Assembly: GCA_902619925.1 (NCBI GenBank)
Contig: CACNFY010000006.1
Span: 1-64,000, forward strand
Reading direction: 5' to 3'
From: an uncultured Pelagibacteraceae bacterium
GTDB lineage: Bacteria; Pseudomonadota; Alphaproteobacteria; Pelagibacterales; Pelagibacteraceae
DNA: 64,000 bases
Every line of letters starts with the position of its first letter. The first letter of the stretch is position 1. Shown piece by piece: positions 1-64,000 of the stretch. Made by a program: the position numbers and the translations under genes. Under the pieces are notes generated by a model. That model did not search any database. It was not told the origin of the DNA and was given only the letters and a program-made list of their open reading frames with translations.

Positions 1-1
1 T

Positions 2-958
2 AAGTTAAGTCATAGAGACTCATTAATATGCGCGGATGCATTAATTAATGCAGAACTTACAGGTGAAAAATCTCACGGTATTTCTAGACTTAAAATGTAT
101 TGTGATCGTATTAAAAAAAATTTAATTAATCCAAAACCAAAAATTAAGTTAAGACATATATCAAAATCTATATCATTAGTTGATGCAAATAATAGTATTG
201 GTTTCGTTGCAGCTCAATTAGCTATAAAACAATCAATTTTAAAAGCGAAGAAAACGGGTATAGGTGTGGTGGCGGTAAAAAATAGCGGTCATTATGGTTT
301 ATCTAGCTATTATATTCAGCAAGCTGTTAAAAAAAATTTAATCGCACTTTGTTTTACAAATGCTCCTCCTGCAATAGCACCGTATGGTGCGAAAAAAAGC
401 TTATTTGGAACTAATCCTATAGCTTTTGGGTCTCCTACAAATTTAGTATCACCATTTATATTTGATTCATCTATGGCTAAAATCAATAGAGGAAAAATAC
501 GTTTAGCAGCTAAACTAAATAAAAAAATTCCATATGGGGTTGCGCTTGATAAAAATGGTAAAGTTACGACAAACGCCAAAAAAGCTTTAAGTGGAGTTCA
601 GCTTCCAATTGGAGAGTATAGAGGATCTGGGTTAGCTTGGATGGTTGACATACTAAGTGGTGTTTTTACTGGGAGTGCTCATGGAGGAAAAGTGAGAGAT
701 CCTTTCGATGATTTTAGTGGACCACAAAATATTGGTCACCTTTTTATTGTCTTAAAATCATCGTTATTTACATCAAACTATAAATCGCAAATTAAAAAAA
801 ATATTAAACGTGTAAAAAAACTACCTAAGTTAAAAGACTTTAAAAAAATTAAATATCCTGGTGAAGGTAACTACGAAAGATATAAACAAAATTTTAATAA
901 AAAAATTATACTATCAAAAAAAGTGCAATCAGAATTAAAAAATTTGGAAAAAGAATGA
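2..958 (+). CDS. Malate/L-lactate dehydrogenase family (Ldh_2), 5'-truncated by window edge
   Basis: Frame is open from nt 2 (KLSHRDSLICADALINAELTGEKSHGISRLKMY...) into the 95..958 ORF; GHYGLSSYY, FGTNPIAFGSP and GSGLAWMVDILSG motifs. Confidence 0.85.
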   Translation, partial: KLSHRDSLICADALINAELTGEKSHGISRLKMYCDRIKKNLINPKPKIKLRHISKSISLVDANNSIGFVAAQLAIKQSILKAKKTGIGVVAVKNSGHYGLSSYYIQQAVKKNLIALCFTNAPPAIAPYGAKKSLFGTNPIAFGSPTNLVSPFIFDSSMAKINRGKIRLAAKLNKKIPYGVALDKNGKVTTNAKKALSGVQLPIGEYRGSGLAWMVDILSGVFTGSAHGGKVRDPFDDFSGPQNIGHLFIVLKSSLFTSNYKSQIKKNIKRVKKLPKLKDFKKIKYPGEGNYERYKQNFNKKIILSKKVQSELKNLEKE

Positions 959-2025
959 AAAAGTTTTTATTATGTTTTCTAATTTTTATATTAAATTTGA
1001 GCAATATATTTGCGTCTGAAATTTTAATAAGTAAAATTATAGATTTGGATCAACCATGGGGATCTAGCTTTATTAACAAAGACGAGATCATAATTACGGA
1101 AAAAAGTGGAAAGATTAAAATTATAGACCTCAAAACAAATAAAGTTAATACTATAGAACATAACTTAAATGTTCTAGAAGATGGACAAGGTGGGTTATTA
1201 GATATTTTATATTATGATAAACATATATATGTATCCTACTCTGAAGACCGAGACAAAGGCAAAACAAGTACTTCGATTGCTAAATCATTCTTAAATAAAA
1301 AAAAAATGGAATTTCAAAATTTATTTAGAGCTGAGCCACCAATTAAATCTGGATACCACTTTGGTTCAAGAATAGGGATCTCAGGTGATTTCCTATATGC
1401 TTCTATAGGTGAAAGAGGCGAAGGTATGATTGCGCAAGACGCTTCAAAACATCCTGGGAGTATTATTAGAATAAATATAGATGGAAACATCCCAAAGGAT
1501 AATCCGCATTTTATAGACAAAGTTGATTGGTTGCCTGAAATTTATCAAATAGGAATTCGTAATCCACAAGGATTAGTAGTTTCACCTTTTGACAACAAAA
1601 TTTATATTAGCAATCATGGTGCTAGAGGTGGAGACTGGTTTGGAGAGGTAAAAAGGGGAGAAAATTATGGATGGAAAATATTAGGATGGGGAGGTACCAA
1701 CTATACTGGAACTAAAATTGGTCCAAAATGGAAACCTGGATTTACTAAAGCAATAAAATATTGGGTACCATCAATAGCAGTTAGTGGAATTACAATTTAT
1801 AAGGGCAAAGAATTTAAAGAATGGAATGGTCACGCACTAATTACTTCACTCAAAGATATGTCTCTTAGAAAGTTAATTTTTAAAGATAAAAAGGAGGAAA
1901 ATGTTGTTGAAGAAATTATATTCAAAAATCAACTTGGAAGATTAAGAGATATACAAATTCAGCCAGAAACTGGTAAACTTTTTATATTATCTTCAAATGC
2001 TTTGTGGAAAATACAAAAGAAATAA
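955..2025 (+). CDS. PQQ-dependent sugar dehydrogenase-like (glucose/sorbosone dehydrogenase family), secreted
   Basis: Signal peptide; LDQPWGSSFI, IGIRNPQGLVVSP, SNHGARGGD, ENYGW motifs; ATGA overlap with upstream CDS. Confidence 0.88.
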   Translation: MKKFLLCFLIFILNLSNIFASEILISKIIDLDQPWGSSFINKDEIIITEKSGKIKIIDLKTNKVNTIEHNLNVLEDGQGGLLDILYYDKHIYVSYSEDRDKGKTSTSIAKSFLNKKKMEFQNLFRAEPPIKSGYHFGSRIGISGDFLYASIGERGEGMIAQDASKHPGSIIRINIDGNIPKDNPHFIDKVDWLPEIYQIGIRNPQGLVVSPFDNKIYISNHGARGGDWFGEVKRGENYGWKILGWGGTNYTGTKIGPKWKPGFTKAIKYWVPSIAVSGITIYKGKEFKEWNGHALITSLKDMSLRKLIFKDKKEENVVEEIIFKNQLGRLRDIQIQPETGKLFILSSNALWKIQKK

Positions 2026-2026
2026 T

Positions 2027-2203
2027 TTAAGCAGATATAATAAATCCTATGGTGCAAACAAAAAGAAATAAACCGAAAATTATAACTTTACCCTGAAATT
2101 TTTCCCTTTTTTCCTGTTGATAAACTCTTTTTTTAAGAACATCTATATTAACTTTTTTTGGGGCCTTATCATTCAGACCAGTTTGTATAGATGTTCTTTC
2201 CAT
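2027..2203 (-). CDS. Small single-TM protein, 58 aa, unknown
   Basis: Own translation: MERTSIQTGLNDKAPKKVNIDVLKKRVYQQEKREKFQGKVIIFGLFLFVCTIGFIISA; fills an otherwise empty gap; below the ORF-track size cut-off. Confidence 0.6.
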   Translation of the reverse strand: MERTSIQTGLNDKAPKKVNIDVLKKRVYQQEKREKFQGKVIIFGLFLFVCTIGFIISA

Positions 2204-2254
2204 AAATATATAATGAAATTAAAACATTTTTGTTATTTATTAACTATGAGACAA

Positions 2255-2302
2255 ATGTTCAATTTGGGTTGATTTTTTTTAAAAGTATGTTCAATTTGGG
2301 TT
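2255..2302 (+). repeat. Two exact 16-bp direct repeats ATGTTCAATTTGGGTT (2255-2270, 2287-2302), 32-bp period
   Basis: Read directly; second copy ends 7 nt before the ATG at 2310. Confidence 0.95.
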
Positions 2303-2309
2303 TTAAATA

Positions 2310-3269
2310 ATGAGTAAAATTCCAAGTATAAGTAGTGAAATTAATCAAGATATAATTAATAAACTTACATTAAAAAACTTTAATTCTATAAGTCCTTTTT
2401 TTTATAAATTAGTTACCGAGTGGATGTCGGATGCATATAAATTATTTAATGATATAGATAAGTATTTAATTCTTATTTACCTAATAAATACCGATTTTGA
2501 GTTTTTTAGAAGAAATAATATTAATATAACATATTCCGATTTTTATGCGTCTAAAACTTTAGAAATAAAAATTAATTTAATAAAGATTTCCAAAGATCTG
2601 TGTATTCCAAAAGAGAGTGTAAGACGCAAGATTTCTGATTTAGAAAAGAGAGGTATTATAAGGAAAAAAGGCAAAAAGTTATATTTAGACAGAAGTGCTT
2701 ATAAATTTCAAGAACCTATTAATACATTAAAAAATGTATCAAATTTGATAAGTGAATTTAGTCAAATTTTGAAAAAAGAGAACTTAATAGATAAATTTTC
2801 TAATCGATTAGAAGTTTCAAGCCTAATAAAAGATAACTTTTCTTTTTGCTGGTATCAATTTTTGAAATTTATTTTAGCATATTGTATGAGATGGAGGAAA
2901 TATTTTGGAGAATTAGAAATATTATTAATTGGAATAACAGTAGCTTTTAATTCAGTTTCTACTGCAACAGTTAAACTTAAAGGTGTTGAATCTTATATTG
3001 ATAAGTGGAGAGAGGAAATACTTCAAAGCAATATTAGAGGGATTAATGCAATGTCGATATCGGATATCACAGGTATACCGAGAGCCACAGTAATTAGAAA
3101 ATTAAAAAAATTAATAAATTATAATATGATTCAAATAGATAAAAATAAGCTTTTACACATAAAATTTAATAATAAAAGTTATAAAGAAACATCAAATTTA
3201 CAAAATGAGACTATAAAAGATTTAAGTGATTTTATTACAAGAACATTTAATCAAATAAACATTAATTAG
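2310..3269 (+). CDS. Transcriptional regulator with two HTH-like segments (probable internal duplication)
   Basis: IPKESVRRKISDLEKRGIIRKKGKKLYL and IPRATVIRKLKKLINYNMIQIDKNKLLHI. Confidence 0.75.
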   Translation: MSKIPSISSEINQDIINKLTLKNFNSISPFFYKLVTEWMSDAYKLFNDIDKYLILIYLINTDFEFFRRNNINITYSDFYASKTLEIKINLIKISKDLCIPKESVRRKISDLEKRGIIRKKGKKLYLDRSAYKFQEPINTLKNVSNLISEFSQILKKENLIDKFSNRLEVSSLIKDNFSFCWYQFLKFILAYCMRWRKYFGELEILLIGITVAFNSVSTATVKLKGVESYIDKWREEILQSNIRGINAMSISDITGIPRATVIRKLKKLINYNMIQIDKNKLLHIKFNNKSYKETSNLQNETIKDLSDFITRTFNQININ

Positions 3270-4110
3270 TTTTTTTTAATAAATAAATAAATATAAATGC
3301 AGTTATATACATTATTAAAGCATAGGCAGCCGTTGGAATAATATAAGCTATATTTGTAAATATTTGCGTTGCAACAAAAACCGCTAATGTACCATTTTGT
3401 AAACCACACTCTATAGCAATACACTTTCTTTGTTGAATATTTGATGAAAAAAATTTAGCAATATAATATGCAATAAACATCATAACTAAATTAAGTGTTA
3501 GAACTATTGATCCTGCTTTAGATAAATATGAAATAATATTATTTCTTTCTTCAATCCAAATGGCTGCGAAAACTATTATAAATAAAAAACCAGTTATTTT
3601 CTCGACTATGCGAATATTATTACTTATTAAATTGCTTGCAAAACTCCTTATTAACATTCCAATTAAGACTGGGAGTGTTACAACACCCGCCATTTTTAAA
3701 GCTATACCTGTCATAGTAATTTCTTGAGATAAATTAGTAACACCTAAAAATTTTGCAGAATTTAAAACTATGAGTGGTACTGAGATAATACTAATTATAC
3801 TACTAACAGCTGTTAAAGAAATAGATAAAGCAACATCACCATTTGCAAATTTGGTCATAACGTTAGATGTTACTCCTCCAGGTGCAGCTGCTATGATCAT
3901 TACACCTACGGCAATTTCTAAAGGAACTTTAATTAACCATATTAAAAAAAATGCAACTAAAGGAAGTAGTATTATTTGAGTAGTTATACCTGCAGCAAAT
4001 ACCAAGGGACTTTTTAAAACTCTTTTGAAATCATTTGTTGTAAGGCCTAATCCAAGACCTAGCATAATTAATGCAAGTGCAATTGGAGCAATTCTTGTAA
4101 CTATCTCCAT
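3262..4110 (-). CDS. Bile acid:sodium symporter family (BASS/SBF) transporter
   Basis: LALIMLGLGLGLTTNDFKRVLKSP, AAAPGGVTSNVMTKFANGDVALS, IECGLQNGTLA motifs. Confidence 0.9.
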   Translation of the reverse strand: MEIVTRIAPIALALIMLGLGLGLTTNDFKRVLKSPLVFAAGITTQIILLPLVAFFLIWLIKVPLEIAVGVMIIAAAPGGVTSNVMTKFANGDVALSISLTAVSSIISIISVPLIVLNSAKFLGVTNLSQEITMTGIALKMAGVVTLPVLIGMLIRSFASNLISNNIRIVEKITGFLFIIVFAAIWIEERNNIISYLSKAGSIVLTLNLVMMFIAYYIAKFFSSNIQQRKCIAIECGLQNGTLAVFVATQIFTNIAYIIPTAAYALIMYITAFIFIYLLKKTN

Positions 4111-4177
4111 AGATACACTTTAATAATCTGTGGTGATTAAGCAAGTTAAAGGATAAAAGTAGTAATACTTATTAAGT

Positions 4178-4360
4178 TTATTTAGGTGTTGAAACGCAAA
4201 TATCCTTAATAACTGGTGTATTAGCACAATCATTACATTTCGTTACTTGAACAATACATCCATCATCTAGTTTTTTAACGTCGACCACTCTATGACATTT
4301 TGAACAAGTTGAAGAAATTGTTAATCCACATTTTCTGCAATTGTAAGTTTCTAATTCCAT
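4178..4360 (-). CDS. Small Cys-rich (zinc-ribbon-like) protein, 60 aa
   Basis: NCRKCG, TCSKC, KCNDC motifs. Confidence 0.75.
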   Translation of the reverse strand: MELETYNCRKCGLTISSTCSKCHRVVDVKKLDDGCIVQVTKCNDCANTPVIKDICVSTPK

Positions 4361-4397
4361 AGTGAAATATTTAATTAGAAAATAATTATATTCAACA

Positions 4398-4427
4398 AGT
4401 ATATTTAAAAATGATAATCATTATCAA
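4398..4427 (-). promoter_or_regulatory. Putative promoter (TTGATA-18 bp-TATACT) overlapping Fur/Mur-type box TGATAATCATTATCA (4412-4426)
   Basis: Perfect 7-1-7 inverted repeat close to the canonical Fur consensus GATAATGATAATCATTATC; upstream of the 4178..4360 gene. Confidence 0.7.
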
Positions 4428-4460
4428 AAAAAATTAAGTAAAAAAAAATTTTTTTTTGAG

Positions 4461-4473
4461 AATGATTTTCATT
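4461..4473. promoter_or_regulatory. Second Fur-like palindrome AATGATTTTCATT
   Basis: 5-3-5 inverted repeat in the same intergenic region. Confidence 0.45.
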
Positions 4474-4491
4474 ACTAAGAATTTAAAGATG

Positions 4492-4869
4492 TTATCTTTT
4501 CTTTTTTGAAATTCCTAACTTTTCACTATGTCTCAATCTTAAAACAACTATTGCAGCAGCGATCAATAATATGGCACCTGCCTCATATAATAGAGCACTA
4601 GGATCCATTGATTTTCCTTGAAGAATAATAAATCTACTTAAAGCAGTAATTGCAATTAACAAAGGTAAAGATATCGATATAGATTGTTGTTCCCAAAAAA
4701 CTCTTACCATTGCCATTACCTCTAAATATAAAAACATTAAAAGGAGATCTGCCAAAGTTACACTTTGATTGAGAAACATGGTTCTAATTTCAATTCCAAC
4801 CGCTATAACCGTACTTATTAAGATCACACCCAACAAAATTAATTGTAATGTTTTAGTAATGTTGTCCAT
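4492..4869 (-). CDS. Phosphate-starvation-inducible PsiE-like membrane protein
   Basis: Four hydrophobic segments; LLMFLYLEVMAMVRVFW motif. Confidence 0.75.
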   Translation of the reverse strand: MDNITKTLQLILLGVILISTVIAVGIEIRTMFLNQSVTLADLLLMFLYLEVMAMVRVFWEQQSISISLPLLIAITALSRFIILQGKSMDPSALLYEAGAILLIAAAIVVLRLRHSEKLGISKKKR

Positions 4870-4910
4870 ATTAAATTAGAGTTATCATTTTTAAATTATA
4901 ATTCAATTTA

Positions 4911-5459
4911 TTAATTTGTTTCAAAATTACTAATAATATTGAGATTTTTATCTGAAATAATCATTTCTCCAGAGGAAGTTCCACGATCTAAAATATCCAA
5001 AATAACGACATAATGAGTCACAATAATTAAATTAGAATCACTTTCCCATTTAGAAATATACTCCCTTAAATCTTTCATTTGCTTAGATTTATTTTTTGAA
5101 AATCTCGTTTCATAAAAGGAGTTTAAAGCACTAAAGGTTTCAAATTTTCCAAAGGCTATTTTAGCAGTATCTTTACATCTACACCATTCGCTAGATAATA
5201 CTTTGTCGATTTTTATATTATTTTTCTCAAAGAAATTCCTAATTCTCTTTGACTGAGCCCTTCCCTCATCATTTAAATTTCTTTGGGTAGAACAATCTTT
5301 GATATCAAAATTATTTGGATCACCATTTCCTGGGGCTAGCGCATGTCTTATGAAGACTATTTTTTTTCCTTCTTTTAAAAATTTGACAACATTTTCACTT
5401 GAATGAGAATTATTTGGAATAAAAATAAAAATAAAAAAAATAATTGATAATTTCCTCAT
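4911..5459 (-). CDS. Histidine phosphatase superfamily protein, exported
   Basis: Signal peptide; VFIRHALAPGNGDP, SSEWCRCKDTA, VTHYVVI motifs. Confidence 0.85.
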   Translation of the reverse strand: MRKLSIIFFIFIFIPNNSHSSENVVKFLKEGKKIVFIRHALAPGNGDPNNFDIKDCSTQRNLNDEGRAQSKRIRNFFEKNNIKIDKVLSSEWCRCKDTAKIAFGKFETFSALNSFYETRFSKNKSKQMKDLREYISKWESDSNLIIVTHYVVILDILDRGTSSGEMIISDKNLNIISNFETN

Positions 5460-5845
5460 TAAATTAAGAGATAAATTAAAACTATCATTTGGATGAAATT
5501 TATTATCACTGATGCTCCATGAGCATATTTAAATTTTTTTTCTTCATTATTATCTTTTAACTTATTTATCATTGGCATTAAAAAAAATTGTGCAAAAATA
5601 AATGATATGGCCAAAACTAATGTTATATAAAAATTTATCTCTAATGATGAAATGATTATAAATAAAATTATTGCTATACTTAAAAAAATAAGATTTACAA
5701 AATAATAGTAAGGAAAAATCTTTCTAACAAATTTTCCAGCATTTTCAGCATCTAATATTTTAAATATCATAGGCGCTAAAACGAATGAAAAAAAAATCAT
5801 CATTCCCAATACTATTGCTAATATATTTTGAATTAAAGTTTCCAT
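5459..5845 (-). CDS. DUF4149-like (TMEM205-like) membrane protein
   Basis: SFVLAPMIFKILDAENAGKFVRKIFPYYY. Confidence 0.65.
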   Translation of the reverse strand: METLIQNILAIVLGMMIFFSFVLAPMIFKILDAENAGKFVRKIFPYYYFVNLIFLSIAIILFIIISSLEINFYITLVLAISFIFAQFFLMPMINKLKDNNEEKKFKYAHGASVIINFIQMIVLIYLLI

Positions 5846-5846
5846 C

Positions 5847-6290
5847 TTAGTGGCAACTTATATTATATTTTTTTAATTTATAATAGTTGTACGGTAACGG
5901 GGTAATAAATCCTACTGCTAACATTATTGGAATAACATACCAATTTAAAATTGCTCCGCCAGTTAATAGATAGTCTGTTAAGTTCATTGCAATCTCCATG
6001 CTTATCATAGAAATAAAACTCATTCCAAATGCGGTTTTAATAGCATTTTTAATGCTAAAATTTTGTTTAATTAGTATTATAGTTTCAAGAGCCATACTTG
6101 TTATTAATCCGTTAATTATCGCTAAAATCATAATACCTAATATTGGAAATGGAATTTCTGATAATTGAAAAAACAATATTGTTCCAAAATCTCCTATTGA
6201 ACATCCTAGTAAACACCAAGCAGTATTTTTAGAACTCCTTTTCCAAGTATGTCTACAATTCCAATTTACTTTAATAGTTTCAGAGCTCAT
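5847..6290 (-). CDS. DUF4396-like membrane protein
   Basis: Cys-containing N-terminus (WCLLGCSIGDFG) followed by TM helices. Confidence 0.6.
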   Translation of the reverse strand: MSSETIKVNWNCRHTWKRSSKNTAWCLLGCSIGDFGTILFFQLSEIPFPILGIMILAIINGLITSMALETIILIKQNFSIKNAIKTAFGMSFISMISMEIAMNLTDYLLTGGAILNWYVIPIMLAVGFITPLPYNYYKLKKYNISCH

Positions 6291-6398
6291 ATTTTATATT
6301 TAAATTATATTTTTTTTGTTCCAATGCATCAAAGTGACCAATTTTAAACGTAATTTGTATTTTATGCCATATTAACTTAATATATAAGGATCAATTAA

Positions 6399-7310
6399 AT
6401 GCTGTCAGATAAAGAAATTGTAAGTCCTAATAATCTTTTAGATGTTGCGCATCAAAAAAAAGGAATTCCTGCCGGAATTGTAAATGCTGGTAAATCAATA
6501 ACAATGATGTCTGTAATGGATGCAGTGAATGAAAATTTGATAATTCCAATTTTTATAGGAAATAAATTGGATATAGAAAAATGTGCATTAGAATTAAGTT
6601 TTGATATTTCTGAATTTAAAATAATAGATGAAAAAAATGAGAATAAAACAGCAGTAATTGCTGCTGAACTTGCATCAGAAGATAAAATTAAAATAATTGT
6701 TAAGGGTCACATACATACCGATGTATTAATGAAAGAAGTAATTAAAAAAAAATATAATTTAATTGGGAAGACAAGGTTGAGTCATATTTGGCATATGACC
6801 TTAGATAAAGAGGATAAACCTTTAATAATTACTGACGGTGCTCTAAATGTAAGCCCAAATGTAAAAACAAAAATGCATATCCTTAAAAACGCAATTAATT
6901 TTTGCAATAGGATTGGGAATAAAAGACCCAAAGTATCAGTTCTATCTGCAACAGAGGAGGTATTAGATAGTGTTCAAAGCTCTATAGATGCAAAGGAAAT
7001 AACAGAATTGGCTCAAAAAGAAAATTTAATAGCCGATGTTTTTGGACCTTTAGCATTTGATAATAGTATTTCAAAAAAATCTGCTGAAATTAAAGGTATT
7101 AAAAATATAGTTGCTGGAAATGCAGATGTTTTATTAGTACCTAGTATAGAAACTGGTAATGCACTAGTAAAAATTATGGTTTATTTTATGGGTGCGTGTG
7201 CAGCTGGTGTTGTTGTTGGAGGGAAAGTTCCTGTTGTAATTACATCAAGATCTGATGTAGCAACGGCAAGATTAGCCTCAATCGCAGCAGCTGTAGTTGC
7301 TTTAGACTAA
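6399..7310 (+). CDS. Phosphate acetyl/butyryltransferase family protein
   Basis: IIVKGHIHTDVLMKEV, SHIWHM, ITDGALNVSP, GPLAFDNSIS motifs. Confidence 0.88.
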   Translation: MLSDKEIVSPNNLLDVAHQKKGIPAGIVNAGKSITMMSVMDAVNENLIIPIFIGNKLDIEKCALELSFDISEFKIIDEKNENKTAVIAAELASEDKIKIIVKGHIHTDVLMKEVIKKKYNLIGKTRLSHIWHMTLDKEDKPLIITDGALNVSPNVKTKMHILKNAINFCNRIGNKRPKVSVLSATEEVLDSVQSSIDAKEITELAQKENLIADVFGPLAFDNSISKKSAEIKGIKNIVAGNADVLLVPSIETGNALVKIMVYFMGACAAGVVVGGKVPVVITSRSDVATARLASIAAAVVALD

Positions 7311-7331
7311 CTAATGCAATAGAACTTTTAT

Positions 7332-8618
7332 ATGGGAATAAAGTATTTAAAAAAATCACCTAAACAGCCATCTACTGATGATGTTAAAACTAGGGATATT
7401 GTTCAAAAACTTTTAATCGATCTTGAAAAATCAAGAGAGGATGGATGCAAAGAATTAACAAAAAAATTTGATAAATATGTTGGGGAAATCATAGTTTCTA
7501 AGGATAAAATTGAAGAAATTAGCAACTCTTTAGATCAAAAAACCAAAGATGACATTAAATTTTCGTATGATAGGGTTAAAAAATTTGCAGAGGCACAACT
7601 CCAAAACTATGGTCAAGATTTTGAAGTTGAACTTTCTAAAGGATTATATGCTGGTCAAAAGTTAGTTCCAGTTAATACTGCGGGATGTTATATACCTGGT
7701 GGAAGGTACGCTCATATAGCATCAGCAGTAATGAGTGTTACAACTGCAAAAGTTGCTGGTGTTAAAAATATTATTGCTTGTAGCCCACCAAAAGAAGATA
7801 TCGGTGCAAATCCTTCTGTAATCTATACAGCTAATCTTTGTGGAGCAGACAAAATTTTAAACTTGGGTGGTGTACCAGCAATTGCTGCAATGACATTTGG
7901 TATGTTTGGAAACGAACCTGCGGATATGTTAGTTGGTCCTGGAAATCAATTTGTGGCAGAAGCAAAAAGAATTTTATTTGGAAAAGTTGGTATAGATTTA
8001 TTTGCTGGACCTACTGAAATCGCAATAATAGCTGATGAAACAGCAGATCCAGAAATCGTTGCTGTTGATTTAGTTGGGCAAGCTGAACATGGTTATAATT
8101 CTCCAGCCTGGCTTTATACCACAAGTAAAAAACTTGCAGATGATGTAATGAAAAGAGTACCAGAATTAATTTCGGAATTACCTGAATTACCAAGAACAAG
8201 TGCTGAAGCTGCTTGGAGAGATTACGGAGAAGTAATATTATGTGAAAACGATGAAGACATGGTCAAAATAAGTGATGAATATGCTCCAGAACATTTAGAA
8301 TTACAAACTAATAATGACAAATGGTTTCACGAAAGATTAAAAAATTATGGATCTTTGTTTATTGGAGAAGAAACAACTGTAGCTTATGGGGATAAATGCT
8401 CAGGAACAAATCATATTTTGCCTACTAAAGGTGCGGGAAAATATACAGGAGGTTTGTTTGTTGGAAAATTTATTAAAACTCTAAGTTTTCAAAGAATGAC
8501 TAAAGAATCTACTAAAGAGGTCGGTTCAGCTGCAGCAAGAATTTCAAGATATGAAGGCATGGAAGCCCATGCTCGAACAGGAGATGTAAGGTTGAGAAAA
8601 TACGGTTTTTCAAATTAA
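7332..8618 (+). CDS. Histidinol dehydrogenase family; resembles the HpsN-like (sulfopropanediol dehydrogenase) subgroup
   Basis: NTAGCYIPGGRYAHIASAVM, LVGPGNQFVAEAKR, AEHGYNSPAWL, SGTNHILPT motifs. Confidence 0.85.
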   Translation: MGIKYLKKSPKQPSTDDVKTRDIVQKLLIDLEKSREDGCKELTKKFDKYVGEIIVSKDKIEEISNSLDQKTKDDIKFSYDRVKKFAEAQLQNYGQDFEVELSKGLYAGQKLVPVNTAGCYIPGGRYAHIASAVMSVTTAKVAGVKNIIACSPPKEDIGANPSVIYTANLCGADKILNLGGVPAIAAMTFGMFGNEPADMLVGPGNQFVAEAKRILFGKVGIDLFAGPTEIAIIADETADPEIVAVDLVGQAEHGYNSPAWLYTTSKKLADDVMKRVPELISELPELPRTSAEAAWRDYGEVILCENDEDMVKISDEYAPEHLELQTNNDKWFHERLKNYGSLFIGEETTVAYGDKCSGTNHILPTKGAGKYTGGLFVGKFIKTLSFQRMTKESTKEVGSAAARISRYEGMEAHARTGDVRLRKYGFSN

Positions 8619-9224
8619 ATCGGTTATATCCATAAATACATAACTAGACAAAACTGTCATAAATATAATTATAAAAAAATTTATTGTTTTCCATATATTT
8701 GAATTAACCAAGTTACTAGAAAAATATTTTGCCAGATATCCCAATGAAAAAAAAAATATAAAAGATGCAATAGAAGCACCAAAACCAAACAAATATTTGT
8801 TGGCAATTAAAAAGTTTTTTGAAAAGTTTCCTAAAAAAAAAACCGTATCAGAATAAACATGAGGATTTAAATATGTAAATCCAAGAGTTTTGATTACTAT
8901 TGATTTAAAATTTAAATTTTCATCCTCAAAGTTAATATTTTTTTTTTTATACAAAGAAATTACTTTGTTATAAATAAAGTAAATCAAAAAAACGAATAAT
9001 AAAATATTAAAGATAAGCTCTACATTTTTTGTAAAATATATTTTTAAATACTCAAATAAAAAAATACCTAAAAAAATTAAAATAAAATCGGATAAAGAAC
9101 AAATTAAACAAACAATAAATACGTATTTTTTTTTTAGTCCCTGCTCTATCACAAATATATTTTGTGCGCCAATAGCTAAAATTAAACTTATACCAGTAAA
9201 AAATCCAAGTAATAAAAAACTCAT
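8610..9224 (-). CDS. LysE/ArgO family amino-acid exporter (start adjusted to internal ATG)
   Basis: MSFLLLGFFTGISLILAIGAQNIFVIEQGLKKKY. Confidence 0.85.
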   Translation of the reverse strand: MSFLLLGFFTGISLILAIGAQNIFVIEQGLKKKYVFIVCLICSLSDFILIFLGIFLFEYLKIYFTKNVELIFNILLFVFLIYFIYNKVISLYKKKNINFEDENLNFKSIVIKTLGFTYLNPHVYSDTVFFLGNFSKNFLIANKYLFGFGASIASFIFFFSLGYLAKYFSSNLVNSNIWKTINFFIIIFMTVLSSYVFMDITDLI

Positions 9225-10384
9225 TTTTTGGTTAAAAGATCTGCTCTTAATGTGGTTAATATAATTACGATAATTAAAGGTATACAAATTAAATTCATTA
9301 TTTTCCAATTTGTAAGAACAATTAAAATACCTGCAGATAAACTTCCTAATGCATGAACAGAATAGACTACGAAATCATTAAAGCCTTGAGCTCTGTATTT
9401 TTCTTCCTCATTGTACGTTAAAACTAACAAGCTTGTTCCAGATATAAACAAAAAATTCCATCCAAAACCTAGAAAGATAAGTGCAAGCATATAATTAAAA
9501 AAAGACTGATCAAATAAACTTATTATTACTGTTATACAGTACAGACCTACTCCAACATACATCATCTTTGAATGACCGATTTTTTTAACTAAATTACCTG
9601 CAATTAATGACGGTAAAAACATACAAGCAACATGAATTTGTATGACTGTACTTGTCTTGCTCAAGCTAATCCCATCCATTACATGCATACTCAAAGGGGT
9701 TCCTGTCATCAAAAAAGTCATGATGGCATAACCAAAAGCCGAAGATATAACTGCTTGTAAAAATCTTGGTTGCGAAATAAGATCTAGATAACTTCTTCCA
9801 GAGTATTTAACCGATATTTCAATATTTGAAGTATTTTTATAAAAAAGGAAGAAAATTGTTGGCAAGAAAGTTAACGCAGCGAGAGATAAATAAGATCCTA
9901 CATACATATAATTGCTAAACAAATCTTTAGAAAAATTTGCAACACTTGGACCGATAAATGCTGAAACTATTCCTCCAAGTAAAATTATTGAAATAGCCCG
10001 TGGTACTTTATCTTCATTGACACTTTCAGCTGCAGCGAAACGATATTGATGTGTAAAAGCCATACCCATACCCAAAAAAAAATTAGCAACACAATAAATA
10101 GAAAAGCTTTGAAGAAAAATAGAGTGCGCAGCTAAAATAGATACTAATGTATTTCCAATTGATGCAACAATGAAACCAACCTTTCGGCCTGTCATGCTCA
10201 TCAATTTAGATGCAAATATTGCTCCAATTGCAATTCCAACAACTGAAATAGACATTGGTAAAGTTGATAAAGATTTTAATGGGCTAATTTGCGACCCAAT
10301 TATCCCACTTAAAAAAACAGTAACAGGTGCAGCGGTGAAACTAAAAATTTGACTTAAAGTTAAAACAATTAGATTTCTATTCAT
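9221..10384 (-). CDS. MFS transporter
   Basis: About 12 TM segments; ASKLMSMTGRKVGFI motif. Confidence 0.88.
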   Translation of the reverse strand: MNRNLIVLTLSQIFSFTAAPVTVFLSGIIGSQISPLKSLSTLPMSISVVGIAIGAIFASKLMSMTGRKVGFIVASIGNTLVSILAAHSIFLQSFSIYCVANFFLGMGMAFTHQYRFAAAESVNEDKVPRAISIILLGGIVSAFIGPSVANFSKDLFSNYMYVGSYLSLAALTFLPTIFFLFYKNTSNIEISVKYSGRSYLDLISQPRFLQAVISSAFGYAIMTFLMTGTPLSMHVMDGISLSKTSTVIQIHVACMFLPSLIAGNLVKKIGHSKMMYVGVGLYCITVIISLFDQSFFNYMLALIFLGFGWNFLFISGTSLLVLTYNEEEKYRAQGFNDFVVYSVHALGSLSAGILIVLTNWKIMNLICIPLIIVIILTTLRADLLTKK

Positions 10385-10470
10385 AAATTACATTAGTACT
10401 TTTGGACGATATAATCATTGATTTTCTTTTCAATTAATTAGATAACAATCACGAATATACTTAGAGAAAA

Positions 10471-11172
10471 ATGATTGGGATTTTAGGAGGAATGGGAACC
10501 AGAGCAGGTTTAGACTTTTGCAATAAATTAGCAAAATTAAACGTAGGTAAAACAGATCAGAAATATCCTCTCTTTCTATTATACAATAAATCAAATATCC
10601 CAAAAAGACCTGAAAACTTAAATAGATATAATTACATATTAAAAAGTCTTATTAAGGGATGTAATTTACTAAAGAAAAATAAATGTAAATTCATTGTAAT
10701 GCCATGTAATACAGCACATCACTGGCATGAGGATTTACAAAAAAAAATTAAGATTCCAATTATAAGCATGCCAAAAGAAGTATATTTGCATACAAAAAAA
10801 ACTTGTAAAAAAAATTCAAAAATTGGGATTCTTTGTACAGAGGCAACTCTAAAAACAAAAGTTTACAGTAAATATTTTAATAAATATTTTAATTTAGTCA
10901 GCCCAAGCAAATCCCTACAAATCAGCTCAGTAAATAAAGCGATTAGACTTGTAAAAACGGGTAAAGTAAAAGAAGCCGAAAAAGCAATTAAACCAGCAGT
11001 AAATCATTTGATAAAGATTAAATGTAAAAAAATAATTTTAGGTTGTACTGAACTTCCTATTGCAATATTCGCATATAAATCGTTTAAAAAAATTAAAAAA
11101 TCAAAAACTTTTATTGATCCTAATTTATTAATCGCAAGTGTATCAATGAAAAGATATAAAAGATCTAATTAA
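10471..11172 (+). CDS. Aspartate/glutamate racemase family
   Basis: MIGILGGMGTRAG, MPCNTAHHW, LGCTELP motifs. Confidence 0.9.
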   Translation: MIGILGGMGTRAGLDFCNKLAKLNVGKTDQKYPLFLLYNKSNIPKRPENLNRYNYILKSLIKGCNLLKKNKCKFIVMPCNTAHHWHEDLQKKIKIPIISMPKEVYLHTKKTCKKNSKIGILCTEATLKTKVYSKYFNKYFNLVSPSKSLQISSVNKAIRLVKTGKVKEAEKAIKPAVNHLIKIKCKKIILGCTELPIAIFAYKSFKKIKKSKTFIDPNLLIASVSMKRYKRSN

Positions 11173-11752
11173 TTTTTTTATTTACAACAAAATATAGTTT
11201 TCTTGGAAAATTTCCCTCTTCAAAACTTTCTATATTTATATTTTTAAAGCCATCGGTTAAATGTTTTATTTTTGTTTTGTTGAAAAAATGTACTATAAAT
11301 CCGTCATTTTCGTACATGTCCTCCCCTATATGTATTCCATTTTTATAATCACCATCATGTTCATTTCTTACAGTATAAATATTTAATCCGTTAGGTTTTA
11401 ATATTCTGCAGATTTCCCTGTTAAGGTTGAATAAATCTTGATTACTTAATGCCATACAATATAGCATGTGGGAGAAACACCCATCAATTGAGTTATCCTT
11501 AAATGGCAGTTTTTGTCTAATATCAAATAATTTAGCATTAATATTTTTGAGTTTATTATCGTTGATTTTTTTATTTATTATATTTATGCCTGACTGGCTA
11601 TAATCTAATGAAGTTACAGAAAGATTATTTAGGGAAAAAAAAATACTATCTCTCCCAAGACCAGCCCCTAGTTCAACTACAGTATTAATATTATTTTCTT
11701 GAAAAATTTTTAAAGATTTTTTTGCTGGTTCGCTTGCATCTAAACCAAACAT
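11165..11752 (-). CDS. Class I SAM-dependent methyltransferase
   Basis: VVELGAGLGRDSIFFS motif I; open frame continues upstream of first ATG. Confidence 0.85.
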   Translation of the reverse strand: MFGLDASEPAKKSLKIFQENNINTVVELGAGLGRDSIFFSLNNLSVTSLDYSQSGINIINKKINDNKLKNINAKLFDIRQKLPFKDNSIDGCFSHMLYCMALSNQDLFNLNREICRILKPNGLNIYTVRNEHDGDYKNGIHIGEDMYENDGFIVHFFNKTKIKHLTDGFKNINIESFEEGNFPRKLYFVVNKKIN

Positions 11753-11819
11753 CTCAGGCTTATTCGAGAAATTTTTTTCCCAATGCTGAGATTGTTGGTC
11801 TAATAATTTTGTATCTAAC

Positions 11820-12482
11820 TTACTTTTGTGGGTCAGGTACTTTTCTTAAATACGGCTTAATTGTTTCCCAGCCATCTGGATATATTTTTTTAGCTTCCTC
11901 ATTTGTTACCTTAGGTACAATAATTACATCCTCGCCTGGTTTCCAATCTGCAGGGGTTGCTATTTTGTGTTTAGCTGTTCTTTGCATTGAGTCTATTGCT
12001 CTTAAAATTTCACCAAAATTTCTTCCTGTTGTCATTGGATAAGTAAGAAATAGACCAATTCTTTTGTCAGGTCTTACAATATATACTGTTCTCACAGTTT
12101 CGTTGTCAACGGCCGTTCTTCCCATTGAAGAGGTTCCAGCGTCGCCTTCCAACATATTGTATAACTTAGCTACTTCTAATTTTTCATCTGCAACAATTGG
12201 GTACTCGGGTTTCATCCCACATACATCTGTTATGTCCTCTAGCCATTTTTCATGATCAGACACGGGATCAACTGATAAACCCATAACTTTTACATTTCTT
12301 GCATCAAAATCTGGTTTCATTCTTGCTAAAGCACCTAATTCCGTTGTGCAAACGGGTGTAAAATCTTTTGGGTGTGAAAATAATACTCCCCAACTGTCTC
12401 CCAACCATTCATGGAACTTTATTTCTCCCATTTGAGTTTTTGCTGTAAAATCTGGTGCAACACTATTAATTTTTAATGTCAT
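11820..12482 (-). CDS. Peroxiredoxin (1-Cys, Prx6 type)
   Basis: SHPKDFTPVCTTELGALA; VDPVSDHEKWLEDI. Confidence 0.95.
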   Translation of the reverse strand: MTLKINSVAPDFTAKTQMGEIKFHEWLGDSWGVLFSHPKDFTPVCTTELGALARMKPDFDARNVKVMGLSVDPVSDHEKWLEDITDVCGMKPEYPIVADEKLEVAKLYNMLEGDAGTSSMGRTAVDNETVRTVYIVRPDKRIGLFLTYPMTTGRNFGEILRAIDSMQRTAKHKIATPADWKPGEDVIIVPKVTNEEAKKIYPDGWETIKPYLRKVPDPQK

Positions 12483-12557
12483 TTATGTCTCCTTTTTTAA
12501 ATTAAATTATATGCAAGATTGATTTGCTATGCAATTTTTTATAATGTTAATAAATAT

Positions 12558-13250
12558 ATGATATTTAATCAATTATTTGATAAAAAATCTTCAACCTACA
12601 CTTATATCATTTCTAGTGGAGAGGGTCGTGAAGCATTAATTATAGACCCAGTTATTGAACACACTGAGGAGTATCTTAAAATTTTGGAAAATCTCAAACT
12701 AAAATTAGTGAAAGTTATTGATACACATATTCATGCTGACCATATAACTGCATTAAATGAGTTAAATAAAAGGACAAGCTGTGCAAGAATTATGGGTGAG
12801 AACTCAAAATCAGAGGTAATAGATTTAAAAATAAAAGATAACGAAAAAGTTAAAATAGAAAATATTGAACTTAAAGCAATGTACACCCCTGGTCACACTG
12901 ATTGTTCTTATAGTTATCTGATGAATGATAGAGTTTTTACAGGAGATACATTATTAATTAATGGTACAGGTAGAACAGATTTTCAAAATGGTAGCTCATA
13001 TGATGCTTATGACTCACTGTTTAACAAACTTTTAAAACTTCCTGAAAATACGCTTGTATACCCAGCGCACGATTATAACGGCAAAAAATTTTCAACAATT
13101 GAAAATGAAAAAAATAATAATCCTAGATTACAGGTAAAATCTAAAGAAGAATATGCAGAAATAATGCAAAATCTGAATTTAGCTAATCCAAAAATGATGG
13201 ATATTGCTGTACCTGCTAATGTAAAGGGACTTACTTTAGACCAAATCTAG
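12558..13250 (+). CDS. MBL-fold metallohydrolase, persulfide dioxygenase (ETHE1)-like
   Basis: DTHIHADHITA, TPGHTDCSYSY, FTGDTLLINGTGRTDFQ, YPAHDYNG motifs; internal ATG preferred. Confidence 0.9.
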   Translation: MIFNQLFDKKSSTYTYIISSGEGREALIIDPVIEHTEEYLKILENLKLKLVKVIDTHIHADHITALNELNKRTSCARIMGENSKSEVIDLKIKDNEKVKIENIELKAMYTPGHTDCSYSYLMNDRVFTGDTLLINGTGRTDFQNGSSYDAYDSLFNKLLKLPENTLVYPAHDYNGKKFSTIENEKNNNPRLQVKSKEEYAEIMQNLNLANPKMMDIAVPANVKGLTLDQI

Positions 13251-13297
13251 TTAAAATTATAAGTTGTATTTAAAAATATTATAATTATATATTCCTT

Positions 13298-13417
13298 ATG
13301 GTTTGCAATAATCAAAAATGTAAATGTAAAAATTGCACTAATGATAAGTGTGCTTGTGAACATAACGATAATTGTGTTTGCAAATCAAAATCCGATTGTT
13401 GTTGTTGTAACGACTAA
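13298..13417 (+). CDS. Metallothionein-like 39-aa peptide with 12 Cys
   Basis: Own translation: MVCNNQKCKCKNCTNDKCACEHNDNCVCKSKSDCCCCND; not in ORF track (too short). Confidence 0.75.
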   Translation: MVCNNQKCKCKNCTNDKCACEHNDNCVCKSKSDCCCCND

Positions 13418-13448
13418 AGTTAAATTTAATTAAATCTATAAAATATTT

Positions 13449-14033
13449 ATGAATGAATTTTTAGAATCTATAATAAAAAGAGATCCAGCTGCTAAGTCAA
13501 AACTATCTGTGATACTAACTTATCCAGGTGCAAAAGCAGTGTTCATGCATAAAATTGCAAATTTTTTTGCAGTTGCAAAGTTTGACTTGATAGCTCGAAT
13601 AGTATCTCAACTTTCAAGATTTATGACTGGAATTGAAATTCATCCAAAAGCTAAAATTGGAAAAAATTTATTTATTGATCATGGTATGGGGGTTGTAATT
13701 GGAGAAACATCAGATATTGGAGACAATGTAACAATTTATCATAACGTAACTCTTGGAGGAATTTCACCTAGTATAAATTCTGAAAATCAAAGGGAAACTA
13801 AAAGACACCCTACTCTTCATGATCATGTTGTTGTTGGTTCTGGAGCTCAAGTACTTGGACCTATTGTAGTTGGGAAGAATGCCAAAATTGGAGCAAATGC
13901 TGTAGTGACTAAAGATGTTCCAGAAAATGGAGTTATGGTGGGAATCCCAGCAAGAAATGTTGGAACAGCCACTGAAGAATTTAAACCTTATGGTATAAGT
14001 GACGAGGAAAAAAATGAAGAATTTTCAGAATAA
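13449..14033 (+). CDS. cysE: Serine O-acetyltransferase
   Basis: Hexapeptide repeats; [44 protein letters not shown]. Confidence 0.93.
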
Positions 14034-15015
14034 TTTTATTTCAGGAATTGGAAATACACCTTTAGTTAAATTAAGAGCTGCATCTGAAGCAACGGGATGT
14101 AATATTTACGGTAAAGCTGAATATCTTAATCCAGGGGGATCAGTAAAAGATAGGGCAGCGTTAGCTTTAATAAAAGATGCTGAAGAGAAAAAATTAATTT
14201 CTAAGGGTGGTACTATTGTTGAGGGCACAGCTGGCAATACTGGAATTGGACTTTGTCTTATTGGAAATTCAGTAGGTTATAAAACAGTAATTGTTATGAA
14301 TGATAATCAAACACAAGAAAAAAAGGATATGCTAAAAAATATGGGTGCTGAGTTAAAATTAGTTCCTCCTAAACCATATAAAGATGATGGTAATTATGTA
14401 AAGGTTGCAGGTAGACTTGCTGATGAACTTAAATCATCAAATAATCATGGAGTAGTTTGGGCTAATCAATTTGATAATACTGCTAATTTAAAAGGTCACT
14501 ATGAAAGTACAGGTCCTGAAATCTGGGACCAAACAGAGGGGAAAGTTGATGGGTTTGTTTGTGCATCTGGAACTGGTGGAACAATAGCTGGTGTAAGCTC
14601 ATATTTAAAAGAAAAAAATAAAGATGTTAAAATTTATTTATCTGATCCAACAGGTTCTTCTCTCTATAACTATATAGAAAATGGCGAACTTAAAAGTGAG
14701 GGAGGATCAATTACAGAAGGAATTGGTTCAAGTAGAGTTACGGCAAATTTCGCTGAAGCTAAAATTGATGGTGCTTTTTCAATAAGTGATAACGAGTCTT
14801 TGCCTGTTTTATTTGATTTAATTGAAAACGAGGGATTAAGTCTTGGAACAAGTTGTGGAGTAAATATTGCTGGTGCAATTAGATTAGGTAAAATATTAGG
14901 ACCAGGCAAAACAATTGTAACAATCCTCTGCGATAAATCAGACAAATACAACTCTAAGATGTTTAACAAAAAATTTTTGTTGGAAAAAGGGCTTCCCGTA
15001 CCTAGTTGGATATAA
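14014..15015 (+). CDS. cysK: Cysteine synthase A
   Basis: [40 protein letters not shown] motifs; start adjusted, overlaps cysE. Confidence 0.9.
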
Positions 15016-15095
15016 AAAACCACATACCAGTATTGTCATAAAACGTTTACTTTTCTAAGATATATTTAAATAAACTAAATTTTGAAAGGATTGGT

Positions 15096-15380
15096 ATGAA
15101 AGACTATTTAGCAACTCACGTTTTTAAATCTGAGGAAATGAAAAAAAAATTTTACGAAGTTATAGGTTCAACATCTGCAGAGGATCTTAAAAAAGGCGTA
15201 AATGGGGAAAAGGCTGTGTGTCACATGACAATGATGTGTGCAGGTGACTCTATGAATATGTATTGTAAGTGGCAAGCAGAGAGCCCGCAAGCTATTATAG
15301 ATCAATTGGGAGACATGAATAACTTTTTTGATACTACTTCAGAAGAGTGTTCTCAGGTGATGGACTTTTCTAAAATGTAA
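15096..15380 (+). CDS. Conserved-looking small protein, unknown
   Basis: 94 aa, near-SD GAAAGGA upstream. Confidence 0.6.
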   Translation: MKDYLATHVFKSEEMKKKFYEVIGSTSAEDLKKGVNGEKAVCHMTMMCAGDSMNMYCKWQAESPQAIIDQLGDMNNFFDTTSEECSQVMDFSKM

Positions 15381-15411
15381 ATTAAAAATAAAGTAAACTA
15401 AAGGAGCAAAA

Positions 15412-15795
15412 ATGGACGTAAAAGAGCAAACAAGAAAAGCATATGAGCTTTTTACTAAAGGTGATATGGAAACTTTTTTCAATGAAATGATTGATGATAA
15501 TATTGTATGGACATTTCCAGGCAAAGAAGGTGTTCACCCATTATCTGGAGTTCATAAAGGTAAACAAGCCATGATGGCTACAATGTCAAAAATTCCATCT
15601 TTATGGCCAAATTTTCATTTAAAAATTTTAGATATGATTAGTGAAGGTAACAAAGTGTTTGTTAGAGTGCATGCAACTGCTGATAATATGGATACGATAT
15701 TTGGTCATTATTTTGAGTCAACTGATGAAGGAAAAACTAAAATTATGATGACTTTTGATGACACTCTAAGCATGTTTAATGCGATGAAAAAATAA
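15412..15795 (+). CDS. NTF2-like/SnoaL-like protein
   Basis: AYELFTKGDMETFFNEMIDDNIVWTFPG; SD AAAGGAG. Confidence 0.8.
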   Translation: MDVKEQTRKAYELFTKGDMETFFNEMIDDNIVWTFPGKEGVHPLSGVHKGKQAMMATMSKIPSLWPNFHLKILDMISEGNKVFVRVHATADNMDTIFGHYFESTDEGKTKIMMTFDDTLSMFNAMKK

Positions 15796-15819
15796 ATAAT
15801 TTTTTATAAGGAGAAAAGA

Positions 15820-16110
15820 ATGGAAAAAGAAATGTTAGCTTTAGTTAATCTTAAAGAAGGTAAGCTAGAAACTTTTATGGGATGGATGCAGTCTGATGAA
15901 GGTATGGAAGTAAGAAAAAGTGTTGCTTATCCAGAAAAAACTATTGGAGGAATGAAACCTGATAAAAGCGGTATTCTGTTTAAGGTTTCAGTTCATAATG
16001 AGGCAGGAATGAAAGAATTTGTTGCCGGAAATAACCCAAAAGCTAAAGCGATTTATGCGGAATGTGTAGATAATGTGCAATTATGGGAGTTATCAAAAGT
16101 TGAGGTTTAA
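15820..16110 (+). CDS. Small protein, possibly dimeric alpha/beta-barrel fold
   Basis: 96 aa, SD AAGGAG upstream. Confidence 0.55.
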   Translation: MEKEMLALVNLKEGKLETFMGWMQSDEGMEVRKSVAYPEKTIGGMKPDKSGILFKVSVHNEAGMKEFVAGNNPKAKAIYAECVDNVQLWELSKVEV

Positions 16111-16112
16111 TT

Positions 16113-16490
16113 ATGAAAAAATTATTATTAATTTTAACAAGTTTTATAATTATAAATACAGCGAATGCTGGAAGTTTAAGTAAAAAAGATACAGATAAAG
16201 CCTGGGATTGTGTTGGTATATATATGGCTAATTATTTTTTGCCATCAGGTGAAACATTCGAATATAGCATGAAGGAAAAATCTATGGCTTCTGTTAAAGT
16301 GTGGAAAACCTATGCTTTAGAGATTGGTATTAAAGAAAAAGACTGGGACGAAGGAACTAATAAAGCAGTTGATAAACATTATGGCTCTAAATACAATAAA
16401 GAATTAACTGATAATTGTCATACTTTTTTAGAGGAAACTATTCCAAATGGTAAAGACCGTGTCGAAAAAGTTGTTCAAACCTTATATTAA
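16113..16490 (+). CDS. Exported small protein (paralog A)
   Basis: Signal peptide ...INTANA; two mature Cys. Confidence 0.7.
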   Translation: MKKLLLILTSFIIINTANAGSLSKKDTDKAWDCVGIYMANYFLPSGETFEYSMKEKSMASVKVWKTYALEIGIKEKDWDEGTNKAVDKHYGSKYNKELTDNCHTFLEETIPNGKDRVEKVVQTLY

Positions 16491-16492
16491 AA

Positions 16493-16870
16493 GTGAAGAA
16501 GATATTTTTAAGTTTGATAATCATTTTTTACACTACTATTTCTTTCGCAGGAGGTCATATAACTAAAGAGGACAAGGAAAAAGCTATAAAATGCTTGGGT
16601 CACTATACCTCAATATCATTTATACCTGCTAATGAAATTGAGGCTATCAGACTCGAATACGCTTTAGCCTCTTACAAAATTGTAAGAAAATATCTATTAA
16701 ATGAAAAAGTTAAAGGTGAAGAAATTAATAAAGGGACCAATGAAGAATTGGACAAATTAATTGGTAAACCATTTAACGAAGAAAGGAATGATAAATGTAA
16801 TTTATTTATTTATGATTTGATACCAGGTTCTAAAGATCAAATCGAAAAACTAAGAGGAACATTAGAATAA
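16493..16870 (+). CDS. Exported small protein (paralog B), GTG start
   Basis: Signal peptide ...ISFA; similar to 16113..16490 in length, Cys placement and C-terminus. Confidence 0.7.
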   Translation: MKKIFLSLIIIFYTTISFAGGHITKEDKEKAIKCLGHYTSISFIPANEIEAIRLEYALASYKIVRKYLLNEKVKGEEINKGTNEELDKLIGKPFNEERNDKCNLFIYDLIPGSKDQIEKLRGTLE

Positions 16871-16881
16871 TAGGAGAATAT

Positions 16882-17205
16882 ATGGCAAAATTTTATTTAA
16901 TAGGTAAAATAAGTGGAGAATTAATGAAGAGAATGCAGAATGAACCAACAGCAGACAGATTTGCCTCTACAAAAAAGGCGACAGAAGCAGCTGGTTTAAA
17001 GCTTGTTTCTTACGAGTGGGTAAGAGGCAGATTTGATGTAATTTCTTGCGTTGAAGGAGAATACGAGCAAGCTGTTGCATTGAAAATAGCCTTTAAAAAT
17101 TCAGGCCTTATGGATGATTTAATGGTTCATGAGGTAATTGATTATAATAAAGCTTTTAGTAACGCAGCAAATGCAGCTAACAGTGTGATTAAACCAGGAA
17201 AATAA
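16882..17205 (+). CDS. GYD domain protein
   Basis: Similar to 40514..40831 (..RGRFDVI.. vs ..RGPYDFI..). Confidence 0.75.
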   Translation: MAKFYLIGKISGELMKRMQNEPTADRFASTKKATEAAGLKLVSYEWVRGRFDVISCVEGEYEQAVALKIAFKNSGLMDDLMVHEVIDYNKAFSNAANAANSVIKPGK

Positions 17206-17223
17206 TATTGAAAGGAGATTAAG

Positions 17224-17532
17224 ATGGGAAAAGCATATGTTATAGCTCATCCAAAGGTAATAAATATGGATAAGTTCAAAACCGATTATGCATCAAAAGT
17301 TGATGCAACAATTGCTGCATTTGGAGGAAAGTTCTTAGTTAGAACACCAGATAAACTAGCAACTGAAGGTGAGCAAGGAACTCTTACAGTAGTTATCGAA
17401 TTTGAGAGTAAAGAAAAAGCAATGGGATGGTACAATTCAGATGCTCATCAACAAATAGTTGGACACAGAAGGTCAAATACAGATGAAAAGAGTACTTTTG
17501 TAATAGCTGAAGAGTCTAGTACAATGAAATAA
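17224..17532 (+). CDS. DUF1330 family protein
   Basis: FGGKFLVRTPDK, VVIEFESKEKAMGWYNSDAHQQI. Confidence 0.85.
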   Translation: MGKAYVIAHPKVINMDKFKTDYASKVDATIAAFGGKFLVRTPDKLATEGEQGTLTVVIEFESKEKAMGWYNSDAHQQIVGHRRSNTDEKSTFVIAEESSTMK

Positions 17533-17551
17533 AACAATAGGAGGATAAATA

Positions 17552-17872
17552 ATGTCAATAATAGAAAAATATAGTGGTGCGATTAAAAATAAAGATGAGT
17601 CAACTATGAATGATCTTTTGCACGATGATTTTAAATTTACAATGCATAAATCGGGTAATACTTTAGGAAAAAGTGACGTAATTAAATGGGCTATGAGTGG
17701 TGACATAAAACAAGATAAATCTAGAGTTGTTTATGAAAATGATGAAGTCGGTGTTCACCATGCATTTGTAACTTTTGATGACGGTAATGTTGAAGCAGTG
17801 ATGGCAGTTTATAGATATAAAGATGGAAAGATTATAAGTCTTGAGACTGGTGCCACTCCTATGCCAAAATAA
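17552..17872 (+). CDS. NTF2-like protein
   Basis: IEKYSGAIKNKDESTMNDLLHDDFKFTMHKSG; SD AGGAGG. Confidence 0.78.
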   Translation: MSIIEKYSGAIKNKDESTMNDLLHDDFKFTMHKSGNTLGKSDVIKWAMSGDIKQDKSRVVYENDEVGVHHAFVTFDDGNVEAVMAVYRYKDGKIISLETGATPMPK

Positions 17873-18424
17873 GTGAAAAAAATATTACTAACTATTACGT
17901 TCTTTTCTTTATCGTTTTTTTCGTATGCAAATGATCAATACGATGCACAATTAAATAATTTATTTAATCAATTAAAGAGCACGGGCAGCTCAATTGCTGC
18001 AAAGGAAATAGAAACTAAAATTTGGAAAATGTGGACCACGCATCCCTCTGAAGAAAGTCTTACAAACTTATTAGCTAAAGGTTCATATTATATGTCTCAA
18101 AACCAGTTGACCTCAGCACATAATGTGTTTTCAAAAGCTATAGAATTAGATCCTAAATGGGCAGAAGCATGGAATAAAAGAGCGACAGTACTTTACTTGA
18201 TGGGTAATTATGAGCTTTCTCAAAATGATATAGATGAAGTTTTAAAATTAGAGAAAAGACACTTTGGTGCTTTATCTGGACAAGGAATGGTTCAAACAGC
18301 TCTAAAGAATTATCAAAAAGCGATAGACAGTTATGTTGAAGCCCATAAAGTTTATCCTGCTATGAAAACACCTTTAATCATGATAGAGAAATTGCAAGTT
18401 TTAATACAACAAGAAAGTATATGA
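17873..18424 (+). CDS. Exported TPR protein, GTG start
   Basis: AHNVFSKAIELDPKWAEAWNKRATVLYLMGNYELSQNDIDEVLKLE. Confidence 0.85.
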   Translation: MKKILLTITFFSLSFFSYANDQYDAQLNNLFNQLKSTGSSIAAKEIETKIWKMWTTHPSEESLTNLLAKGSYYMSQNQLTSAHNVFSKAIELDPKWAEAWNKRATVLYLMGNYELSQNDIDEVLKLEKRHFGALSGQGMVQTALKNYQKAIDSYVEAHKVYPAMKTPLIMIEKLQVLIQQESI

Positions 18425-18430
18425 CATATA

Positions 18431-18646
18431 ATGAACCAATTACTTTTTTTTTGCATTATTTTAACTGCGTTTGATTTATTTCTAATTGTATATGCACTAA
18501 CAATTCCTCTTTATCCACAAAAATGGAGAGACAAAGTCAACAAAAAATACCAAAATGAAACAGCAACTGGTATAACAATAATATTTGTAACTTTGGCTAC
18601 TTGTTTTTCATGGATAATTTATTTTTATTTTAAAATTTTTATTTAA
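18431..18646 (+). CDS. Small membrane protein
   Basis: Two hydrophobic helices. Confidence 0.6.
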   Translation: MNQLLFFCIILTAFDLFLIVYALTIPLYPQKWRDKVNKKYQNETATGITIIFVTLATCFSWIIYFYFKIFI

Positions 18647-18661
18647 AGTTAAACTGATTTA

Positions 18662-18889
18662 ATGATCCCTAAAAAATTTTCAAATCTCGTATTTACACTA
18701 ATTATGGGTTTTGGAATGAGTCTGCTAATGACTTTAATTATTACATATATCAATACTGGAATGGATAGTGAATTTATTAATAGATTCTTAAAAGCCTGGT
18801 CAATAAGCTTTCCAATAGCAATAACGGCTATTTTAATTGTTGCTCCTGTTACAAGAAAATTTGTAGATAAAATTACTAAATCATCTTAG
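18662..18889 (+). CDS. DUF2798-like small membrane protein
   Basis: FLKAWSISFPIAITAILIVAPVTRKFVDKI. Confidence 0.7.
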   Translation: MIPKKFSNLVFTLIMGFGMSLLMTLIITYINTGMDSEFINRFLKAWSISFPIAITAILIVAPVTRKFVDKITKSS

Positions 18890-18914
18890 AATGATTTTAA
18901 ACTGATTTAAAAAA

Positions 18915-19160
18915 ATGTTTAAAATAATAATATTATACGAAGTGGTCTTTATAATATTTTGGAATGTTCTTTATTTTGCTAATGGAGATTTCAATTCCTG
19001 GGTTGGTGAACAGTTTTTAGCAGCTTTATATACTTTCTTATCAACTATGGCTCTTGGACTTACAGTTGTCTATATAATTTATGTAACTGCAAAATTATCA
19101 GGCTTTTTAGATAAAATTAGAAGTACAAAAGACCCTAGAAGAGATATTGGTCACCAATAA
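18915..19160 (+). CDS. Small membrane protein
   Basis: Two TM helices. Confidence 0.55.
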   Translation: MFKIIILYEVVFIIFWNVLYFANGDFNSWVGEQFLAALYTFLSTMALGLTVVYIIYVTAKLSGFLDKIRSTKDPRRDIGHQ

Positions 19161-19458
19161 TTTCTTTGCTGTCTATAACATTTTCTATTTGTAATTTTGA
19201 ATATAAATGAGGAAACTTTTCATCGTTAGTTGATTTTTCCCAAATAAGATTATTTAAAGTATCCGTTTTTAAAATTAATAAAACTAAATCTTTTTGATTT
19301 GAAAAGTATTTTTTTAAAGTTTGATTTACTTGTTCTCTATCTGATAAATGAATAAAGCCATCCTCGATATCTTTATTTGATCCATGCCAGGTTTTTTTTT
19401 CTTTAAAAAAATTCCATTCTTTTTTCGTGCAAATCTTATAAACATAGTCAATTCTCAT
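19135..19458 (-). CDS. DUF952 family protein
   Basis: VYKICTKKEWNFF, GFIHLSDREQV, FPHLYSKL. Confidence 0.85.
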   Translation of the reverse strand: MRIDYVYKICTKKEWNFFKEKKTWHGSNKDIEDGFIHLSDREQVNQTLKKYFSNQKDLVLLILKTDTLNNLIWEKSTNDEKFPHLYSKLQIENVIDSKEIIGDQYLF

Positions 19459-19850
19459 TATTTAAATTTATTGTCTAATTCTACCTGATATCCTTCCACC
19501 AATCTATTTGCTTCATTTGCCATTCCTGTTACTGCTATCATTTCACTTAACATTTCTTTAGTAGCGCCCTTTTTCATAGCCGCAGCACTGTGAGATCTTA
19601 TGCAGTATTCACATCCATTAGTCACAGATACAGCAACATAAATTAACTCCTTAGTCATTTCATCTAAGGCACCTTTCTTCATCACTTGTTTCATAGAACT
19701 CCAAGTTCTTTCAAGGGTATCTGGATCATTGGCAATGTATTTCCAAAAGTTTGGAACATCTTCAATTTTCCTTGTAGTTTTAATGTCATCGAAAACTTCT
19801 TTTACTTTTCCTATTACTTCGTTTTCATTTATAGGTTTAAAGATTGTCAT
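19458..19850 (-). CDS. Carboxymuconolactone decarboxylase/AhpD-like protein
   Basis: VTNGCEYCIRSHSAAAMKKGAT. Confidence 0.92.
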   Translation of the reverse strand: MTIFKPINENEVIGKVKEVFDDIKTTRKIEDVPNFWKYIANDPDTLERTWSSMKQVMKKGALDEMTKELIYVAVSVTNGCEYCIRSHSAAAMKKGATKEMLSEMIAVTGMANEANRLVEGYQVELDNKFK

Positions 19851-19860
19851 ATTCCTCCTT

Positions 19861-20664
19861 TTAAGACACTGTTTTAAGTAATTTAATCATTTGATTTTTA
19901 TTTTTTTCGTTATTGGCAACAATAATTTTGCCACCATTTATTGGTTCATCACCTTTCCATGTTGAAACTTTTCCACCAGCAGCTCTGATAATGGGAATTA
20001 GTGGATGTATATCCCAAATTTTATTACCACACTGAATAACTATATCTAATTTTCCCTCAGCCATATGTGAATAACTTAAAGCATCAAAGCATGGAAACTG
20101 TAATAATTTTAATACTTTTGGTATTTTCATTTGTTTTTTTAAAGACAATACTCCATGAAATGCACCAGCTATTCTCGCTTTTTTAAATATAACTTTGTTA
20201 TTTACTTTTATTTTTTTTCTTTTTCCATTTTCAAATTTATAAGCAATTTTATGATTAAAATTTATGTAATATTTTTTTAATAATGGAAAATTTGCTAACC
20301 CAATAATTGGTATTCCTTTATAATTAAGTGATATTAGATTACTCCAAGATGGGTTTCCAATAACATATGATCTAGTTCCATCAATTGGATCTATTACCCA
20401 AGAATATTCGCTTTTAGATATTTTTTTTCCAAATTCTTCTCCTATAATTTGATGTTCAGGAAATTTTTTTGTAATTTTTGACCTTATAAACCTTTCAAAT
20501 GCCTTGTCTGATGATGTGACTGGATCGTAACCTCTCCCTTTAAGTTTGTTAGTAACTTGAAAAGACTTGCTCAATTTTTTGTTGTAAAATCTAGTTAATT
20601 CTTTAGCTAAATTATTGAGAAACTTGAAATAAGTTTTATAATTGAATTTTTTTATCTGTGGCAT
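19861..20664 (-). CDS. Inositol monophosphatase family (histidinol-phosphatase-like)
   Basis: IIGEEFG, WVIDPIDGTRSYVIG, WDIHPLIPIIRAAGGKV. Confidence 0.9.
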   Translation of the reverse strand: MPQIKKFNYKTYFKFLNNLAKELTRFYNKKLSKSFQVTNKLKGRGYDPVTSSDKAFERFIRSKITKKFPEHQIIGEEFGKKISKSEYSWVIDPIDGTRSYVIGNPSWSNLISLNYKGIPIIGLANFPLLKKYYINFNHKIAYKFENGKRKKIKVNNKVIFKKARIAGAFHGVLSLKKQMKIPKVLKLLQFPCFDALSYSHMAEGKLDIVIQCGNKIWDIHPLIPIIRAAGGKVSTWKGDEPINGGKIIVANNEKNKNQMIKLLKTVS

Positions 20665-20728
20665 GATAATCTTTTCTTACTATTTTATTTATCTTGATAA
20701 AAGTTAAATTTTAAATAATCCTATAATA

Positions 20729-21832
20729 ATGAAGATAGAATTAAGTGAAAATAGGGTCCTCTTTAAAAACGGATCTTCTTCTCAGGAGATACATCCATTC
20801 TGGTTAAGAGAAAGAGTTACAAATGAGGAGTATTTCGATAACAACACACAACAAAGAAAATTTGATCCAACTTTTTTAAAAACAGATGTTGAAATAAAAA
20901 ATGCTAAAATAAATAATGATTTTCTAGAAATAAATTTTAACGATGGAGTAAATTTTAAGCTAGAAATTAATAAAATTATACAGGAATTTTCAAAAGATGA
21001 TCTCTTAATTCAATCAATTAAAAAAGAAAAATGGGACTCAAATTTTAACAATATAGAAAAGTACAATTACTCTCAAAGCATGTTTGAAAGTAAAGAAATG
21101 TATGAACTTTTAATTAATTTTTATAAATATGGTTTTGTAATAATAAAGGATGTGCCAACAAATGATAATTTTATTGTTAAATTTGCAAATTCTATTGGAA
21201 GTATAAGGAGAACAAACTTTGGAGAGTTTTTTAATGTAAAGTCGGTTCCAAATCCTAATGATCTTGCTTACACATCTTTGCCTTTAGCACCTCATACTGA
21301 TAACCCTTATAGAAATCCAGTTCCATGTATTCAGCTTTTACACTGTATAACAAATGAAGTGAGTGGTGGTTTTTCAACATTAGTGGATGGATATACTGTT
21401 ACTGAAGATTTAAAAAAAGAATTTAAAGACTATTACGATATTTTAACGAAAGTTAAAGTTAAGTTTAAATTTATAGATAAAGATGTCGTATTAGAGGGGT
21501 GGTCTGAATTAATTAAATTAGATGAAAATAAAGAGTTTAAACAAGTTAAATTTAGTCCAAGATTAGACTTTGTTCCAATATTAGAAAAGAGTGAGTTAGA
21601 TTTATATTATAAAGCAAGAAATAAAATTTCCTCAATGTATAATTCTAATAAATATAGAATTGAATTTAAATTAATCCCTGGAGACATATTGATGATGGAT
21701 AATTATAGATTATTACATGGTAGAACTGAATTCGATACAAATGAAGGAAGTAGGTTTCTTCAAGGTGCCTACATTGATTTTGACAGCACTGAGGGAAAAC
21801 TAAGACATCTTAAGAGAAAATTTAATTTTTGA
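20729..21832 (+). CDS. Gamma-butyrobetaine hydroxylase-like 2-oxoglutarate dioxygenase (TauD/TfdA)
   Basis: APHTDNPYRNPVPCIQLLHC, GDILMMDNYRLLHGRTEF. Confidence 0.85.
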   Translation: MKIELSENRVLFKNGSSSQEIHPFWLRERVTNEEYFDNNTQQRKFDPTFLKTDVEIKNAKINNDFLEINFNDGVNFKLEINKIIQEFSKDDLLIQSIKKEKWDSNFNNIEKYNYSQSMFESKEMYELLINFYKYGFVIIKDVPTNDNFIVKFANSIGSIRRTNFGEFFNVKSVPNPNDLAYTSLPLAPHTDNPYRNPVPCIQLLHCITNEVSGGFSTLVDGYTVTEDLKKEFKDYYDILTKVKVKFKFIDKDVVLEGWSELIKLDENKEFKQVKFSPRLDFVPILEKSELDLYYKARNKISSMYNSNKYRIEFKLIPGDILMMDNYRLLHGRTEFDTNEGSRFLQGAYIDFDSTEGKLRHLKRKFNF

Positions 21833-22689
21833 CAATTAAAGACTCACTTATTGCATCTTTAGTCCCAATATTTTTAGGTTTTGGTTTCGTCATTGCAAAA
21901 CCTGCTATGGATGACTTTCCTCCAATTCTTTTGATGGGATTAAGATTTACTTTTGCAGCATCAATTTTAATTTGGTGGTTTCCAATACCTAAAGGATATC
22001 TTTTAAAAATTTTTATAGCATCACTAGTAGCAAATACTATTCAGTACAGTGTCACTTATAGTGGATTAAATTTAATTGATGCGTCTGCTGCTGTTCTCTT
22101 GGTTCAAACAGAAGTTCCATTTGGAGTTTTATTTGCTTATTTCATACTTAAAGAAAAACCAACTATTAGAAGTTTAATTGGAATATTTGTAGCTTTTATT
22201 GGAGTATATATTTTGACTGGCTCACCAAATTTGGATGGTAAATACTTAGGGATTTTTCTAACAATTTTAGGATCAGGTATATGGGCTTTTGGTCAAGTTT
22301 TAGTTAAACCACTTAGCAAAGAGTTAAATCCATTAACTTTGGTTGCTTGGTTAGCATTATTTTCTGGTCCAATTCTAATTTTATTATCTAATTTATTTGA
22401 TGGGAATTCATTAAATTATATTAAATCTGCTAGCACAACTTCATGGATAATCGCAATTTATTTAGGTTTTTTTATGCAGCCAATTACATATGGATGTTTT
22501 TATTACGTTTTAAAAAGTAATCCAATTTATAAAGTATTACCCATAGTTACTATGGGTATCCCATTAACAGGTTTGTTAGCTGCAATTTTACTTCTCAAAG
22601 AAAATCCAACGACTGAGTTATACTTAGGAGGTTTAATAATTTTATTTGGTGTAATTTTAATTATTTATACAAAAAAAGAAAAAAAATAA
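21829..22689 (+). CDS. DMT/EamA transporter, TTG start
   Basis: About 10 TM helices; two EamA halves. Confidence 0.85.
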   Translation: MTIKDSLIASLVPIFLGFGFVIAKPAMDDFPPILLMGLRFTFAASILIWWFPIPKGYLLKIFIASLVANTIQYSVTYSGLNLIDASAAVLLVQTEVPFGVLFAYFILKEKPTIRSLIGIFVAFIGVYILTGSPNLDGKYLGIFLTILGSGIWAFGQVLVKPLSKELNPLTLVAWLALFSGPILILLSNLFDGNSLNYIKSASTTSWIIAIYLGFFMQPITYGCFYYVLKSNPIYKVLPIVTMGIPLTGLLAAILLLKENPTTELYLGGLIILFGVILIIYTKKEKK

Positions 22690-23397
22690 TTAGCCAAATT
22701 TTTGTAAAAATGGCAATATTTCTAAAAGGTAATAGCCTATAACTTGTAGTTGGTTCGTTATAATTAACAAACCTGTAATTAATAATAAACTTCCACCAAC
22801 TCTATTTATTAAAACCATTTTTTGTTTTAAATTTTTTGAAACAAGCATAAATTTTTGAATTAAATATCCAGAGAATACAAATGGTAAAGCTAAGCCTATA
22901 GAATAAAAACTCAAAAGCATAACACCTTTTGGAAGGCTGTCCGTTGTAGATGCATATATCAAAATCGAACCAAGAATAGGTCCTATACAAGGTGTCCATC
23001 CAAAAGCAAAGGCCATACCAATTAGAATAGGAGCAAAAAAACCCTTGTTACCTGTTGATTGAATTCTTTTTTCGTAATTTAAAAACTTAATATTAATAAT
23101 TCCAATAATATGTAACGAAAAAATTATAATAATTATCCCAGCAAAAATTCTCAATTCGAATGAATTTTTTAGAAGTAATTGACCTATAAATGATGCAGCT
23201 GCTCCAAAAATAATAAATACTAACGAAAACCCTAATGTGAATAATATAATAGGTAATAAGTTTATATTCTTTTTTTCAAGTATTTCATCCAAAGTACTAC
23301 CTGATATATAGGCTATATAACCAGGAATAAGAGGTAAGACACATGGGGATAAAAAGCTAATTACACCAGCGCCTAAAGCAAAGAAAATTTCAAACAT
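22690..23397 (-). CDS. ccdA: Cytochrome c biogenesis protein CcdA
   Basis: GVISFLSPCVLPLIPGYIAYISG, AFGWTPCIGPILGSIL; start adjusted. Confidence 0.9.
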   Translation of the reverse strand: MFEIFFALGAGVISFLSPCVLPLIPGYIAYISGSTLDEILEKKNINLLPIILFTLGFSLVFIIFGAAASFIGQLLLKNSFELRIFAGIIIIIFSLHIIGIINIKFLNYEKRIQSTGNKGFFAPILIGMAFAFGWTPCIGPILGSILIYASTTDSLPKGVMLLSFYSIGLALPFVFSGYLIQKFMLVSKNLKQKMVLINRVGGSLLLITGLLIITNQLQVIGYYLLEILPFLQKFG

Positions 23398-23398
23398 A

Positions 23399-26086
23399 TT
23401 AACCAGTATTTTTAATAGCTGCAGAGATTCCGGCAATACTAGTCATTAACGCATCATTAAGTTCATTTTTTGCGTGTTTATTAAGTTTTTTTTTGGACAA
23501 CTTATTCATTACAACAGCTTGTAGAACATTTAAAACTTCAGAGTAAACATTTCTTACAATCGCAGGTCCTCTAAAAATCTTTCTTTGTTTTAATATTTCA
23601 ATTGGTGTTATATCGTGATTAAGTTTTTTAACTGCATCAAATTGAAATCTAAGTTTTTTTCCTACACGTTTCAAAGATGCATCAGCTAAATTATCCTCAT
23701 AAACTTTTGATATTTCTGGATCAACTTTAGATAAAACCATATCTAATAAATCCATTGTTGAATTAAAGTAAGGCCAATTTTTTTCCATGTCTGTTAATGT
23801 TTTTTTGAAAGTTTTTATAGAAGAATATCTTAAAGCTTCTGCAGTACCCAGCCAAGCTGGTAGCATTAATCTAATTTGTGTCCAAGCAAATACCCATGGA
23901 ATTGCCCTTAGGCCTTTAATACTGTCAACATTTTTTCTTTTTGAAGGTCTTGATCCAATTGATAATTTACCTAATGCCATGTGAGGTGTAACAGTTTTAA
24001 AGTATCTTATAAATTCAGAATTTGGTGTAATATTTTTACGATAAGAACTGGTTGAAATTTCTGACATTTTTTGGATCAGATTTCTCCACTGATTTTTTGG
24101 CAATGGTGGTGGATTTAATGTTGCTTCCATTACAGATCCTATATAGCTACACAAATTATATTTTGCTAACGGCTCATATCCATATTTTTGCTGAATTACT
24201 TCACCTTGATCTGTAATTCTAATCTTACCATTAACGGATCCTGGTGGTTGCGATCTTAGAGTTGCCTGAATTGGTCCTCCACCTCTTCCTGCTGACCCTC
24301 CTCTTCCATGAAAGAAAGTTACTTCAATTTTATATCTTTTAGATAACTTCAAGATTTCCTCTTGTAATTTATATTGATGCCAGCTGGCTGACAGTTTTCC
24401 AGCATCTTTACTAGAGTCTGAATAACCAATCATTATTTCCTGATTACTATTTACTAATTTTTTATACCAACCTAATTTGAATAAACTATTCATTATAGGT
24501 TTAGCATTTATTAAATCATCTAATGTTTCAAATAAAGGAACGACTCTTAACCTATCTTTTATGTTTGCTTCTTTTTGTAATAACATAACTGATAGTATAT
24601 CTGATGCACTTGAAGTCATTGATATAACATAAGCACCTAAACATTCTTTAGGTTGACTTGAAAGAACCTTAAAAGTAGACCAAACTTCCTTATTTTCTCT
24701 ATTTTTAAATTTAAATTTGTTTATAAAATTTTTACCTTTCAATTTTTGTGAGAGAAATTTTATTTTTTTTTCTTCGTTCCAAGAATTATAATCTTGGCCA
24801 TATTTATTTTTTATTATTTCAGTTATTAGTTGAGAGTGTCTAGATGCTTCTTGCCTTATATCTAGTCTTGCTAAATTAATTCCAAAGCATTTTGCCCTTC
24901 TCATTAGATCTAAAAGTTCTCCACTAGCTATATTCTCACTTTGATTTTTTTCTAAAGACTCTCTAACGTCTCTCAATGGTTTTAAAATTTCTTCTCTACT
25001 TGAAATTAGTATTTTTTCATTTAGCGGTGTATTATTAACCAAATGCTGTTCGATAGATCTATGCGTTTTTCTAATTTTATCTCTTAAAGGTCTCAAATAA
25101 ACTCTATAAGGTTCGTAAGATTTACCTGCAAATTTACGAATTTTTTTAGAACATTTTTGCATAGAATAAGATCGTATTAACTTAGTTAAAGACTTTTCAT
25201 AAAGTTTTGCTGCCTCCCATCTTGACAAAAGAATAACCTCTTTCGTAACATTTGAAGTAACAAATGGGTTTCCATCTCTGTCTCCACCCATCCAAGATCC
25301 AAATTCAATTGGATTGAAGTTTTTAGGCAATCCTTTCCCCATATTTTTAACAAAGATTTGATTTAATCTTCTATAAACTTTTGGAATAGTCTCCCATAAA
25401 CTATCTTCAATTATTGCTAGACCCCAACGAGCTTCTTCTGAAGGTGTTGGTTTAGACCTTTTTAGTTCATCTGTATTCCAGATAATAGTTATCTCATCAA
25501 ACATTCTTTTATCTAAAATTTTTATTTTAGATGGATAATTTTTTAACAAATTTCTTTGCTCCAAAATTTCTGTCAAGGTATGATATTTTTGTATCAAAGT
25601 TCTTCTTTTTACTTCTGTAGGATGTGCCGTAAGTACGATACCGATATGTAATTGTTTTGCAACATTATAAATTTTACTGTTTGATATTTTTTTGTTTTTA
25701 AAAAAATTTTCAAATATCTCCTCAATAAATATATTTTTTAATTTTTTATCTTTCTTTGTATTTTCGTATATATCTAAAGTCCTTGAGGCATCAATCGATT
25801 CTGCTAAATTATATAAATTCATAAAATGGTTATATGCTCTAGTAAGCTTAAATAAATTTTTTGGATTTACTTTTTTTATTTCTTTAGAGAGTTTATTAAA
25901 ATGATTTTTCTGCCTTCTATTTGCGATATTTGCTTTTGATAATAATCTTGTTTTTTCCACAAGATCAAAAAATTTTTTTCCTTCTTGGTCCTTAATAACT
26001 TTTCCTAAAATGTTACCTAGGTACCTAACATCATCTCTTAATGACTTTGTTGAAATACGTTCATAATATAAATCTCTTTTAAGCAT
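23399..26086 (-). CDS. ppc: Phosphoenolpyruvate carboxylase
   Basis: LTAHPTEVKRRT, GYSDSSKDAGKLSASW, FFHGRGGSAGRGGGP. Confidence 0.97.
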   Translation of the reverse strand: MLKRDLYYERISTKSLRDDVRYLGNILGKVIKDQEGKKFFDLVEKTRLLSKANIANRRQKNHFNKLSKEIKKVNPKNLFKLTRAYNHFMNLYNLAESIDASRTLDIYENTKKDKKLKNIFIEEIFENFFKNKKISNSKIYNVAKQLHIGIVLTAHPTEVKRRTLIQKYHTLTEILEQRNLLKNYPSKIKILDKRMFDEITIIWNTDELKRSKPTPSEEARWGLAIIEDSLWETIPKVYRRLNQIFVKNMGKGLPKNFNPIEFGSWMGGDRDGNPFVTSNVTKEVILLSRWEAAKLYEKSLTKLIRSYSMQKCSKKIRKFAGKSYEPYRVYLRPLRDKIRKTHRSIEQHLVNNTPLNEKILISSREEILKPLRDVRESLEKNQSENIASGELLDLMRRAKCFGINLARLDIRQEASRHSQLITEIIKNKYGQDYNSWNEEKKIKFLSQKLKGKNFINKFKFKNRENKEVWSTFKVLSSQPKECLGAYVISMTSSASDILSVMLLQKEANIKDRLRVVPLFETLDDLINAKPIMNSLFKLGWYKKLVNSNQEIMIGYSDSSKDAGKLSASWHQYKLQEEILKLSKRYKIEVTFFHGRGGSAGRGGGPIQATLRSQPPGSVNGKIRITDQGEVIQQKYGYEPLAKYNLCSYIGSVMEATLNPPPLPKNQWRNLIQKMSEISTSSYRKNITPNSEFIRYFKTVTPHMALGKLSIGSRPSKRKNVDSIKGLRAIPWVFAWTQIRLMLPAWLGTAEALRYSSIKTFKKTLTDMEKNWPYFNSTMDLLDMVLSKVDPEISKVYEDNLADASLKRVGKKLRFQFDAVKKLNHDITPIEILKQRKIFRGPAIVRNVYSEVLNVLQAVVMNKLSKKKLNKHAKNELNDALMTSIAGISAAIKNTG

Positions 26087-26136
26087 TCATATTATACATA
26101 TTATCTTTTTGAAAAATCTTCTATAGGCGTTTTGTG

Positions 26137-26979
26137 TTAAATTTTTCTGACTTTATGTGTTTGTGTCCCTAATTTATCTATGCCTAATTCTATTGTTTCT
26201 CCACCTTTTAAAAATCGAGGTGGTTTCATATTTTCACCTACTCCGGGTGGTGTGCCTGTACAACAAATATCTCCAGGGTATAAAGTCATGCAATGGCTCA
26301 TATATGATACTAGCTCCTCTATTTTAAAAATCATTTGATTAGTATTACCTTTTTGCATTCTTTCGTTATTTACATCTAAGTACATATTAAGGTTTTGAAA
26401 ATCACTTACTTCATCTTTGGTAAGTATATAAGGTCCAATTGGTCCAAAAGTATCAAATCCTTTTCCTTTATCCCAAGTGAGACCTCTTTTTTTTTGAAAA
26501 TTTCTTTCACTTACATCATTTACCAAAAAAAATCCTAATACATATTTTAAAGCCTCATTTTCTGAAATGTATTTTGCTTTTTTGCCAATAACGAATCCTA
26601 ATTCTACCTCCCAATCAGTATGTTCTGAACCTTTAGGAATTTCGATATCATCATTAGGACCACAGACACAATTTGTAAATTTTGAAAAAATTATTGGTTC
26701 ATCTGGAATTGGTAAATTTTGTTCTAAGGCATGATCTTTAAAATTTAATCCTATACCTAAAAATTTTGAGGGATTTCCAACACATGGACCCATTCTTATA
26801 TCTGGATTTATTTCTGTTAAATCATTTAAATTTATTGAATCAATTTTATCTATTGTTTCAAAATTTAATGTTTTTGGATTTAAATCAGATACTATTGTAG
26901 ATAGATCTCTTATTGTATTATTTTTATCAATGATTGCGGGTTTTTCTAAACCAGGCTCTCCAACTCGGCATAATTTCAT
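26137..26979 (-). CDS. Fumarylacetoacetate hydrolase family protein
   Basis: GIGLNFKDHALE, DWEVELGFVIGKKA, TGTPPGVG. Confidence 0.92.
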   Translation of the reverse strand: MKLCRVGEPGLEKPAIIDKNNTIRDLSTIVSDLNPKTLNFETIDKIDSINLNDLTEINPDIRMGPCVGNPSKFLGIGLNFKDHALEQNLPIPDEPIIFSKFTNCVCGPNDDIEIPKGSEHTDWEVELGFVIGKKAKYISENEALKYVLGFFLVNDVSERNFQKKRGLTWDKGKGFDTFGPIGPYILTKDEVSDFQNLNMYLDVNNERMQKGNTNQMIFKIEELVSYMSHCMTLYPGDICCTGTPPGVGENMKPPRFLKGGETIELGIDKLGTQTHKVRKI

Positions 26980-26981
26980 AA

Positions 26982-27866
26982 TTAATAATACACTCTATCT
27001 GATAAATTTGCAGCCCCTCTGACACCGCTAGCATCTCCATATTTTGGTTTTAGAAATTTTGTATTTAACCTCTTTACTTTTAAAAATTTCATTAACAAAT
27101 TCTTAATTTTGTTAAGAAATTTAATTTCATTAGATAATCCGCCACCAAAAACTATTGCATCAGGATCCAAAATATAAATTATATTAACTAAGGATCTAGC
27201 TAATCTTATTTGAAAATCGGAAATTAATTTTTTCATATTTTTATTTTTTTTGTTAAATATCTGTTTGGCTGTTAGTTTATTATTGATTAATTTTTCAATA
27301 CCTTTCCCTGATATAAATTTTTCAATTTTCATATTTTTAATATTTTTTTTAACTAAATTTTTGTCATTTAAATTTCCAAATATAGGTAATGGCATATGTC
27401 CCCATTCGCCTGTTAAGTTATTTGATCCTTTTATAATTTTCTTGTTAATTACTATTCCACCTCCAGTTCCTGAGCCAAGAATTATCCCAAAAACAATTTT
27501 AAAGTTTCTTGCAGATCCATTTAAAGCTTCTGAATATGTAAAACAATTAGCATCGTTTTCGCAAGGCACCTTTCTTTTTAAGCTTTTTATTAAATCTTTA
27601 TTTAATCTTTTATTGTTTAACCATGTTGCATTTGTTGAGTTTTTTAATAAACCTGTATTGGCATCTATAGAACCTGGATGGCAAACTCCAACTTTTAGTT
27701 TTTTTTTAAATTTTTTATCAAGACTACGAATGTTTAGTTTTATGTCCGAAATAACTTTTTTATAACTTTTGGGTGTTGATATTCTTTTTTTAAATATAAC
27801 TTTATTTTTTTCATCAAGAACAACAAATTCAATTTTAGTAGCTCCTATATCAACTCCAACACGCAT
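26982..27866 (-). CDS. ROK family sugar kinase
   Basis: VGVDIGATKIEFVVLD, CENDANCFTYSEA, GSGTGGGIVI, TGEWGHM. Confidence 0.92.
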   Translation of the reverse strand: MRVGVDIGATKIEFVVLDEKNKVIFKKRISTPKSYKKVISDIKLNIRSLDKKFKKKLKVGVCHPGSIDANTGLLKNSTNATWLNNKRLNKDLIKSLKRKVPCENDANCFTYSEALNGSARNFKIVFGIILGSGTGGGIVINKKIIKGSNNLTGEWGHMPLPIFGNLNDKNLVKKNIKNMKIEKFISGKGIEKLINNKLTAKQIFNKKNKNMKKLISDFQIRLARSLVNIIYILDPDAIVFGGGLSNEIKFLNKIKNLLMKFLKVKRLNTKFLKPKYGDASGVRGAANLSDRVYY

Positions 27867-29027
27867 TTATTTCAATATTTTTTTTATTTCTTTTAAAGAA
27901 AATAGTTTAGGTGGTTTACAAGTTGTATTTATTTTTTTAGGTTTGTTTGTTCTAGCAGAATACATAGTTGATTGAATAAGATCTAAAACATGGACTGAAA
28001 CTTCTCCATTACATCTGTGTCTTTTTTTATTTTCTATACAATATGCCATTTCAGCAAGTCCAACACCTCTATAATTGGCATTTGTAGGCGACTCGTTTGC
28101 CCTTGAGCTTTGAGATCTTATGTTAATTTTTCCTAAAGGCATCTTGTTAGTTCTAAATTCTTGCCAGGGACTTCCAAGTTTTTTACAAACGTAAACTGAG
28201 CCACCAAACATATTTGGATCAGGTACAATCATTGATCCTTCAGTTCCGTACAATTCGATATGATTTCTTTGATGAGCGATTACATCAAATGATAATGTTA
28301 ATCTAATTATACTGTTGTTCTCAAAAACAATTGTCGAAAAATAGGTAGTTGGACTTTCAACCTTAATTTTTTTTCCTTTTTTTGGTCCTATTCCAATAGT
28401 TCTAAATTTTGAACCTTTCATCAAACTTGCTGCTTTAACTTCTTTAGCTGGTCCAAGTAAGTTTACTAATGCTGTCAAATAATATGGCCCCATATCTATT
28501 ACTGGACCACCTTCTTTTTTAGCAAACCAAGGCTCAGGATTTGGATGATAAGACTGAACACCAGGGAAGGCAAATATCGCATTACCTAAATTCACTTTTC
28601 CAATAATATTTTTTTCTATTAATTCTTTAGACTTTTGATTACCTCCACCTAAAAAAGTATCTGGCGCATTACCAATATAAAGTCTTTTTTTATTAGCAAT
28701 TTTGAGCAATTCTTTTCCATCTTTTAAATTTATTGCCATTGGTTTTTCTGAATAAACATGTTTTCCATGCAATAGTGATTTTTTTGAAATTATATAATGA
28801 GCTTTAGGTGGAGTTAGGTTTAAAATTATTTCTACCTCTTTATCTTTAAAAAGCTGATTAACTGTTTTAGACTCTAAATTATATATTTTAGCACATTTTT
28901 TTGAAACTTCTTCTTTAATATCCGCACATTTTATAATTTTAAAGTTATTAAAGTATTTTTGTGCTCTAAAATAAGTCTCTGCTATGTGTCCACATCCAAT
29001 TAAACCAACCTTGAAAACTTTAGACAT
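27867..29027 (-). CDS. Gfo/Idh/MocA family oxidoreductase
   Basis: VGLIGCGHIAETYF, SEKPMAI, GPVIDMGPYY. Confidence 0.92.
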   Translation of the reverse strand: MSKVFKVGLIGCGHIAETYFRAQKYFNNFKIIKCADIKEEVSKKCAKIYNLESKTVNQLFKDKEVEIILNLTPPKAHYIISKKSLLHGKHVYSEKPMAINLKDGKELLKIANKKRLYIGNAPDTFLGGGNQKSKELIEKNIIGKVNLGNAIFAFPGVQSYHPNPEPWFAKKEGGPVIDMGPYYLTALVNLLGPAKEVKAASLMKGSKFRTIGIGPKKGKKIKVESPTTYFSTIVFENNSIIRLTLSFDVIAHQRNHIELYGTEGSMIVPDPNMFGGSVYVCKKLGSPWQEFRTNKMPLGKINIRSQSSRANESPTNANYRGVGLAEMAYCIENKKRHRCNGEVSVHVLDLIQSTMYSARTNKPKKINTTCKPPKLFSLKEIKKILK

Positions 29028-30871
29028 TAAACACCTTGTCTTTGTTTTGATTTACCTTCTTTATGAAGTTTTAGAGCTTCTTTATTTTCTTTAGTTTTTG
29101 GTAATTCTAAAGTAGGACTTTCCCAATATGCTGAGCCCTCTAACCATTGATAGGAATGAGTTTTAATTGAAATTACGTATGTAACTTTAGATTTTTTTGC
29201 TCTTTTAAAAGCTTCCTCTAATTCTTCTATTGATGAAACTTCCTCAGACTTAGCTCCCATACTTTCTGCGTGTTTAGCAAAATTTACTCCAACTAATTTT
29301 TTGGTATTTGAGCTTTCAAATAAACAATTAAATTCTTTACCACCTTTGAATAATTGCAACCTATTTATTACCGCGTGACCCCCATTGTCACAAACTATAA
29401 TTATAAGTTTATTGTCTGTAATGACCGAAGAGTATATGTCCGAGTTATAAAGTAAGTACGACCCATCACCTATGAATGCAATAACCTCTTTATCTGGATT
29501 TGCCATTTTGATACCCAAAGCCCCTGAAATTTCATAACTCATGCAACTAAATCCCCATTCAGTTTCATGTGTATTCAATTCTCTAGGCCTCCATATTTGC
29601 ACAACTTCTCCAACTAGACCTCCAGCTGCAGTTACAGCAATATCTGTTGGGTCGGAATTTCTATAAATTGCTCCTACAGCGTGAGCATAACTCGGTAATT
29701 TTTGATTGGTTGGTCCGCTTTCTTTATCTACGTATTCATTCCATGACTTAAGTTCATTGACAGATTTTTTATGCCATGCATCTGGTGCTTTCCAATTACC
29801 TAGTGCTTGGGATAACTCGTTTAAAGAAACTTTGGCATCACCTATTACGGATGAAGCCATGTGTTTATTTGCATCAAATCTTGAAACATTTATTGAAATT
29901 AATTTGAATTCTGGATTCTCAAAATTAGCCCATGAACCAGTTGTAAAATCTGCAAGTTTAGTACCAATCGCTATTGCAAGATCAGTTTGTTTTGCAAGAT
30001 TATTTGCAGCTTTACCACCCAGTCCGCCAATTGGGCCAAGAAAATGAGAGTGGTCTCTTTTCATAGAAGAGTATCCCATTACAGTTTGAGTTACTGGTAT
30101 ATTATGTTTAATAGCGAAAGATGATAACTCTTCCATGGCATTAGAATAGAAAACGCCACCTCCAGAAATAATTATTGGATTTTTTGAATTTTTAATTTTT
30201 TCTACAGCTTGTTTTACTTGGAAATCATCTGGCTTTGGTCTTCTAATATTATGGACTCTTTCTATGAAAAACTCTTCTGGGTATTCGTAGGTTTCACCCT
30301 GTATATCTTGAGATAAAGATATACAAGCTGGTCCGCAATCAGCTGGGTCTAATAAAACTTGTATCGCTTGAGGTAAAGTTTGTAAAATTTGTTCTGGTCT
30401 AGTTATTCTATCAAAGTATCTTGTGACAGATTTAAAAGCATCATTTTGTGTTATTCCTGGATTGTTAAAATGTTCAACTTGTTGCAAAACTGGATCTGGC
30501 ATTCTATTTGCATACGTATCTCCTGGTAAAAATAAAATTGGGAGTCTATTGCTCATTGCAACAGCAGCTGCTGTTACCATATTTGTAGATCCCGGTCCAA
30601 CTGAACTAGTGGCAACAAAAATTTGTTTTCTCCTTTTTGCTCTAGCGTAAGCTATTCCTGTTAATGCCATATTTTGTTCATGATGGCCACGCCAGGTCGG
30701 AAGTTTATCTTTATTTTCTTCCAACGCCTGGCCCAAGCAAGCTACATTTCCGTGTCCAAAGATCCCGAAGGCTCCAGCGAATAAAGGTTCTTTTTTACCA
30801 TCAATAAGAATTTTTTGAGAAATTAAATGTTTAACTATTGCATGTGCACATGATAGCTTTATTTTTTTCAT
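29027..30871 (-). CDS. iolD: 3D-(3,5/4)-trihydroxycyclohexane-1,2-dione acylhydrolase (ThDP-dependent)
   Basis: AGAFGIFGHGNVACLGQAL, TSSVGPGSTNMVTAAA, GDGSYLLYNSDIYSS. Confidence 0.88.
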   Translation of the reverse strand: MKKIKLSCAHAIVKHLISQKILIDGKKEPLFAGAFGIFGHGNVACLGQALEENKDKLPTWRGHHEQNMALTGIAYARAKRRKQIFVATSSVGPGSTNMVTAAAVAMSNRLPILFLPGDTYANRMPDPVLQQVEHFNNPGITQNDAFKSVTRYFDRITRPEQILQTLPQAIQVLLDPADCGPACISLSQDIQGETYEYPEEFFIERVHNIRRPKPDDFQVKQAVEKIKNSKNPIIISGGGVFYSNAMEELSSFAIKHNIPVTQTVMGYSSMKRDHSHFLGPIGGLGGKAANNLAKQTDLAIAIGTKLADFTTGSWANFENPEFKLISINVSRFDANKHMASSVIGDAKVSLNELSQALGNWKAPDAWHKKSVNELKSWNEYVDKESGPTNQKLPSYAHAVGAIYRNSDPTDIAVTAAGGLVGEVVQIWRPRELNTHETEWGFSCMSYEISGALGIKMANPDKEVIAFIGDGSYLLYNSDIYSSVITDNKLIIIVCDNGGHAVINRLQLFKGGKEFNCLFESSNTKKLVGVNFAKHAESMGAKSEEVSSIEELEEAFKRAKKSKVTYVISIKTHSYQWLEGSAYWESPTLELPKTKENKEALKLHKEGKSKQRQGV

Positions 30872-30927
30872 AATTATCGCTATATTCTCATTAATAAATT
30901 CACGTAATTAAGCATAAAATAAAAATT

Positions 30928-32370
30928 ATGTATAGCAAATTTGGTCAGTTCATAGATGGTAAATGGCAACAAGCAGAAAAAGGTGAAACTTATGAAGTGG
31001 TTAACCCTGCGACAGAGGAAATTATTGGGAAAGCATCAAAAGCCTCATCATTAGATGTACAGAAAGCTCTAAAGTCAGCTGAAAAAGGTTTAGAGATTTG
31101 GAAAAATACAGCTCCGTGGCAAAGATCATACATAATTAGAAAAATTGCAGACTTACTTAGAGAAAAAAAGAAAGTGATGGCAAAATGGCTTACGTTAGAG
31201 GTTGGTAAACCATTGTTAGAGGGTGAGGGAGAAACAAATGGAGCTGCAGACATTTTTGAATGGAATGCAGAAGAAACTAAAAGAATTTATGGTCAAACTG
31301 TAGAAAGTCGATCGCCAGATACAAGGGTTCACGTATATTATCAGCCAGTCGGGGTTGTTGCAGCGTTAGTTCCCTGGAACTTTCCCTTAATTTTAGCAGC
31401 AAGAAAAATTTCTACTGCTTTAGCTGCCGGTTGTTCAGTAATTTGTAAACCAGATGTGATTACACCAGGAACAGTAATGGAGCTAGTGGATATTTGTAAA
31501 GAAGCTGGTGTTCCTCCTGGAGTAGTGAATCTTCTTTCAGGAGATCCTCCAAGTATATCTAATGAATTACTTGAATCTGATATTATTAAGAAGGTTTCAA
31601 TTACGGGCTCTACTAGAGTAGGTAAACTAATTTTAAAAAAAGCAGCTGATAAAGTTCAAAGAGTTACTATGGAATTAAGTGGTCATTCACCTTTTATAGT
31701 TTTTGATGATGTTGACATAAATAAAGTTGCAGATATGGCTATTACAGCAAAATTTAGAAACAATGGACAAGTCTGTATTTCACCAAATAGATTTTATATT
31801 CAAGAAAAAAGGAAAGAAGAATTTATAAATGCATTCATAGAGAGAACAAAAAAATTAAAAATAGGCAATGGTATGGACGATGGAGTGCAATTAGGACCAT
31901 TGGCAACAGCTAAAAGACTCTCAGAAGTAGAGGAATTAGTAGATATAACAAAAAAAGAAGGTGCGAAAGTTTTATTAGGTGGAAAAAGGCCATCAGGATT
32001 TAATAAAGGCTATTTTTATGAACCAACTGTATTCGATGAAGTTAAAGATAATTATACAATTATGAAACAAGAACCTTTTGGTCCATTAGTGCCCATGTTG
32101 TCATTTAAAACTTTTGATGAGGTTATTGAAAGAGCGAATAATAATGATTTAGGTCTTTGTAGTTATATTTACACAGATTCAATGAAGCAAGCTCATAAAG
32201 CATCTGAATTAATGGAAACAGGAACAGTTGCTGTTAACACGCCTGTAGTAGCTATTGCAGAAGCACCTTTTGGTGGAATTAAACAAACTGGCTATGGTCG
32301 TGAGGGTGGATCAATGGCAATTAAGGACTACTTAAACATAAAATATACACACTTAGGACTCAAAACTTGA
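30928..32370 (+). CDS. NAD(P)-dependent aldehyde dehydrogenase (succinate-semialdehyde dehydrogenase-like)
   Basis: VPWNFPLILAARK, MELSGHSPFIVFDD, FRNNGQVCISPNR. Confidence 0.93.
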   Translation: MYSKFGQFIDGKWQQAEKGETYEVVNPATEEIIGKASKASSLDVQKALKSAEKGLEIWKNTAPWQRSYIIRKIADLLREKKKVMAKWLTLEVGKPLLEGEGETNGAADIFEWNAEETKRIYGQTVESRSPDTRVHVYYQPVGVVAALVPWNFPLILAARKISTALAAGCSVICKPDVITPGTVMELVDICKEAGVPPGVVNLLSGDPPSISNELLESDIIKKVSITGSTRVGKLILKKAADKVQRVTMELSGHSPFIVFDDVDINKVADMAITAKFRNNGQVCISPNRFYIQEKRKEEFINAFIERTKKLKIGNGMDDGVQLGPLATAKRLSEVEELVDITKKEGAKVLLGGKRPSGFNKGYFYEPTVFDEVKDNYTIMKQEPFGPLVPMLSFKTFDEVIERANNNDLGLCSYIYTDSMKQAHKASELMETGTVAVNTPVVAIAEAPFGGIKQTGYGREGGSMAIKDYLNIKYTHLGLKT

Positions 32371-33161
32371 TGAAAAAAAATAAAATAAAAAAAATGATGG
32401 CAGAGGGTAAAACAATCATTAATGGTTGGCTTCAAATACCTAGTTCATTCTCAGCAGAAGTAATGGCAAATCAAGGATGGGATTCTCTTACTATCGACAT
32501 GCAACACGGTGTAATTGATTATCCTAATGCGTTGCAGATGCTCCAATCAATTTCAACAACTGAAACAACACCTTTAGCTAGAGTAAATTGGAATGAACCA
32601 GGTCAAATTATGAAAATTTTAGATGCAGGGTGTTATGGCGTAATCTGCCCTATGGTTAGTAATAGAAAAGAAGCAGAGAATTTTGTCCAAGCTTGTTTAT
32701 ATCCACCTGACGGTTATAGAAGCTATGGTCCAATTAGAGGGCTTATATATGGTGGCGGAGACTACGGTGATCATGCAAATGCTGAGATTTTAAAATTAGC
32801 GATGATAGAGACAAAAGAAGCTTTAGATAATTTAGATGAAATAATGAGTACTGATGGATTAGATGGAATTTACATTGGTCCTGCTGACTTAAGTTTGGCT
32901 ATCGGCCAAAAACCAGCTTTTGATAATCCTGAGGGATCAGCAACTTATGAAAAAATAAAAACAATTTTGGATCACGCAAAAAAAAATAATATTTTTGCAG
33001 GAATTCATAATGCAACACCTGAATACGCAAAAAAAATGATAGATCTTGGTTTTAATCTAGTCACTGTTGGATCAGATCAGAGATATATGAGTAGTGGTGC
33101 GAAAGAAGCTGTTTCGAAACTAAAACTAACAAAATCCTCTGAAGAGTCGAAGTCATATTAA
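32367..33161 (+). CDS. HpcH/HpaI family aldolase
   Basis: DSLTIDMQHGVIDY, GCYGVICPMV, GLDGIYIGPADLSLAIG. Confidence 0.93.
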   Translation: MMKKNKIKKMMAEGKTIINGWLQIPSSFSAEVMANQGWDSLTIDMQHGVIDYPNALQMLQSISTTETTPLARVNWNEPGQIMKILDAGCYGVICPMVSNRKEAENFVQACLYPPDGYRSYGPIRGLIYGGGDYGDHANAEILKLAMIETKEALDNLDEIMSTDGLDGIYIGPADLSLAIGQKPAFDNPEGSATYEKIKTILDHAKKNNIFAGIHNATPEYAKKMIDLGFNLVTVGSDQRYMSSGAKEAVSKLKLTKSSEESKSY

Positions 33162-33166
33162 CTTAA

Positions 33167-34123
33167 GTGAAAAATATATTAATAATTCAACCAATAGATA
33201 AATCGGGAATTGAAATTTTAGAAAATCACCCAGATTATAATTTTGAAATAATCGACGGAACTAATTTAGAAGAAATAAAAAAAAAGATTATTGAATGTGA
33301 CGGTATATCAATAAGAACTGCCAAATTACCTGCCGAAGTAATTAGAGGAGCAAAAAATCTTAAGGTTATTTCAAGGCATGGTGTTGGATATGACAATATA
33401 GATTTAGAGGCTGCAAAAGAAAAAAATATTACAATTTCTATAACTGCTACTGCTAATGCAGTTGCGGTTGCGGAACACGTAATGTTTATGCTTTTAAATA
33501 TCTCAAAACGAAAAGATATGTATGACAAAACAGTCAAATCAGGAAGATTTAATGATAGAAATAAACTTCCAAAAACAATAGAGCTTTGGAATAAAAATAT
33601 TTTAATTATGGGTTTTGGGAGAATAGGTAAAAGCTTGATAAAACGATGTATTGGTTTTGAGATGAATGTTTATGTTTATGACCCATTCGTTTCAAAAGAG
33701 GAAATTGAGAGTCTTGGTGGTAAAAAAATAGAAGATTTAAAAGAAGGAGTAAAAAAAATGGATGCCTTAACTCTACATATGCCTTTAAATGAAAAAACAA
33801 AAAATATAATTAACTACGACGTTTTAAAAAATATGAAAAAAAATTGTATAATTATTAATGCATCAAGAGGCGGAATAATAAATGAGAATGATTTAAATAA
33901 ATCATTAAATGAAAATAAAATATTTGGAGCTGGTCTTGATGTATTTGATACTGAGCCGCCTGATAATGACAACCCTTTGCTGAAAAACGATAAAACTTTT
34001 TTAAGTCCACATACTGCAGCTTTTACTGAAGAATGTATGGTAAGAATGGGAAAAGAAACAATTCAAAATATAATTGATTTTTTTGATAAAAAATTGGAAA
34101 AATCAAAAATAGTGAAGCTTTGA
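33167..34123 (+). CDS. D-2-hydroxyacid dehydrogenase, GTG start
   Basis: GFGRIGKSLIKR, NASRGGIINENDL, DVFDTEPP. Confidence 0.93.
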   Translation: MKNILIIQPIDKSGIEILENHPDYNFEIIDGTNLEEIKKKIIECDGISIRTAKLPAEVIRGAKNLKVISRHGVGYDNIDLEAAKEKNITISITATANAVAVAEHVMFMLLNISKRKDMYDKTVKSGRFNDRNKLPKTIELWNKNILIMGFGRIGKSLIKRCIGFEMNVYVYDPFVSKEEIESLGGKKIEDLKEGVKKMDALTLHMPLNEKTKNIINYDVLKNMKKNCIIINASRGGIINENDLNKSLNENKIFGAGLDVFDTEPPDNDNPLLKNDKTFLSPHTAAFTEECMVRMGKETIQNIIDFFDKKLEKSKIVKL

Positions 34124-34620
34124 TGAAAATTAATTTAAAAAATTTTGGTTTACTTGAAGTAATAGTAGTAATGTCTCTGATTTATGTTGTGGGGATGCTT
34201 ATTTGGACGGCAAGCACAAGACCGGCTGTTGAAGCAAAAGCTAACTTAGTTAAAGAAAATCATAAAAAAGTTGTTGATTTTATTAACGGAGAAATAAACA
34301 AATGTGACAACGACTCTGATGGAGTTACTATTTGGGGAGACCAATGTAGCGATGAATGGATTGCAGACAAAGTTGTAAATTATATAAATTTAAACTTAAA
34401 TATTCAAAATCCATTTTCCGATGATGCTAAAGTAAAAACAGATCCTGACCCAAGAATTAAAGCTGAAGGTAAGGCAGGACAAGCTACAGAAATGGGAGTT
34501 ATATTTTTAATGTCGTCTAATTTTCTCTCTGAACCTGGATCTGAGTGGGTTATAGGAACCTGTTTTAAATCGCCATGTGTTGCTGCTGGTAACAATGAAT
34601 TGACTTCTATTTATAGATAA
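34123..34620 (+). CDS. Prepilin-like small protein
   Basis: N-terminal FGLLEVIVVMSLIYVVGMLIW resembles a degenerate type IV prepilin helix; TGATG overlap with upstream stop. Confidence 0.5.
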   Translation: MKINLKNFGLLEVIVVMSLIYVVGMLIWTASTRPAVEAKANLVKENHKKVVDFINGEINKCDNDSDGVTIWGDQCSDEWIADKVVNYINLNLNIQNPFSDDAKVKTDPDPRIKAEGKAGQATEMGVIFLMSSNFLSEPGSEWVIGTCFKSPCVAAGNNELTSIYR

Positions 34621-35523
34621 TTATTTTTTAAATATTTCCAAATCTACAGAGTTTAAAGTTTTATGAAGGTATTTATACCCTTTGATAGCATACTCTAACG
34701 GATTAGCTTTTTTTGGATCTTGCTCTGCTTCAACAACTAACCATCCCGAGTAATTTTTTTCTTTAAGTGTTAGAAAAATTGGCCTGTAGTCTATGCAACC
34801 ATCTCCTGGAACTGTAAACGCTCCCTCAAGAAATGCATCTCTAAAACTTAAATCGTTTTTTAATGATTTTTCTAAAATATTTTTTCTGATATCTTTACAA
34901 TGAATATGGTGAATTCTTTCGTAATAACCCTCCAATATTTTTTGAGAATTGCCTTGGGCAAATAGCATATGTCCAGTATCTAAAGTAAGCTTAACACTGT
35001 CGTTAGTGTTATCTAATAACCTCATAGTATCAGCCTCAGTTTCTATTACTGTGCCCATATGATGGTGGTATGCTAAAGGCATTCCTTCATCTTCTAAATA
35101 TTTACCTATTTCTGAGATTTTATAACTAAATGATTTCCATTCATCATTATCCATTTTAGGTCTTGTTGAAAGTTTTCTTTTCTGATCGCCTTGTATAGAT
35201 CCTGATACTTCAGCAAAAACAATACAAGGCGAATTACAGTCTTTGAATAAGTTTAATTGAGATCTTAGATACTCCCTTTCTTCATTTACAGTATTTTTTC
35301 TGAGATTAGCTCCATACCAGCCGCCGCATAAATCTATTTTATATTTATCTAATTTAGGAATTAGTTCTTCAGAATTTTTTGGAAACTTACCACCAAACTC
35401 TACTCCAATGAAACCTGCCTGATTTGCCTCTGATAAACATTGATCTAAAGTAGTTTCACCACCTAGCTCCGGCATGTCATCATTACTCCATGCAATTGGC
35501 GCTACTCCTAATTTTACTGACAT
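34621..35523 (-). CDS. iolE: Inosose dehydratase-like sugar phosphate isomerase/epimerase
   Basis: LGVAPIAWSNDDMPELGGETTLDQCLSEANQAGFIGVEFGGKFP; YHHHMGTVIET. Confidence 0.88.
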   Translation of the reverse strand: MSVKLGVAPIAWSNDDMPELGGETTLDQCLSEANQAGFIGVEFGGKFPKNSEELIPKLDKYKIDLCGGWYGANLRKNTVNEEREYLRSQLNLFKDCNSPCIVFAEVSGSIQGDQKRKLSTRPKMDNDEWKSFSYKISEIGKYLEDEGMPLAYHHHMGTVIETEADTMRLLDNTNDSVKLTLDTGHMLFAQGNSQKILEGYYERIHHIHCKDIRKNILEKSLKNDLSFRDAFLEGAFTVPGDGCIDYRPIFLTLKEKNYSGWLVVEAEQDPKKANPLEYAIKGYKYLHKTLNSVDLEIFKK

Positions 35524-35565
35524 AAGAATATTTTTAGTTAAAGTGTCTTTTATTATAAAATTTTA

Positions 35566-36567
35566 ATGATTGATATAGCTTTATTTGGACTTGGTAGAAT
35601 TGGTATTATGCATGGTAAGAATTTGATGCGTAATAGGGAATTTAATCTTAAATACATATATGACATTGATAAGAATTTGTCTAAGAAATATTCAAAAATA
35701 CTCAAGTCAATTGCTGTAAATAGTCCTTCTGAGATTTTTAAAGATAAAGATATTAAAGCTATATTTATTGCATCAACAACGTCTACACATATAAAATTGA
35801 TACTAGAGGGTGTAAAAAATAAAAAAATAATTTTTTGTGAAAAACCTTTAGACCTGAGTATTAAAAAAATCAATGAATGCAAAAAGATTATTAAAAAATT
35901 TAACCCTAAAATACAGCTAGGATTTAATAGAAGATATGATCCAGGTCATTTTAAACTGAAACAAGAGCTTACCAAGGGGAAAATTGGAAAATTAGAAAAA
36001 ATTATAATTACAAGTCGAGATCCTGCCCCACCATCGATTAAGTATTTAAAAGAATCTGGAGGTATTTTTAAAGATATGATGATACATGATTTTGATTTAG
36101 TTAGATTTTATCTTGGAAAAGATGAGCCTCTAAAATTAATTGCATCAGGAAGTAATATTTCAGATAAAAGATTTATTAAAATTAAAGATTATGAATTGGC
36201 ATCTTGTATAATTAATTCAAAGAGTGGTGTCCAAGTTATTATTACTAATTCAAGACATTGCAATTTTGGATATGATCAACGAGTTGAGTTATTTGGGTCT
36301 AAAGGCATGATTATATCTGAAAATAAAAGAGAAAACGAAACAACCTTATATTCATCAAATTCTACCTCTAGCAAATCTCCATTGTTAAATTTTTTTATCG
36401 AAAGATATAAAGATGCCTATAAAAACCAATTATATGATTTTTCAAAATTCATAAAAAAAAATATTCGACCACTCGCAGAATTTGAGGAAGGTAGGCGTGC
36501 TCTAATAATGGCAAACGCTGCAAAAAAATCTATTAGTTCAAAAAAGTTCGAAAAAATTACTTTCTAA
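35566..36567 (+). CDS. iolG: Inositol 2-dehydrogenase-like Gfo/Idh/MocA oxidoreductase
   Basis: ALFGLGRIGIMHGKNL, CEKPLDL, LGFNRRYDPGH, GGIFKDMMIHDFDL. Confidence 0.87.
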   Translation: MIDIALFGLGRIGIMHGKNLMRNREFNLKYIYDIDKNLSKKYSKILKSIAVNSPSEIFKDKDIKAIFIASTTSTHIKLILEGVKNKKIIFCEKPLDLSIKKINECKKIIKKFNPKIQLGFNRRYDPGHFKLKQELTKGKIGKLEKIIITSRDPAPPSIKYLKESGGIFKDMMIHDFDLVRFYLGKDEPLKLIASGSNISDKRFIKIKDYELASCIINSKSGVQVIITNSRHCNFGYDQRVELFGSKGMIISENKRENETTLYSSNSTSSKSPLLNFFIERYKDAYKNQLYDFSKFIKKNIRPLAEFEEGRRALIMANAAKKSISSKKFEKITF

Positions 36568-36668
36568 TTGAATCAACTATTACTAGAACACAACCTATCA
36601 TCTTTACAACTAAACTATATTTTGATTAGATTTTGATTTTAAAAGTTAACTATAAAATGAGGAGACGA

Positions 36669-37592
36669 ATGAAAACGTTAAAAAACTTTATATTAGCATT
36701 TGCAACATGGGCAATGATGTCGGTGTCTGCATTAGCTACAGATATTATTGTTGTTTCTCACGGACAAGCAAATGATCCTTTCTGGTCAGTTGCAAAAAAT
36801 GGTGTTGATGCAGCATGTAAAGACATGGGAGTATCATGTAAATACACTGCACCAGGAACATTTGATATGGTGGAAATGGCAAAATTAATTGATAACGCTG
36901 TTTCACAAAAACCAAAAGGTATTGTGATAACTTTACCAGATGCTGCTGCTTTAGGAAAATCAGTTAAAGCTGCAATAGCCGCAGGTATACCAGTTATTTC
37001 AATGAACTCTGGATCAGACGACTATGCTTCTTTAGGAATCAGTGCTCACGTTGGACAAACTGAGTTTGAAGCTGGAGTTGGTGGTGGACAAAAAATGAAA
37101 GCTGCCGGAGGAAAAAAAGCATTATGTGTTAACCATGAGGTAGGAAACGTTGCGCTCGACAGAAGATGTGCAGGTTTCAAAAAAGGTTTTGGTGGAAGTG
37201 TTGATATATTAGGTACTTCTAATGACCCAACTGAAATACAAAAAGCAGTTGCTGCTAAACTAGGTGGTGGATATGATACTATACTTACTTTAGGAGCAGG
37301 TCTTTCTGGAGAGGCTGCTCTTAAAGCTTTAGAAGCTGCTGGAAAAGTTGGTGATGTAAGATTAGGAACATTTGACATGTCACCTAATATGTTAAAGGCT
37401 GCTGCTGCAGGAAAAGTAGAGTTTTTAATTGATCAACAACAATACCTACAAGGTTACTTACCAATAGCAATTTTTGGTCAGTATATGAGATGGGGAACAA
37501 TGCCAGCTGGTGTAGTAATGACTGGTCCTGGATTTGTAACTCCTGACAATGCTAGCAAAGTAATTAAGTGGGCAGCACAAGGTTACAGATAG
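36669..37592 (+). CDS. Sugar/inositol ABC transporter substrate-binding protein
   Basis: Signal peptide; VVSHGQANDPFWSVAKNGVDAA; start adjusted to ATG after GGAG. Confidence 0.92.
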   Translation: MKTLKNFILAFATWAMMSVSALATDIIVVSHGQANDPFWSVAKNGVDAACKDMGVSCKYTAPGTFDMVEMAKLIDNAVSQKPKGIVITLPDAAALGKSVKAAIAAGIPVISMNSGSDDYASLGISAHVGQTEFEAGVGGGQKMKAAGGKKALCVNHEVGNVALDRRCAGFKKGFGGSVDILGTSNDPTEIQKAVAAKLGGGYDTILTLGAGLSGEAALKALEAAGKVGDVRLGTFDMSPNMLKAAAAGKVEFLIDQQQYLQGYLPIAIFGQYMRWGTMPAGVVMTGPGFVTPDNASKVIKWAAQGYR

Positions 37593-37602
37593 AATAAATA
37601 AA

Positions 37603-37636
37603 AAGGCCTGGCTAAACTTAGCTGGGCCTTTTTTTT
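37603..37636 (+). terminator. Intrinsic terminator/attenuator between SBP and permease
   Basis: AAGGCCTGGCTA-AACT-TAGCTGGGCCTT, 12-bp stem with two G-U pairs, then T-tract. Confidence 0.88.
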
Positions 37637-37647
37637 AATCAAAAATA

Positions 37648-38775
37648 ATGTCTGATAAATCTAAAAGTATAGCTAACAAAAATAATATTAATCAAGACGA
37701 AAGATTAAAAAAAGTTTCACCACTAAGAGTTTTATTAAATAGACCTGAGCTTGGAGCTTTAGGTGGTTCTATTTTAGTTTTCATATTTTTTGGAATAGTT
37801 GCTGGAGATACAGGAATGTTTAGTGCTTATGGCACACTAAATTTTTTAGATGTATCAGCAAACTTAGGCATTATAGCGATTGCTGCAGCAATGCTAATGA
37901 TTGGGGGTGAGTTTGATCTTTCTATAGGATCAATGATTGGATTTGCAGGAATATGTATTGCTATTCCTGCTATTTATTGGGGTTGGCCTCTTTGGATGAG
38001 TATAATTTTTGCATTTAGTATGGCTGTATTGGTAGGTTATTTTAATGGAATTTTAGTTGTTAGAACTGGATTACCTTCGTTTATTGTTACTTTGGCAATG
38101 TTGTTTATACTTAGAGGTTTAACTTTAGCTATAACGAGATTAATAACAGGAAGAACACAGGTTCCAGGTTTGAGAGTTTTAATAGAAGATGATCCAATAG
38201 CCTGGATATTTGCAACAGATACTTTTAAAGGATTATTTAACTGGTTAGGTTCAATGAATTTAATTGCACTGAGAACTGACGGTACACCACTTGCGACTGG
38301 AATTCCACCTTCGGTATTGTGGTTTGTAGGACTTACAATACTTGCCACTTACATTTTAATGAAAACAAGATATGGAAATTGGATTTTTGCAGCTGGCGGA
38401 GATAAAAATGGTGCAACGAATGTTGGAGTTCCAGTTGGAAGAGTTAAGATAAGTCTTTTTATTGGTACTGCAGTAGCATCTACAATATTTGCAACTATCC
38501 AAGTTTTAGACGCAGGATCAGCTGATACAATGAGAGGAACTTTAAAAGAACTAGAAGCAATAGCAGCAGCAGTTGTAGGAGGATGTTTATTAACTGGTGG
38601 ATATGGTTCAGCAATAGGCGCTGCTTTTGGAGCACTGATTTTTGGAACTGTATCAATGGGAATTTTTTATACTGATGTTGATACAGACTGGTTTAAAGTT
38701 TTTTTAGGAGCAATGATGTTGATAGCTGTAATATTTAACAATTATATAAGAAGAAAAGTTACAGAAAGTAAATAA
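37648..38775 (+). CDS. Sugar ABC transporter permease (ribose/inositol type)
   Basis: [38 protein letters not shown]. Confidence 0.92.
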
Positions 38776-39566
38776 TGTCAGAATATTTAATTGAATTTAA
38801 CAATATTAGTAAATTTTTCGGAAAAGTAATAGCTCTAAAAGATGTAACAATGAAGGTTAAAAAAGGAGAAATAATGTGCTTACTTGGAGATAATGGAGCA
38901 GGAAAATCAACTTTGATAAAAACACTTTCAGGAGTTCATAGGCCAGACGAAGGCGAGATAATAGTGGAAGGAAACAAAACTATATTCGACTCACCTAAAG
39001 ATGCTTTAGACATGGGAATTGCAACTGTTTATCAAGATTTAGCATTAGTTCCTTTAATGAGTGTTACTAGAAATTTTTTTATGGGCCGTGAACCACAAAA
39101 AGGGATACCTTTTTTTAAGACTTTTGATATTGAAAAAGCAAATAAAGTTGCTGCAGAAAGAATGGGTCAAATTGGTATAGATGTTAGAGATCCATCTCAA
39201 GCTGTTGGAACTATGTCAGGAGGTGAGAGACAATGCCTTGCAATTTCTCGTGCCATTTATTTCGGAGCTAAAGTACTAATTTTAGACGAACCAACCTCAG
39301 CATTAGGAGTTCACCAGGCTTCAGTGGTTCTAAAATATATTGTCAAAGCAGCTGCTGATGGATTAGCAGTTATTTTAATCACGCATAATGTCCATCATGC
39401 TTATCCTGTTGGAAATAGTTTTACAGTTTTAAATAGGGGAAAAAGTTTAGGAACTTATGAAAAAAAAGACTTATCTAGAGAAAAATTATTAGGAATGATG
39501 GCAGGAGGTGAAGAATTAGATAAATTAGAAATTGAATTAAAAGAGATGAATAGAATAAATAATTAG
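38775..39566 (+). CDS. Sugar ABC transporter ATPase, single NBD
   Basis: [27 protein letters not shown]; 263 aa. Confidence 0.93.
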
Positions 39567-40429
39567 TGTCTCAATTTTTTCCTCTTATATTTGTTTTACT
39601 TTGGTCATCAGCCTTTATCACAACACTGCCGATAGTTTTAAATAGCGATCCTTTTTCAGCATTGGCATTTAGGTTTTTTTTTGTTGCAGTTTGTTTTTTT
39701 TTTTATTCAATTGTTAAAAAAATTAAAATTAAAGTAAATTTTAGCAATCTTTTCAATTCATTTTCAACAGGGATATTATTTCACGGATTTTATTTAGGAG
39801 GAGTTTTTTATGCTATATTCGTTGGGTTGCCTACAAGTATTGTTGCGTTAATAGTTACATTGCAACCAATCTTAACAAACATTTTGGCAGGTTATTTCTT
39901 AAATGAAGAAGTAAATATTTATCAGTGGATTGGGGTTGTGCTTGGATTTACAGGTGCTGTTATGGTTATAGGTTTTGATATAGGATCTACTTTACCCGTG
40001 AAAGGCTTGATAGCTACCGTGATTGCTTTAATAGCAATTACCACTTCAACTATTTGGCAAAAAAAAATAAGTAATGATATTCCTCTACCTGTTAACAATA
40101 TGTACCAGGCAATTGGTGCATTGATTTTTCATTTGATAATAATTATTTTAATTTTTGAAGATACTTTTATTACAATTAATTTAGAATTTTTATTAGCTAT
40201 GAGTCATCAAGTATTTCTTGTTTCTTTAGGAGCTTTTTCAATTCTAATGTATTTAATTAAAAATAACTCAGCTAGTAAAACAGTTTCGCTATTTTTTTTA
40301 ATTCCTGCAGTCACGGCAACTATGGCTTGGGTATTTTTAGATGAGAATTTAAGTTTAGTCGATGTAATTGGTTTCATAATAACATCAATTGGAGTATTTA
40401 TTTCTACAAGAAAACAAAAGGTTCACTGA
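39566..40429 (+). CDS. DMT/EamA transporter, GTG start
   Basis: About 10 TM helices. Confidence 0.85.
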   Translation: MSQFFPLIFVLLWSSAFITTLPIVLNSDPFSALAFRFFFVAVCFFFYSIVKKIKIKVNFSNLFNSFSTGILFHGFYLGGVFYAIFVGLPTSIVALIVTLQPILTNILAGYFLNEEVNIYQWIGVVLGFTGAVMVIGFDIGSTLPVKGLIATVIALIAITTSTIWQKKISNDIPLPVNNMYQAIGALIFHLIIIILIFEDTFITINLEFLLAMSHQVFLVSLGAFSILMYLIKNNSASKTVSLFFLIPAVTATMAWVFLDENLSLVDVIGFIITSIGVFISTRKQKVH

Positions 40430-40513
40430 ATATTACATATGAGATATGAGACAATTTAATTAGTAAAAAAGTGAAAAAAAATGTTAATTTTTGATTAAAT
40501 AAAAGGAGTTAAA

Positions 40514-40831
40514 ATGAAAGCATACGTAATGGGTAATTACACCGATAAAGCTTTTCAAGGCTTTATGAAAGATCCAACAAGTGACAGGAAGGCAGTTGTG
40601 GAACAGCTTGTAAAAGCTGTTGGTGGAAAGATACATAGTATGGACATTGTTAGAGGTCCATATGATTTTATAGTAGTAACTGAGGTAGATTCATTTGATG
40701 ATCTTGCTGCAATTAAATTAGTTGTGGAAGCATCGGGTGCTGTGAAAAATATGACAATGCTAGAGTCTATAGATTTTACTAAAGCTACTACTAAAGCAAG
40801 TAAAATTGGTTACAAAGCACCAGGACAGTAA
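40514..40831 (+). CDS. GYD domain protein
   Basis: Paralog of 16882..17205; SD AAAGGAG. Confidence 0.75.
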   Translation: MKAYVMGNYTDKAFQGFMKDPTSDRKAVVEQLVKAVGGKIHSMDIVRGPYDFIVVTEVDSFDDLAAIKLVVEASGAVKNMTMLESIDFTKATTKASKIGYKAPGQ

Positions 40832-40835
40832 AAAT

Positions 40836-41204
40836 TTATTTTTTTTTGTCGTTGTCGACGACTAAGCAGATTTCTGATTTTGTCAGGAATCTGCGACCTG
40901 TTCCATTATCTAATGAGAACATTCCACCAATTCCTTTAACAGCATCAATTGTAAGGTCTGTATGTTTCCATTTTTCATATTGGTCACCATTCATATAAAA
41001 AGGTACACCTCCAATTTCGCCTAATTTTACGTCATTATCTCCTAGGGGAAACTCACCCTCTTGAAAACACATAGGAGCACTTCCATCACAACATCCACCT
41101 GATTGATGAAACATTAATTTTTCACCGTATTTTTCTTGAAGCTCAGATAATAAGCTTAATGCTGAATTTGTTGCTGATACTTTCATTTTTAAAGTACGGC
41201 CCAT
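40836..41204 (-). CDS. DUF779 family protein
   Basis: LMFHQSGGCCDGSAPMCFQEGEF; adjacent to aldehyde dehydrogenase; alternative ATG at 41186. Confidence 0.9.
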   Translation of the reverse strand: MGRTLKMKVSATNSALSLLSELQEKYGEKLMFHQSGGCCDGSAPMCFQEGEFPLGDNDVKLGEIGGVPFYMNGDQYEKWKHTDLTIDAVKGIGGMFSLDNGTGRRFLTKSEICLVVDNDKKK

Positions 41205-41222
41205 GATTTAGAATCATGGGCC
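41198..41222. repeat. Perfect inverted repeat GGCCCATGATT-TAG-AATCATGGGCC
   Basis: 11-bp arms, 3-nt loop, between ALDH and DUF779 genes, overlapping annotated ATG of DUF779. Confidence 0.95.
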
Positions 41223-41237
41223 AGTATATATTATTGA

Positions 41238-42935
41238 TTAAAAGAAGCCTAATTTTTTCTCAGCATAAGAAACATGTAAGTTCTTATTCTGTCTGTAATG
41301 ATTAAGCATCATTTTGTGAGTTTCTCTTCCAACTCCTGATTGTTTGTATCCACCAAATGGAGAGTGAGCTGGATAAGCATGATAGCAATTAGTCCATACT
41401 ATTCCTGCTTGTATTGCTCTACCCATTCTGTGAGCTATATTTCCATTTCTAGTCCATACAGCTGCTCCTAAACCATAAAGAGTGTCATTAGCAATCTTTA
41501 ATGCCTCTGCTTCATCTTTAAATTTAATTACAGATACTACAGGTCCAAAAATCTCCTCTTGAGAGATTCTCATGTCATTTTTAGCTTCAAATACAGTTGG
41601 TTGTATGTAGTTACCTTTTTCTAACCCACTATTTAACTTAGCTTCACTTCCACCTGTAAGAACTTTAGCGCCCTCTTTTTTACCAAGCTCTAGATAAGAT
41701 TTAATCTTTTCCATTTGCTCGACTGACGCTTGAGCTCCAATCATTGTTTCCATTTTTAAAGGGTTGTCTTGAACAACTGCTTTAGTTCTAGCAATAGCTC
41801 TTTCCATAAATTTATCATAGATTGACTCTTGTACTAAAGCTCTACTTGGACAAGTACATACCTCGCCTTGATTTAGATTGAACATCACAAAACCTTCAAT
41901 ACATTTATCAAAGAAGTCATCATCTTTATCCATAACGTCTTCAAAGAATATATTAGGAGATTTTCCTCCTAACTCTAATGTGATTGGAATTATGTTTTGT
42001 GCAGCATATTGCATAATCAATCTACCAGTTGTGGTTTCACCAGTAAATGCAACTTTTGCAACTCTTTTAGAAGATGCTAAAGGTTTACCTGCTTCTAAAC
42101 CAAAACCACTAACAATATTAACAACTCCTGGAGGTAATAAATCTCCAATAAGTTCCATCATTATCATGATCGATGCTGGTGTTTGCTCAGCTGGTTTTAG
42201 AACTGAACAGTTTCCTGCTGCAAGTGCTGGTGCTAATTTCCAAGTTGCCATTAATAATGGAAAATTCCAAGGAACTATTTGACCAACTACTCCTAAAGGT
42301 TCATGAAAGTTATATGAATATTGGTTATTTGCAATTTCTGCAATTGAACCTTCTTCAGCTCTAATAACCCCAGCAAAATATCTCCAGTGGTCAATTACTA
42401 AAGGTAAGTCTGCTGCCATACATTCTCTAATAGGTTTTCCGTTATCCAAACACTCTGCAACTGCCAATAAATTCAGATTTTTTTCTAAAACATCAGCAAT
42501 CTTGTATAAAATGTTTGACCTAGTAGTTATGTCTGTTTTTCCCCATTCTGGGAAAGCTGCGTGAGCCGCGTCTAGAGCAGCTTCAACGTCTTTTTCATTT
42601 GATCGTGCAACTGAACAGATCTTCTCATTAGATATCGGGCTAACATTATCAAAATATTTGCCAGATAAAGGTTCTACAAATTTACCATTAATGTAATTTC
42701 CATACTTAGCTTTAAATGGAAATTTGACCTTTAAATGAGAGGTATCTAGAACTGAAGACACTTTCATTGCTTCTGCACTCATTTTTCCTCCATTTTTTTT
42801 ACGTTTTTTTTTTGGCTTTAAGATTTTTTTAGCTTTTTTTGAATTGGAAAATTTTTTAGTCGCTTTTTTTAATTTATTCCTCTTTTTTGTCGACTTTTTT
42901 GTTTTCCTTGCAATAGCTTTTTTCTTTTTAGCCAT
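41238..42935 (-). CDS. Aldehyde dehydrogenase; core probably starts at 42782, with lysine-rich N-terminal extension in frame
   Basis: [52 protein letters not shown] before the internal ATG. Confidence 0.9.
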
Positions 42936-43071
42936 TTTTTATAAATATAATTAAAGACCTTTTTAGTTTACTTGTAAATAAGACAAAAATGGAATCAACC
43001 TTCAATTGTACTAAAGAAGCTTGTTTTTATTGTTCAATTATTAAAAAATTCAAATAGGTTATTTTATTTAA

Positions 43072-43986
43072 ATGGATAGAAATTTTTTTAAGAAAATTAG
43101 GATTTTAGATGGAGGCATGGGACAAGAATTGCATGCAAAAGGACTTGTTTCAAAAGGAACACTTTGGATGACCAGCGCAATTTTGGATGAAAAATACCAC
43201 CAATTGATAATTGATACACATTTAGATTATATAAAAGCCGGCGCAGAGATAATTACTACTGCAACATTTTCTAGCAGACTTATTAGGATGAAACAAAATA
43301 AAGTTGACCACTTATTTGAGTTTGCAAATAAAAAAGCTTGTGAGCTTGCTCTAAAGGCTAAAGAGATTTCAAATAAAGAAATTTTTATTGCTGGGAGTAT
43401 TCCAGCTCAATTTGATACTTATAAAGAAGATACTAGATCAAACAAAATTATATATGATTCCTTTACAAAACAAATAAGTTGTATTGTTGAGTTTGTTGAT
43501 TTTATATATTTGGATGTGATTTCAAGTGGTAGAGAAATTGCAATAGCCACAGAAATTATTGAAAAGTTTAATAAGCCGATTTTGGTTGGGATTCATTTGT
43601 CAAAAAATGGCAATCTACCATCAGGCGAGAAAATTGAAGAAGTTATAAACAAATATAAAAGTTCCAGTTGGGTAGGTATTATATCCTCGTGTGTTTCGAT
43701 GGAAATTGCTGAGGCTTCAATCAATGAGCTTAAAATGCATAATCTACCGTTTGGTTATAAAGTTAATTTGTGGGGCAACGATGAACCCCAACCTATTAGA
43801 AAAATAAATATAGCAAAATTTAATGAAAATGCTGTTAACTTAAATACTATTATGGGAAAGAGAGTAATTGAAGATGATATATATAAAAAATTAGGCCAAA
43901 AATTTGTTGATAATGGAGCTACAATATTAGGTGGGTGTTGTGAAACAAGTCCAAAACATACAAAAATTTTATCTATGTTGAGGTGA
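43072..43986 (+). CDS. Homocysteine S-methyltransferase family
   Basis: ILDGGMGQELHAKG, ITTATFSS, ILGGCCETSPKH. Confidence 0.92.
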   Translation: MDRNFFKKIRILDGGMGQELHAKGLVSKGTLWMTSAILDEKYHQLIIDTHLDYIKAGAEIITTATFSSRLIRMKQNKVDHLFEFANKKACELALKAKEISNKEIFIAGSIPAQFDTYKEDTRSNKIIYDSFTKQISCIVEFVDFIYLDVISSGREIAIATEIIEKFNKPILVGIHLSKNGNLPSGEKIEEVINKYKSSSWVGIISSCVSMEIAEASINELKMHNLPFGYKVNLWGNDEPQPIRKINIAKFNENAVNLNTIMGKRVIEDDIYKKLGQKFVDNGATILGGCCETSPKHTKILSMLR

Positions 43987-44866
43987 GGTTTTGCTTGATA
44001 GATTTTTTCACAAAATAAAAACCAAGTATTACAGCAAGAAGTGCAATTAAAACTTTAAAAGTAATTACTTCTTTTAAAAAAATATAGCCAAGTATAACAC
44101 CAAAAATTGGGATTAAATAGGCAACTTGTGAATGGAATACTAATCCGTTTTTTTTAAGTATATGAAATCTAATTAACCATGCAATTCCTGTTGGAAATAC
44201 TCCAAGATAAATTAGGGAAATTGTTGAGTCTAATCTGGGCGTTAAATTCCAAGGTTGTTCATAATAAAGCATCATTGGAAATATTATTAGTGATCCCCAT
44301 ATTAAGATTGAGCTAGTTAAATTTTCATTTTTTTTTGAGCTAATTTTTAATGTCAATATCCCACCTATCACATAAAATGTTGAGCCAACTAGAATCATTA
44401 AAGCATAAAAGAAATTATCATTATTTATTAAAATGTTATCAGAAAATAAAATTACAATTCCAGCAAAACCAACTATTACACCAATAATTTTGGTAAAATT
44501 AATTTTTTCAGTTTTTGTAAAAAAATGGGCGAGAATTGCAGAGCTTAAAGGAGTAGTTGACATTAAAATTGCCGCTAAATTACTTTGGATTTTTTGAACT
44601 CCATATGCAATTAAAAAAAAGGGAATTACTAAATTTACAAATCCTATCAAAGCAAACCAGTACCAATCTTTTGAAAAAGCTTCAATTTTTATATTTTTAA
44701 ATAAACAAATAATAACTATTAATATAGCACCCAAAAATATTCTTAAAAATGCAATTGTAAGGGGTTCATAAGAATAAGTAGCAATTTTAATATTAAAGAA
44801 AGCTGAGGCCCAAATAAGAGAGAGTATAGAAAGAAGTATGTAATCTATTGCTTTTGGAGATGTCAT
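43973..44866 (-). CDS. DMT/EamA transporter
   Basis: About 10 TM helices; LSLIWASAFFNIKIA. Confidence 0.87.
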   Translation of the reverse strand: MTSPKAIDYILLSILSLIWASAFFNIKIATYSYEPLTIAFLRIFLGAILIVIICLFKNIKIEAFSKDWYWFALIGFVNLVIPFFLIAYGVQKIQSNLAAILMSTTPLSSAILAHFFTKTEKINFTKIIGVIVGFAGIVILFSDNILINNDNFFYALMILVGSTFYVIGGILTLKISSKKNENLTSSILIWGSLIIFPMMLYYEQPWNLTPRLDSTISLIYLGVFPTGIAWLIRFHILKKNGLVFHSQVAYLIPIFGVILGYIFLKEVITFKVLIALLAVILGFYFVKKSIKQNLTST

Positions 44867-45345
44867 TCAGTTATATCCATAATTTTACCAGTTGTTAAAT
44901 TTTGTAAATCATTAAAATTAATCCTAAAAATTGTATTTGGGTGTCCTGCTGCAGCATATAAGTTTTTAAATCTTTTTAAGTTTTGATCTAAGAAGGTTTC
45001 TAACGTATTAATAGAACCAATTGGAGACACACCACCAATGGTAAAGCCAGTTATTTCTTTAACTTTAGTAGCATTTGCCATACTTAGATCTTTAACATCA
45101 TTAATTTTTTTTAATTTATTCAACGAACATCTTTTATCTCCAGATATTAAACATAAAAAAAATGTGTTATCTTTTCTTAAAACTAAACTTTTTACTATTG
45201 CCCCTATTTCACATTTTAATGATTTAGAGGCATCTAATGCAGTTTTGGCGGTATTCTCTAATACTTGTATTTTAATATTTTTGTTGAATAAATTTAAAGC
45301 TCTTTCCACTCTTTTTACCGGTTCATTTTTAAGTAAATCATTCAT
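44863..45345 (-). CDS. YbaK/EbsC-type aminoacyl-tRNA deacylase
   Basis: EIGAIVKSLVLRKDN, TGFTIGGVSPIG, AAGHPNTIF. Confidence 0.9.
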   Translation of the reverse strand: MNDLLKNEPVKRVERALNLFNKNIKIQVLENTAKTALDASKSLKCEIGAIVKSLVLRKDNTFFLCLISGDKRCSLNKLKKINDVKDLSMANATKVKEITGFTIGGVSPIGSINTLETFLDQNLKRFKNLYAAAGHPNTIFRINFNDLQNLTTGKIMDITE

Positions 45346-45480
45346 ACAACTAATAATTGATTATTAACATTTAACTTTTGGGTTTAAATGCTATGCGTAA
45401 ATTGCATATTAGTTATCAATTTAATAAGCGATATTAATATACTTTTTTTTGTTAATAAGCCACATTTATACAGGAGATTT

Positions 45481-46887
45481 ATGAGCGCAAAAAATATACA
45501 AAAAACTATTAAAGATAAACAAATAGAATACGTAGATTTAAGATTTACTGATCCACGAGGAAAACTTCAACATGTAACTATGGATGCAAAAGTGGTGGAT
45601 AACGACATGCTAGAAGAAGGAATTTTTTTTGACGGTTCCTCAATAGCAGGTTGGAAAGCCATAAATGAGTCTGATATGATATTGAAACCAGATCTATCAA
45701 GACCAGTAATAGACCCATTTACTTCTCATAACACACTTAATATTTTTTGTGACGTTTTGGATGCAGTCAAAAAAGATCCATATGAAAGAGATCCTAGAGG
45801 AACAGCAAAGAAAGCTGAAGATTATTTAAAAAAAACTAAAATTGGAGACAAAGCATTTTTTGGACCCGAACCAGAATTTTTTGTATTTGATGATGTTAGA
45901 TATAAAAATGATATGAATGAGACAGGCTTCTCGATTGATAGCACCGAGGGTCCTTACAATACTGGAAAAAAATATGAAAATGGCAATATGGGTCATAGAC
46001 CTGGTGTGAAAGGTGGATACTTCCCAGTACCTCCAGTCGATAGTGCTCAAGATATGAGAAGTGAATATTTGAAAGCTATGAAAGATATGGGAATTAAAGT
46101 TGAAAAACATCATCATGAGGTAGCTCCAAGTCAACACGAATTGGGTATGTATTTTGGAACTTTAGTTAATCAAGCAGATAACATACAACTTTATAAATAC
46201 GCAGTACACATGGTCACTCACTCATTCGGAAAAACAGCAACCTTTATGCCTAAACCTGTAAAAGGTGATAATGGATCAGGAATGCACGTTCACCAATCTA
46301 TCTGGAAAGGTAATACTCCTTTATTTATGGGTAATGAATATGCAGGTCTTTCAAAAACCGCACTCCATTATATTGGAGGAATTTTAAGACATGCTAGAGC
46401 AATTAATGCTTTTGCTAATGCTACTACAAATAGTTATAAAAGATTAATACCAGGTTTTGAAGCACCTGTGTTACTAGCTTACTCTGCTAGAAATAGATCA
46501 GCATCTTGCAGAATTCCAATAACATTAAGTAAAAAAGCTGCTAGATGTGAAATTCGTTTTCCAGACGCTTCGGGAAATCCTTATTTGACTTTTGCTTCTA
46601 TGTTAATGGCAGGTCTTGATGGAATTAAGAATAAAATTGATCCAGGTAAATCGTTCGATAAAGATCTATATGCATTAAGTGAGTCTGAAATTAAAAAGAT
46701 TCCAACAGTTTGTGGATCTTTAAGAGAAGCTATGGAAAGTTTAGATAAAGATAGAAAATTTTTAACTCAAGGTAGTGTGTTTACTGATGATCAAATTGAT
46801 GCATATATTGATTTAAAAATGGAGGAAATTCATAACTTTGAACATACGCCTCACCCTATAGAGTTCGATATGTATTATAGTTGTTAA
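45481..46887 (+). CDS. glnA: Glutamine synthetase type I
   Basis: FDGSSIAGWKAINESDM, KGDNGSGMHVHQS; SD AGGAG before the ATG at 45481. Confidence 0.97.
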   Translation: MSAKNIQKTIKDKQIEYVDLRFTDPRGKLQHVTMDAKVVDNDMLEEGIFFDGSSIAGWKAINESDMILKPDLSRPVIDPFTSHNTLNIFCDVLDAVKKDPYERDPRGTAKKAEDYLKKTKIGDKAFFGPEPEFFVFDDVRYKNDMNETGFSIDSTEGPYNTGKKYENGNMGHRPGVKGGYFPVPPVDSAQDMRSEYLKAMKDMGIKVEKHHHEVAPSQHELGMYFGTLVNQADNIQLYKYAVHMVTHSFGKTATFMPKPVKGDNGSGMHVHQSIWKGNTPLFMGNEYAGLSKTALHYIGGILRHARAINAFANATTNSYKRLIPGFEAPVLLAYSARNRSASCRIPITLSKKAARCEIRFPDASGNPYLTFASMLMAGLDGIKNKIDPGKSFDKDLYALSESEIKKIPTVCGSLREAMESLDKDRKFLTQGSVFTDDQIDAYIDLKMEEIHNFEHTPHPIEFDMYYSC

Positions 46888-47223
46888 TTAAACCTTAAAA
46901 GACTCTCCACAACCACACCTTTCGGTTTCGTTGGGATTTTTAAAAACGAATGAAGATGAAAATTCATCTTTTTTATAATCCATTTCTGTTCCGATAAGGT
47001 AAATTATTGCTGCTGAATCTATAAAAACTTTAACACCTTTATCTTCAATAATTTCATCACTAGGGTTAATTTCTTTGGCATACTCTAAAACATATTCCAT
47101 ACCTGCACAACCACCAGATTTTACTCCGACCCTAAGACCTAATGTTTCTTTTTCACCTTTTGACATTATTTCCTTAATTCTACTTGCGGCACTATCACTT
47201 AATCTGATTACTTGTTGACTCAT
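46888..47223 (-). CDS. sufA: Fe-S assembly A-type carrier
   Basis: GGCAGMEYVLEY, CGCGESF. Confidence 0.92.
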   Translation of the reverse strand: MSQQVIRLSDSAASRIKEIMSKGEKETLGLRVGVKSGGCAGMEYVLEYAKEINPSDEIIEDKGVKVFIDSAAIIYLIGTEMDYKKDEFSSSFVFKNPNETERCGCGESFKV

Positions 47224-47516
47224 AAATTTAATTCAAGTTTTGCTGCTTCTGACATCATAGATTTGTTCCATGGTGGATCCCATACTAAATCTAAATCTAC
47301 TTTTTCGATACCATCAACTTGCATTACACTGTCTTTTACCTCTTTTGGAAGGCTTTCAGCGACTGGACAATTTGGTGTTGTCAATGTCATTTTTATTTTT
47401 GCATGGTCATTATTTATAGAAATATCATAAATCAATCCAAGTTCGTAAATATTTACTGGAATTTCTGGATCATATATTTTTTTTATTTCATTAATAATTC
47501 TGTCTTTTAATTCCAT
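47220..47516 (-). CDS. sufT: SUF-associated DUF59 (MIP18/SufT-like) protein
   Basis: IYDPEIPVNIYELGLIYDI, TTPNCPVAESLP. Confidence 0.9.
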   Translation of the reverse strand: MELKDRIINEIKKIYDPEIPVNIYELGLIYDISINNDHAKIKMTLTTPNCPVAESLPKEVKDSVMQVDGIEKVDLDLVWDPPWNKSMMSEAAKLELNL

Positions 47517-47518
47517 TT

Positions 47519-47980
47519 TTATTCTGTAGTAACCTCTTTTTGAAAATCATCTAAAGCAGTGGATAATGCGTGCCATGATAATGTTGCGCATTTAACTCTC
47601 ATTGGATAGTTCTTAACTCCACCAAGACTCATTAATTTTATTTTTTCATCACTTTTAAGTAAATCTGAATTTATATCATCTTTTTCCTTAATCATATCCA
47701 AAAATTTAGAAATTATTTCTTTTGCTTCAGTTTCACTTTTACCTTTCATAAGATCTGTCATTATTGATGCTGATGCCATTGAAATAGCACAGCCTTCTCC
47801 CTCAAAAGAAATATCGACTACTTTTTTGTTTTCATCTAATTTTAGGAATATATGTACCTTATCTCCGCATAAAGGATTATGACCTTTTGCATCCTTATTA
47901 AAATTTTCAAATTTACCTAAGTTCCTAGGGTTTTTTCCATGATCTAATATTATTTCTTGATATAAATCTTTTAAATTCAT
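47519..47980 (-). CDS. sufU: Fe-S scaffold, SufU/NifU-like
   Basis: GHNPLCGDKVHIFL, GEGCAISMASASIM, RVKCATLSWHAL. Confidence 0.9.
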   Translation of the reverse strand: MNLKDLYQEIILDHGKNPRNLGKFENFNKDAKGHNPLCGDKVHIFLKLDENKKVVDISFEGEGCAISMASASIMTDLMKGKSETEAKEIISKFLDMIKEKDDINSDLLKSDEKIKLMSLGGVKNYPMRVKCATLSWHALSTALDDFQKEVTTE

Positions 47981-49197
47981 TATTTGTTAAAAATTTTTTT
48001 ACAATTATTTATAGATTCGTTTAATTTATCTAAATCATCTTTAGTATTATATACTCCCAATGATGCTCTTGCTGATGCTGTTAGACCCAATTTCTCATGT
48101 AAAATTTGACAACAATGATGACCTGCTCTTATTGCTACACCGTCTTCGTCAAGAATAGTAGCTATATCATGAGGATGAATACCATCAATAGTAAAAGATA
48201 AAACAGCTCCTTTCTTTTTAGGATTACCTATTAATTTTACTGAGTTATTTTTTCTTAAAATTTCTTCGCCGTACTCAAGTAAGTTATTTTCATGAGTTAA
48301 AATATTATCAACTCCTATTTTGTTTAAAAACTTAATTGACTCGTCAAATGCTATTACTTGTGCGGTCGCCATTGTGCCGGCTTCAAACTTGTTGGGTAAT
48401 TCACCATAAGATATGTCATTTTTTTTTACTTCATTGATCATTCCTCCACCACCTTGATATGGAGGTAGATCATCTAACCATTTTTTTTTTGCATATAATA
48501 CCCCCAATCCTGTCGGCCCATACATTTTATGGCAGGAGATTGCATAAAAATCACAATCTAAATCCTGCATATCTAGTTTTAAATGTGGAGCGCTTTGACA
48601 CCCATCAATCATAATTGGTATTCCTTTAGAATGAGCCAGCTGAGTTATTTCTTTAACTGGCAATATTGCACCTGTTACGTTCGATAAATGAGTTATCGCT
48701 ATCATCTTTGTTTTAGATGTAATTTTCTTTTCGATACTTTCAATTGATATATCTCCATGCTCGTCTATTTCAGCAAAATTTATGTTAATACCCTTTGATT
48801 TTCTTAAATAATGCCATGGTACATAATTTGAATGATGTTCTAACTCTGTTAACAATATTTCATCTCCTTGTTTTAGATATTTCTGTCCGTAAGTATTGGC
48901 CACAAGGTTAATTGCTTCAGTTGCACCTTTAGTAAATACTATTTCATTCTTATTTTTAGCATTTATATATTTTTGTACAGATGTTCTTGTATTTTCATAG
49001 AGATTAGTAGCCGCTACAGCTAAATAATGAACACTTCGACCAACATTAGAAAATTCTTTAGTATAAAAATCATAAATTCTATCAACAACAACTAATGGTT
49101 TTTGTGAAGAATTTGCACTATCTAGGTAAACTAGGTCGTTATTATGAATTTTATTACTAAAAATTGGAAATTCTTTTTTTATATTATTTATATTCAT
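47980..49197 (-). CDS. sufS: Cysteine desulfurase
   Basis: YLDSANSSQKP, DGCQSAPHLKLDMQDLDCDFYAISCHKMYGPTG, IRAGHHCCQ. Confidence 0.95.
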   Translation of the reverse strand: MNINNIKKEFPIFSNKIHNNDLVYLDSANSSQKPLVVVDRIYDFYTKEFSNVGRSVHYLAVAATNLYENTRTSVQKYINAKNKNEIVFTKGATEAINLVANTYGQKYLKQGDEILLTELEHHSNYVPWHYLRKSKGININFAEIDEHGDISIESIEKKITSKTKMIAITHLSNVTGAILPVKEITQLAHSKGIPIMIDGCQSAPHLKLDMQDLDCDFYAISCHKMYGPTGLGVLYAKKKWLDDLPPYQGGGGMINEVKKNDISYGELPNKFEAGTMATAQVIAFDESIKFLNKIGVDNILTHENNLLEYGEEILRKNNSVKLIGNPKKKGAVLSFTIDGIHPHDIATILDEDGVAIRAGHHCCQILHEKLGLTASARASLGVYNTKDDLDKLNESINNCKKIFNK

Positions 49198-50438
49198 TTT
49201 ATATTCATTAATTTTTTGATAATTTTTTTTATTTTAATATCTGTAATTTTTTCAATTACTTCCATATAAAATCCATCTAACAATATTTTTTTTGCCTCAT
49301 CTTTACTTAAACCTCTAGTCATTAAGTAAAAGATTTTATTTTCGTCTAAATTTCCAGATGAGGAACCATGCGAACACTTCACGTCATCAGCATATATTTC
49401 TAATTCTGGTTTTGCATTAAATTCAGTTCCATCATTTAGAAGGATTCCTTTACTTAATTGATATCCATCTGTTTTTTGGGCCTTAGAATCTACAAATATT
49501 TTTCCTTGATAAACAGCTTTAGATTTTTCCATCAAAGATGATTTAATTAGCTGATAACTCTTTGTATTTTCAGATAAATGATTAATTGTAGACCGTATCT
49601 CGTGTTGTTGATTTCCATTTAGTTGAAGTATACCATTTACAAAAGCTGAACTAAATTCCTCTTTTAAATTGCAAATTATATCATTTTTTACAAAATCAGA
49701 CCCTCCAGATATTAAGCAGTTTTCTGAGATACTATTTTTATAAAGTTCGATATCTTCATGAGAATAGTACAAATTTGAATTATTATTTAAATTTAGTTTA
49801 TAATTTTTTAATATAGCATTTTCACCTAATTTAAAATGGTTGCTCATATTTATAAAATTATTTGTAGAGTAATCTGAATTTAAATTGAATAAACTTAATG
49901 ATGAATTCTTCTCCATTTGAATATCAAATTTTAAATTTATATTGGTACTTTGAATATTATTTGTAAATGAATTAATAAATATAAGTGGTTGGTTAAAACT
50001 ATAATTCTCTTTGACTATTATTTTTATGTAATCATAATATAAAGCATTATTGAGTGATAAAAGCGATTTGTTTAGGTCTGTTGTTAAATTTTTAATCTCT
50101 CTTATAATTTGTATTTTATTATTATTCTCATGATTTAGATTTATCTCCTTAATAAAACCATTTACAGATAAAATATAATTACAATTATCAACTTCAAAAG
50201 GAATATTTTTTAAAGAATTTTTTTGATCACTGTAGATATTTACTTCTTTATTTAAAAATTTTAAATTTGGTATTTTAGCTGAAATAGTTTTATTTAAATC
50301 AATAAATTTCCAGTCTTCTAAATTTTTAGAGGGAAATCCAGAATTTATAAATTTGTCAAACTCTTTCTTTCTTATTTCTATATCTTTCTTACTTAATTTT
50401 AATGTGTCTACAAAATCTATTAATTTAACACTATTCAT
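49194..50438 (-). CDS. sufD: SUF complex subunit SufD
   Basis: DVKCSHGSSSGNLDENKIFYLMTRGLSKDEAKKILLDGF. Confidence 0.93.
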   Translation of the reverse strand: MNSVKLIDFVDTLKLSKKDIEIRKKEFDKFINSGFPSKNLEDWKFIDLNKTISAKIPNLKFLNKEVNIYSDQKNSLKNIPFEVDNCNYILSVNGFIKEINLNHENNNKIQIIREIKNLTTDLNKSLLSLNNALYYDYIKIIVKENYSFNQPLIFINSFTNNIQSTNINLKFDIQMEKNSSLSLFNLNSDYSTNNFINMSNHFKLGENAILKNYKLNLNNNSNLYYSHEDIELYKNSISENCLISGGSDFVKNDIICNLKEEFSSAFVNGILQLNGNQQHEIRSTINHLSENTKSYQLIKSSLMEKSKAVYQGKIFVDSKAQKTDGYQLSKGILLNDGTEFNAKPELEIYADDVKCSHGSSSGNLDENKIFYLMTRGLSKDEAKKILLDGFYMEVIEKITDIKIKKIIKKLMNIK

Positions 50439-51172
50439 TAGATTATTCCTTCATATCCTTTTTTTTCAAGCTCAATTGCTAATTCAAAGTTTCCAGTCTT
50501 TTTTATTTTTCCATTAATTAAAACATGAACAAAGTCAGGTTTTATATAATTTAATAATCTTTGATAATGAGTTATTATTAAAAAAGAATTAAGATTATTT
50601 TTTAGAGAATTAACTCCATTAGAAACAATCTTTAAAGCATCTATATCTAAACCAGAATCAGTCTCATCTAAAATTGAGAGCTTGGGTTGTAAAATAGACA
50701 TTTGTAAAATTTCATTTTTTTTCTTTTCTCCCCCAGAAAAGCCAACATTAAGCTGTCTATTAAGGTTTTTTTCATCAAATTTTAAATCTTTAGCTTTTTT
50801 TTTTATAATATTTAAAAATTCTAAAGCATCATACTCTTTTTCTCCATTTGCTTTTCTAATTGCATTAACAGATGTTTTTAAAAAGTTATTATTATTTACA
50901 CCTGGTATTTCTAATGGGTATTGAAATGCTAAAAAAATACCCTTGTGAGCCCTTTGTTCAATTTCTAAATCAAATAAATTTTCTTTCTCATATAATATCT
51001 CTCCACTTGTTTCGTAACCTTTCTTTCCAGATAAAATATTAGATAACGTGCTTTTTCCAGATCCATTAGGACCCATTAAAGCATGAACCTCACCTGGATT
51101 AATTTTTAAATTTAATCCGTTAAGAATATTTTTGTTATCAATACTGGCTTTTAAGTTATTAATCTCTAACAT
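50438..51172 (-). CDS. sufC: SUF ATPase
   Basis: GPNGSGKSTLSNILSG, FSGGEKKKNEILQM, LDETDSGLDIDALK. Confidence 0.96.
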   Translation of the reverse strand: MLEINNLKASIDNKNILNGLNLKINPGEVHALMGPNGSGKSTLSNILSGKKGYETSGEILYEKENLFDLEIEQRAHKGIFLAFQYPLEIPGVNNNNFLKTSVNAIRKANGEKEYDALEFLNIIKKKAKDLKFDEKNLNRQLNVGFSGGEKKKNEILQMSILQPKLSILDETDSGLDIDALKIVSNGVNSLKNNLNSFLIITHYQRLLNYIKPDFVHVLINGKIKKTGNFELAIELEKKGYEGII

Positions 51173-52608
51173 TACCCAACGCTTCCCTCTAAACTAATAC
51201 CAACAAGTTTTTGTGCCTCTACAGCAAATTCCATAGGCAATTGTTGTAAAACTTCTTTACAAAATCCATTAACAATTAAACTCACTGCCTCCTCTGGATT
51301 TAAACCTCTTTGTTGACAATAAAATAATTGATCTTCGCTTATTTTTGATGTTGTAGCCTCGTGAGCAATATTTGAGTCCGAATTTCTATTTTTTATGTAA
51401 GGAACTGTGTGAGCACCACATTTGTTACCCATCAACAAAGAGTCACACTGTGTAAAGTTTTGAGCATTTTTTGCTTTTGGAAATATATCAACTAAGCCTC
51501 TATAAGTATTGTCTGCAAATCCTGCTGAAATTCCTTTTGAAATTATTTTGCTTTTTGTATTCTTTCCTAAATGTATCATTTTCGTACCAGTATCAGCTTT
51601 TTGATGATTATTAGTTATAGCAATAGAATAAAATTCCCCTATTGAATTATCACCTTGCAGAATACAACTTGGGTACTTCCAAGTTATAGCAGATCCTGTT
51701 TCTACTTGTGTCCATGATATTTTAGAATTTCTTTCTTTACATAGTCCTCTTTTAGTCACAAAATTGTATATACCTCCATTTCCATGTTCATCACCCGGAT
51801 ACCAATTCTGAACTGTTGAATATTTAATTTCAGCACCCTCTAGAGCTATTAGTTCTACATTTGCAGCATGTAGTTGATTTTCATCTCTCATTGGTGCGGT
51901 ACATCCTTCAAGATAACTAACATAACTATTTTTATCAGCTATTATCAACGTTCTTTCAAATTGACCAGTTTGAGATGCATTTATTCTGAAGTACGTGGAT
52001 AGTTCCATAGGACATCTAACCCCCTCTGGTATGTAGACAAAAGATCCATCGGTGAATACAGCTGAATTAAGTGTTGCAAAATAATGGTCATTAACAGGTA
52101 TTACAGAACCAAGGTATTTTTTTACTAGCTCTGGATGCTTCTGTATGGCTTCTGATATAGAACAGAAAATTACACCAACTTCAGTTAATTTATCCTTAAA
52201 AGTTGTTGCAACAGAAACAGAGTCAAAAACTGCGTCAACAGCAATCCCATTTAATCTTTTTTGCTCATCTAATGGAATACCAAGTTTTTTATATGTTTCT
52301 ATCAATTTAGGATCAACTTCATTTAAGCTCTTTGGTTTATTTTGAGCGGTCTTTGGGGCTGAATAATAATACAAATCTTGATAATTAATTTTTGGATATT
52401 TTGGTTTTTGCCAATTTGGTTCTTTTATTTTTTGCAACCTATTAAATGCTTTCATTCTCCAATTTAACATCCATTCAGGCTCGTTTTTTATTTTTGATAT
52501 AAATTCAATCGTTTTTTTTGACAAGCCTTTCGGAGACGTTATATTTTCAATATCAGTGGTAAAACCGTATTTGTAATCTTTAAGTTTATCAATTTCTTTT
52601 TCTCTCAT
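51172..52608 (-). CDS. sufB: SUF scaffold
   Basis: [53 protein letters not shown]. Confidence 0.97.
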
Positions 52609-53036
52609 TACAATCTTCTTTCAATATTATTTCGATAAGCTAATTCACTAAGATATTTTTTTTCTAAAAATGAATTTATATGATTATCTAATTCGTCCCA
52701 TAATCTATGAGTGTTGCATTTAATTGATTTACCATTACATCCTTTTTTCAAATGTTTTATACATCTTACAGTTTTAATTTTTTCTTCAACAGCGTATAAA
52801 ATTTCAGAAACTTTTATTTTTGAAGCGTCTTTTGTTAGTCTGTATCCTCCTTTTTTACCTCTTATACTTCTAACAATATCTTTATTTTTTAATTTTAAAA
52901 AAATTTGCTCTAAATAAAGTAAAGAAATATTTTGCCTTATTGATATATCTCTTAAAGATACCGGTCCTTTAAGATCGTATATTGCAAGATCTGTTAGAGC
53001 CATTACAGCATATCTTCCTTTAGTAGATAGTTTCAT
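52608..53036 (-). CDS. iscR: Rrf2 family regulator, IscR-like
   Basis: [18 protein letters not shown]; three Cys in [23 protein letters not shown]. Confidence 0.9.
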
Positions 53037-53067
53037 ATTATCAATATATTTAGCGGTTTATTTATAT

Positions 53068-53092
53068 ATTCCCGACTGATTTAGTCAACTTT
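53068..53092. promoter_or_regulatory. IscR type-1-like operator over iscR-suf promoter
   Basis: ATTCCCGACTGATTTAGTCAACTTT; 23/25 by hand against ATASYYGACTRWWWYAGTCRRSTAT; minus-strand TTGACT-16-TATAAA overlaps. Confidence 0.8.
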
Positions 53093-53176
53093 ATCAATTT
53101 TTAAACTTGCAATTTGTCACTCTGTTTTGATAGATAAATAGATATTTTTTTGTGAGAGTGATAATCAATTTCATTT

Positions 53177-53833
53177 ATGGAAAGTAAGATATCAGAAGTA
53201 TTTATACCAGGACCCGCAGGTAGACTTGAGGCGAAATATTTTAAAAGTAAAAAAAATACATCACCAATTGCTTTAGTATTACATCCACATCCTCAGTATG
53301 GAGGGACAATGAATAACAAAGTTGTGGTTGATACGTTCAATACATTTATGGAAAATAATTTTTCAGTGTGTAGAGTAAATTTTAGAGGTGTTGGAAAAAG
53401 TGATGGAGAGTTTGATAATGGTCAAGGTGAATTAGCAGATGCTGCAGCAGCATTGGATTGGATTGAAAGAGAAAATTTTGATAATTCACAATGTTGGATC
53501 TCAGGTTTTTCATTCGGATCTTTAATTGCAATGCAATTATTAATGAGAAGACCCGAGATTAACAGATTTATTGCCATTTCCCCTCAACCAAATGTATATG
53601 ATTTTTCTTTTTTATCTCCTTGTCCTACATCAGGTATTATAATTTACGGAAAAAATGATGAGCTAGTGCCTATTGAAAATTTAAATGAATTAAACAAAAG
53701 ATTGAGTGCCCAAAAAGGAATAAATGTAGATTTTCAAAGTGTGAGTAACGCAAATCATTTTTTTTCAAAGGCAGATATAGATCTAATTAAAATTTTAAAT
53801 AAATACATAAAAAAAGAAACAGCACTTTATTAA
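53177..53833 (+). CDS. Alpha/beta hydrolase
   Basis: LHPHPQYGGTMNNKVV, NFRGVGKSDGEFD, SGFSFGSLIA. Confidence 0.92.
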   Translation: MESKISEVFIPGPAGRLEAKYFKSKKNTSPIALVLHPHPQYGGTMNNKVVVDTFNTFMENNFSVCRVNFRGVGKSDGEFDNGQGELADAAAALDWIERENFDNSQCWISGFSFGSLIAMQLLMRRPEINRFIAISPQPNVYDFSFLSPCPTSGIIIYGKNDELVPIENLNELNKRLSAQKGINVDFQSVSNANHFFSKADIDLIKILNKYIKKETALY

Positions 53834-53834
53834 T

Positions 53835-54989
53835 TTATTTAAAAATAATTTTGCCACCAGTTAGAGGTTTTAAACAATCTGTGGTATTCGGGAAAGATAT
53901 TGGTAAACCTAATTTAGATCTAATAGCTAAGTATGCAAATGCTTGGGACTCTACAAAATCTCCATTTACATTATATTCATCAATTAATTTTATTATATTT
54001 TTAGGATTTTCTTTTGAAATAAATTTTTTGAGATTTGAACATATTCTTTTTACCAAATATTTATTTTTTCTACCGCCACCACAAAGAATTAATATTGGAT
54101 TATAATTAGTTAATTTTGTAAATTTTTGAATATATATATAATAATCCACAATTATACTTGCTGTATACTCTACTAAGGTTGCTAAGCCATCTTCTAAGTT
54201 AAGTCCTCTTACAAAAGATAAGTCAAAATCATTAATATCAAAAGATTTAATATATTTTTTATTAGGATATTTTTTTTCGAAATGAAAGAAAGTATCTAAA
54301 TAATAATTTAAATTTACACTTATCTTTCCTTTAGATGCAATTATTCCCTTATCATCAAATTTTAGTTTTGAATTTAATCTAATCCATTTATCTATTAAAC
54401 ACATACCTGGTCCAATATCTGTTGCTAAGAATTTATTTTTATCTTTAAATATGGTGGTATTCATTATGCCACCAATATTTAAAAAAATTGATGGATATAA
54501 ATTTAAATTATTGGATAATAATTTGTGATATACAGGCGTTAAAGGTGCGCCTTGACCACCATTTGCAATATCGTTATCTCTAAAATTGTAAACAACGCTA
54601 GTATCACTTAATTGAGCTAAAAGAGAACCATTACCAAGTTGTTTTGAAATTTTGTCTTTAGGATTATGATAAATTGTTTGTCCATGAAAACCTATAAAAT
54701 CAAATTTTCTTTTTGATTTTTCTATGATTTCCCTAACTATTTTTGCATTGAAAAAAGTTATATCTCTTTCAAACTTATCAAGTTCTAAAGCATATTTCTG
54801 AAGATCTATTTTTTCACTTATTTTATCTTTTAACTCAACTAAATTCTTATATATTTCTGGAGGATATTCGAAGTAATAATCCGAGATGAGATCAAATTTC
54901 TCTTTACCATCAGTAGTTATTAATGATGCATCAACACCATCGCCAGAAGTTCCACTCATTAAGCCTAAAGATGTAAATAACTTAGCCAT
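53835..54989 (-). CDS. anmK: Anhydro-N-acetylmuramic acid kinase
   Basis: GLMSGTSGDGVDASL, GFHGQTIYH, LNIGGIMN, LCGGGRKN. Confidence 0.95.
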   Translation of the reverse strand: MAKLFTSLGLMSGTSGDGVDASLITTDGKEKFDLISDYYFEYPPEIYKNLVELKDKISEKIDLQKYALELDKFERDITFFNAKIVREIIEKSKRKFDFIGFHGQTIYHNPKDKISKQLGNGSLLAQLSDTSVVYNFRDNDIANGGQGAPLTPVYHKLLSNNLNLYPSIFLNIGGIMNTTIFKDKNKFLATDIGPGMCLIDKWIRLNSKLKFDDKGIIASKGKISVNLNYYLDTFFHFEKKYPNKKYIKSFDINDFDLSFVRGLNLEDGLATLVEYTASIIVDYYIYIQKFTKLTNYNPILILCGGGRKNKYLVKRICSNLKKFISKENPKNIIKLIDEYNVNGDFVESQAFAYLAIRSKLGLPISFPNTTDCLKPLTGGKIIFK

Positions 54990-55035
54990 TATTATTTTTT
55001 TTTACTAAAAAATGTATATTGTAGAAGTATAGATC

Positions 55036-56265
55036 ATGGATAAATTTTTAAAAGAATTTAAAGATAGGGGATACTTTTATCAGTGTACAAACGAAAAAGA
55101 GTTGTCGGAATTAATGCAAAATCAAAGGATCAATGCTTACATAGGTTTTGACTCTACTGCTCCAAGCCTACATGTTGGAAGTTTACTTCAAATAATGTGT
55201 TTAAGAATGTTACAAAAACATGGACACAAACCTATAGTATTACTTGGAGGTGGTACCACTAGGATTGGAGATCCGTCTGGAAAAGAAGAAACAAGAAAAA
55301 TTTTATCAGAAGGTCAAATCGAAAATAATATTAAGGGAATTAAAAGAGTCTTTAAAATATTTCTTAAGACTAATAACCCAAAATTAAAACCGGTGTTTGT
55401 TAATAATTACAAATGGTTAGGTAAACTTAATTATATAAATTTTTTAAGAGATATAGGTAAACATTTTACAATTAACAAAATGTTAAGTTTTGATAGTGTA
55501 AAACTTAGACTACAGAGAGAACAGTCATTAAGTTATATGGAATTTAATTATATGATTTTGCAAGCATATGATTTTCTTGAGTTAAACAGATCAAATAAGT
55601 GCTCTTTACAAATTGGAGGTTCTGATCAATGGGGAAATATAGTAAATGGAGTTGAATTAATAAAAAGATACTCTGGTAATCAAGCATTTGGTCTTACAAC
55701 CCCTTTAATTACATTAGCGTCTGGAGCAAAAATGGGTAAAACAGAAAAAGGTGCAATTTGGTTAGACTCAAAATTATTGTCTGCATATGATTACTGGCAA
55801 TTTTGGAGAAATACTGCAGATAGCGAAGTATTAGGTTTTTTAAAAATGTTCACAGAAATTGATTTGAAAATTATTGAAGAAATTAAAAATCAAGATATCA
55901 ATAAACTAAAAATTATCTTAGCTAATGAAGCAACCAGTATGCTACATGGTAAGAACAAAGCTTTAGAAGCAGAAAAAACTGCAAAAGATACTTTCGAAGT
56001 AGGTGTTATTGGAAAAAATATACCTATTGTGAAAATTGATAAAAAAAAATTGTCGATAGGTATAAATATTTTAGATTTTGTAGTCATGTCTAATCTTCTC
56101 CTGTCAAAAAGTGAGGTAAGAAGAGCGATAAAAAATAAAGGAGTCAAAATAAATAATGATACTGTTAATGATGACAAAACTATAATTAACGAAAGTTTTT
56201 TTATAAATAATTTATGCAAATTATCATTTGGTAAAAAAAAACATGTAGTTATAAAAATGTGTTAA
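55036..56265 (+). CDS. tyrS: Tyrosyl-tRNA synthetase
   Basis: YIGFDSTAPSLHVGSLL, GGTTRIGDPSGK, QIGGSDQWGNI, KMGKTEKGAIWL. Confidence 0.97.
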   Translation: MDKFLKEFKDRGYFYQCTNEKELSELMQNQRINAYIGFDSTAPSLHVGSLLQIMCLRMLQKHGHKPIVLLGGGTTRIGDPSGKEETRKILSEGQIENNIKGIKRVFKIFLKTNNPKLKPVFVNNYKWLGKLNYINFLRDIGKHFTINKMLSFDSVKLRLQREQSLSYMEFNYMILQAYDFLELNRSNKCSLQIGGSDQWGNIVNGVELIKRYSGNQAFGLTTPLITLASGAKMGKTEKGAIWLDSKLLSAYDYWQFWRNTADSEVLGFLKMFTEIDLKIIEEIKNQDINKLKIILANEATSMLHGKNKALEAEKTAKDTFEVGVIGKNIPIVKIDKKKLSIGINILDFVVMSNLLLSKSEVRRAIKNKGVKINNDTVNDDKTIINESFFINNLCKLSFGKKKHVVIKMC

Positions 56266-58469
56266 TCTTTTAATTTTTCTAAAGTTCTAGTAATAAATCT
56301 TGGTGTCAATGTTTTTATTGGATTAACAGTAGTTTTTAAATCTTTCGGTGGACCTTTAATTTTAAAACTAACACCAAACACTCCCTCTCCAATTTTTTTT
56401 CCAACCAAAATATCCCCTAATATTGGAATTGAAGAAATTGTTCTATTGATTGTTGTAGCTGGAACTAAAGTACCTCTTAAACTTGTCAATTTTTTTCTCT
56501 CAATATAACCCTCCATTAAAATAGATATGGCTGGTCCAATAGCATAAATTTCCTCAATCTCTGTGAGATTTTGAGATTGTGTAAATTTCATTTCAAAATC
56601 AGTAAATCTAATGCCCTCCCCAGTTAATAAATCAGCTATACCCTGAAGGGATGCCAAAGTTAAAAGCTTTGCAAGTATAGGAACTTCTTGAACTTTAAAG
56701 TTGTCTATAATTAAAGTTGAATAATTTTTGTTTTTAATTCTAACTGAACGAAAATCTAAGTGACCTTCCTCAAAACCTTTTACAAAACTATACCTATTTA
56801 TTAAAGGTTTTGGAAAATTTGTTGTTAGTGTTGTTATTTTGTGACCTTTATTATTTGTATAAATATTTAATCTTAACTCTTTATTGTCTGGAAACTTTGA
56901 CTCTATATTTAATAGATTAATATGACTATTTTTAATTTTTATATTACCTTTGATAAAAGATAAGAAATTCTTGTTATCTATATATAAATTTTTAACATTA
57001 AGTAAGATTTTATTATTTGATATTTCAAAAATTGAATTTTTATCATCCACATCTAATAAACTATTTATTATTTCACTTGCATCAAATATACTACCTTGAA
57101 TTAGATAGTTTTTTGTCTCTCTCGTAATCGTAAGCTTATTATTTATTTGTTTAATATTTTTAAAACTTAAAATTAATTTATCGAAACCAGTAATTTTTAA
57201 TTTATTAGATATAATAAGATTGTCACATTCTATTTGATTTACATTTTCTTTAAAATCAATATTTTTTATATAAACTGACTTGTCCTCTTTAAAAGATATA
57301 TTAACAAGGAGATTTGAAGAAGTTTTTTTTATCTTTTCATACTTGATTAATTTGAGATTAATTGGATGGTCATTTATATCAATGTTAAAAATTAAATTAT
57401 TTTTTTTATCATTTTTAAAATACTCATAATTAATAGTATCTTTATAATTTTTACTTTTTAGATCACCTTTGCCTTTAATTATAATTTCAGAATTTTTAAA
57501 ATTTTTAGTAGAATCGACATTAAAATTCACTTTAAATTTGTGATTTATTAATCTTACGTATTTATCTACATCGAATATATCCTGAATTTTCTTGTTTTGT
57601 ACTTCATAGATTATCTCTTTAACCTCTAAGCTTGAATTTATTTTTATATTTGAAAGTTTGTAATTTTTATTAATATTGAATTCAAATTCATTATTTGATT
57701 TAAAAGCTATTTTTTCGTTCTCGATATAGTTTAATATACCCATAGAAAGTTTTATTAATTTTTTATCTAAATTTGTAAACTCATTTGAAAGATCACCTTT
57801 GATATTGAAATAATCTTTCTTTTTAAATATTTTTATTTTGTTAGAATTAAAATTTAAATTATCATATAAAATATTTGTGTCTTCAATGGTTGTTTCATTT
57901 TTTTTTATTTTAAACAAAAAACTGGACTCAATTTTTTCATTATTTAATAAATTCAATTTTGCTGATTTTATATTACCATTAATCAAAAAGTTTGGTTTTA
58001 TATTTCCATTATCATCAAATTCTAATTTAATATTAAATATAATTTTTCCCTTGTTAATTAATTTATCTATTAGCAAAGTATTAAAATTATTTTGATATAA
58101 TCTAACAAAAGAAACTAAACTCTTTAAACTATTTGTATCGCTTTGAATATTTAAATTATTAATTTTTTTATTTTTATTAAAAAGAAATTTTATCGGTATA
58201 TCTGAACTTATATTTTTAAATAAAAGTCTTTTATTATTAAAAAAAATTTCTGGTTTTTGAGTATTTATTATTATTTTAAAATCAAATGGATACAACTTAA
58301 TCTTAACTTCATTTAATTTATAAGAAATGTTCTTATCATATTTAGTAAGTTGATTTTCTATTATATTGTTAAATCTATCTGTTTTAATACCGAATGTACT
58401 TAAATAAATAGTAAATATAAATAAAAGAAATATTAGAAAAAAAATAATTTTGTTAATAGTTCTAATCAT
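56262..58469 (-). CDS. AsmA-like/DUF3971 envelope protein
   Basis: Single N-terminal TM; C-terminal LTLASLQGIADLLTGEGIRFTDFEMKF. Confidence 0.8.
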   Translation of the reverse strand: MIRTINKIIFFLIFLLFIFTIYLSTFGIKTDRFNNIIENQLTKYDKNISYKLNEVKIKLYPFDFKIIINTQKPEIFFNNKRLLFKNISSDIPIKFLFNKNKKINNLNIQSDTNSLKSLVSFVRLYQNNFNTLLIDKLINKGKIIFNIKLEFDDNGNIKPNFLINGNIKSAKLNLLNNEKIESSFLFKIKKNETTIEDTNILYDNLNFNSNKIKIFKKKDYFNIKGDLSNEFTNLDKKLIKLSMGILNYIENEKIAFKSNNEFEFNINKNYKLSNIKINSSLEVKEIIYEVQNKKIQDIFDVDKYVRLINHKFKVNFNVDSTKNFKNSEIIIKGKGDLKSKNYKDTINYEYFKNDKKNNLIFNIDINDHPINLKLIKYEKIKKTSSNLLVNISFKEDKSVYIKNIDFKENVNQIECDNLIISNKLKITGFDKLILSFKNIKQINNKLTITRETKNYLIQGSIFDASEIINSLLDVDDKNSIFEISNNKILLNVKNLYIDNKNFLSFIKGNIKIKNSHINLLNIESKFPDNKELRLNIYTNNKGHKITTLTTNFPKPLINRYSFVKGFEEGHLDFRSVRIKNKNYSTLIIDNFKVQEVPILAKLLTLASLQGIADLLTGEGIRFTDFEMKFTQSQNLTEIEEIYAIGPAISILMEGYIERKKLTSLRGTLVPATTINRTISSIPILGDILVGKKIGEGVFGVSFKIKGPPKDLKTTVNPIKTLTPRFITRTLEKLKD

Positions 58470-59560
58470 TCAGTTTATATAATGAGCTCTCTAAAAACGA
58501 ATTAATTTCTCCATTTAAAACTTTATCTGGATCTGAATTCTCGTAATTAGTTCTATTGTCTTTTACTAATCTATATGGATGTAAAATATATGATCTTATT
58601 TGATGTCCCCATCCTATATCCGATTTAGATTTTTGCACATTTTCGTTTTCTCTTTCTTTTTTTTGTAGCTCATATTCATATAATCTTGCTCTAAGCATAT
58701 TAATACAGGTTTCTTTATTTTTATGTTGGGATCTTTCGTTTTGACACTGCACTACAATTTTTGTTGGTAGATGAGTAACTCTTACAGCACTATCAGTTGT
58801 ATTAACATGCTGACCACCAGCACCGCTCGACCTATAAGTATCTATCCTTAAATCTTTTTCGAGAATTTCAATTTCTATATTTTCATTAATCACTGGATAA
58901 ACCCAAACACTTGCAAAACTAGTATGTCTTCTAGCACCAGAGTCAAATGGAGAAATCCTTACTAATCTGTGTATGCCAGACTCTGCTTTAAGCATTCCAT
59001 AGGTATATTCACCTTGTATTTTAATAATCGAAGATTTAATTCCAGCTTCATCACCTTTATGTTCACTAATTAGTTGTATTTTATAATTTTTACTTGATGA
59101 CCATTTCAAATACATTCTTCTTAACATCTCGGCCCAATCTTGACTTTCTGTTCCACCAGCGCCTGCATGAATTTCTAAATATGTGTCAAGAATATCAGTC
59201 TCCTTAGATAAAAAACATTTTATTTCATTTTGTTTTGAATTTCTCTTTATTTTTTCAATGTTTTTTTTTATTTCCTCTAATATTTCTTGATTTTTTTCAC
59301 TAACAGCTAATTCATATAACTCTAAAATTTCTTTACAGTCAGATTTAGAATTTAAATAAGATTTAGTTAAATCATCTAGAGTTTTTTTCTCTTTCAATGT
59401 TTTTTCAACATTTGATTTATTAGCCCAAAAAGATGGATCTTCGATTTGTTTATTTATTTGTTCTAATTTATTAAATATGTTTTTTTTGTCAAAGATACTC
59501 CTTGACCTTATCATTAATTTTTTCGATTAATTTAATTTGATGTAAAATTGTATTGTCCAT
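58462..59560 (-). CDS. prfB: Peptide chain release factor 2, with programmed +1 frameshift
   Basis: GGQ loop (SSGAGGQHVNTTDSAVRVTH); 23-aa leader from ATG at 59560 ends AGGAGTATCTTTGAC, then +1 frame DKKNIFNKLEQ. Confidence 0.95.
59488..59502 (-). promoter_or_regulatory. RF2 frameshift signal AGGAGTATCTTTGAC
   Basis: SD-like AGGAG, CTT TGA C slippery stop at 59491-59489. Confidence 0.95.
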
Positions 59561-61902
59561 TAATAAAAATTATATATATTATTTTGATTTAATTTATAAT
59601 TCAAAATTTCGTTTTCCTCAAAATTATTAACACTTTCATTATCTATTTTAAAAACCTCTATTAATGTATCAGTAGAACCATAATCAGCTTTTTTACCAGT
59701 ATTTACATCAACAACCATCATTTCAATGTTTTTAGCAACCTTGAATGGTCTTGCATCATTTTTTGTTATTGCGTTTTTTATAAATGATTTAAAAATAGGC
59801 ATTGCTGTTTTAGCACCGGTTTCATATTTTCCTAGGCTTTTTGGATCGTCATATCCAACATAAACTCCAACTACTAGATTAGAAGTGAAACCAATAAACC
59901 AAGTATCAGTATTTTTGTTAGTAGTACCAGTTTTACCAGCTAGATCGATTTTTAAATTTTTTAAACCTTTTCCTGTACCTCTTTGTATAACACCCTCTAA
60001 CATTGAGGTCATTTGATAAGCGGTCTGAGGTGAAAAAATTTCATCAAAATTATTTTCAATTCTTGGCAATTTTTTTGATAAATATGAAATGTTTTCACAT
60101 TCTTTACATGATCTTTTCTCAGAGTTAAAAATTGTATTCCCCTCACTATCTTGAATTCTATCAATCAAAATTGGATTGATTATCTTCCCTCCATTTACAA
60201 ATGAAGAATAAGCTGAAGTTAATTTTATTAATGTTGTCTCTGCAGATCCTAAAGATATAGACATTAATTCCTCGGGATTTTCGTAAATATTTAATTTTTT
60301 TGTCAATTCTGTGATTTTTTTTAATCCAAGTTGCTGAGAAATTCTAACTGTCATAAGATTTCTAGACCTTTCAATACCTGTTCTTAAAGTAGAAAGTCCA
60401 TAGAATTTTTTTCCATAATTCTCTGGTTTCCACATTTTTAAATCCTGACCTTGTTCAAGCACAATAGGTGCATCTAAAATTAAGGTATTTGGTTTAAAAT
60501 TATTTTCTAAAGCTAAAGCATAAATAAAAGGTTTGAATGCAGATCCTGGCTGCCTTAAAGCTTGAGTTGCTCTGTTAAATTCACTTTTTTTGAAACTAAA
60601 ACCTCCAGAAATTGCTTTGACTCTTCCGTTAAAAGGATCCATTACAACTATTCCTCCATTTGCATCAGGAATTTGTCTTAAACTGTAAAAGTTTTTTTCT
60701 AATTTCTCAACATAAATTAAATCACCCTCATTTAAAATTTCTATAAATTCTTTTCTTGTCCAATTAATTTCATTATACTTTATTTTTCCGTTAACATTAT
60801 TTTCAGTTTCAATTTCAACGAAATGTTTGTTAATTTTTTTAACTATAGCAATATTCCATCCAATAGATTTTTCTAATTTATATTTGCTAATATTTTTAAG
60901 CCAATCTTTTGAGTAATTAATATTTTTAATTGGGCCTCTCCACCCTTTTCGTTGATCAAATTTAATTAGACCTTCTCTTAACGAGTTTGTTGCAATTTTT
61001 TGTAATCGTAAATCTAATGGTGTTTTTATATTGAAACCTTGTTTATAGACTTTTTCAAATCCATATTTATCTACAATATTTTTTCTGACATCTTCAACAT
61101 AATACCTGGAATTCTCTAAAAATATTTTTTTTCTTTTACTCAAAATTATCTCTGAATTTTTAAAAATTTCTAATTCATTTTTTTTTATATACATATTTTC
61201 ATAAAGATTATTTAATACCAAATCTCTTCTATATTTTGATAATTCTAGATTTTTGTAAGGGTTATATCTACTTGGCGCTTTTGGGAGCGCTGCTAAAAGT
61301 GCAGCCTCAGAATAATTTAATTCATTTATAGGTTTATCAAAATATTTTAAACTTGCTGATGCAATGCCGTAACTTCCTTCACCTAGATAAATTTGATTTA
61401 AGTATAACTCTAAGATTCTTTCTTTAGACAATGCTCTTTCTATCCTAAAAGCTAAAATAGCCTCTTTTATTTTACGATCTAGACTAACTTCGTTACTTAA
61501 TAGAAAATTTTTAGCAACTTGTTGTGTTATTGTAGAAGCTCCCTCGAGTCTCTTAGATGAAATTAGATTAAATATATTATTATATACCGCTCTTAAAACA
61601 CCTTTTGCATCAACCCCTGGATGTTTAAAAAAATTTTTATCCTCAGCAGATAAAAAAGCATGTATAACTAATTTAGGTATTGCATTATAAGGAATAAATA
61701 TTCTTTTTTCTGAGGAGAAATCTATAACTAATTCCCCATTTCCAGAATACAATTTGCTGGATACAGACGGTTTATAGTTTTTAAGAAATTTATAATCAGG
61801 TAATTTATTAGAGTATATCCAAAGTATAGATATAAGACTTATAAAACAAATTAAAACAAGAAAACTTGAAGTTATTAATAATTTTTTTATAAAATTTTTC
61901 AT
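59560..61902 (-). CDS. mrcA: Penicillin-binding protein 1A
   Basis: SAEDKNFFKHPGVD, EGASTITQQVAKNFLLS, RQPGSAFKPFIYA, AGKTGTTNKNTDTWFIGF. Confidence 0.95.
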   Translation of the reverse strand: MKNFIKKLLITSSFLVLICFISLISILWIYSNKLPDYKFLKNYKPSVSSKLYSGNGELVIDFSSEKRIFIPYNAIPKLVIHAFLSAEDKNFFKHPGVDAKGVLRAVYNNIFNLISSKRLEGASTITQQVAKNFLLSNEVSLDRKIKEAILAFRIERALSKERILELYLNQIYLGEGSYGIASASLKYFDKPINELNYSEAALLAALPKAPSRYNPYKNLELSKYRRDLVLNNLYENMYIKKNELEIFKNSEIILSKRKKIFLENSRYYVEDVRKNIVDKYGFEKVYKQGFNIKTPLDLRLQKIATNSLREGLIKFDQRKGWRGPIKNINYSKDWLKNISKYKLEKSIGWNIAIVKKINKHFVEIETENNVNGKIKYNEINWTRKEFIEILNEGDLIYVEKLEKNFYSLRQIPDANGGIVVMDPFNGRVKAISGGFSFKKSEFNRATQALRQPGSAFKPFIYALALENNFKPNTLILDAPIVLEQGQDLKMWKPENYGKKFYGLSTLRTGIERSRNLMTVRISQQLGLKKITELTKKLNIYENPEELMSISLGSAETTLIKLTSAYSSFVNGGKIINPILIDRIQDSEGNTIFNSEKRSCKECENISYLSKKLPRIENNFDEIFSPQTAYQMTSMLEGVIQRGTGKGLKNLKIDLAGKTGTTNKNTDTWFIGFTSNLVVGVYVGYDDPKSLGKYETGAKTAMPIFKSFIKNAITKNDARPFKVAKNIEMMVVDVNTGKKADYGSTDTLIEVFKIDNESVNNFEENEILNYKLNQNNIYNFY

Positions 61903-61984
61903 AATAATAGTTTTAATTAATTCACGAATTTGTTAATGTTAAGGCACTGTATTTTATAAAAATGAGACAAATAAATCAAAAATT

Positions 61985-63514
61985 ATGGCAAAGAATTTAT
62001 ATATTGATGCATCGCATCCTAATGAAACGAGAGTTGTACTTAAATCCGAAAATAATATTGAAGATTATGAATACGAAAGTATTAATAATACATTAATAAA
62101 AAATAATATTTATTTAGGTAAAGTAAGCAGAATTGAACCATCTTTACAAGCTGCATTTATTGATTTTGGAAGAGAAAGGCATGGATTTTTATCTTTTAAT
62201 GATATTCAAAGTGACTACTATCAACTACCCAAAGATGACATAGAAAAAATTAAGAAAGAAGAACAAAAAGCCAGGGAGAATCTTCTTAAAGAAAGTGAAA
62301 TTAATGAAAGTAATGAGTTAGAAAAAAATCAAATAAATCAAAACATTAGTTCTGAGGATAAACTAAGTGATAATGGCAATTATGAAATTAAAAAAGAAAA
62401 AATATTTCCCTCTAAAAGATATAAAATTCAAGAGGTCATAAAACCTAACCAGGTTATATTAGTTCAAGTTTTAAAAGATGAGAGAGGTCTTAAAGGAGCT
62501 GCTTTAAGTACTTTTATTTCAATCGCAGGAAAATATATTGTTTTAATGCCAAATACACCAAAAGGTGGGGGAATATCTAGAAAAATTTTTAATCCAGGAG
62601 ACAGAAAAAAAATAAGATCTATTCTTAATGAAATAACAATACCCAAAGAAATGGGTATAATTGTAAGGACCGCAGGATCAAATAAAACCAAAAACGAAAT
62701 AAATAGTGATTTAAATAGTTTGATAGAGGTTTGGGAAAAAATCAAACAAAATGCCTTAAATTCTATCGCACCATCTTTAATACATCAAGAGAGTGATATT
62801 ATTAAAAGAAGTTTGAGAGACATGTTAGATGATGAAACACAAAGTATAATTGTTGAAGGAAATGATGGTTATCAAAAGACTAAATCATATGTGAAATCAA
62901 TGTTACCTAAACATGTTAAAAAAGTTAAAAAATATAGAGATAAAGTGCCTTTATTTTTTAAAGAAAATATTGAATCAAAACTTTATGACATTTTTAAAAC
63001 TGAGGTTAAATTATTATCTGGAGGATACCTAGTTATCAACCCTACGGAAGCTCTTGTATCTATAGACGTTAATTCAGGTAAATCGATTAAACAAAAAAAT
63101 GTTGAAAATACCGCTTTAGATACCAACTTAGAGGCTGCTGAAGAAATCTCAAGGCAAATAAAAATTAGAGATCTTTCTGGTCTAATTATTATTGATTTTA
63201 TAGATATGCTTAGTTTCAATAATAAAAAATTAGTCGAAAGAAAACTTAAAGAGAGATGTAGAAAAGATAGAGCTAGAATCCAGATTGGAAGAATTAGCAA
63301 TTTTGGTTTATTAGAAATGTCTAGACAAAGATTGAGAGAAAGTAGCGTAAGATGGCAAATTAAACTAACAAAAGAATCTTTTTCTTTAAAAACTTTAAAA
63401 TTATTAGAATTAAAAAAAGTAGATTTGTCCAAGGACGTTGAAACTGGAAAAATTATAAAATTTAAGAAGAAAAAATTTCATAAAAAAAGATTTTATAAAA
63501 AGAAAGCTAAATAA
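61985..63514 (+). CDS. Ribonuclease E/G
   Basis: [65 protein letters not shown]. Confidence 0.93.
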
Positions 63515-64000
63515 TTCCTTTTTTTGGTGAGGAGGCACTTCCAGTATAATTGTATTTAATTCTTCCTGAGAGATAGGATTTTCTTCCTGAAATTACAGCA
63601 TATTTCATGGCTTCTGCCATTAAAAGTGGTTTTTTTGCTTTTGCGATAGCTGTATTTATTAACACCCCATCACAACCTAATTGCATAGCCTCAGCTGCAT
63701 CTGAAGCATCGCCTATTCCTGCGTCCACAATGACAGGAAGTTTCGTTTGTTTTCGTATAATTTTTAAATTTTCAATATTTATGATTCCTAAACCTGAACC
63801 AATAGGTGAAGCTAGTGGCATTATTGCTGAAGCTCCTACATCCTCAAGTTTTTTTGCCATTAATGGATCATCGCTACAATATACCATTACTTTAAAACCT
63901 TCTTTTACAAGTATCTCTGTTGATTTTAATGTCTCAATCATATCTGGAAACAAATTTTTTTTATCTCCTAAAACCTCTAGTTTTACAAGCTTCCATCCTC
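63507..64000 (-). CDS. thiG: Thiazole synthase, 5'-truncated by window end
   Basis: [53 protein letters not shown]; frame open upstream ([20 protein letters not shown]). Confidence 0.95.

Follow-up and report, generated by a model that had tools for sequence, protein, structure and literature searches.

Metallothioneins as a class are very small proteins with about 20-30% cysteine in CxC, CxxC and CC motifs and few or no aromatic residues, and in the metal-free state they are expected to be disordered. SmtA-type proteins use histidine and a zinc-finger-like fold. BmtA, SmtA and PmtA (PF02069) share with the peptide described here a small size, solubility, a high cysteine content and CxC and CxxC motifs; unlike these PF02069 proteins, however, the peptide has almost no histidine or aromatic residues. 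In a comparison made from general knowledge, it also resembles the animal alpha domain and yeast Cup1, which have about 30% cysteine, almost no aromatic residues, CxC modules and runs of adjacent cysteines. Within the open-access literature covered, we found no report of a SAR11 metallothionein. Short cysteine-rich reading frames are also known in a regulatory role: according to PMC9031893, leaderless poly-cysteine short ORFs of mycobacteria act as cysteine-sensing leader peptides, and PMC9031893 and PMC13236596 cite Canestrari et al. 2020 for mycobacterial attenuator ORFs. From sequence comparisons, we consider it likely that the peptide reported here is a metallothionein-like member of an uncharacterised Pelagibacteraceae family, co-expressed with cysteine synthesis.

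The window, meaning the whole stretch of 64,000 nucleotides that was analysed, carries the peptide gene in the following setting:

11820..12482, minus strand: 1-Cys-type peroxiredoxin, a divergent conserved neighbour (synteny and family search)
12558..13250, plus strand: MBL-fold, ETHE1-type persulfide dioxygenase-like protein, the upstream neighbour (start placed from N-terminal conservation; alternative TTG start at 12519)
13264..13269, plus strand: -35-like TTGTAT, 34 nt before the ATG (TTG at -34 to -32 in 94, 82 and 74% of 34 representative upstream regions)
13286..13291, plus strand: -10-like TATATA, beginning 12 nt and ending 6 nt before the ATG (T/A/T/A/T at -12 to -8 in 76-85% of representatives)
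13298..13417, plus strand: Cys-rich metallothionein-like peptide of 39 aa with CxC/CxxC modules and a CCCC tail (translation, family alignments, purifying selection)
13449..14033, plus strand: cysE, serine O-acetyltransferase, 31 bp after the peptide stop (TIGR01172 and NF041874 above cut-off)
13999..15015, plus strand: cysK, cysteine synthase A, which overlaps cysE at its end (NF007989 above cut-off; a later ATG may be the real start)

Translation of the ATG frame at 13298-13417 on the plus strand, stop included, yields 39 residues with 12 cysteines, exactly as quoted in the initial annotation, and its composition and spacing suit the metal-thiolate cluster peptide that this annotation had read from the CxC/CxxC pattern. 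When the whole window was shuffled 100 times with a second-order Markov model, no ORF of 30-60 aa contained more than 7 cysteines, against 12 in one ORF of the real window. Members of the peptide family have the composition of the metallothionein class: they are 36-44 aa long and 30.5% cysteine (compared with 1.0% in window ORFs of at least 200 aa), with no tryptophan, about 0.4% tyrosine and phenylalanine combined, and 1% histidine.

The peptide had been claimed to be missing from annotation, and Pfam, NCBIfam and PHROGs indeed gave no match to it; nor did the family find a relative in these libraries or in the PDB, where the best matches, to LDL-receptor and mucin repeats, were weak (E at least 0.11) and were rejected. 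PF02069 matched none of 27 family members at E up to 1 and was absent from 147 sampled Pelagibacteraceae genomes, with a Synechococcus elongatus control that did match, and from 21 relatives. Eukaryotic metallothioneins likewise gave no significant profile or PDB match to the family, and the resemblance to them lies in composition and is probably convergent.

The initial annotation had proposed tblastn searches of relatives as a check, and these recovered the family across the Pelagibacteraceae, with matches in 14 of 197 genomes, some of the weakest being chance; five weak loci (L008, L009, L011-L013) were discarded on that ground. A nine-member profile matched 31 of 397 Pelagibacteraceae genomes, with E-values down to 1e-16, and with a 27-member profile 34 of 297 genomes sampled from the order matched, every one belonging to the window's own family. 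There was no credible match in the 289 genomes of the class and 299 of the phylum that were sampled, and two weak class matches (E 0.02 and 0.06) proved to sit inside longer unrelated frames. Among the genomes sampled, the peptide family is so far known only from Pelagibacteraceae, and it may occur in other groups too. Searching phages and plasmids with tblastn gave no match, the BLAST low-complexity filter being capable of hiding some, and 67 DNA-pattern matches in viral contigs were rejected as translated frames that were short, out of frame or unrelated, with no family peptide among them.

In all, the family comprises 90 distinct genes encoding 79 distinct peptides with 10-13 cysteines, described by the consensus MACNNxKCKCTNCxxDxCxCDGxKxCxCKPExxxCCCNK; 11 cysteine columns of the alignment are near-invariant and the CCC tail is present in 89 of the 90 genes. 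Length changes across the family preserve the frame and some add cysteines, as in the longer 44-aa form with additional cysteine in L131 and L224. In-frame internal deletions in two genomes (L128/L129 and L130) leave both the start and the CCC tail in place, as in MVCNNPKCECMPSKATCCCKK. Single cysteine losses affect differing positions in single genomes (e.g. L010, L049, L127, L149, L152), and some may be single-cell assembly errors. The peptide is absent from most sampled members of the Pelagibacteraceae and is thus not essential. A further set of 80 loci came from named records, most of them single-cell genomes and some probably identical to genomes sampled earlier; 71 had testable junctions, of which 51 carried the peptide and 20 were empty. 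Mapping presence and absence on a quick tree of the MBL protein and CysE required at least four changes and revealed strong clustering, which under midpoint rooting would suggest old presence with a few losses.

The neighbours named in the initial annotation, a persulfide-dioxygenase-like MBL gene and cysE-cysK, are in agreement with the family matches listed above and with the PDB, in which the entries nearest to the MBL protein are ETHE1-type persulfide dioxygenases (4ysb, 2gcu and human ETHE1, 4chl), its matches to NCBIfam models all falling below cut-off. Genus g1 has a divergent peroxiredoxin followed by MBL, peptide, cysE and cysK. In g4, a further genus of the Pelagibacteraceae, where gene names were read off the sequence and not taken from a family search, a dehydrogenase-like gene adjoins on the opposite strand and the peptide occurs without an adjacent persulfide dioxygenase; it is followed by cysE and an msrB-like gene in L005 and L021, and in L024, L025 and L028 by an msrB-like gene a few bases downstream with no adjoining cysE. 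The gap between MBL and cysE in relatives measures 190-276 bp with a full-length peptide and 23-51 bp without one. The distance from peptide stop to cysE start is conserved at 25-38 bp, and for this reason the two genes are probably co-transcribed. The initial annotation had staked its case on a frame and cysteine pattern conserved upstream of cysE in relatives, and frame, pattern and position all turned out to be conserved. In peptide-less loci (L050-L053, L055, L111-L119, L147) the short MBL-cysE gap often closes with a TATATA-like box some 7-8 nt upstream of cysE, as though cysE itself then took over as the leaderless first gene.

No Shine-Dalgarno sequence is apparent before the peptide, as had been noted at the outset; instead, the ATG is preceded by the promoter-like TTGTAT and TATATA. 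Aligning 34 upstream regions on the ATG revealed a common TTG at -34 and TATATT at -12 to -7, with conserved spacing. Transcription starting some 6-7 nt past the -10 box would begin at the ATG itself. The mRNA is therefore probably leaderless, which would likely explain the missing Shine-Dalgarno. Also conserved is AA at -44/-43, and a GCG-containing element occurs around -48 in several members. A near-palindromic AATTTGCGGCAAATT-like element, possibly a regulator site, lies about 55 to 40 bases before the ATG in L045, with similar elements in L003, L026, L006, L004 and L046; this AATTTGCGGCAAATT-like element sits upstream of the -35 box, and the window's own copy is degenerate or missing.

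A dN/dS-type comparison, which had also been suggested, revealed purifying selection that is very strong on the cysteines and weaker but detectable on the other residues. Across 30 independent sister pairs, the 11 cysteine columns accumulated 60 synonymous and 5 nonsynonymous changes, so that the cysteine positions are under selection as in the metallothionein class. At non-cysteine columns pN/pS was 0.43 (bootstrap 0.34-0.54) by simple Nei-Gojobori-style counting with multiple hits uncorrected, falling to 0.23-0.32 in closer pairs. In neutral simulations of these columns with a transition bias (kappa) of 1 to 8, mean values were 0.69-1.06 and the lowest value, 0.50, came at kappa 8; the observed value is below every simulation. 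The encoded residues therefore matter, the cysteines most, and by these sequence comparisons the ORF is a genuine small protein.

The candidate SAR11 metallothionein-like family put forward in the initial annotation is thus well supported by its conserved frame, cysteine pattern, position and selection. A metallothionein is favoured because 12 cysteines in 39 aa are combined with conservation, selection, a fitting composition, synteny and length changes that keep the frame and even add cysteines. Under this reading, the peptide would be translated from a leaderless mRNA and would form the first cistron of a peptide-cysE-cysK operon, a cysteine-rich chelator thus being made together with its cysteine supply. 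The unfolded cytosolic peptide would wrap round soft metal ions, its 11-12 cysteines matching, by analogy with the animal metallothionein alpha domain as generally described, about four Zn(II) or Cd(II) ions (M4S11-type) or several Cu(I), and the predicted outcome would be zinc or copper buffering; the peptide may also be a thiol sink amid persulfide, peroxide and cysteine chemistry. Against a metallothionein stand the lack of detectable similarity to any known one in profile, PDB and family searches, the fact that no metal-regulator site was identified, the peptide's absence from most of the Pelagibacteraceae sampled, and the deletions in L128/L129 and L130, since a leader peptide would tolerate such forms better. 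SAR11, with its minimal genomes, ranks among the ocean's most abundant bacteria, and a conserved peptide of this kind would give a new handle on how it holds zinc, copper or cadmium where metals are very scarce, besides tying metal buffering to cysteine synthesis. What is new is a peptide family that lies outside every metallothionein family searched and is absent from annotation libraries.

The main rival, which we regard as unlikely, is that the frame is a leaderless poly-cysteine uORF in which scarce Cys-tRNA slows the ribosome at the CCC(C) tail and so raises cysE expression. The mycobacterial attenuators described in PMC9031893 provide a precedent and share with the peptide a short ORF (leaderless in mycobacteria and predicted to be so here), contiguous cysteine codons and a position upstream of a cysteine-synthesis gene. 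The leaderless start predicted from the promoter register, the near-universal tail, the short distance to cysE, which lies downstream in nearly all cases, and the internally deleted forms that retain start and tail would all suit such a role. The peptide nevertheless differs from those attenuators in having cysteines throughout, selection on other residues, no supporting RNA structure in the stretches folded and sometimes an msrB-like gene, not a cysteine-synthesis gene, after it. Were only the cysteine codons to matter, the non-cysteine residues would not be under purifying selection, and the eight cysteines outside the tail are conserved almost as well as the tail itself. In the four stretches folded, covering tail, spacer and downstream start, structure was no stronger than in shuffled sequences (z 0.09 to 2.51), and many relatives run cysE without the peptide. 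TGC makes up 386 of 1028 cysteine codons in the family but 32 of 165 in the large ORFs of the window, a higher share that would fit ordinary translation better than stalling. A leader peptide as the sole function is made less likely by the selection on non-cysteine residues, by the msrB context and by the absence of excess folding in the four stretches; metallothionein and cysteine-sensing roles could, however, coexist. We think it distinctly unlikely that one leaderless ORF does both, with translation of the CCC tail sensing cysteine and setting cysE while the finished peptide is a metallothionein consuming that cysteine, but if so, a single gene of 39 codons would let a streamlined genome couple metal buffering with cysteine synthesis.

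It is doubtful, too, that the peptide is a thiol peptide serving sulfur and not metal, carrying or storing sulfane sulfur (persulfide) or reduced sulfur. The ETHE1-type enzyme, cysE, cysK and peroxiredoxin of its neighbourhood and the msrB-like gene of genus g4 would suit such a function, but spaced CxC and CxxC motifs with almost no aromatic residues are a metallothionein signature that sulfur storage does not need, and in genus g4 the peptide does without a persulfide dioxygenase alongside. A spurious ORF or sequencing artefact, suggested by a short, unannotated frame lacking a Shine-Dalgarno, is scarcely credible and already contradicted by comparative data, namely the conserved frame, a pN/pS well below 1, the conserved promoter register and the many independent single-cell genomes that carry the peptide.

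Further downstream in the window, the adjacent plus-strand ORFs at 16113-16490 and 16493-16870, each of 125 aa with a signal-peptide-like N terminus, look like tandem paralogues.
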